Virus record (IMG/VR): IMGVR_UViG_3300044638_003291
Coordinates: 1 to 28,779 of that record
Direction: 5' to 3' (one strand)
Length of the DNA stretch: 28,779 bases
Source: a virus
Below are positions 1 to 28,779 of this stretch, piece after piece. The translations under genes were made by a program, and so were the position numbers. Below the pieces are notes generated by a model that was not told the DNA's origin, searched no databases, and saw only the letters and a program-made list of their open reading frames with translations. Every line of letters starts with the position of its first letter. Within the stretch, counting starts at the first letter, position 1.

Positions 1-2
1 TT

Positions 3-440
3 AGCCCACCTATTCGTGGCTTCGCAGATATCATTATGGAAATTGATGGAGAAGAAGTTGTTGGAGAAATAAAAACTATTAAGGCAGAAGGTTTTGATAT
101 TCGTAAAGATACTTCAACTGGAGCAGAAAGTCACGTTGTACAACTTTTAATTTATATGAAGGTGCTAGGACTTGATGAAGGGTTCTTCTTGTATGAAAAC
201 AAGAACTCTCACGAGCTTGCAGTTGTCCCTATTGTTATGTCAGAAGAAAATAAAGTTTATGCAGACTACATCTTTGACTGGATGAAAGAAGTGTATCAGG
301 CGTGGGTAGATGGTAAAAACATTAAAAGACCATTTAAGGAAAACGCTTTTCCATGCACATATTGCCCAATTAAAGAATCTTGCTGGTCAAAACCAGATGG
401 CAGGACTAAGATTGATTCTCTGAAGGTACGCAGTCAATGA
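3..440 (+). CDS. PD-(D/E)XK nuclease, Cas4/RecB-like, 5' end missing
   Basis: The reading frame is open from the first full codon of the window, so the true start lies to the left and the ATG at 36 is internal. The visible part begins with the nuclease core: an Asp in GFADII (bases 18-35), then after a short hairpin G-E-I-K-T (codons at 63-77), which is the D...(E)xK metal site of PD-(D/E)XK enzymes. Near the C-terminus, C-T-Y-C-P-I-K-E-S-C-W gives three closely spaced cysteines, as in Cas4/AddB-type nucleases where they bind a 4Fe-4S cluster with a fourth Cys expected before the window. Such phage enzymes are single-strand exonucleases that process ends for recombination or replication. It overlaps the next gene by four bases (ATGA) and lies just upstream of a RuvC-like resolvase, which supports a recombination role. 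Confidence 0.85.
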   Translation, partial: SPPIRGFADIIMEIDGEEVVGEIKTIKAEGFDIRKDTSTGAESHVVQLLIYMKVLGLDEGFFLYENKNSHELAVVPIVMSEENKVYADYIFDWMKEVYQAWVDGKNIKRPFKENAFPCTYCPIKESCWSKPDGRTKIDSLKVRSQ

Positions 441-739
441 TCAAACCTTGCATAGAGTGCAAAAATGATTTTGACTTCAAGACTCATAATCAAAAGTATT
501 GCTCTCAACAGTGTTGTAGAATTGCTACAAACAAACGCATTATGGAAAAGTATTATGCAAAAAAGGCAAGGCTTTCTGGAAAAGTTAGACTGTGTGAGTG
601 TGGATCAAAGCTTAGCATGTATAGTCCAGACCCAATTTGTACACTATGCTACGAGGCAAAAAAGAAAGAAAAAGCGGTAACGGCAATGGGAGTTGTTAAA
701 AATGCAGCAATTAAAGCTTCAAAAACAAAAAGCAGATAG
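437..739 (+). CDS. Small zinc-finger protein, two Cys clusters
   Basis: This 100-residue basic protein has an N-terminal zinc finger: C-I-E-C at residues 5-8 is followed by K-Y-C-S-Q-Q-C-C about 15 residues later, the pattern of treble-clef/TRASH-like fingers common in phages. A second pair of Cys motifs (C-E-C near residue 54, C-T-L-C near residue 69) may form another zinc ribbon. The tail is Lys-rich, which suggests nucleic-acid binding. The start overlaps the stop of the nuclease gene (ATGA), and the end overlaps the start of the RuvC-like gene by 38 bases, so the three are translationally coupled. The specific function is not recognised. Confidence 0.75.
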   Translation: MIKPCIECKNDFDFKTHNQKYCSQQCCRIATNKRIMEKYYAKKARLSGKVRLCECGSKLSMYSPDPICTLCYEAKKKEKAVTAMGVVKNAAIKASKTKSR

Positions 740-1271
740 GGTTCTGGGTATTGATGCCTCAACAGCATCAGTAGCCTTCTGCTTATTTGAGGACGGTGCT
801 CCTATTAAGATGGGAAAGCTTCCTATTGTTGGAGCCACTATCTATGATAAAATTAAAGATGCCAATACAAAGGCTAAAGTAATTGCAAATGTTTGCAAGG
901 CTGACTATGTAGCAGTTGAATCTGCTATTATGGTTCGCTCTGCAGATGCAGGTATTAAAATTGCTATGATCGTTGGTGCTATACTGTCTGTTATTCTTAA
1001 ACCAGAAACACAGGTAGTTACAGTAGCACCAGTTTCCTGGCAGTCTTTTATTGGAAACAAAAACTTTACTAAGGCAGAAAAGTTGCAGGTAGAAAAAGAT
1101 TTTCCTGGAAAGTCTGCTTCTTGGTATAAAAACAAGATTAGAGAAATTAGAAAGCAAAGAACCATGGATTTCTTTAATGATAAATTTAATACATCAATCT
1201 CAGACAATGATGTTGGTGATGCATGTGGGATATCCTACTATGCATATAAGAAGCTTACGGAGAGAATATGA
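702..1271 (+). CDS. RuvC-like Holliday junction resolvase
   Basis: The protein has the RNase H-like fold signature of RuvC resolvases. After a short basic leader there is L-G-I-D-A-S-T with the first catalytic Asp (D18), then a strand ending in Y-V-A-V-E-S-A-I with the second acid (E73), and a C-terminal D-N-D-V-G-D-A-C-G-I helix carrying the last acids (D168, D170, D173). The length, 189 residues, is usual for this family. These enzymes cut four-way or branched DNA during recombination and before packaging. ATG 702 is preferred over TTG 693 because GGGAG (688-692) sits nine bases before it. The gene overlaps the zinc-finger gene upstream and shares ATGA with the HTH gene downstream. Confidence 0.85.
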   Translation: MQQLKLQKQKADRVLGIDASTASVAFCLFEDGAPIKMGKLPIVGATIYDKIKDANTKAKVIANVCKADYVAVESAIMVRSADAGIKIAMIVGAILSVILKPETQVVTVAPVSWQSFIGNKNFTKAEKLQVEKDFPGKSASWYKNKIREIRKQRTMDFFNDKFNTSISDNDVGDACGISYYAYKKLTERI

Positions 1272-1432
1272 GCAAATTATACCAGTCCCAGTCCTGGCTT
1301 ACCAAAAGGTATATAATTGATCGTAAAACAATTGAAGAGATTTCAAAAGAATGTGATACTAGCCATCAAACTATTTATAGATACCTAGTAAAGTTTGATC
1401 TTATTAGGAATCAAAGGAAGTGGACAAAGTGA
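1268..1432 (+). CDS. Small helix-turn-helix protein, 54 aa
   Basis: A 54-residue ORF starts at ATG 1268, overlapping the resolvase stop as ATGA. The core from residue 20 (R-K-T-I-E-E-I-S-K-E-C-D-T-S-H-Q-T-I-Y-R-Y-L, read in short blocks) matches a helix-turn-helix of the resolvase/HNH-associated kind: a helix, the turn C-D-T-S, then a recognition helix with Q-T-I-Y-R. The C-terminus is basic. It is probably a DNA-binding accessory protein, perhaps a local regulator or a partner of the resolvase. It ends in a GTGA overlap with the glycosyltransferase start. Coding confidence comes from the two overlaps and the recognisable fold. Confidence 0.7.
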   Translation: MSKLYQSQSWLTKRYIIDRKTIEEISKECDTSHQTIYRYLVKFDLIRNQRKWTK

Positions 1433-2187
1433 TTGAAAGAAACATTTGGCAAACCTATGAGTGTTCCCAAGAAGATTTACCAGACTATGCTAAAGAAGGA
1501 ATTGATTCTTGGGTACGTTATAATCGTAAATGGGAGCATAATTATATGAGTGCTCAGGATAGAGAAAACTTTTTTAAAACCGAACACAGTCCAGAGGTTT
1601 ATGACACATACATGAAGATGCCAATGGGAGTAATGAAAGCTGGTCTTTGGAGGTTTGCAATACTTTATTCTTATGGAGGAGTTTATGCAGACCTGGACAC
1701 TACCTGCAAGTATAAAATTTCTAAGTGGCTACCGAACTGGTATGATATGGTTGTTGATATTGAAGGAGACACTCCTTGGTATGCTACACAAGTAATTGCA
1801 GCAAAGGCTGGTCATCCGTTTTTAAAAAACGCAATAGATATGTGTGTTGAAAGAGTAAAGCTTGGCGATTGGACTATTCCCAATATGGTTCATTATTATA
1901 CAGACGTTGGAATGTTTACGGACAGTCTAATGGAATCAATGGGGCTTCCACCGCATGAAGGAGATCTTAGAATAAAGGCTGGGGAGTACAACGAATGTCC
2001 AGCAGCAAAAGAAAACATGTTCTTTTCTTTTCATGGGGACGACTCCAGAGTGCTGCTTGATAAGTATGTTCAGCACTTATATTGGGGAGACGTTGGTCGC
2101 AAAGAAGGATATATAGCTTGGAAAGCAGACCCAATTGTAAATCAATCTTACAAAGATGGGTTTGATCCAGGAGATTGGAAAGCCTAA
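1429..2187 (+). CDS. Glycosyltransferase with DXD motif (Gly_transf_sug type)
   Basis: The 252-residue protein begins with the family's entry strand (N-I-W-Q-T-Y) and carries G-G-V-Y-A-D-L-D-T-T-C, the DXD motif (D88, D90) that binds a metal and a nucleotide sugar in the glycosyltransferase-sugar (Och1/capsular type) family. The preceding helix, with R and the aromatic S-Y, is also typical. A substrate cannot be named. GTG 1429 is chosen over GTG 1420 because AAGGAAG (1414-1420) lies eight bases before it and it overlaps the HTH stop. The next gene, a sugar nucleotidyltransferase, starts on its stop codon, so the two probably form a donor-making and donor-using pair for glycan modification. 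Confidence 0.82.
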   Translation: MIERNIWQTYECSQEDLPDYAKEGIDSWVRYNRKWEHNYMSAQDRENFFKTEHSPEVYDTYMKMPMGVMKAGLWRFAILYSYGGVYADLDTTCKYKISKWLPNWYDMVVDIEGDTPWYATQVIAAKAGHPFLKNAIDMCVERVKLGDWTIPNMVHYYTDVGMFTDSLMESMGLPPHEGDLRIKAGEYNECPAAKENMFFSFHGDDSRVLLDKYVQHLYWGDVGRKEGYIAWKADPIVNQSYKDGFDPGDWKA

Positions 2188-2855
2188 TGCCTACAATTGG
2201 AATTCTTCCTGCATCTGGAAAAGCATCACGAATTGGAGGTATACCAAAATTTGCTTTGCCAATATCAGATGATAGGTGTTTGCTTCAATGGCATGTAAAT
2301 CAAATGCTAGAGGTATGTGATGAAGTTCGTGTGTCAACAAGACCTGAGTGGGTTCCAATTATTCAAAATATGGATATGAACATTAAACTTATCGTAAGAG
2401 AGCCATCAACTATGTCTGATGCGGTAAAGTTTATGGTTGGAGAATACAATGACACAGTTCTTATTGGTATGCCAGATACATATATTTTAAATTCAACAAA
2501 GAACATCTACTCTGAGTTAATAAAAAATCAAAACAATGCAGATCTGGTATTAGGAATATGGAATTGTCCAGATGAACTTAGGGGCAGAGTTGGTCAGGTA
2601 TCAGTAAGAGATAATAAAGTTATGGCATCAAAAGATAAAACAGATAATTGTGACTATGAATATCTTTGGGGAACTTTACTTTTTCGTAAAAACATGATAA
2701 GATATGTAGACCCAAATAAGAACCATCCTGGGGAACAAATACAGGAATGGATTACTTCAAGATTTAATATAGAGGCTGTTAAAAATGAAGGAGAGTACAT
2801 GGACATTGGTACTTTAAAAGGATTAAAAGATTTATATAGAAGAATGGAAAATTAA
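2187..2855 (+). CDS. Sugar-phosphate nucleotidyltransferase (NTP_transferase)
   Basis: The 222-residue protein starts with I-G-I-L-P-A-S-G-K-A-S-R-I, a variant of the L-x-A-G-x-G-T-R nucleotide-binding loop, followed by I-P-K-F-A-L-P-I, matching the pK-x-L-x-P segment of RmlA/GalU-type enzymes. G-M-P-D-T-Y near residue 93 supplies the metal-binding Asp, and the final part has E-Y-M-D-I-G-T, as in sugar nucleotidyltransferases (Y-W-x-D-x-G-T). It should make an NDP-sugar from a sugar phosphate and NTP. It begins on the last base of the glycosyltransferase stop (2187). Together with the distant dehydratase at 24677 it may supply a modified sugar. Which sugar is made cannot be judged. Confidence 0.8.
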   Translation: MPTIGILPASGKASRIGGIPKFALPISDDRCLLQWHVNQMLEVCDEVRVSTRPEWVPIIQNMDMNIKLIVREPSTMSDAVKFMVGEYNDTVLIGMPDTYILNSTKNIYSELIKNQNNADLVLGIWNCPDELRGRVGQVSVRDNKVMASKDKTDNCDYEYLWGTLLFRKNMIRYVDPNKNHPGEQIQEWITSRFNIEAVKNEGEYMDIGTLKGLKDLYRRMEN

Positions 2856-3116
2856 ATGCACGAGTACAAAGATGAAAAGTTTCACATTGAAGTTGATCAA
2901 GTAAACCACCCAACTCATTACACTAGCCATCCTAGTGGTATTGAAGCAATTCAAGTTACTCGTCACATGAACTTTAACCTTGGTAATGCCATGAAGTATA
3001 TCTGGAGGGCTGGAATCAAAAATGATGAGAAGCACATTGAAGATTTACAAAAAGCAATCTTTTATATTAATGATGAAATAAATAGACTTGAAGGAAAATA
3101 CAATGCCAACGTATGA
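2856..3116 (+). CDS. DUF3310 family phage protein
   Basis: The 86-residue protein shows the DUF3310 signature: V-N-H-P-T-H-Y at residues 16-22, then G-I-E-A-I-Q-V, G-N-A-M-K-Y-I-W-R-A-G-I-K and a closing E-D-L-Q-K-A-I-F-Y-I. The family is widespread in phages and was linked to a T7 nucleotide-kinase-like gene, but its activity is not established. It starts directly after the stop of the nucleotidyltransferase and overlaps the next gene by 14 bases. The call is firm at family level; its biochemical role is unknown. Confidence 0.85.
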   Translation: MHEYKDEKFHIEVDQVNHPTHYTSHPSGIEAIQVTRHMNFNLGNAMKYIWRAGIKNDEKHIEDLQKAIFYINDEINRLEGKYNANV

Positions 3117-3276
3117 GTATACTTGCTTAGAGTGCGACAATACTATAGAAAAGCCAAATGTAAATGTTGATGATAGAGATCACCAACAATGTGAGACCTG
3201 TGGTAATGTTTTAAATAGAGTTTGGACAATAGGAAATGTTTCTGTTTGGGCTCCAACTGCAGGTGGATACCGCTAA
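3103..3276 (+). CDS. FmdB-like zinc ribbon protein
   Basis: The 57-residue protein opens with M-P-T-Y-E-Y-T-C-L-E-C, the hallmark of the FmdB/putative regulatory zinc ribbon family, and has a second C-E-T-C pair near residue 36, so four cysteines can bind one zinc. The family occurs in bacteria and actinophages. The proposed regulatory role comes from a methylotroph operon and is not proven. ATG 3103 is chosen rather than TTG 3088 because the family begins MPxYEY and AAGGAAAA (3091-3098) is a suitable ribosome-binding site. Confidence 0.82.
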   Translation: MPTYEYTCLECDNTIEKPNVNVDDRDHQQCETCGNVLNRVWTIGNVSVWAPTAGGYR

Positions 3277-3292
3277 ATCCTATATTTTGCTG

Positions 3293-3298
3293 TATAAT
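3293..3298 (+). promoter_or_regulatory. -10 element before the terminase genes
   Basis: A consensus TATAAT lies in the 47-base gap between the zinc ribbon and terminase small-subunit genes, 25 bases before ATG 3324. An AAAGGAA ribosome-binding site follows. No good -35 hexamer is seen at 16-19 bases, so it may need an activator or be a weak promoter. Confidence 0.5.
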
Positions 3299-3323
3299 GT
3301 ACATATAAGAAAAGGAATTAGTT

Positions 3324-3839
3324 ATGTCTGAAATTGAAATTGTTGACCGTATGGAAAGCATTAATCGTGTTGCAGAAGAATTTTTAAGAGGAAATACCAA
3401 TCCTGCTGCAATTGCTAAAATTACTGGCATGAAAAAAACCGAAGTACAAGAGTATTTAGACGAATGGAAAACCATAATCCATAGCGATAGACAGGTTCAA
3501 ATTAGAGCTAGAGAGGCTCTAAGTGGTGCAGACCAACACTACTCCATGCTAATTAAAGAAGCCTGGGCAGTTGTTGAAGAGGCAGATAGAAGTGCTCAGC
3601 TTTCACAAAAGACTGCAGCCTTAAAACTTATTGCAGATATTCAGGCTAAGCAAATGGACATGCTTCAAAAAGCAGGTATGCTGGATAATAATGAGCTTGC
3701 AGAAAAAGTTGTAGAAACAGAAGATAAGCAAAAGCTCCTTGTTGAAATTATTAGAGATACAGTATCTGCCTGTGAAAGATGTAAGCCGTTAGTTTTTGGA
3801 AAGTTAAGTAAAGTTACAGGTCAAGCAGAGGTCCTATAG
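3324..3839 (+). CDS. terS: Terminase small subunit
   Basis: The 171-residue protein lies immediately before the large terminase and overlaps its start by one base. Residues 12-50 look like an HTH-type DNA-binding domain (A-A-I-A-K-I-T-G-M-K-K-T-E-V-Q-E-Y-L in short helices), followed by a long helical region rich in Ala, Glu and Lys that would form the oligomerisation core. This order is typical of small terminases, which recognise the packaging site and form a ring feeding DNA to the motor. Two cysteines near the C-terminus (C-E-R-C) are unusual and might bind zinc. The assignment rests on position and architecture, since small terminases diverge strongly. Confidence 0.8.
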   Translation: MSEIEIVDRMESINRVAEEFLRGNTNPAAIAKITGMKKTEVQEYLDEWKTIIHSDRQVQIRAREALSGADQHYSMLIKEAWAVVEEADRSAQLSQKTAALKLIADIQAKQMDMLQKAGMLDNNELAEKVVETEDKQKLLVEIIRDTVSACERCKPLVFGKLSKVTGQAEVL

Positions 3840-5635
3840 TGTTTGAAGATATTATAGATCTTCTTGGTGGTGACGAGTTTGAAGAAAAACCAGTAGCACT
3901 TGAAGAGTTCGTTGTTAGTGAAGAATACTTAGGGCTACCACCACTTTCACAATATCAGTATCAAGCCATTCGTGCAATGAGTCAAATTTATAAAGAACAA
4001 ACTTTACTAAACATCTATGGCAAAGATGACGGTCTTAAGCGTTGGAAACAAACTTGCAACGAAGTAATCTTGCAGCTTGGTAAAGGTTCTGGTAAAGACT
4101 ATATGTCAACTATTGCTGTTGCGTACATTGTTTATCTTTTATTGTGCCTTAAAGATCCACAAAGATATTACGGCAAACCCCCAGGTGATGCTATAGATAT
4201 TCTTAATATTGCTATTAACGCTGAGCAAGCAAAAAATGTTTTCTTTAAAGGTTTTAAGATGCGTTTAGATAATTGTCCTTGGTTCCAGGGCAGGTATACA
4301 ACAACTGCACAATCAGTAAGTTTTGATAAAGGAATTACATGCCACTCAGGTCACTCTGAAAGAGAGTCTTGGGAAGGATATAACGTACTCATGGTGATTC
4401 TTGATGAAATTTCTGGTTTTGCCACAGAGTCAACATCTGGTCACGATCAAGCAAAAACAGGATCAGCGATCTATGATATGTATCGTGCCTCAGTTGATTC
4501 ACGTTTTCCAGATTTTGGAAAAGTTGTTCTTCTTTCATTTCCCCGATATAAGAACGACTACATTCAAACAAGATATAATGCAGTAGTTGTAGATAAGGTT
4601 GTTCATCAAAGAAGCCATACATTTAAAGTTGATGAAACAATTGAAGACTATAACAATGAAAACGAAAAGTATAATAACGAGTTCACTGTTGAGTGGGAAG
4701 AAGACGAAATTGTTGCATATAGATATCCAAGAGTATTTGCTCTTCGTAGACCAACATGGGAAATAAATCCAACAAGAAAGATTACGGACTTTAAAATTCA
4801 GTTCCTAACAAATCCCATAGATGCCCTGTCTCGCTTTGCCTGTATGCCTCCAGAAGCCGTAGATGCGTTCTTTAGGTCAAGGGAGAAGATTGAGACGTGT
4901 TTCTCTGGTCCAAATGGGGTGGATTCTTCTGGAAGGTTTGCAGACTGGTTTAAGCCAAAAGAAAATACTGAATACTACATACACGTTGACCTTGCACAAA
5001 AGCATGACCACTGTGCAGTGTCAATGGCACACGTTGATAAATGGGTAAAGATTGATACCTTTAACGACTATGATGTAATCAATCCATTTGTGATTGTAGA
5101 TGCAATAAGATGGTGGACACCAACAGCAGACAAGACTGTAGACTTTAAAGATGTAAAGAACTATATATTAGAACTAAGATCAAGAGGGTTTAGAATCAAG
5201 CTCGTAACCTTTGACCGATGGAACTCATTTGATATTATGAACGAGTTAAAGTCTGTGGGTATGAACTCTGAAACCTTATCTGTTGCAAAGAAGCACTATG
5301 AAGATATGCAAATGCTTGTTGCGGAAGAAAGAATATATGGACCACACACAAATCTCCTCATAGATGAACTATTGCAATTACGCATCATTCGTGACAAGGT
5401 TGACCACCCAAGAAAGGGTTCTAAGGATTTGGCAGATGCTGTTTGTGGATGCATTTACAATGCAATAGTTAATTCCTCCAGAGGAACTAAAGAAATTGAA
5501 GTGCACAACTTTAAAGATTTTAGACCAAGCTCTCACAAAGATCTTTATGATGAGTATTCAAAGCCAATTACAAAGAGACCAGATGAAATGCCAAAAGATG
5601 TTGCAGACTTTTTAAGTGGGATGGGTCTTATCTAA
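3839..5635 (+). CDS. terL: Terminase large subunit (ATPase/nuclease)
   Basis: The 598-residue DNA-packaging motor has Walker A as G-K-G-S-G-K-D (residues 81-87) and Walker B as L-M-V-I-L-D-E (184-190), with the catalytic Glu at 190 followed by I-S-G-F. The C-terminal RNase H-like nuclease has I-H-V-D-L-A (D384), V-T-F-D-R-W (D459) and K-D-L-A-D-A-V (D530/D533), the usual acidic triad. The length is normal. It starts at GTG 3839, sharing a base with the small-subunit stop. The downstream gene begins on its stop codon. A portal gene does not follow, which is unlike many siphophages. Confidence 0.95.
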   Translation: MFEDIIDLLGGDEFEEKPVALEEFVVSEEYLGLPPLSQYQYQAIRAMSQIYKEQTLLNIYGKDDGLKRWKQTCNEVILQLGKGSGKDYMSTIAVAYIVYLLLCLKDPQRYYGKPPGDAIDILNIAINAEQAKNVFFKGFKMRLDNCPWFQGRYTTTAQSVSFDKGITCHSGHSERESWEGYNVLMVILDEISGFATESTSGHDQAKTGSAIYDMYRASVDSRFPDFGKVVLLSFPRYKNDYIQTRYNAVVVDKVVHQRSHTFKVDETIEDYNNENEKYNNEFTVEWEEDEIVAYRYPRVFALRRPTWEINPTRKITDFKIQFLTNPIDALSRFACMPPEAVDAFFRSREKIETCFSGPNGVDSSGRFADWFKPKENTEYYIHVDLAQKHDHCAVSMAHVDKWVKIDTFNDYDVINPFVIVDAIRWWTPTADKTVDFKDVKNYILELRSRGFRIKLVTFDRWNSFDIMNELKSVGMNSETLSVAKKHYEDMQMLVAEERIYGPHTNLLIDELLQLRIIRDKVDHPRKGSKDLADAVCGCIYNAIVNSSRGTKEIEVHNFKDFRPSSHKDLYDEYSKPITKRPDEMPKDVADFLSGMGLI

Positions 5636-5997
5636 TGAATGAGTTTGAGGAGTTTTTTGAATATGGAGAAGAAGATTTATTCTTTTACATGCTTGAAAAT
5701 GGATATTTGATTATGGCTGGCGTAGATAAAAACAATGATCCACTATATAGAATGACTCAAAAAATGGTAGAAGATTTTCCAGATTTGTTTCATGAGCACA
5801 TGTCATTTACTAATGAATTAATCTTTGATTTATGGACCAAAGGATTTGTTGAAGTTAACATGGACAATGATGCAAAGTGGAGAATCTTGCCAAATGAAAA
5901 AACATTTAAGTTTAGAGATTATGAAGAAGATCTTACTCATGAAGAATGGTTATTAATGGAAGAAATTAATGAAATGATTGATGAAGATGACTCTTGA
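5635..5997 (+). CDS. Acidic protein after terminase, unknown function
   Basis: This 120-residue, strongly acidic protein starts at ATG 5635 on the last base of the terminase stop. Its N- and C-termini are Glu/Asp-rich, while the centre (residues 15-85) alternates helices and strands with L-M-E-N-G-Y-L-I-M-A-G and G-F-V-E-V-N, which could be a winged-helix-like fold. Its position suggests a role in packaging or early gene control, but no motif fixes this. The stop codon lies inside the -35 box of the following tRNA promoter. Confidence 0.7.
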   Translation: MNEFEEFFEYGEEDLFFYMLENGYLIMAGVDKNNDPLYRMTQKMVEDFPDLFHEHMSFTNELIFDLWTKGFVEVNMDNDAKWRILPNEKTFKFRDYEEDLTHEEWLLMEEINEMIDEDDS

Positions 5998-6022
5998 CAT
6001 TTTTACTTTTATGGTGTATTAT
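5994..6022 (+). promoter_or_regulatory. Consensus sigma-70-type promoter of the tRNA region
   Basis: TTGACA (5994-5999), a 17-base spacer and TATTAT (6017-6022) form a near-perfect vegetative promoter. Transcription should start around 6029, six bases before tRNA-Tyr. The -35 box overlaps the stop codon of the upstream gene. Confidence 0.85.
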
Positions 6023-6034
6023 ATAACTTAATAG

Positions 6035-6116
6035 GGTAAAGTTGGGCAGGTTGGTGAGCCCCATTGACTGTAAATCAATCGCTTTAGCTGTGTAGGTTCA
6101 ATTCCTATCTTTACCA
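6035..6116 (+). tRNA. tRNA-Tyr (GTA)
   Basis: A full cloverleaf can be drawn: acceptor GGTAAAG/CTTTACC, anticodon stem ATTGA/TCAAT around loop CTGTAAA (anticodon GTA), a long variable arm as expected for bacterial tRNA-Tyr, and T-arm GTAGG/CCTAT with loop TTCAATT. The discriminator is A. The 3' CCA is not encoded. Confidence 0.95.
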
Positions 6117-6137
6117 CTAGAACAACAGGAAGATTAA

Positions 6138-6869
6138 ATGTCAGAAAAAATAATTGAGCTAAGATATTTTGATAAAGAAAACAAGCTTTTCAAAGTAGTA
6201 AATCCAAAAGTAAAAAGAACTTGGATGGATGATACAGAAAATAATGCTTATCGCTGTACACCATTAAATGTTGCAAATACTTACGGGTGGTATGTTTTAT
6301 GCCCTATGGATTTTACGGCAGAGTGGAATGGTGGACCACTAGAGTCTGACCTTGTTGTTACAATAATTAACCCCCCAGAAAGTAACAACGAAGAATCACA
6401 TAAAATTACCGCAACTAATTTTGGTCATGGGATATTAAGTTTTGTTCCAGACTTTATTGTTAGAACAAGCCCTGGAGTTTCTACATATGTTCGTGGGGTT
6501 CCAAACCTAGTTGCAAACGGAATACAACCGCTTGACGGTGTTGTTGAAACTGATTGGCTTGCCTTTACTTTTACATATAACTTTAAGTTTATCAAGCCAG
6601 GAAAAATTAAGTTTGAAAAGGGTCAACCACTATTTAGTTTCTTTCCAGTAGAAAGAGGATACGTTGAACAATTTGAAACTTTGGTTTCGGGAGTTGAAGA
6701 CTATCCAGAATTTAAAAAAGAATATGACAGGTATAGTAATCACAGAGGTATGCAACAAATAGGAGCTACTCAAATAGATGGTCACTATAAAAGAGGAGAG
6801 AGCCCAGTTAAAAAATATGATATTGACAATCATTTAAAGACAAGCAAGATAAAAGAATTTAAGTATTAA
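6138..6869 (+). CDS. DUF6065-like protein, copy 1
   Basis: This 243-residue protein is related to the two proteins at 19992 and 21108. Shared landmarks are a C-x-P-L/I-x-x-x-x-x-x-G-W/Y-x-x-x-x-P-x-D block (here Y-R-C-T-P-L, then G-W-Y-V-L-C-P-M-D-F), a central aromatic region and a G-x-P-L-F-S-F-F-P-V-E-R block near residue 170. This resembles the uncharacterised DUF6065-type family. No catalytic motif is evident and the protein has no signal peptide. Its start has a good AGGAAG site (6129-6134) just after tRNA-Tyr, so it is probably on the same transcript as the tRNAs. It is the most divergent of the three copies and lacks the adjacent IGWxY partner. Confidence 0.75.
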   Translation: MSEKIIELRYFDKENKLFKVVNPKVKRTWMDDTENNAYRCTPLNVANTYGWYVLCPMDFTAEWNGGPLESDLVVTIINPPESNNEESHKITATNFGHGILSFVPDFIVRTSPGVSTYVRGVPNLVANGIQPLDGVVETDWLAFTFTYNFKFIKPGKIKFEKGQPLFSFFPVERGYVEQFETLVSGVEDYPEFKKEYDRYSNHRGMQQIGATQIDGHYKRGESPVKKYDIDNHLKTSKIKEFKY

Positions 6870-6883
6870 AACTAAATACCCAG

Positions 6884-6956
6884 TCCCCAATAGCTCAATT
6901 GGCAGAGCGTTAAACTGTTAATTTAAATGTTCCTGGTTCAAGTCCAGGTTGGGGAG
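6884..6956 (+). tRNA. tRNA-Asn (GTT)
   Basis: Cloverleaf: acceptor TCCCCAA/TTGGGGA, D-stem GCTC/GAGC, anticodon stem TTAAA/TTTAA around CTGTTAA (anticodon GTT), and T-arm CCTGG/CCAGG. The discriminator is G. CCA is not encoded. Confidence 0.95.
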
Positions 6957-7019
6957 CAGCAGTATATGTTAGTCAGTTGCATATACTCCCACATGTAAAG
7001 TGGCATGGCAAACTGACAT
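6957..7019 (+). other. Spacer between tRNA-Asn and tRNA-Gly with competing hairpins
   Basis: This 63-base spacer has no ORF but is rich in pairing. AGTATATG (6961-6968) is perfectly complementary to CATATACT (6980-6987). GTCAGTT (6972-6978), inside that loop, is complementary to AACTGAC (7011-7017). CCAC/GTGG (6989-6992 with 7000-7003) makes a third stem. The first two cannot form together easily. It may be a processing or folding element between the tRNAs, or the remnant of another tRNA. Confidence 0.4.
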
Positions 7020-7090
7020 GCGAATGTTGCATAATGGTAGTGCCTCAGTTTTCCAAACTGACGGTGAGAGTTCAATTCTCTCCATTCGCT
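7020..7090 (+). tRNA. tRNA-Gly (TCC)
   Basis: Cloverleaf: acceptor GCGAATG/CATTCGC, anticodon stem TCAGT/ACTGA around TTTCCAA (anticodon TCC), and T-arm GAGAG/CTCTC with loop TTCAATT. The discriminator is T. CCA is not encoded. Confidence 0.95.
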
Positions 7091-7100
7091 CTAAACATCA

Positions 7101-7129
7101 TTGACTAATCTAATACAAGAGAGTATAAT
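7101..7129 (+). promoter_or_regulatory. Promoter giving a leaderless DUF7455-like mRNA
   Basis: TTGACT (7101-7106), a 17-base spacer and TATAAT (7124-7129) form a strong promoter. The predicted start of transcription falls on the A of ATG 7136, seven bases after the -10 box. There is no room for a ribosome-binding site, so the message should be leaderless. Confidence 0.8.
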
Positions 7130-7135
7130 AATAAT

Positions 7136-7357
7136 ATGACCGAAACTGTAGAGCAAGTAGAACGTCAATTAAAGATCGCTGATCGCTGCGATAGATGCGG
7201 TTCTCAAGCCTTTGTTTTAGTAAAAGGTATTGCAGGAGAACTAATGTTCTGTGGACACCATTACAATAAAAATGAAGATGCATTGGTTAAATATGCATAT
7301 GAAATTGTTGACGAAAGAGAACATATAAATAGTCATTCTGCTTCAAGCCCTATTTAA
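7136..7357 (+). CDS. DUF7455-like actinobacterial zinc protein
   Basis: The 73-residue protein has the pattern A-D-R-C-D-R-C-G-S-Q-A-F-V (Cys 18 and 21) followed by E-L-M-F-C-G-H-H-Y (Cys and two His near residues 39-42). This matches small actinobacterial DUF7455-type proteins, whose host genes are often near the primary sigma factor gene. The CxxC...CxHH set is likely to bind zinc. Function is unknown. The gene is embedded in the tRNA cluster with its own strong leaderless promoter, which suggests high, early expression. It is one of the best markers for an actinobacterial host. Confidence 0.85.
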   Translation: MTETVEQVERQLKIADRCDRCGSQAFVLVKGIAGELMFCGHHYNKNEDALVKYAYEIVDEREHINSHSASSPI

Positions 7358-7362
7358 TTTTA

Positions 7363-7436
7363 GGGGTGGTAGCTCAGTTGGTTAGAGCCCTGAACTCATA
7401 ATTCAGTATGCGTCAGTTCAAGTCTGACTCACCCCA
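7363..7436 (+). tRNA. tRNA-Met (CAT)
   Basis: Cloverleaf: acceptor GGGGTGG/TCACCCC, D-stem GCTC/GAGC, anticodon stem CTGAA/TTCAG around CTCATAA (anticodon CAT), and T-arm GTCAG/CTGAC. It lacks the initiator's GGG/CCC anticodon stem, so it is elongator Met or, if the C34 is lysidinylated, Ile2. CCA is not encoded. Confidence 0.92.
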
Positions 7437-7437
7437 C

Positions 7438-7510
7438 GCCCTCGTAGCTCAGCGGATAGAGCAATAGGTTTCTACCCTACAGGTCGGGAGTTCAAATCTC
7501 TCCGAGGGCA
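7438..7510 (+). tRNA. tRNA-Arg (TCT)
   Basis: Cloverleaf: acceptor GCCCTCG/CGAGGGC, D-stem GCTC/GAGC, anticodon loop TTTCTAC (anticodon TCT) on a stem with one terminal A-C mismatch, and T-arm GGGAG/CTCTC. Only one base separates it from tRNA-Met. It reads AGA, a very frequent Arg codon in this phage. Confidence 0.95.
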
Positions 7511-7519
7511 CTTTTAGGA

Positions 7520-7525
7520 TATAAT
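7520..7525 (+). promoter_or_regulatory. -10 element before the M23 endopeptidase gene
   Basis: TATAAT lies 45 bases before ATG 7571. The upstream sequence is the end of tRNA-Arg and offers no clear -35. A leader with an AGGAAAAGAG ribosome-binding site (7552-7561) follows. Confidence 0.45.
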
Positions 7526-7570
7526 AGACTTGGGTTAAATACCTAATTTATAGGAAAAGAGTGATTCTAA

Positions 7571-7960
7571 ATGGGTTCACCAATCGTTGGAGGTAAGGTT
7601 ACAACACCTTACAAGAAACTTGGAAAGATGTGGAGCAAAGGCTATCACACAGGAGTAGACTACGCTTGCAAAGTTGGAACAGACATTGTTGCTGTTGCAG
7701 ATGGCAAGATTGAAAACGCTACCTGGGGTGCCAGCTATGGTACACAGCTAGTTCAAAAAGTTGAGGGTGGCTGGGTAATCTATGCACACCTTTCAAAGGC
7801 TCTAGTTAAAGCTGGAGACAAAGTAACAAAGGGGCAGCATATTGGAGAATCTGGTAATACAGGCAACTCTTCTGGTCCACATTTGCACTTTGAAATGAGA
7901 GACAACATTAGATGGAGTGCAGGTAAGGATATTGATCCTGCTGCAATTCTTGCATCTTAA
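7571..7960 (+). CDS. M23 (LytM-type) peptidoglycan endopeptidase, endolysin
   Basis: The 129-residue protein is a single M23 metallopeptidase domain. Zinc ligands are H26 and D30 in Y-H-T-G-V-D-Y and H106 in P-H-L-H-F; H73 (Y-A-H-L-S) and H104 are the catalytic histidines. The G-N-T-G-N-S-S-G stretch before the HLH motif is typical. Such enzymes cut peptide cross-links of the cell wall. No signal peptide or wall-binding domain is present, so it would need a holin or act as part of the virion. It lies between the tRNA cluster and the only clear terminator, and it forms a second wall-degrading activity besides the transglycosylase at 10031. Confidence 0.93.
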   Translation: MGSPIVGGKVTTPYKKLGKMWSKGYHTGVDYACKVGTDIVAVADGKIENATWGASYGTQLVQKVEGGWVIYAHLSKALVKAGDKVTKGQHIGESGNTGNSSGPHLHFEMRDNIRWSAGKDIDPAAILAS

Positions 7961-7974
7961 TTAACAACAAAAAC

Positions 7975-8004
7975 AAAAACCCTTGACAAACGTCAGGGGT
8001 TTTT
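7975..8004 (+). terminator. Intrinsic terminator, probably bidirectional
   Basis: A 13-bp stem pairs AAAAACCCTTGAC (7975-7987) with GTCAGGGGTTTTT (7992-8004), with one G-T pair and a four-base loop AAAC. The A and T runs on the two sides allow termination in either direction. It ends the M23 transcript. The left arm of the stem also contains most of the -35 box of the next promoter. Confidence 0.88.
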
Positions 8005-8012
8005 GCTATAAT
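7983..8012 (+). promoter_or_regulatory. Promoter embedded in the terminator, leaderless start
   Basis: TTGACA (7983-7988), an 18-base spacer and TATAAT (8007-8012) form a consensus promoter. The expected start lies at 8019-8020, on the ATG of the next ORF. The -35 box lies within the terminator stem. Confidence 0.8.
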
Positions 8013-8019
8013 ATCTTAT

Positions 8020-8181
8020 ATGTCAAACATTAACACAGATTTATTAATTCAACAAATAGATGAATTAAAACATTATGAAAATCCTGCAGTTCAATCTCCA
8101 GAATTTCAGGCATTTGTTAACGGATGGAACAATGCCCTAAAAGAAGTATTGTTATTTATAGAAAATAATATTAATGAGTAA
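8020..8181 (+). CDS. Small hypothetical protein, 53 aa, leaderless
   Basis: The 53-residue ORF begins at ATG 8020, exactly at the predicted transcription start. It is mostly helical by appearance, with acidic and Asn-rich stretches and the segment F-Q-A-F-V-N-G-W-N-N-A-L, which resembles small phage proteins with a conserved G-W/F-x-x-A-L helix. No function is recognised. It overlaps the next ORF by eight bases, and promoter placement supports that it is real. Confidence 0.65.
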   Translation: MSNINTDLLIQQIDELKHYENPAVQSPEFQAFVNGWNNALKEVLLFIENNINE

Positions 8182-8326
8182 AGGATTTCAGTACGATTTC
8201 TTTGCACAAGAATGGTCACATACCTGTGGTGCCTGTGACACAGATTTATATGCACCAACTAGAAAACATCTAGAAGGAAACTTTTGGATACATACACACT
8301 CAAATAACTGTCTTGGAGGATGGTAA
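8174..8326 (+). CDS. Small zinc-binding hypothetical protein, 50 aa
   Basis: The 50-residue ORF has C-G-A-C at residues 18-21, then H-T-H-S-N-N-C near residues 40-46, a plausible single-zinc site. It overlaps the upstream ORF by eight bases and shares one base with the next start (TAATG at 8324-8328). No clear ribosome-binding site precedes ATG 8174, so translation is probably coupled. Function is unknown. Confidence 0.6.
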   Translation: MSKGFQYDFFAQEWSHTCGACDTDLYAPTRKHLEGNFWIHTHSNNCLGGW

Positions 8327-8625
8327 TGAATAAAGAAGATTTACAAAGTTTAATCTATTATGAAACAGATCAAGAGATGCTGTTAATGGATGGATTTGAA
8401 GATGCCTTTATTGGTTTTTCAAGACGTTGTGGTCAACCCACTTTAGCAACATATTCATTTCTAAAAATGCTACAGATACTTATTGAGCGTGATGGAATGG
8501 ATGTGCAAGAAGCTGACGAATATATTTCATTTAATTGTGCAGGTGCTTGGATGGGTGAACTAACACCAGTTATTTTATACGAATATGAAGATCCGTTTTT
8601 AGATAATTGGAACAAGCATGCGTAG
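8326..8625 (+). CDS. Conserved phage hypothetical protein, 99 aa
   Basis: The start is placed at ATG 8326, six bases after TTGGAGG (8313-8319), rather than at ATG 8320, which lies too close. The acidic protein contains L-M-D-G-F-E-D-A-F-I-G-F, followed by a helix, an E-A-x-E-Y-I-x-F-N-C segment and T-P-V-I-L-Y-E-Y. I have a general impression of similar small phage proteins with the D-G-F-x-D-A-x-x-G signature, but no known activity. It overlaps the phosphatase gene by eight bases. Confidence 0.7.
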   Translation: MNKEDLQSLIYYETDQEMLLMDGFEDAFIGFSRRCGQPTLATYSFLKMLQILIERDGMDVQEADEYISFNCAGAWMGELTPVILYEYEDPFLDNWNKHA

Positions 8626-9028
8626 TGCAGTAATTGTAGATATTGATGGAACGGTATCTCACAGAAACAATCGTGAGATATATGATTACTCAAAAGTTAT
8701 TCATGATACTCCAGACAAAAATGTTATTGAAGTTGTAAACGCTTTGTGGCGAGCTGGACATAAAATTATATTTGTTTCAGGTCGTGACGATTCATGCTTT
8801 AATGAAACATACAGGTGGCTAACATTAAACTGCCCACCATTTATTAAACTTTACATGCGTAAGTATGGAGACTTTAGACAGGACTCAATTGTTAAACAAG
8901 AAATTTACGAACAACTTATTGCACCTGATTATGATATTTTATGTGTGCTTGATGATCGCCAACAAGTAGTAGATATGTGGCGTGAAATTGGTCTTACTTG
9001 CTTACAAGTAGCCCCAGGAGATTTTTAA
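8618..9028 (+). CDS. HAD phosphatase, polynucleotide kinase 3'-phosphatase type
   Basis: The 136-residue protein has the HAD motifs in order: I V-D-I-D-G-T (nucleophile D8, acid D10), II F-V-S-G-R (S55-R57), the cap or lysine motif with V-K-Q-E-I-Y (K93), and a final V-L-D-D-R (D112, D113). The sequence between (W-L ... Y-M-R-K-Y-G-D-F-R-Q-D) and the ending G-L-T-C-L-Q-V-A-P-G-D-F match the phosphatase domain of T4 Pnkp-like enzymes. The kinase half is absent. It probably removes 3'-phosphates from nucleic acid ends or mononucleotides, perhaps in tRNA or DNA repair. It starts with no spacer after the previous gene. Confidence 0.85.
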   Translation: MRSAVIVDIDGTVSHRNNREIYDYSKVIHDTPDKNVIEVVNALWRAGHKIIFVSGRDDSCFNETYRWLTLNCPPFIKLYMRKYGDFRQDSIVKQEIYEQLIAPDYDILCVLDDRQQVVDMWREIGLTCLQVAPGDF

Positions 9029-9231
9029 TGGCTAAACAAGAACCAACTAAAAGTTATTTTATTAAATCAACAGATGAGCTAACAGAAATTTTTGTAACAG
9101 GCTTAAGAACATATGTTAAAAGTCGTTTGGGTGAAACTGAAATGCATATGGAAGACTTTGCGGTAGAAGCAGCAAACTTTGCAGAATGTTTTTATGCAAC
9201 AATGGTTGCCCTACCAAGGGATAATGCGTGA
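9028..9231 (+). CDS. Hypothetical protein, 67 aa
   Basis: ATG 9028 overlaps the phosphatase stop by one base, with AGGAG (9016-9020) upstream. The protein is probably mostly alpha-helical, with an acidic middle (E-T-E-M-H-M-E-D-F) and no motif I recognise. It overlaps the membrane-protein ORF that follows (GTG 9228) by four bases. It is likely to be a real gene by its spacing and ribosome-binding site. Confidence 0.65.
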   Translation: MAKQEPTKSYFIKSTDELTEIFVTGLRTYVKSRLGETEMHMEDFAVEAANFAECFYATMVALPRDNA

Positions 9232-9341
9232 AATTTTCACACTCAGTTGCTGAGTTATTAATTTTAACTTTTGTAGCATTAAATTGCTACGTTAATGTAA
9301 GAAGATATTTATGGGATAGGAGGAAGCGTAATGGACTTTAA
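9228..9341 (+). CDS. Small single-helix membrane protein, 37 aa
   Basis: The ORF starts at GTG 9228 with AAGGG (9216-9220) upstream and overlaps the previous stop (GTGA). The 37 residues form one hydrophobic helix (V-A-E-L-L-I-L-T-F-V-A-L-N-C-Y-V) followed by a strongly basic tail with R-R, R-R-K-R. This indicates an inner-membrane protein with the basic tail in the cytoplasm. It lies between the two wall-degrading enzymes, so a holin-like or lysis-accessory role is possible, but its size is small for a holin and there is no direct proof. Confidence 0.6.
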   Translation: MKFSHSVAELLILTFVALNCYVNVRRYLWDRRKRNGL

Positions 9342-9570
9342 ACTAGAGCACGATGTAGATAAAGGACCACTAGTTAGGTGGGTAGCTAATCAGGCTATGA
9401 ATGTGTCTGGCTGGTTGGCAAAAGTATCTTCTCCATATGCAGATATGTATACAGCAGTTTGGGATGACTATGAAGAAGATGAACTATCCGTGCCACACAA
9501 TCAAATGGGCATATTTGATAATCTTGAGCCACTCCCACAATTTGAAAGGCTAACAGAGGATTTAATTTAA
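9331..9570 (+). CDS. Hypothetical protein, 79 aa
   Basis: An AGGAGG ribosome-binding site (9319-9324) precedes ATG 9331. The protein contains a helical N-terminal half (V-R-W-V-A-N-Q-A-M-N-V-S-G-W-L) and an acidic patch Y-E-E-D-E-L. I recognise no family. It overlaps the small membrane ORF by 11 bases and ends on the start of the next ORF (9570). Confidence 0.7.
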   Translation: MDFKLEHDVDKGPLVRWVANQAMNVSGWLAKVSSPYADMYTAVWDDYEEDELSVPHNQMGIFDNLEPLPQFERLTEDLI

Positions 9571-9740
9571 TGTCAGATAATGAATATTACTATAGAGATC
9601 AAATGCGTGAGTTGCAAAATGTAAATGCATTTGTAAGAGTAAACACTCTTAGAACTGTTTTAAATAAATTAGAATGGTTTAAAGAAAATAACGGAACGAT
9701 TGATCAAGGTATTGAATTTATTAGATCGGAATTAAAATGA
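9570..9740 (+). CDS. Small hypothetical protein, 56 aa
   Basis: ATG 9570 overlaps the preceding stop by one base. The protein is helical with an aromatic, acidic start (N-E-Y-Y-Y-R-D) and I-x-F-I-R-S-E-L at the end. No domain is recognised. The end overlaps the next ORF by four bases (ATGA at 9737). Its place in a tightly coupled series supports coding. Confidence 0.6.
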   Translation: MSDNEYYYRDQMRELQNVNAFVRVNTLRTVLNKLEWFKENNGTIDQGIEFIRSELK

Positions 9741-9874
9741 TACAAAAAGTTTTACGCTATGCAGAACATTTAGGTTTAGACAAAGAAGAATTATTAGAAA
9801 TGACAATGCTAGAAGCAATGTTATTAATTGAAAACACAAAAGATATGTGGAAGGAAGTGAAACAAATTGGGTAA
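9737..9874 (+). CDS. Small hypothetical protein, 45 aa
   Basis: The ORF starts in an ATGA overlap and is short, helical and amphipathic, with E-H-L-G-L-D-K-E-E-L-L-E-M and M-L-L-I-E-N. The H-L-G-L-x-x-E-E-L-L pattern resembles a small HTH-like or dimerisation hairpin, but this is only an impression. It overlaps the next ORF by eight bases. Confidence 0.55.
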   Translation: MIQKVLRYAEHLGLDKEELLEMTMLEAMLLIENTKDMWKEVKQIG

Positions 9875-9989
9875 GCATCATGATAAAGTTCTTAAAGCAT
9901 TAGAGATTAGAAAAAATAATGTTCCACAAAAAGGTGGATATAACATGCCTGGATCAATGAATAAAAAGAAAACAGGATATAGAAGATAA
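9867..9989 (+). CDS. Basic 40-aa phage peptide with GGYxxPGSMNKK tail
   Basis: TTG 9867 follows AAGGAAG (9851-9857). The basic peptide has H-H-D-K at its start and Q-K-G-G-Y-N-M-P-G-S-M-N-K-K-K at its end. I have the impression that small phage proteins with a G-G-Y-x-x-P-G-S-M-N signature exist elsewhere. Function is unknown; the charge suggests nucleic-acid binding. Confidence 0.6.
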   Translation: MGKHHDKVLKALEIRKNNVPQKGGYNMPGSMNKKKTGYRR

Positions 9990-9995
9990 AATAGT

Positions 9996-10024
9996 TTGAC
10001 AACCTCTTGGTAATGTGCTAGACT
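9996..10024 (+). promoter_or_regulatory. Promoter giving a leaderless transglycosylase mRNA
   Basis: TTGACA (9996-10001), a 17-base spacer and TAGACT (10019-10024, of the TANNNT type common in actinobacteria). The expected start is at 10031, the A of the ATG. No ribosome-binding site is present. Confidence 0.75.
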
Positions 10025-10030
10025 AGAATA

Positions 10031-10576
10031 ATGCGTATCAAAACCTTGGTTTTGATTCCTGTTGTTGCGGTTCTTACAGCATCTGTTGTATCCCTACCAA
10101 CAACCCAGAGTCAAACCAGTGCTAATGCACCGCAAAATGTAGCAAGTATACATAGTATCAATAGAAGTATTGAAATTTCTAAACTTGCAACATACGAAAA
10201 AGAAACAAAGAAAGAAAAAAACAGAAGTAATGAAAAAGCTTCTAGATCAAAAAAGGAAATTTCCTTTGCTGCAAAAACTAATCAAGCTTTTGCAAAGTCC
10301 TACATGGAGTCTAAATACTCTTGGGACCAATCCCAGCACTCTTGCCTTGTGAATCTATGGAATCGTGAAAGTGGGTGGAGGCATACTGCTGACAATCCAA
10401 CTTCAAGTGCCTATGGAATTCCACAAGCCTTGCCTGGAAGTAAGATGGCAAGTGCAGGGGCAGATTGGAGAACAAATCCAGAAACACAAATCAAATGGGG
10501 TCTAAAGTATATTAAGCATAGATACGAGACTCCCTGTGGAGCATGGAGTGCATTCAAGAAAAAGGGCTGGTACTAA
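10031..10576 (+). CDS. Secreted lytic transglycosylase
   Basis: The 181-residue protein begins with a signal peptide (basic M-R-I-K, then a hydrophobic stretch to about residue 20). A Lys/Glu-rich linker follows (about 50-80), then a compact lysozyme-like domain with the catalytic Glu in L-W-N-R-E-S-G-W-R (E113), the S-S-A-Y-G-I-P-Q-A-L block and a final W-G-L-K-Y-I-K-H-R-Y. C105 and C169 could form a disulfide outside the membrane. This matches actinobacterial transglycosylase-like proteins that cleave the glycan strands of peptidoglycan. In a phage it may serve lysis, with export by the host Sec system instead of a holin. Confidence 0.9.
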   Translation: MRIKTLVLIPVVAVLTASVVSLPTTQSQTSANAPQNVASIHSINRSIEISKLATYEKETKKEKNRSNEKASRSKKEISFAAKTNQAFAKSYMESKYSWDQSQHSCLVNLWNRESGWRHTADNPTSSAYGIPQALPGSKMASAGADWRTNPETQIKWGLKYIKHRYETPCGAWSAFKKKGWY

Positions 10577-10639
10577 CCTACTAGTTTAGTTAAGTGTCCT
10601 GAGCAAAGACATTAAACTGCTCACCATACATCTTGGGTG

Positions 10640-10645
10640 TATAAT
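10640..10645 (+). promoter_or_regulatory. -10 element before tRNA-Thr
   Basis: TATAAT lies ten bases before the tRNA, a suitable distance. No convincing -35 is seen at 17 bases (CTGCTC). The 78 bases between the transglycosylase stop and the tRNA hold no ORF or clear terminator. Confidence 0.5.
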
Positions 10646-10654
10646 TAAATATTT

Positions 10655-10726
10655 GCCTCTTTAGCTCAGTGGTAGAGCAACGCTCTTGTAAAGCGTAGGT
10701 CATCCGTTCAAATCGGATAAGGGGCT
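10655..10726 (+). tRNA. tRNA-Thr (TGT)
   Basis: Cloverleaf: acceptor GCCTCTT/AAGGGGC with one T-G pair, D-stem GCTC/GAGC, anticodon stem ACGCT/AGCGT around CTTGTAA (anticodon TGT), and T-arm ATCCG/CGGAT. CCA is not encoded. Confidence 0.95.
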
Positions 10727-10753
10727 CTAAAATAAAATATATTAGGAGAAGTT

Positions 10754-11041
10754 ATGAACATTGAAGAGTTTAACGAATTAGTCAAAGAGGGCACTACCAT
10801 TGTAGACTTCTGGGCAGAGTGGTGTGGTCCATGCAAAATGATTGGTCCAGTACTAGAAGAGCTTGCACAAGAAGAAAATGTAAAGCTTCTTAAAATTAAT
10901 GTAGATGAAAACAAAGAGCTTTCAAGTGCATTTAATCTAACTAGCATTCCAGTAATTATGCTGTATGCTGATGGTGTAAAGACAAAATCAATAACAGGTG
11001 CTAAGCCAAAGCCAGCACTTAAAAAAGTTCTATTTGGATAA
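10754..11041 (+). CDS. trxA: Thioredoxin
   Basis: The 95-residue protein has the thioredoxin fold with W-C-G-P-C (Cys 24 and 27) and the cis-Pro in T-S-I-P (Pro 66), plus the conserved F-W-A-E-W before the active site. It reduces protein disulfides in the cytoplasm. In T7 the host thioredoxin is the polymerase processivity factor; phage-encoded copies more often support ribonucleotide reduction or redox balance. It has a good TAGGAG ribosome-binding site and follows tRNA-Thr directly. The downstream proteins include several Cys-rich ones, so a link to their folding or redox state is conceivable but unproven. Confidence 0.95.
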   Translation: MNIEEFNELVKEGTTIVDFWAEWCGPCKMIGPVLEELAQEENVKLLKINVDENKELSSAFNLTSIPVIMLYADGVKTKSITGAKPKPALKKVLFG

Positions 11042-11051
11042 GAGGTCCTAA

Positions 11052-11231
11052 TTGACTAAAAGAAGGCGTATACAAGAACCCCTTCCTCAATACAAAGAAG
11101 CAACAACTAGAACTGGATGGTGTAGTGGACAAGAAGATGAAAAGTATCATTCTTCCTGTCCATACCAGTTTTATAGCATATCTGTAAACACCAAATATAG
11201 TTGTAGTTGCGACTGCCATACACACAAATAG
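11052..11231 (+). CDS. Small Cys-rich protein, 59 aa
   Basis: TTG 11052 with AGAGG (11041-11045) six bases upstream. The protein has a basic start (T-K-R-R-R) and five cysteines in the order W-C, S-C-P-Y and C-S-C-D-C-H-T-H at the C-terminus. The C-x-C-x-C-H ending resembles metal-binding tails in some small phage proteins. The function is unknown. It lies between thioredoxin and the large tail gene, and the downstream promoter starts within its last codons. Confidence 0.6.
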   Translation: MTKRRRIQEPLPQYKEATTRTGWCSGQEDEKYHSSCPYQFYSISVNTKYSCSCDCHTHK

Positions 11232-11241
11232 ATGATAAAAT
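11213..11241 (+). promoter_or_regulatory. Promoter before the 1169-aa tail protein, leaderless start
   Basis: TAAAAT (11236-11241) lies seven bases before ATG 11248, so the start of transcription should coincide with the ATG. A weak -35, CTGCCA (11213-11218, four of six matches), lies 17 bases upstream. No ribosome-binding site is seen. Confidence 0.6.
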
Positions 11242-11247
11242 AGACTT

Positions 11248-14200
11248 ATGGCATCCAAAAAATTTTTAAACCCTATAAACCTGCTAAATCTAGCATCGGA
11301 TCCTTCTTCCGCCAATGAAGGTGATGTTTATTACAACACCGTAGATGACGTTATAAAGGTATATGCCAATGGTGCTTGGACTGGAAATCAAAAGGTTGTA
11401 GCTAACGTAACAGATACCGAGATAGGATATCTTGACGGTGTAACCTCTGCTATTCAAACACAGATTGATGGAAAAATATCTGCTAGTAGTTCAGATACCT
11501 TAACAAATAAAATAATTAATTTGGGAACTGGCATCACATCCATTGCAGGATACGATGACATAAGCGGATTCTTTGGACAAAATAATATAGCAATCTATGG
11601 GGCTGGTGTAGATAGAGGCGGAAGAATAAACATCAGTTCTTTGGGAGTTATAACAATAACAAATCCTGGAATTGGATACACCAATGGACTAGTAACTACT
11701 AGTGGTGGAACAAGACTTATCATAACTGTTGGTGGCAATGTTCTTACTGGAACACTAGCAGAATTTAACAACTCCCTGACAGATGCAAATTTTGCAACAC
11801 TTACTGGAACTGAAACACTATCTAACAAGACATTAACAACACCAACGATTAATGGTCCAGAAATTACTGCTACTGGTGGAACTCCAAGGATTCATGGTAT
11901 TTATCTTCCAGAAGCACACTTTATTACTTTTGAAGGTGCAACAACTAATGAATTTGAAACAGTTTTAACAGTTGCAGACCCAACTGCTGATAGAACAATT
12001 ACTCTTCCAGATGCAACTGGAACCCTTGCCATAACAACTGATCTTGATAATTATCAGGCAATTGATCCAGACCTAACGGCAATTGCAGCCCTTACTGGAA
12101 CTTCTGGACTTCTAAAAAAGGATGCTACAAATTCTTGGTCACTTGATACAACCCCATATATTACATCTGAAGCGGTTGCTGGTTTAGCTCCACTAGCAAG
12201 TCCAGAATTTACTGGAACACCTCTTGCAACAACTGCCACCGCTGGAGATAATAGCACAAAAATTGCCACAACAGCATTTGTTGCTACTAGTTTTGCTACA
12301 AAAGATGGTCCAACTTTTACTGGAACGGTTGTTTTGCCATCAACTACCTCAATTGGTGACGTAAGTGCTACAGAAGTTGGATATTTAAATGGCGTAACCT
12401 CTGCTATACAAACTCAGCTAGACTCAAAGCCAACACTTACTGGCGGAGAAATTTCAGATGCTGTTATACCAGATACAATTGCACGAGTCAGTGACATGTC
12501 AAACGCAACAACTGGTTACATTCCAATAAGTACAAAGGGAGTTGCCGATGGCGTAGCAAGTCTTGATGGAGGTGGAAAAGTTCCAAGTACACAATTAGAC
12601 CTAACAACATATGCTACATTATCTGGTCCAACATTTACTGGTATAGTAACTCTTCCATCAACAACAAGTATTGGAAATGTTACATCTACAGAAATAGAAT
12701 ACCTAGATGGAGTAACATCTTCCATACAAACCCAACTTGGTACTATGCTTACATCTGCAACAGCAGCAGCTACATACTTAACAATAGCTGATGGAATAAC
12801 AGCATACCAGCCAAAAGATTTAGACCTTACAAATATTTCTGCATTGTCAACAACTGGAATTGTTGTTCGTGGAACAGATTCAACATACACTACAGTAACT
12901 AATAATTCTTCTAATTGGGACACCGCATACACTGACAGAAATAAGTGGGACGGAGGATCCTCAGGTCTTGATGCATCCTCTGGAAGAACATCTTTAGGTC
13001 TTGTAATTGGAACAGACGTTCAAGCTTACAGTTCACATCTTGCAGGAATTAATACTCTTGGTTCTGGCACTGGTCTTCTAAAAAATACAGCAGGAACATG
13101 GTCCTATGACTCAAGTACATATGCACTATCATCTTCTTTGTCTGGATATCAACCAGTTGACGGAGACCTTAGTGCAATTGCAGCAATAACTTCTGGAGTT
13201 GGTCTATTAAAAAGACTTGGACCAGACAGCTGGACCATTGACACAAATTCTTATATAACTGGTTCTTCCCCAACAATTAGCACATCCTTAATATCTGGAA
13301 CAAGTACCTTTAATTTAATAAATGCTACTGCAACAACAGTTAATTTTGCTGGGGCAGCAACAACATTAATTATGGGATCTACTGATGCTGGTGCAAGCAC
13401 TACAATTAGAACTCCTGCAATAGTCACAACAAGCACATCTTTAGACTTATTTAATACAACCGCAACTACTGTTAACCTTGCAGGAGCTGTAACAACCCTT
13501 ACAATTGGTGGTACTCCAACAGGATCAGTTACTGCAACTTTATTCGGAAATGCTACTACAACTACAAAAACAATCAACATTGGAACTGGTGGAGCATCGG
13601 GTTCGGAAACAAATATTAACATTGGTTCTTCAACAAGTGGAGCAACTGGAACAGTTTCTGTTTATCCTTCTACAAATTTTGTTGGAACTGTTACTGTACC
13701 AACTCCAACAAGTTCTGGTCATGCTACAACTAAAAGCTATGTTGACGCATTGGCTGCTGGAATTAATGTTAAACCTCAGGTGGTCTATGTTTCCCAAACA
13801 AATCTAAACGCAACATATGCAGCTGGAACTAGCGATTCTTCTGGCGGTCTTGGATTTGGAGCAACACTTACTGGAAATGTAGACGGAGCATTGATACTTG
13901 ATGGACCAGAGGTAGAGGCTGGTCAAAGAGTTCTTATTAAAGATCAGACTGACGCAAAGCATAATGGTATTTATGTTGTAACATTTGCTGGTGACGGTGA
14001 CGATCCGTTTATTCTTACAAGGGCTACAAATTTTAATGGAAATACTTCAACAAATGGACTAATTAAAAATGGAGATTACGTTTTTGTTACTTCAGGTACC
14101 AACTCTGCAAATGATTCTTATGTTGTTTCTCAGGGTGGAACTTCTACGACTCCAAGTGGTGCAATAAAAATTGGAACAGATAATATAATTTTTGCACAGT

Positions 14201-14757
14201 ATTCTGGTGTGCCAAATAATATTAGTACTCTTGGATACGTTACAACAGGAACCTGGGCAGCTACCCCAATTGATAAAGACTATATTGATGTTGAAATAGC
14301 CAGAACAAACGATCCAGTATTTACTGGTCATGTTACAGTTCCGTCCCCTACAGATGATACCGATGCAGCGAACAAAGAATATGTAGACGATTTAATTTTT
14401 GCCAGTTTGCCATACCTTCCAGACATTATTCCACTGGATGACTTGAGGTATGAGTTTAACGATATGGATTCTAGATTTGTTCCAAAATTCCAAGGAGAGC
14501 AAGTTGCAATCAATAACCCACTTAGACTTTTAGTAACAATAAATGGTATAATTCAAACAGTGGACTTTCCAGAATATGTCTGGCAATCTATGCTACCAAG
14601 AGAAGGCTTCATGGTAGATAACGATGGCTACATAGCATTTTCCGAAGTCCCACCAGTAGGATCAACTTTTGATGCCAGGGTAATGCTTGGACCAAACGTA
14701 AATTCAATAAAGAAAGGATATCCATTCAAAGCAGTGGATATATTATTAGGAGCATAA
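11248..14757 (+). CDS. Large repetitive tail/fibre protein, 1169 aa
   Basis: The protein is Thr/Ser/Gly/Ala-rich with many short beta-strand-like repeats. Three copies of T-E-x-x-Y-L-x-G-V-T-S-x-I-Q-T-Q occur near residues 55, 375 and 481, two of them preceded by F-T-G-x-V-x-L-P-S-T-T-S-I-G. Further units have S-A-I-A-A-I-T-x-G-x-G-L-L-K and A-T-T-V-N-L/F-A-G-A, T-I-N-I-G-T. These are typical of trimeric phage fibres. Near residues 842-960 there is a separate domain with G-Q-R-V-L-I-K-D-Q-T and H-N-G-I-Y-V-V, common in phage fibres. The last 100 residues (P-Y-L-P-D-I-I-P-L-D-D ... F-D-A-R-V) look like a folded cap or attachment domain. It is probably a host-binding fibre or shaft. The start matches a leaderless promoter. 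Confidence 0.85.
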   Translation: MASKKFLNPINLLNLASDPSSANEGDVYYNTVDDVIKVYANGAWTGNQKVVANVTDTEIGYLDGVTSAIQTQIDGKISASSSDTLTNKIINLGTGITSIAGYDDISGFFGQNNIAIYGAGVDRGGRINISSLGVITITNPGIGYTNGLVTTSGGTRLIITVGGNVLTGTLAEFNNSLTDANFATLTGTETLSNKTLTTPTINGPEITATGGTPRIHGIYLPEAHFITFEGATTNEFETVLTVADPTADRTITLPDATGTLAITTDLDNYQAIDPDLTAIAALTGTSGLLKKDATNSWSLDTTPYITSEAVAGLAPLASPEFTGTPLATTATAGDNSTKIATTAFVATSFATKDGPTFTGTVVLPSTTSIGDVSATEVGYLNGVTSAIQTQLDSKPTLTGGEISDAVIPDTIARVSDMSNATTGYIPISTKGVADGVASLDGGGKVPSTQLDLTTYATLSGPTFTGIVTLPSTTSIGNVTSTEIEYLDGVTSSIQTQLGTMLTSATAAATYLTIADGITAYQPKDLDLTNISALSTTGIVVRGTDSTYTTVTNNSSNWDTAYTDRNKWDGGSSGLDASSGRTSLGLVIGTDVQAYSSHLAGINTLGSGTGLLKNTAGTWSYDSSTYALSSSLSGYQPVDGDLSAIAAITSGVGLLKRLGPDSWTIDTNSYITGSSPTISTSLISGTSTFNLINATATTVNFAGAATTLIMGSTDAGASTTIRTPAIVTTSTSLDLFNTTATTVNLAGAVTTLTIGGTPTGSVTATLFGNATTTTKTINIGTGGASGSETNINIGSSTSGATGTVSVYPSTNFVGTVTVPTPTSSGHATTKSYVDALAAGINVKPQVVYVSQTNLNATYAAGTSDSSGGLGFGATLTGNVDGALILDGPEVEAGQRVLIKDQTDAKHNGIYVVTFAGDGDDPFILTRATNFNGNTSTNGLIKNGDYVFVTSGTNSANDSYVVSQGGTSTTPSGAIKIGTDNIIFAQYSGVPNNISTLGYVTTGTWAATPIDKDYIDVEIARTNDPVFTGHVTVPSPTDDTDAANKEYVDDLIFASLPYLPDIIPLDDLRYEFNDMDSRFVPKFQGEQVAINNPLRLLVTINGIIQTVDFPEYVWQSMLPREGFMVDNDGYIAFSEVPPVGSTFDARVMLGPNVNSIKKGYPFKAVDILLGA
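11410..12738 (+). repeat. Three spaced copies of a fibre coding repeat
   Basis: Units at 11410-11463, 12370-12420 and 12688-12738 encode T-E/D-x-x-x-Y-L-x-G-V-T-S-A/S-I-Q-T-Q. DNA identity is partial (for example GTAACCTCTGCTAT is shared by copies 1 and 2), while protein similarity is higher, so they are old or selected repeats. Copies 2 and 3 also share an upstream FTGxVxLPSTTSIG block. Confidence 0.8.
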
Positions 14758-14760
14758 AAA

Positions 14761-17697
14761 ATGGCTAGAAAAGTACTTCACGAGACGAATTATACATTCA
14801 CTCCGTCAACACGAACGATTGTAATCCCAGATCACATTCCAAGGGAGAGACTAGTTTTAATTACAAACGTAACTACTAATCAAGTCATTTATAACTTCTC
14901 TGACCCTAGTCTTAAGGCAACAAGCTATACCCCAGCTATTGACTCAAACAACGTAGCCACAACAACTGTTGTTCTTAATTACAACACAGCAGCAATGTCT
15001 GCTACAGATAAACTTCAAATCACAGTTGATGAGTATGCTGAAAGCTTCCAACCAGATGAAGCATACATGGATCCTGTTGGAAAGTTTAGAGTTTCCGAAC
15101 CTACTTCTTTAATTGATACCGATTTTGAATATGGAACTCAGCCAACCAAATGGGAAGTACTGAGCCTTACAAACAACAAGCCTTCAGCCTTTTATGATAT
15201 TCAAGTACCAATTGCACAGCCTTCTGGAGGAACAAACACTTTTGTTTCAATTACAGGAACTGGATCTTCTAGACTTGTAACAGTAGTAACTACTGCAGCC
15301 CACGGTCTTTCTGTTGGAGATAAGTTCTTCATTCAGGATACCTTGGATGTTAATGCAGACGGTTGGTATCTAGTAAGAAGCGTTTCTACAACAACAGTTT
15401 CTAATGATACTTTTACATACTATGCAAGAGCAAATGTTACTAACGGAAGCGTTCGTGATGCAACAAAGACATTTGCATACAAGGCTTACAATTACACAGG
15501 ATCAGAGATCCCACTTAGCACCTCATCTGGTGCTGCATTTACAGCTTCTAGCACAACAGTAACAGCAACAACTACAAATGCTCATGGTCTTAGCATCGGA
15601 GATTTGATTTATGTTTCTGGTACCTCGGCAGCTTCTTCCAATCCACCAAACGGTGCTTGGGAAGTAAAGACAACTCCAACAACAAATACATTCACCTTTG
15701 ATGTAATTGATGCCCCATCTGGTGCAATCACTGCTGTTGCGAAGTCCTTAACTGGTAGACCAGGAACACTATCTGTACACAGACCATTTGATGGTGGAGT
15801 GAAGTTTACAACTGGTTCTTCTGCTCCTGGATCAAAAATTATAAGACAGACAAGAAGATATTTTAGATACCAGTCAGGTAAGGGCATTCAGTTCTCAACT
15901 GGATCTATGATGAAGCCAGTATTCGCAGTTGATTTAATTTCTTCATCTAGCACAACCGTTACGGTAAAAACTAGATACGAACATTTCCTTGGAATTGGTG
16001 CACAGGTTACAGTAAGTGGTGCAGATCAAACAGCATACAATGGAACCTTTACAGTTACAGCAATTACTGGACCTAAAGAATTCCAGTACACAGCATCCTC
16101 AGTTCCATCTGCAACTCCAGCAACTGGATTCCCAATTACAGTCGCACCAGTATCGTGGTTCGGTGGTCAGACTAGAATCGGTATGTTTGATGAACAAAAC
16201 GGATTCTTCTTTGAATTTGATGGACAAACTTTATATGCAGTAAGACGTTCTAGTACAGATCAAATTTCTGGTATAGTTGCAGCAACACAAGGGTCTCCAA
16301 CTATTACAGGAACTGATACCAGATTCTCTGAACAGTTAAACCCAGGAGATAGAATCTCTATTAGAGGTGCAACCTATCAAGTTCAGTCTATTACAAGTAA
16401 TACTGAGCTTTATGTGTTCCCAGAATACCGTGGTCAGACCATTGCTTCTGGTGGAATCGTAAGCAAGATTGTTGACACCAAGGTTGCACAGTCTGATTGG
16501 AACATTGATAAGTTAGATGGAACTGGTCCGTCAGGTGTAACAGTTGATTTAGCTAAGATGCAGATGTTCTACCTTGACTATGCTTGGTATGGTGCAGGTG
16601 CAATTAGATTTGGATTTAAGGATGAGCGTGGAGAGGTTGTTTATTGCCATAGAATGACACACGCAAATGTTAAGACAGAAGCCTATATGCGTTCTGGAAA
16701 CCTTCCTTCTCGCTATGAGGCAGCAGCAGATGCACCAGTTACAAAACTTTCAGCAACGCTTTCAAATGTTGCTACTAGTATGTCAGTTGCAAGTACTGTA
16801 GGATTCCCATCAGCTGGAACTCTTGCAATTACAAAGGCTGGAAATACTGCACAAGAAATTGAGTATGTTTCTTACACAGGAAAAACTGCTACAACCTTTA
16901 CAGGTCTAACAAGAGCCCTAAGCAACGTAGTCATTAACCCAGTTTCTGGTGCCACTGGTGGTGGAAATGGAACCGCACAATCGTTTACATACTCCGCAAC
17001 GGCACCTGTAAGAGTAGATCTATACTCTAGACAATATGCTACTGGAACAAGTCACTGGGGCTCCTCAGTAATCATGGATGGTGGATATGATGATGATAAG
17101 TCATTCGTATTCCAGGCAGGTATGAAAAATGGTGTTGTTGTTCCAAGAAGCACAACAACCAGATCAGCTCTTATCAGCCTAAGACTTGCTCCGTCTGTAG
17201 ATAACGGAGTTGTTGGAGTTTTTGGAGAAAGAGAACTTATTAATAGAATGCAGTTAAGACTAAGACAAATGGATGTTCTAAGCTTGGTTGCTGGAACTGC
17301 TGGAAACCCAGGAGCATTCCTAGTAGAACTTGTCTTGAATCCAAGATTTAATACTGCAACTGGAAACACTTGGGAAAATGTTGGTGGATCAAGTTTGTCT
17401 CAAGTTTGCTACCATGCAGCAAATACAACCCTAGTTGGTGGAGAACCAATCTTCTCCTTCTTTGTATCTACTCAGTCTGGTGAAGCAAGTGTTGTTCAGC
17501 AAGATCTTGGTTTGGTTAGAGATTTAGGAAACTCAATTCTTGGTGGTGGTACAACAAATACCGCATCTACTACAGAACTTAACGTTTTCCCAGATGGACC
17601 AGATATTGTAACAATAGCAATCAGAAACCTTTCTGGTTCTGGTGTATCCAGTGCGACAATTAACGGAAGGCTTTCTTGGACTGAAGCCCAAGCATAG
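14761..17697 (+). CDS. Large virion tail/fibre protein with HGL-type repeats, 978 aa
   Basis: The protein starts three bases after the previous stop with GGAG upstream. Residues about 175-230, 262-320 and 395-450 carry related beta modules of the form V-T-x-x-x-x-H-G/F-L-x-I/V-G-x-x-x-x-V/I-x-G/D-T followed by G-x-y-x-V and an aromatic-rich strand, a very common repeat of phage tail proteins. Near residue 505-560, T-D-T-R-F-S-E-Q-L-N-P-G-D-R-I forms another known phage module, and near 660-720 S-V-A-S-T-V-G-F-P-S-A-G-T-L with E-I-E-Y-V-S-Y-T-G and L-T-R-A-L forms a third. The E-N-V-G-G-S-S-L-S region near the end lies in a folded C-terminal part. It is probably a structural tail or baseplate-fibre component. 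Confidence 0.82.
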   Translation: MARKVLHETNYTFTPSTRTIVIPDHIPRERLVLITNVTTNQVIYNFSDPSLKATSYTPAIDSNNVATTTVVLNYNTAAMSATDKLQITVDEYAESFQPDEAYMDPVGKFRVSEPTSLIDTDFEYGTQPTKWEVLSLTNNKPSAFYDIQVPIAQPSGGTNTFVSITGTGSSRLVTVVTTAAHGLSVGDKFFIQDTLDVNADGWYLVRSVSTTTVSNDTFTYYARANVTNGSVRDATKTFAYKAYNYTGSEIPLSTSSGAAFTASSTTVTATTTNAHGLSIGDLIYVSGTSAASSNPPNGAWEVKTTPTTNTFTFDVIDAPSGAITAVAKSLTGRPGTLSVHRPFDGGVKFTTGSSAPGSKIIRQTRRYFRYQSGKGIQFSTGSMMKPVFAVDLISSSSTTVTVKTRYEHFLGIGAQVTVSGADQTAYNGTFTVTAITGPKEFQYTASSVPSATPATGFPITVAPVSWFGGQTRIGMFDEQNGFFFEFDGQTLYAVRRSSTDQISGIVAATQGSPTITGTDTRFSEQLNPGDRISIRGATYQVQSITSNTELYVFPEYRGQTIASGGIVSKIVDTKVAQSDWNIDKLDGTGPSGVTVDLAKMQMFYLDYAWYGAGAIRFGFKDERGEVVYCHRMTHANVKTEAYMRSGNLPSRYEAAADAPVTKLSATLSNVATSMSVASTVGFPSAGTLAITKAGNTAQEIEYVSYTGKTATTFTGLTRALSNVVINPVSGATGGGNGTAQSFTYSATAPVRVDLYSRQYATGTSHWGSSVIMDGGYDDDKSFVFQAGMKNGVVVPRSTTTRSALISLRLAPSVDNGVVGVFGERELINRMQLRLRQMDVLSLVAGTAGNPGAFLVELVLNPRFNTATGNTWENVGGSSLSQVCYHAANTTLVGGEPIFSFFVSTQSGEASVVQQDLGLVRDLGNSILGGGTTNTASTTELNVFPDGPDIVTIAIRNLSGSGVSSATINGRLSWTEAQA

Positions 17698-17709
17698 TAG
17701 GAGGACAAC

Positions 17710-18387
17710 GTGGGACTTAATAAACTAAACCACCTTTACTCTACTGAGCCATTAACAGTAGATTCTTTACTAGCTAACAATGACGTAACCGTATTAGATG
17801 ACGTTAATGTATTCGGAGAAACCCTTGTTGATGGATTGCTTGGACAGCCAAACCAAGTACTTAAAGTTAATTCTGCTGGAACTACAATTGAATGGGCTAC
17901 CCTAGATGCTCTTCCATCACAGTCTTCAAATTCAGGTAAATACCTAACAACTGATGGAACCACTGCTTCATGGGCAACAATTACACTGAGCAACTATGCT
18001 CTTTTGGCTGCTCCATCTTTTACTGGAACAGTATATTCTGCTGGAAATGTTGTCTCACATATTGATACAAATGCTCCAACTCTAAATTCTGGAAACACTT
18101 ATAAGTATACGTTAGTTTTAGCAGATGACGGTAAGATGATTGAAATGAATACCACTACTGGAGTGGGCAACACCCTAGAAATCCCCTTAAACTCATCTGT
18201 AGCCTATCCAATAGGCACTCAAATATCAGTGCTTCAAACTGGTGCTGGACAAACAACAGTCTCTGGAGCAGTTGGTGTGACCGTAAACGCTACTCCTGGA
18301 GCTAAACTAAGAGCACAATGGTCTGCTGCAAGTTTAGTAAAAAGAGCCACCAATACTTGGGCTTTAATTGGAGATTTGACGGTATAA
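17710..18387 (+). CDS. Tail fibre-like structural protein, 225 aa
   Basis: GTG 17710 follows TAGGAGG (17698-17704). The N-terminal half has fibre-like motifs shared with the 1169-residue protein (L-L-A-A-P-S-F-T-G-T-V, preceded by L-T-T-D-G-T-T-A-S-W-A). The C-terminal half ends in G-T-Q-I-S-V-L-Q-T-G-A-G-Q, K-L-R-A-Q-W-S-A-A and N-T-W-A-L-I-G-D-L, a pattern I associate with the C-terminal domain of many phage tail proteins. It is probably a short fibre or a tip protein that assembles with its neighbours. Confidence 0.78.
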   Translation: MGLNKLNHLYSTEPLTVDSLLANNDVTVLDDVNVFGETLVDGLLGQPNQVLKVNSAGTTIEWATLDALPSQSSNSGKYLTTDGTTASWATITLSNYALLAAPSFTGTVYSAGNVVSHIDTNAPTLNSGNTYKYTLVLADDGKMIEMNTTTGVGNTLEIPLNSSVAYPIGTQISVLQTGAGQTTVSGAVGVTVNATPGAKLRAQWSAASLVKRATNTWALIGDLTV

Positions 18388-18390
18388 ACT

Positions 18391-19704
18391 ATGTTCCTGT
18401 TTAAAAATTTATCAACAATTGCATCATCAGTCCGTAATGTATTCGTAGATAATTTTAATAGATCTGATGATGGAACTTCTTTAGGAAAAGCAACGGACGG
18501 AAGTCGTTGGAATGCCCTTAGTGGAGTATTTACTATTTTTGGAAATAAAGCCAAAGCAACTTCTGCAGCCAGTACATACCCAATTGCATCTATTTCAATG
18601 CCAGACTCCCCCCTTGACCAAGACGTAGTTATTACTTTAAAAGGAACTACTCCTGGAACAGGTGCAGCCCTTTGGATTTCAGATAATAATAACTGGTGGG
18701 CAGTTGTAACAGGAATTGATAATGGAGAAAATTGCGACTGCGATATTTGTCAAGTCTGTAATGCAGGAAACTGTACCACTGGATACTGTTCCACTAATGG
18801 AAACTGTATTGCTGGAAATTGCCAAGCAGGTCAAACCCAAAATTACAATGCCGCATATGTCAACGCACCAGTTCCGTATGACGGCTGGTTTACGGGAAGT
18901 TATAACTTTGGATCTCCAGGGGGTTTCAACCCAACAACTGGAGGAAATCCAAATAACTATAACTGTAATGCTTGGAATACAGGAAACTGTAATTCTGGTT
19001 CTCCCTGTTCACAACTTGGCGAACCAGTTCAAACTGGTGGAGGAAACTGTAGGGCTTGGAAAAATACCAATCCAAATAGATTTTCTTGTCAAGCCTGGAA
19101 CACCAGAAACTTTTCTCGTCCCTGTGCAGCATGGCAATGTGATAGAACAGGAAACAGGTTCTGCAGATCATCAAGTGTTGCTAACTGGAATCCCGTTGGT
19201 GGGGGAAATGCAAAACCAAGAGTTGATCAAAACCCAATTTTTAATTCACCAGGAACCAATCCAGGCAACCCAGTTGCATCATCGCCAACTGGTGCGTTTA
19301 ATCCTTGTACTGGTGGTTACTGTTCTGGTGCATACAACTGTGCAGCATATACTTGCACCGCTTACTCATGCACAACTTTTAGCACTGTTAGTTGCAACTG
19401 CAGTACCTGTTTCCCAGCATATGTTAGAGTTATAAAGTCTGTTGCAGGAACTGTTTCGGAATTAACTAGGTGGGTAGTTTCTGCCCTTGGAACATCAACC
19501 GTAAACTCAATGCAAATAACTACAAGCGGTTCTGAGATAACAATTAAGCCTTATGCAAATGCAGACCTTACATCCCAAATTGGAAGCGATTTAGTATATA
19601 CTCCAGTAGGGGTTGCACTTACGTCATATTATGGTATAATTGTATCACCGTCCCCTACAAGCCAAGGGTATGAAATAGATGAAATTACTATTGAGAAGAT
19701 TTAA
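18391..19704 (+). CDS. LamG-like virion protein with a 24-Cys insert, 437 aa
   Basis: Residues about 18-112 (D-N-F-N-R-S-D-D-G-T-S-L-G, S-R-W-N-A-L-S-G-V-F, A-L-W-I-S-D-N-N-N-W-W-A-V-V-T-G) read like the first half of a concanavalin-type/LamG jelly roll, as in phage minor tail proteins. The second half seems to resume at about residue 342 (A-Y-V-R-V-I-K-S-V-A-G-T-V, then I-T-T-S-G-S-E-I-T-I-K). Between them, residues 115-340 are rich in Gly, Asn, Ser and Cys. All 24 cysteines of the protein lie here, many as N-C, C-x-A-W-N-T or C-x-A-Y-x-C units. The even number suggests disulfides on the virion surface or metal binding. Translation signals before ATG 18391 are weak. Probable role: receptor binding. 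Confidence 0.75.
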   Translation: MFLFKNLSTIASSVRNVFVDNFNRSDDGTSLGKATDGSRWNALSGVFTIFGNKAKATSAASTYPIASISMPDSPLDQDVVITLKGTTPGTGAALWISDNNNWWAVVTGIDNGENCDCDICQVCNAGNCTTGYCSTNGNCIAGNCQAGQTQNYNAAYVNAPVPYDGWFTGSYNFGSPGGFNPTTGGNPNNYNCNAWNTGNCNSGSPCSQLGEPVQTGGGNCRAWKNTNPNRFSCQAWNTRNFSRPCAAWQCDRTGNRFCRSSSVANWNPVGGGNAKPRVDQNPIFNSPGTNPGNPVASSPTGAFNPCTGGYCSGAYNCAAYTCTAYSCTTFSTVSCNCSTCFPAYVRVIKSVAGTVSELTRWVVSALGTSTVNSMQITTSGSEITIKPYANADLTSQIGSDLVYTPVGVALTSYYGIIVSPSPTSQGYEIDEITIEKI

Positions 19705-19714
19705 AGGATAAAAA

Positions 19715-19975
19715 ATGTTAGACGAAAAACCACCTGAGTTAAAACCACCCTACCCAGAAAAAGAACCTACTCCATTTTATGTGGCAACTATTGTAGACAA
19801 TATTGTTTATCAAGCTCAAAATCTTGATGGTCAACAAGCAGCTTTGCTTTTATCTCAGCCAACCTATGTTAGATACAATCCTGGAGAAGCTCAAATTGGT
19901 TGGAAGTATGACCCAGAAACAAAAACTTTTACAAGACCAGCCTACGATCCAGAAACTGACACGTTTTCTTACTAG
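19715..19975 (+). CDS. IGWxY fibre-associated protein, cassette A
   Basis: The 86-residue protein has an AAAGGAT site before ATG 19715. After a Pro/Glu-rich start, residues 20-75 show F-Y-V-A-T-I-V-D-N-I-V, A-A-L-L-L-S-Q-P-T-Y-V and I-G-W-K-Y-D-P-E-T-K-T-F-T-R-P. The same order occurs in the protein at 20681, and I-G-W-x-Y-x-x-x-x-F-x-x-P segments are common in small proteins beside phage fibre genes. Some of these are fibre assembly helpers or small fibre parts. It is paired with the DUF6065-like gene at 19992. Confidence 0.7.
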   Translation: MLDEKPPELKPPYPEKEPTPFYVATIVDNIVYQAQNLDGQQAALLLSQPTYVRYNPGEAQIGWKYDPETKTFTRPAYDPETDTFSY

Positions 19976-19991
19976 AGAGATTTAATAAAAA

Positions 19992-20681
19992 ATGAAATTT
20001 ATTCGCTTTACATGTGAAGATAAAACTTATCCCCTTAATGTACCTGTTCCTGCAAAAAAAATGATTCCGCAATGGTATAAAGATGGAGAAACTTTTTATG
20101 TAGAAAAAGGTAGCAGGGAAACCAGTGCTGGTTTAAAAACTTGTATGCCATTTTTAGATATTCTTACAGCAGGGTATTTTCTTGTAACCCCATTTGACAT
20201 TTATGTGGGAAAAAAAGAAGATGGGTCTCTGAGCATTGAGTGGAACTCTCCAGAGCCATGGAAAGATTTTGTAAATCAAAGACCGCAAGGATCTGGTGCA
20301 ACCATTCCAAGACCTGCAGGTCACAGAGACGAGCATTTTGTTTGGTCAAATAAATGGGGCTGGAAAACACCTAGAGGATATAGTACCATTGTTACTCACC
20401 CATTCAATAGATTTGATCTGCCATTTACAACAATGTCTGGGTTCATGGACTCAGATAAAATTTCAGTCAATGGGAACGTCCCATTCTTTTTAAAAGAAGG
20501 ATTCTATGGGTTGATTCCAGAGGGAACACCATATGCACAGGTCATTCCAGTAAAAAGAAAACTTTGGAAAATGATTCATAGTCCTGAAAATGTTGACATA
20601 GTTATACAACAATCTGCAAAAATTCATGGAGAAAAAGCATATTATAAGAAAAAAGCTTGGGTTAGAAAGGAATACAACTAA
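19992..20681 (+). CDS. DUF6065-like protein, copy 2 (cassette A)
   Basis: The 229-residue protein is clearly related to that at 21108. Shared blocks are K-T-C-M-P-F-L-D-I-L-T-A-G-Y-F-L-V-T-P-F-D-I near the start, G-W-K-T-P-R-G-Y-S-T in the middle, H-P-F-N-R-F-D-L-P-F and S-G-F-M-D-S-D, and near the end G-T-P-Y-A-Q-V-I-P-V-K-R. The W/P-rich pattern suggests a compact beta fold, but no catalytic residues can be named. It resembles the uncharacterised DUF6065-type family. The overlap of one base with the next IGWxY gene shows close coupling. Confidence 0.75.
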   Translation: MKFIRFTCEDKTYPLNVPVPAKKMIPQWYKDGETFYVEKGSRETSAGLKTCMPFLDILTAGYFLVTPFDIYVGKKEDGSLSIEWNSPEPWKDFVNQRPQGSGATIPRPAGHRDEHFVWSNKWGWKTPRGYSTIVTHPFNRFDLPFTTMSGFMDSDKISVNGNVPFFLKEGFYGLIPEGTPYAQVIPVKRKLWKMIHSPENVDIVIQQSAKIHGEKAYYKKKAWVRKEYN

Positions 20682-21106
20682 TGAGTAAACATAAAGACGG
20701 AGTTATAGTATTAAGTACAATAGATATTATTAGGGCTTGGTTTTCAAAAAGAAAAAGATTTGAAAATAAACAAGTACTGCTTAACAACCAGGTTCCTCCA
20801 GAACCATTTGGAGAAAAAATACTTACTATTGCTATTGTTTTAGACGAAGAAGTTCAGGAAATTATTCGTGCACAGTCTAACCTGGCATCGCTATTTCTGT
20901 CAAATCCATCATTTGTTGAAATTGATCCAAGTTGGAACACGGAAGATAAACCTTGGATTGGATGGAAATATGTTGGTGGAAGATTCTTTAAGCCACACGT
21001 TCTTGTTAGAGAAGGAGAGGCAAGTTGGGGAGCTGCAGATGGTTGCGGAGAGTGTGATGCTTGCTTATCAGGTGGAACACAGACACTTGTTAGTGAGGTA
21101 AAGTAG
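20681..21106 (+). CDS. IGWxY protein with CxxC tail, cassette B
   Basis: The 141-residue protein is a longer relative of that at 19715. Residues about 48-105 show L-T-I-A-I-V-L-D-E-E-V, A-S-L-F-L-S-N-P-S-F-V and I-G-W-K-Y-V-G-G-R-F-F-K-P. It has an added basic N-terminus (R-A-W-F-S-K-R-K-R) and a C-terminal C-G-E-C-D-A-C motif, not seen in cassette A, which could bind a metal. It starts one base into the stop of the previous gene, with AAAGGAAT upstream. Confidence 0.72.
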   Translation: MSKHKDGVIVLSTIDIIRAWFSKRKRFENKQVLLNNQVPPEPFGEKILTIAIVLDEEVQEIIRAQSNLASLFLSNPSFVEIDPSWNTEDKPWIGWKYVGGRFFKPHVLVREGEASWGAADGCGECDACLSGGTQTLVSEVK

Positions 21107-21107
21107 A

Positions 21108-21767
21108 ATGACTAATAAAATTACTTTTACTAGCGTTTATCCAGAGTTTCAATTACCTCATCCAATTCCAGCAAGTAAGGGAGTCCCAGAGTGGTGGAGA
21201 AAAGAGTCAAATGTTGGAGACAAGGTATTCACAATGAAAAGGTGTGTTCCGATCCTAGACTCTTTAACTGCTGGATATTTAATAACGCTTCCAGTAGATG
21301 TTCATAAAAAAAACGATGATGAACATTTCTGGGAACTACGTCACCCCTCTTTTGTTTCTGAGCACTACGCCCGTCAAACTGAAGCCTATCCGTTAGGTGA
21401 AGAGTGGAACCCTCAGCCATACAAATGGACAAACCCCTGGAAGATTCAAACACCAAAAGGATATAGTTGTTTGTTTGTACATCCACTAAACTCAGGAGAT
21501 AGTCCATTTCATTCTTTCTCTGGAATAGTGGATACAGATAAACATCCAGTTACAATTAACTTTCCATTTGTAATTAAAAAGGATTTTAATGGAACAATTC
21601 ATGCAGGAACACCTATTATTCAAGTCATCCCATTTAGAAGAGAAGCTTGGGAAAGTAAAATAATAGACGATAAAGAATTTATTGAGGATCGCAATTTTTA
21701 TAAAATGTTTAATCCTCCATATGCCATATACAAAAAAAATTGGTGGACAAAGAAAGAGTTTAGATAA
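21108..21767 (+). CDS. DUF6065-like protein, copy 3 (cassette B)
   Basis: The 219-residue protein parallels copy 2 block by block: R-C-V-P-I-L-D-S-L-T-A-G-Y-L-I-T-L-P-V-D-V, I-Q-T-P-K-G-Y-S, H-P-L-N-S-G-D-S-P-F, S-G-I-V-D-T-D, and A-G-T-P-I-I-Q-V-I-P-F-R-R-E-A-W. GAGGT lies just before ATG 21108. It overlaps the methyltransferase start by one base. Two related copies next to each other, each behind an IGWxY gene, indicate a duplication of the pair. The function is unknown. Confidence 0.75.
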   Translation: MTNKITFTSVYPEFQLPHPIPASKGVPEWWRKESNVGDKVFTMKRCVPILDSLTAGYLITLPVDVHKKNDDEHFWELRHPSFVSEHYARQTEAYPLGEEWNPQPYKWTNPWKIQTPKGYSCLFVHPLNSGDSPFHSFSGIVDTDKHPVTINFPFVIKKDFNGTIHAGTPIIQVIPFRREAWESKIIDDKEFIEDRNFYKMFNPPYAIYKKNWWTKKEFR

Positions 21768-22504
21768 TGAGTAGCACCGTAAGCTTTATTACGGGAAATG
21801 CTAAAGATCTAAACTTAAAAAGCAATTCCGTAGACCTCGTTGTTACACAAGCTCCCTTCTATAGGGCAGACTTTGATAGGTATGGCGGAGACCCACAGAA
21901 ACAAATAGGTTCTGAAAAAACCACAAAGCAGTACATTAATTCTTTGGTGATTGCAACAAAAGAAATGGAAAAGGTTTTAAAGCCTACTGGATCAATCTTT
22001 GTAGTTTTGTCAAGTATGGAGCCAATAGCGTCCGAGTACCTTTTAAAAGTTTTAAAAAAAACAGACTTGTTATTGGCAAACGCCCCTTTTATATGGGACT
22101 GGTCAGATGAAAACAAACAAAAGGTTATGGGCTCTATACAGTTTGACTATGATTTGATTTTTCATTTTATAAAAAGCCCAACTCTTATTTATAGCAACCC
22201 ATACTTAATAAAAAAGTATTCTGAGCCCATATGGAATGTTCCGTTCTTGGATACATCTAGTAAGATTGTAAAAAAGTTAGAAACTATTGGGTTCATAGGA
22301 AATTCTTTTACTCCAGAAATACCTAAAAGACTGATTGAGATGTTCTCTAAACCAGGTGCTTTGGTTTTAGATCCGTTTGGAGGAAGTGGTACAACCGCTT
22401 GTGAGGCTTACATATTAAATAGAAACGCAATAAGCTTGGATATTTCTGAAGAACAAACAGAGTTAGCAGAAATTAGACTAGGGTTTGTAAAGGAACAGCA
22501 GTAA
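21767..22504 (+). CDS. DNA methyltransferase-like protein, atypical motif IV
   Basis: The 245-residue protein resembles beta-class N6-adenine/N4-cytosine methyltransferases. The C-terminal SAM-binding motif I is intact (D-P-F-G-G-S-G-T-T, residues 202-210) and is preceded by the usual P-E-I-P-K-R-L-I block. Motif IV, which should be S/D-P-P-Y, reads V-V-T-Q-A-P-F-Y (residues 25-32), with Q-A-P-F in place of the catalytic motif. The following Q-I-G-S-E-K-T-T and Y-I-N-S-L fit the family. It may be inactive, or use a changed site. It overlaps its neighbours by single bases. No restriction enzyme gene is nearby. Confidence 0.8.
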   Translation: MSSTVSFITGNAKDLNLKSNSVDLVVTQAPFYRADFDRYGGDPQKQIGSEKTTKQYINSLVIATKEMEKVLKPTGSIFVVLSSMEPIASEYLLKVLKKTDLLLANAPFIWDWSDENKQKVMGSIQFDYDLIFHFIKSPTLIYSNPYLIKKYSEPIWNVPFLDTSSKIVKKLETIGFIGNSFTPEIPKRLIEMFSKPGALVLDPFGGSGTTACEAYILNRNAISLDISEEQTELAEIRLGFVKEQQ

Positions 22505-23445
22505 TGGAAACAATATATGTATCAACAGCAACAATAGATGACACAGAAACTGAAAGGTCTATACTTGGTTTATTTGAAAAAGCCAAGTACCCAGAAAGAA
22601 TTTTTGTTGGTTTAGCTTGCTCAACAGACTCTAAGTCTTTTTACAAAAAACTACTTAAGTCTTTTAAGGGAAAAAATGTAAAAATTGATTACGTTAAATT
22701 AAAACCCAAGAATTTTGATGATTACGGTACTGGTCAGGCTAGGGCTAGGGCGTTTGAAATGTATGCTGGACAAGACTATGTGCTGCAATGCGACTCTCAT
22801 ACAAACTTTGAGCAAGACTGGGATGAGACGCTAATTAATATTTTTAAAGAAGCAAAGCAGGAATTAAAATACGACAAGATTGTTCTTACTGCATATCTTG
22901 GGATGTATAGATTTCTTTCAACGGGTGTTGAAATAATTAACTCCCATGCAAGGTACCCATTCTATGATGTTGGGTTTTTTAACAATGATTATGTAAAATG
23001 GATGGATGCTCCTCTGTCAGAATTTAACAAAAAATATACAGAAAGGTTTTATCCATGCGTAAAGTTTAATGGAAACTTTGCCTTTGGTGATAAAGAATTT
23101 GCAAAAAATCCTGGAACATATAAAGAAGCATTATTTTATGATGAAGAAATTATACAAGGAGTAAATCTAATAAATAACGAATTCTATATGGTTTACCCTA
23201 ATATGAAACTTCCACTTACCCATTTTTACACGGATTTTAAAAATGAGTTTGGAGGAGCAAGAAAGTATTTCCTTGACTACATTTCTTTAGAAACTAATAA
23301 TTTTATACATGATCTTGCTAAAAAAAGATATTCTTCCCTTATTAATAACAGGGAGTATGTTAAAAAATATGAAGAATATGCTAAAATAAATTTGAGAACT
23401 GGACTTTATAAAAACAATCATTATGTTCCAGAAAACTATTGCTAG
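22504..23445 (+). CDS. Glycosyltransferase, GlcNAc-transferase (GT60-like) type
   Basis: The 313-residue protein begins I-Y-V-S-T-A-T-I-D-D-T-E-T, then Y-P-E-R-I-F-V-G-L, and has V-L-Q-C-D-S-H-T-N-F with G-Q-A-R-A-R-A upstream. These are the features of the Pfam GlcNAc family (Skp1-type GlcNAc transferases), where the D-S-H motif takes the DXD role. It may transfer GlcNAc or another sugar to a protein. The AAGGAAC site precedes ATG 22504. Its neighbours are another glycosyltransferase and an epimerase/dehydratase, and it sits just downstream of the fibres, so fibre glycosylation is a reasonable guess. Confidence 0.78.
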   Translation: METIYVSTATIDDTETERSILGLFEKAKYPERIFVGLACSTDSKSFYKKLLKSFKGKNVKIDYVKLKPKNFDDYGTGQARARAFEMYAGQDYVLQCDSHTNFEQDWDETLINIFKEAKQELKYDKIVLTAYLGMYRFLSTGVEIINSHARYPFYDVGFFNNDYVKWMDAPLSEFNKKYTERFYPCVKFNGNFAFGDKEFAKNPGTYKEALFYDEEIIQGVNLINNEFYMVYPNMKLPLTHFYTDFKNEFGGARKYFLDYISLETNNFIHDLAKKRYSSLINNREYVKKYEEYAKINLRTGLYKNNHYVPENYC

Positions 23446-23454
23446 TAGGGTGCT

Positions 23455-23718
23455 ATGACTGAAGATAATTTTGTGGAGATACCGCCATTAAAACCAGTAA
23501 GACCTTGGGACCTTTTTAATCCTAACAAGGACAGGGTGTCCGATAAGGCACAAGAAAGAAGAATGGAAATCTGTAGAGCTTGCCCATTTTTTATTAAGAT
23601 AACAACTCAGTGTAGCAAGTGTGCATGTATCATGTCTCAAAAAACAAAACTAGCAGATGCTTCATGTCCTATTGGTAAATGGGGAATAAACTCAGAAAAT
23701 CTGAAGGAAAAAAAATGA
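23455..23718 (+). CDS. Cys-rich phage protein (DUF6171-like)
   Basis: The 87-residue protein has six cysteines: C-R-A-C-P-F-F near residues 40-43, Q-C-S-K-C-A-C near 53-58 and A-S-C-P-I-G-K-W near 70. This C-x-x-C-P ... C-x-x-C-x-C ... C-P-x-G-K-W pattern recurs in many phages (DUF6171-like) and probably binds metal. Function is unknown. It overlaps the next glycosyltransferase by four bases and has only a weak AGGG site. Confidence 0.75.
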   Translation: MTEDNFVEIPPLKPVRPWDLFNPNKDRVSDKAQERRMEICRACPFFIKITTQCSKCACIMSQKTKLADASCPIGKWGINSENLKEKK

Positions 23719-24680
23719 TAGGAAGTTTTGCAGCTATTGGTAATCGTGGCACAGGTGCAATGGCAGAATATGTGAATGAAAATATCATACCAAAAACAAA
23801 ATTTTTAAAAGACTGCAACCTTATAGTTTTGCCTGGAACTGAAGCTAAGATTAGAAAATATGCAAAAAATATTGTCTGGGTTCACGTTCCTTTTTATAGA
23901 ATGCCCTATAGCTTATCAAAACATTTTGTTGATTTAGATATACTTCCCTTTGTAGATATGTTTTTAGTACAGTCTGAGTTTCACAAAAAAGATTTATCCG
24001 AAAATTTTGGGATAGATGAAAGCAAATTTTATATTGTAAACAATCAATTTAATCCCGTTAAGACGGAAGAAAAACCAAAAGATGTAATAAATTTTATGTA
24101 TACCTCTCAAATATCTAGAGGGTTAGACGTATTATTAAAAGCTTTTGATAGGCTAAAAGATAAAGACCTACACCTGATACTTCATTGTTGTGAGTGTGAT
24201 CAGTGCATGAATCCAGAAACCATGACTCAAAAGGCTAAAATGATTTATGACAAAGGAATAGAAAATAAAACAATAACTAACTTGGAATATTCTTCAAGAG
24301 AAGATTATGTAAAAACCTTAAATAGATCACACATATATGCTTATCCCTGCACCTTTGAAGAGACCGCATGTATTGGGGTAATGGAAGCAATGAGTGCTGG
24401 AGTAAAGATAGTCACTACTGATGCAGGGGCTTTACCAGAAACCACTGGAGGCTTTGCAAAAATTATAAAAGACTATCCTACAATAGTTGATGACGTAATA
24501 GATAATGAAGAAAAAATGATAAAAATCTTTGTAAAAGAAATGAAAAAAGCAATTAAAGAAATTAGAAAAAATAAGTTTGACCCGAAGCCTCAAATAGAAT
24601 ATATTAACAACAGATTTTCAAGAGAGAATGCCATGAATCAGTGGATGGAACTAGATAGAATTATTGGAGAAATGCCATGA
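23715..24680 (+). CDS. Glycosyltransferase, GT4-like
   Basis: The 321-residue protein has the GT-B C-terminal donor-binding half: Y-T-S-Q-I-S-R-G-L-D-V-L-L-K-A-F, then Y-P-C-T-F-E-E-T-A-C-I-G-V-M-E-A-M-S-A-G-V-K (read in pieces), which contains the E-x7-E motif of family 4, and T-D-A-G-A-L-P-E-T. The N-terminal acceptor half is shorter than usual and begins at about residue 1 with no G-G-x-x-x-H/V loop. ATG 23715 is used, in an ATGA overlap with the previous stop and after AAGGAAA (23704-23710). The substrate is unknown. Confidence 0.85.
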   Translation: MIGSFAAIGNRGTGAMAEYVNENIIPKTKFLKDCNLIVLPGTEAKIRKYAKNIVWVHVPFYRMPYSLSKHFVDLDILPFVDMFLVQSEFHKKDLSENFGIDESKFYIVNNQFNPVKTEEKPKDVINFMYTSQISRGLDVLLKAFDRLKDKDLHLILHCCECDQCMNPETMTQKAKMIYDKGIENKTITNLEYSSREDYVKTLNRSHIYAYPCTFEETACIGVMEAMSAGVKIVTTDAGALPETTGGFAKIIKDYPTIVDDVIDNEEKMIKIFVKEMKKAIKEIRKNKFDPKPQIEYINNRFSRENAMNQWMELDRIIGEMP

Positions 24681-25687
24681 AAAGAATGATGGTAACTGGT
24701 GCAAGTGGCTTAATGGGTGTGCATGTTGTTAGACACATATTAAAAACTACAGATTGCAATAGCATTGTCTTACCAGTAAGTTATAAGCATCGTGGTATTC
24801 AGGATAGGCTTGGATATTTATTTAGCTCCTCCCCAGATGCAATGAGAAGAGTAAAGATTGTTGGCATAGATCTAGCACAGCCAATGTCCCCAGTAACTTA
24901 TGCTGATTTTGGTAAGATTGACTATGTAATTAATTGTGCAAGTGAAAGCCATGTGAATCGTAGCATTGAAAACCCAGCTCCATTTATTATGAACAACGTG
25001 TCATTGATGTGTAACATGCTTGATTGGGCAAGACACACGGGGGTAGAAAAGTTTTTGCACATATCTACTGACGAGGTATATGGTCCAGGATCAAAGCAGA
25101 GAACAAACAAGGAATGGAAAGACCTGCACCTTCCAAGTAATCCGTATGCAGCATCTAAAGCTGCCCAGGAAGACATAGCCCTTTCTTATTGGAGAACCTA
25201 TGGAGTTCCAGTCGGAATTGTAAATAGCATGAACATCATTGGAGAAACTCAAGACTCTGAAAAGTATATGGCTATGATCATGAAAAAGATTTACAAGAAT
25301 GAAAAAGTTGTTGTTCATTTTAATAAGGGTGACATTGGAAGCAGATATTATTTACATGCAAGAAGCTTGGCTTCAGGATTAATGCACATCTTAGAGCAGG
25401 ACTTTCCAAAGTATGGAGAAGCAGACTTGCCATTAAGAATGCATATTGCTGGAGAAAAGAGATTAAATAATCTAGAACTTGCCCAGCTTGTTGCAGATGC
25501 AGCAGGTAAGCAATTAAACTATGACTTAGTAGATCCAAATACAGAAAGACCAGGACACGACATGCATTATGCATTAAGTGGAGACAATCTTGCTAAGTCT
25601 GGCTGGACCCATCCAATGGCTATTGAAGAGTCAATTGATAGGGTTGTAAAATGGACATACAACAACCCACAATGGCTTGACATTTAG
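24677..25687 (+). CDS. NAD-dependent epimerase/dehydratase (RmlB-like SDR)
   Basis: The 336-residue extended SDR has the Rossmann motif T-G-A-S-G-L-M-G (residues 7-14), the N-C-A-S-E-S-H segment, S-T-D-E-V-Y-G and the catalytic Y-A-A-S-K, all in order. These fit dTDP-glucose 4,6-dehydratase and related UDP-sugar enzymes; the D-E after T in S-T-D-E supports a dehydratase. It probably makes a keto-deoxy sugar nucleotide for the two glycosyltransferases. It overlaps the GT4 gene by four bases. Its last codons contain the -35 box of the next promoter. Confidence 0.85.
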   Translation: MKRMMVTGASGLMGVHVVRHILKTTDCNSIVLPVSYKHRGIQDRLGYLFSSSPDAMRRVKIVGIDLAQPMSPVTYADFGKIDYVINCASESHVNRSIENPAPFIMNNVSLMCNMLDWARHTGVEKFLHISTDEVYGPGSKQRTNKEWKDLHLPSNPYAASKAAQEDIALSYWRTYGVPVGIVNSMNIIGETQDSEKYMAMIMKKIYKNEKVVVHFNKGDIGSRYYLHARSLASGLMHILEQDFPKYGEADLPLRMHIAGEKRLNNLELAQLVADAAGKQLNYDLVDPNTERPGHDMHYALSGDNLAKSGWTHPMAIEESIDRVVKWTYNNPQWLDI

Positions 25688-25705
25688 TCTCAAAATTGAT
25701 ATAAT
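25677..25705 (+). promoter_or_regulatory. Perfect consensus promoter before the protease gene
   Basis: TTGACA (25677-25682), a 17-base spacer and TATAAT (25700-25705) match the consensus fully. The -35 box overlaps the codons just before the dehydratase stop. Transcription should begin near 25712, giving a short leader with AAAAGGAAA before ATG 25735. Confidence 0.88.
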
Positions 25706-25734
25706 ATAAATCCCAACTAACAAAAGGAAATAAA

Positions 25735-26637
25735 ATGAAGAAAAGTATTATTGCCATTATTGGATTAGCTTTACTTTTAGTTATGGTAGGAACCTCAGCA
25801 AAGGGAAATACCAAGCCTACTATCGCTGTAATTGATACAGGAATTGATGCTACCCATAGCCTAGTATCTGGAAGAATTGTACATGAAGTGTGCGTTCTTG
25901 ACTTTAAATCTTGCCCTAATGGACAAAACTTTATGGAAGGTGCTGGAGCAGCAACCCTGGATCCATTAAGGGCTAGTAAAAATGGATTCTATCATGGAAC
26001 TCAGATTGCTTCTGTAATAACTCAAAGCAATCCTAACGTAAACCTTGTAGTTATTAGAATTGTTCCAATGACAGAAAAGGGATCTAGGGCAAGTACCTCG
26101 CTAACTGCTGTACAAAGAGCACTAGAATGGGTAGATAAAAATCATCAAACATACAACATAGTTGCAGTAAACATGAGCCAATCATACTCCTCAAAGGTAG
26201 GTTGCACGAAGCACATCCCCATTGAGAGTGTAATTAGTTCTCTTGCTTCAAAGAATATTCCATCCTTTTTCCCTACGGGAAATGGATATAACTATTCTAA
26301 GATTGATTTTCCTGCATGTGTTACTTCATCTATATCTGTAGGAGCCACCGATCCATCATATGGGGGTCAAATGTCTCCAGCCTTGTATAGTAACAACTCT
26401 TTGGACACAGACTTTTTTGCACTAGGTACAATGTTTGCTGCATCGCCTAACAATAAGACTGCTAATTCCGTTGGAACTTCAAACTCTAGTGCACTTCTGG
26501 CAGCAAAATGGGTAGCAGTAAAAGAACTAAACCCTGCCTTGTCAATGTCACAGGTATATGATAGAATTAAATCCCAAACAAGATACCTTGAACACAAGCG
26601 TTCAGGAAAAATGTTCATTGTTGATTTAGTTAATTAG
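25735..26637 (+). CDS. Secreted subtilisin-like serine protease (S8)
   Basis: The 300-residue protein has a signal peptide (M-K-K-S-I-I-A-I-I-G-L-A-L-L-L, cleavage likely near residue 22) and then the S8 domain begins at once. The triad is A-V-I-D-T-G-I-D (D34), F-Y-H-G-T-Q-I-A (H87) and S-V-G-T-S-N-S-S-A-L (S249); N183 in P-T-G-N-G fits the oxyanion Asn. The last motif differs from the usual G-T-S-M-A-x-P in having N-S-S-A-L. No I9 propeptide is visible, unlike most secreted subtilases, although the protein could fold with calcium or a host factor. Its role in a phage is unclear: it may process virion or host surface proteins, or be carried for superinfection exclusion. Confidence 0.88.
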   Translation: MKKSIIAIIGLALLLVMVGTSAKGNTKPTIAVIDTGIDATHSLVSGRIVHEVCVLDFKSCPNGQNFMEGAGAATLDPLRASKNGFYHGTQIASVITQSNPNVNLVVIRIVPMTEKGSRASTSLTAVQRALEWVDKNHQTYNIVAVNMSQSYSSKVGCTKHIPIESVISSLASKNIPSFFPTGNGYNYSKIDFPACVTSSISVGATDPSYGGQMSPALYSNNSLDTDFFALGTMFAASPNNKTANSVGTSNSSALLAAKWVAVKELNPALSMSQVYDRIKSQTRYLEHKRSGKMFIVDLVN

Positions 26638-26644
26638 GAATGTT

Positions 26645-27010
26645 ATGAAGATTCTTGTGTATGGTACGGAAACCTTTACTGATTATTCTACTTTTATGCG
26701 TGGTTTAATTGTTGCCATTGAAGATAGCTTATATGCAAATGATAGTAAGATAGAGGTATATACTGCTGGTCCTCATAAAGTTAATGATTTTACAGCAGAG
26801 TTTATTAACCGAACAGAAGGATTCTTTAAGCAAAAGAAAATTAAAACTAAGTTTAGTAGGATTCGTAAGTCTGATGTTATAGAAAACTTTGACTCCTATT
26901 CGTTTGATCACGTCCTATCTTTTAATTCAAAAAGCGATCAAAAACTTTTTGATGTAATTATAGACAAGGCGGAAACCAGCAAGGTTCCGTCCTCCTACTA
27001 CAAGTACTAA
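26645..27010 (+). CDS. SLOG/YspA-like (DUF2493-type) protein
   Basis: The 121-residue protein begins K-I-L-V-Y-G-T-E-T-F-T-D-Y, the Rossmann-like start of DUF2493/YspA SLOG proteins (K-x-L-V-x-G-x-R-x-F-x-D), followed by alternating strands and helices and ending in S-K-V-P-S-S-Y-Y. SLOG domains bind nucleotides or ligands, and the phage members are uncharacterised. The E in place of R in the first motif is a deviation. AGGA precedes ATG 26645. Confidence 0.65.
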   Translation: MKILVYGTETFTDYSTFMRGLIVAIEDSLYANDSKIEVYTAGPHKVNDFTAEFINRTEGFFKQKKIKTKFSRIRKSDVIENFDSYSFDHVLSFNSKSDQKLFDVIIDKAETSKVPSSYYKY

Positions 27011-27023
27011 TGATTGAGGAATC

Positions 27024-27233
27024 ATGTTAATTACAAATTATGAATACGCAGACAAAATTGTTAATCAAAACAAAAGTCTTTCTTGGGAAGGCTGGGACAT
27101 CCTTGAAATAACCCCTAGCCACAATGCAGAGTTTAATAAAGAAGGAAAGATTATTGATGGAAATTGGGCGTTTGTAAAAACCTACCAGCTTACAGAAAAG
27201 GGCTGGGAGGTTCCTAAAAAATATGTTAGATGA
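27024..27233 (+). CDS. Conserved phage hypothetical protein, 69 aa
   Basis: TGAGGA precedes ATG 27024. The protein has L-S-W-E-G-W-D-I, a central I-D-G-N-W-A-F-V block and K-G-W-E-V-P-K at the end. I recall related small proteins from actinophages and cyanophages with a W-x-G-W-D and G-W-x-x-P pattern, none with known function. It overlaps WhiB by 11 bases. Confidence 0.7.
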   Translation: MLITNYEYADKIVNQNKSLSWEGWDILEITPSHNAEFNKEGKIIDGNWAFVKTYQLTEKGWEVPKKYVR

Positions 27234-27516
27234 AGAGTGGGTAGTAAAAGCTAATTGCAGGGCAACAGATAAAGATTACTTCTTTGAAAAATACGAAGAA
27301 GATCAGGCTGTGGCTGTTGTTGTAGACAATATCTGTCTTACCTGTCCAGTAATTATAGATTGCTTTAATCATGGCACGACCAATGGTGAATGGGGAGTGT
27401 GGGGTGGTGTATACTTAGTTGATGGAGAAATTAATGCAATTAAAAATGCACATAAGACTCCAGAAATCTGGAAGGAATTACTGGCAGCAGTAGGAACTGA
27501 CGATGAAGTATACTAA
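27223..27516 (+). CDS. whiB: WhiB-family iron-sulfur transcription regulator
   Basis: The 97-residue protein has four conserved cysteines (C12, C38, C41, C47) in the WhiB order C...C-x-x-C-x5-C, preceded by D-x-x-Y-F-F, and the G-V-W-G-G turn at residues 58-62. The Wbl family is confined to Actinobacteria and their phages; it binds a 4Fe-4S cluster and acts with the primary sigma factor. Phage WhiB proteins can repress host genes or block superinfection (as for WhiBTM4). GGGAGG stands upstream of ATG 27223. The basic C-terminal DNA-binding tail is short here, so it may act mainly through sigma. Confidence 0.93.
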   Translation: MLDEEWVVKANCRATDKDYFFEKYEEDQAVAVVVDNICLTCPVIIDCFNHGTTNGEWGVWGGVYLVDGEINAIKNAHKTPEIWKELLAAVGTDDEVY

Positions 27517-27763
27517 AGAAATGGGTACTGCTATTCATGCAGTAAAGCCACCAAAAGATATTGTTGTAGATATTACATCTAGGGCAGATTATCCAGGATA
27601 CGTTGGTATACGTTTGTATGAGAATCAAATTATGTCGTTGTCTGAAGCTAAACAGTTAGAGGTAATGAATTACTTGCACACAGTAAGATTGGCTATTGAA
27701 TCGTTTGGAGCTAAATGCTTTTTTGACGGTGTAGCTGGAGACCCTCCAAGAGGCACACAGTAA
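27503..27763 (+). CDS. Hypothetical protein, 86 aa
   Basis: ATG 27503 overlaps WhiB by 14 bases and has AGGA seven bases upstream. The protein has a beta-rich N-terminal half (D-I-V-V-D-I-T-S-R, Y-V-G-I-R-L-Y-E) and a helix L-S-E-A-K-Q-L-E-V-M-N-Y-L. No family is recognised. It overlaps the next ORF by one base. Confidence 0.65.
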   Translation: MKYTKEMGTAIHAVKPPKDIVVDITSRADYPGYVGIRLYENQIMSLSEAKQLEVMNYLHTVRLAIESFGAKCFFDGVAGDPPRGTQ

Positions 27764-27954
27764 TGTTTCACAGGCTCATATGGATGATTGAAGAGCAGGT
27801 AACGGCTGAATTAGTTTCATTTGGTGCCCATTCTTCTCGTGTGAAATATTTCACAAACGGCATAGAGTACGATGAAATTGTTATGAATGAAGACTTTATT
27901 ACATATGATAAACTAGGATTTGAATACGAGGCTATTGAAAATCCTGAAATTTAA
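27763..27954 (+). CDS. Hypothetical protein, 63 aa
   Basis: AGAGG lies before ATG 27763, which shares a base with the previous stop. The acidic protein has a short helix (W-M-I-E-E-Q-V) and strands with F-T-N-G-I-E-Y-D. No function is suggested. It is the last gene of the protease-WhiB transcript before a new promoter. Confidence 0.6.
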   Translation: MFHRLIWMIEEQVTAELVSFGAHSSRVKYFTNGIEYDEIVMNEDFITYDKLGFEYEAIENPEI

Positions 27955-27972
27955 CCGTATGTCTGATAAACT
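27944..27972 (+). promoter_or_regulatory. Probable promoter with leaderless start
   Basis: CTGAAA (27944-27949), a 17-base spacer and TAAACT (27967-27972) match the consensus in four of six positions each. The expected start coincides with ATG 27979, and no ribosome-binding site is visible. Confidence 0.5.
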
Positions 27973-27978
27973 AGTTAG

Positions 27979-28485
27979 ATGCACAAAAAGTTTCTTGCCT
28001 CTATATTTTCGGTGCTATTAGTTTTTGCTCAAGCAACACCAGCAAGTGCCTCAGATTCTGTTAGATATAAGTCCACAGAAATTCAGGTTATTCCAAAAGG
28101 CAAATGGACCACATTAAAGTTTAAGGGTGGCAAGACAGAGATCCAAGGTAATGGAAAAAGATCCCTATTTTGTTATCAGGCTGGTATTGATACAAAAGGC
28201 AAGAAAAAACCATCCTATATTAAATTAAGAATCACTAGAATAGTTCCAGGTCCAAATGATCCAAGTGCCACTAACACATATTTCTTTACTGAAAAGCCAG
28301 GAAGTGAATTTGTAGCTTCTAACTGTTGGAACATTGTAACAAAACATCCTGTTGTAGTTCAAATTAGAATTACTGGTGGAAGTAAAACATATAACTCTGA
28401 CATAAGACAATTTAAAATGTGGACTCCAGGTGGAGATTACCCACAAGATTTCTCAGATTTTATTCCTGAAACAACCATTAATTAG
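27979..28485 (+). CDS. Secreted beta-rich protein, 168 aa, unknown
   Basis: The protein begins with a signal peptide (M-H-K-K-F-L-A-S-I-F-S-V-L-L-V-F-A-Q-A-T-P-A-S-A, cleavage near residue 25). The rest is rich in Lys, Thr and Gly with alternating strands and two Cys (F-C-Y-Q and N-C-W), compatible with one disulfide outside the cell. No domain is recognised. It follows the hypothetical genes after WhiB and is one of three secreted proteins at this end, with the protease and the partial one. Confidence 0.65.
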   Translation: MHKKFLASIFSVLLVFAQATPASASDSVRYKSTEIQVIPKGKWTTLKFKGGKTEIQGNGKRSLFCYQAGIDTKGKKKPSYIKLRITRIVPGPNDPSATNTYFFTEKPGSEFVASNCWNIVTKHPVVVQIRITGGSKTYNSDIRQFKMWTPGGDYPQDFSDFIPETTIN

Positions 28486-28493
28486 TCCAATGA

Positions 28494-28499
28494 TATAAT
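28494..28499 (+). promoter_or_regulatory. -10 element before the last gene
   Basis: TATAAT lies 50 bases before the next start. No good -35 was seen at 16-18 bases. The start of transcription would be near 28506, the first base of the hairpin. Confidence 0.45.
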
Positions 28500-28505
28500 T
28501 AATTA

Positions 28506-28529
28506 GTTAAACATTAAGAGATGTTTAAC
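28506..28529 (+). promoter_or_regulatory. 5' leader hairpin next to the ribosome-binding site
   Basis: GTTAAACAT (28506-28514) and ATGTTTAAC (28521-28529) form a perfect 9-bp stem with a six-base loop, and AGGAG (28531-28535) follows directly. It could stabilise the 5' end, limit ribosome access, or be a DNA operator. There is no T-run, so it is not a terminator. Confidence 0.5.
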
Positions 28530-28548
28530 AAGGAGTACAACTGAAAAA

Positions 28549-28779
28549 TTGAAGAAAATTCTTTCCTACCTACTATTAATTCCAATAATATCTGCTACAA
28601 TGATGTTTTTGATTCTGCCAGCAACCCAGGCAAACACTCCGCTTGTATGCAATATGTCTACAGTTACTGGAGATGATGATGGATCTTTTCCAATGACTCT
28701 TCCATTCAGTCTTCAGTTAGGAAATACTAACTACAATAAAATATATTACAGCACAAATGGTCTTATGTCATTTGGACAA
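28549..28779 (+). CDS. Secreted protein, 3' end missing
   Basis: The frame starts at TTG 28549, behind AGGAG, and runs to the window edge. It begins with a signal peptide (K-K-I-L-S-Y-L-L-L-I-P-I-I-S-A, ending near A-T-Q-A-N), then N-T-P-L-V-C-N and L-P-F-S-L-Q-L-G-N-T-N-Y-N with Y-S-T-N-G-L-M-S-F-G. The S-T-N-G-x-x-S-F-G pattern is common in secreted adhesion-like domains of the nidogen type. Other starts in the frame were not found, and the 13-base spacing from AGGAG is long, so the start is moderately sure. Confidence 0.6.
   Translation, partial: MKKILSYLLLIPIISATMMFLILPATQANTPLVCNMSTVTGDDDGSFPMTLPFSLQLGNTNYNKIYYSTNGLMSFGQ

Follow-up and report, generated by a model that had tools for sequence, protein, structure and literature searches.

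Gene organization of the locus

The window analyzed here, the whole 28,779-nt stretch of the viral record IMGVR_UViG_3300044638_003291, contains an open reading frame at 18391-19704 encoding a protein of 437 aa. Its 24 cysteines are all located at residues 115-340, with none elsewhere, as had been stated in a sequence-only reading of this DNA. The features of this protein and of the two genes next to it lie on the plus strand. The N-terminal half of a predicted lectin-like (jelly-roll) domain is encoded at 18391..18726 (residues 1-112), and its end carries the family signature W[IV]xDxxNW[WF][AG]V. The C-terminal half, with the pattern Y[IV]R.I.S..[GN].V..., is encoded at 19414..19701 (residues 342-437). 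Both halves are free of Cys, consist of AlphaFold2-predicted strands and are kept in relatives, 54 of them for the N-terminal half.

The region between the halves (18727..19413, residues 113-341) is a Cys-rich insert with all 24 Cys and abundant Gly, Asn, Ser, Thr and Ala, which we propose to be a hypervariable disulfide-locked knob on a beta stalk. It opens with one CxCxxC motif (CDCDIC, 18733..18750, residues 115-120) and closes with another (CNCSTC, 19393..19410, residues 335-340), located on the predicted ascending and descending strands of the stalk, respectively. Alignment revealed a core motif of the insert, C-D-R-T-G-N-R-F-C (19138..19164, residues 250-258), which is also present in heptad-repeat relatives as CDVVGNRFC and CNVTGNRYC. 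The CxAWNT and CxAYxC repeats reported earlier were found at residues 192-200, 233-238 and 317-327. All 24 Cys, including those of both CxCxxC motifs, are invariant in an alignment of five close homologues, and members of the window's subgroup share 57-63% identity in the insert versus 84-86% in the flanks. Family-wide, the insert extends over residues ~106-345 in window numbering, slightly wider than the 115-340 first stated, because the stalk strands count as part of it.

The gene ending 3 nt upstream (17710..18387) encodes a fibre protein, assigned by synteny and by its match to a PHROG minor tail protein (E 3.1e-17). Its C-terminal domain (~18094-18384) is found immediately upstream of most members of the family. 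The upstream ORF could be read in 51 members, and in ~48 of these it encodes a tail protein; the gene thus directly follows a fibre gene whose distal domain is conserved, the position anticipated for a fibre-tip adhesin. The gap between the two genes ranges from -4 to +23 nt and is mostly -4 to +7 nt. These tail proteins mostly end in the shared domain ...G.T.N..PG.KLRAQWS.A.L.K...W.L.GdL; a few (L063, L070 and L100) have a different ending. The shared domain was also found in 251 records of cultured phages, mostly Gordonia phages, and a different protein follows it in each of the five such phages examined (four Gordonia, one Brevundimonas). The same fibre domain followed by differing proteins is consistent with a general module for docking at the fibre tip, on which tip proteins can be exchanged. 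In the Gordonia phages (L131, L132, L134 and L135), a tip-like protein of ~198 aa is encoded after the fibre domain, with no obvious resemblance to the family by eye.

A small protein of 86 aa is encoded downstream (19715..19975). Its gene is conserved in third place behind those of fibre and adhesin, both in the window's clade and in several other clades, and the protein is a possible assembly partner. Genes matching PHROG phrog_7084 are present at 6138-6869 and 19992-20681, the former also matching Pfam DUF6065 (E 3e-60). The gene at 21108-21767 resembles both by eye, and similar genes lie directly downstream of the adhesin gene in several relatives. The window also encodes a secreted-looking subtilase (25735-26637; Peptidase_S8, E 1e-15) and a WhiB-family protein (27223-27516; Pfam E 2e-11). 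WhiB proteins are actinobacterial in distribution, and the phage host is therefore probably an actinobacterium.

The protein family and the variation of its inserts

Relatives were obtained with the C-flank alone as query; they have 40-42% identity and the closing motif CNCxTC[FY]P in common, and their inserts are completely different. The family was collected from IMG/VR with degenerate DNA patterns for CNCxTC[FY]P and for the N-flank W[IV]xDxxNW[FWC][AG]V. Chance pattern matches, such as L023, L032 and L083, were left out. A total of 54 distinct proteins with a complete insert were recovered, of which four lack part of the C-flank or run up to the edge of a contig or locus. The insertion site is identical in all of them, directly after NW[WF][AG]V, and the Cys-rich region is internal throughout, which bears out the earlier view of it as an insert and not a protein end. 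The inserts range from 67 to 358 aa and contain 6 to 32 Cys; among the members with a short insert are L117 (252 aa, 8 Cys) and L101 (276 aa, 6 Cys). The CxCxxC motif is present at the start of the insert in 19 members and at its end in 18, and many members have single Cys evenly spaced every 5, 7 or 12 residues and no CxxC pairs.

Screening of 84,980 bacterial and archaeal genomes with the N-flank pattern returned nine matches only, all in unrelated frames, so the family looks phage-only at the sensitivity of this search. INPHARED gave no match either by tblastn with the window protein (P0001), L019, L088 and the concatenated flank pairs of ~14 members, or by blastn, and we found no description of the family in the literature. 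It is an uncharacterised family of phage proteins.

Wherever two members share at least 70% identity in the flanks, the insert is less conserved than the flanks, often with a change in length. In L025 and L026, whose flanks are 97% identical, the heptads GSPSYPC and GGYYYAC are swapped at two sites with the Cys spacing nearly intact. Faster divergence and module swapping make the insert a hypervariable region on a conserved scaffold, as anticipated for the exposed part of a fibre-tip adhesin. Synonymous divergence (pS) between L031 and L039 reaches 0.44 in the insert against 0.10 in the flanks, as expected if recombination brings in foreign inserts. Insert dN/dS was below 1 in the pairs measured and thus lends no support to per-site positive selection. 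The inserts consist of 11.9% Tyr, 11.0% Cys, 11.2% Gly, 11.2% Ser, 12.0% Thr and 9.5% Asn, a composition that resembles that of binding loops. Several phages encode a pair of family members. Two such pairs combine a paralogue with 24-26 Cys and a paralogue whose insert, at the same site, is Cys-free, ~200 aa long and composed of Tyr/Thr/Ser/Gly repeats. These Cys-free paralogues, L235 and L237, are second copies in the genomes of L019 and L021.

Based upon these data, we consider it likely that the gene product is a tail-fibre-tip adhesin presenting a hypervariable disulfide-locked knob, where the bonds, the knob shape, the docking and the receptor binding are predicted. Judging from gene position and variability, the loop probably grips the host cell. 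A different role, as structural spacer or decoration without host contact, would reduce the disulfides to stabilisers and the variation to neutral repeat turnover. This would agree with the low dN/dS, with the growth and contraction of 5-, 7- and 12-residue repeats, and with gene order being the sole indicator of the fibre-tip location. We nevertheless regard it as unlikely in view of the binding-loop composition (Tyr 12%, Cys 11%, Gly, Ser and Thr 11-12% each), the conserved flanks next to a fibre gene, the raised synonymous divergence, which suggests exchange of whole inserts, and the very different inserts in paralogues of one phage. As adhesins, the family members would be candidate host-range determinants in many uncultured phages.

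Cysteine numbers and the predicted pairing of cysteines

A total of 1000 Cys were counted in the 54 proteins, read from the chosen start Met, and all 1000 are inside the inserts with none in the flanks. The number of Cys per insert is even in every one of the 54, the even number across variants anticipated for a disulfide-rich knob, while other frequent residues have even counts in about half. An even count had been put forward earlier from the window protein as a sign of a disulfide-locked or metal-bound knob; this argument is weak from one protein and becomes strong because all 54 are even. Even numbers also hold in all 29 clusters formed at 70% flank identity. On a tree built from the flanks only, which also took in L220 (22 Cys), L236 (14 Cys) and the two Cys-free paralogues, there are at least 31 changes in the number of Cys, each ending at an even number. 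If each of 31 changes could freely be odd, the chance of no odd outcome would be ~2^-31. No odd count was seen, even though, in families where each repeat of 5 or 7 residues carries one Cys, gaining or losing a single repeat would make the count odd.

The Cys counts leave a remainder of 0 modulo 4 in 28 members and of 2 in 26, and His accounts for only 0.3% of insert residues. Counts that are always even and about equally 0 or 2 modulo 4 are strong evidence, at the level of sequence comparison, for pairwise disulfides over four-Cys metal sites, with bond formation itself predicted. The perfect rule makes this a rare case in which comparative counting alone strongly supports disulfide pairing in a virus protein without known structure. 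As a candidate, the four-Cys metal-binding domain of zinc-ribbon or iron-sulfur type was rejected, the Cys not coming in sets of four (26 of the 54 counts leave a remainder of 2).

More broadly, the insert Cys might bind zinc or iron-sulfur and so stabilise the loop, with CxCxxC or CxxC as ligands. The CxCxxC motifs on both insert edges in 18-19 of the 54 members could be read in this way, virion proteins from a reducing cytoplasm could take up metal, and metal-bound fibre tips are known, as in T4 gp37. The near equality of the two modulo-4 classes (26 vs 28), the near lack of His, and the single Cys every 5, 7 or 12 residues instead of CxxC pairs in many members all speak against metal, which we hold to be improbable. 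Of the two states proposed earlier for the knob, the disulfide-locked one is thus upheld and the metal-bound one is not.

A point against the disulfide-locked knob is that the cytoplasm, where phage proteins are synthesised, is reducing, and therefore the bonds would need assistance or would have to await lysis. This raises the question of how and when such a protein oxidises up to 32 Cys. The thioredoxin gene of the window had been tentatively linked to the Cys-rich protein. However, a conserved thioredoxin near the family gene was not found across 24 family contigs; the enzyme is encoded in five of them and close to the family gene only in the window's clade. The link is therefore not supported, and thioredoxin is no general partner.

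Predicted fold of the flanks and comparison with known systems

The window protein was modelled by AlphaFold2 from an alignment of 28 family sequences. The flanks (residues 14-126 and 326-437) are mostly predicted with pLDDT of ~85-96, a range reached in the N-terminal half from residue ~20, and the C-terminal half with ~88-95, whereas residues 127-325 fall below 50 and leave the insert unmodelled. Strands at 113-115, 118-123, 330-335 and 338-340 indicate that flank strands run into the insert through both CxCxxC motifs, as a stalk. A heptad-repeat relative modelled from 15 sequences gave a mean pLDDT of 28. For the window protein, the confident prediction of both flanks and a pTM that reaches 0.54 even with 212 low-confidence residues in the chain fit a single domain interrupted by the insert. 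A Foldseek search against viral models found a viral protein of 213 aa whose alignment bridges the gap and covers the two flanks (prob 1.00, TM 0.58 on target). It has the size of the flanks minus the insert, and the insert's absence is read from this length.

It could still be supposed that each flank is a domain of its own, with the Cys region as a linker, the packing of the halves having been judged from pLDDT and pTM. This is very unlikely given a pTM of 0.54 with half of the chain unmodelled, a pLDDT above 85 in both flanks, and the 213-aa protein aligning to both across the gap. The proposal that two halves of one domain flank the Cys region therefore agrees with the whole-protein prediction, which gave no result against it. 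The 213-aa protein also answers in part, by its length, the suggestion to look for the same fold without the insert; junction-spanning and NYY patterns in IMG/VR yielded no insert-free members by HMM.

A fold search of the PDB gave ConA-like-class lectins (VIP36, arcelin, legume lectins and galectin) and a mycobacteriophage central fibre as best matches, all weak; the lectins have prob up to 0.89, but E of 0.08 or worse and, for most, TM on target of ~0.3 or less. Within the PDB, the modelled flanks thus match best, though weakly, the class of ConA-like or L-type lectins and LamG jelly-roll domains. Neither the window protein nor the joined flanks of ten relatives matched Pfam LamG, Laminin_G or lectin families with E up to 1, and the window protein had no Pfam, PHROG or PDB-sequence match. 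The earlier label LamG-like appears right only as a fold class. We know of no ConA-like or LamG domain with a large Cys insert. Strong full-length matches came from five uncharacterised proteins of uncultured Caudovirales in UniProt/BFVD (A0A6J7WYT9, A0A6J5RDN1, A0A6J5KM36, A0A6J7WRS3 and A0A6J5MLT4), unnamed and undescribed, which have the same fold over their full length; A0A6J7WYT9 is 59% identical to the window protein.

The common insertion site, the confinement and even number of Cys, an insert that diverges faster than the flanks, the pairing with a fibre gene and a single confident fold for the flanks were established by computation, and the adhesin may be pictured as follows. The two conserved halves would fold into one lectin-like beta domain that caps the tail fibre by docking on the conserved C-terminal domain of the fibre protein encoded just upstream. 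The insert of 67-358 residues would exit between two adjacent strands on a beta stalk, clamped in many members by CxCxxC on each side, and end in a knob rich in Tyr, Gly, Ser, Thr and Asn and cross-linked by pairwise disulfides. Contact with the host would be made by the variable surface of this knob. Its repeat modules may expand, shrink and move between phages, and selection would keep the number of Cys even, leaving none unpaired. If true, viruses of environmental bacteria possess a natural repertoire of disulfide-stabilised binding knobs, and these naturally selected scaffolds would be usable for binder design.

The ultralong CDR H3 of cow antibodies (IGHD8-2) appears to be the closest functional parallel. 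It is a disulfide-bonded knob on a beta-ribbon stalk out of a beta-sandwich, to which we liken the predicted phage knob, and both are repetitive, rich in Cys, Tyr, Gly and Ser, and variable in Cys number. The cow loop is composed of stalk and knob and changes its length by deletion (PMC5994613). Cow heavy chains have even Cys totals in 84% (PMC7366855), compared with 54 of 54 in the phage family. The peptide of the IGHD8-2 D segment, SCPDGYSYGYGCGYGYGCSGYDC (PMC7366855), looks similar to the insert segment CTGYGCTGYGCTAYGC of L067, a resemblance presumably due to convergence; no homology is claimed. Unlike the cow loops, the phage inserts are longer (up to 358 aa and 32 Cys), are directly genome-encoded, diversify in the course of phage generations and are carried by a lectin-like fold. 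We give an even chance to the view that phages independently evolved the solution of cow antibodies, in the form of a large fibre-tip family with a lectin fold, hypervariable Tyr/Gly/Ser-rich disulfide knobs, module exchange, strict Cys pairing and bonds formed outside the cytoplasm.

In T-even phages (T2, S16 and PP01), gp38 is a small tip protein encoded directly downstream of the distal fibre gene, and its hypervariable segments set host range. The hypervariable loops of gp38 are on Gly-rich segments without a Cys pattern, which differs from the phage family. One report places PP01 gp38 at the fibre tip (PMC12892980). The family is similar to gp38 in having a small tip-protein gene just downstream of the fibre gene and hypervariable segments, and PHROG, Pfam and PDB sequence searches detected no homology between them.

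Targets of diversity-generating retroelements also show a variable region in a phage tip protein, and hypervariable Tyr/Asn/Ser/Gly-rich residues might suggest one here; however, this origin is hardly credible, with Cys positions fixed within subfamilies, variation by modules that alter length instead of point changes in a fixed frame, and no reverse transcriptase found among 24 contigs of the family, which include fragments; the positive control of this search gave a signal in three of 14 cellular genomes.

Two further observations concern the structure of the genes. In the related contigs L035 (~1017-2120) and L046 (reverse strand), the frame is broken inside the insert and the two halves are still open. 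A second, Cys-free insertion (TGLSST.GL..GQ.I.AT.GTGSL...) is present in the N-terminal half, at residues ~75-175, only in the subfamily of L019, L021, L022 and L028.
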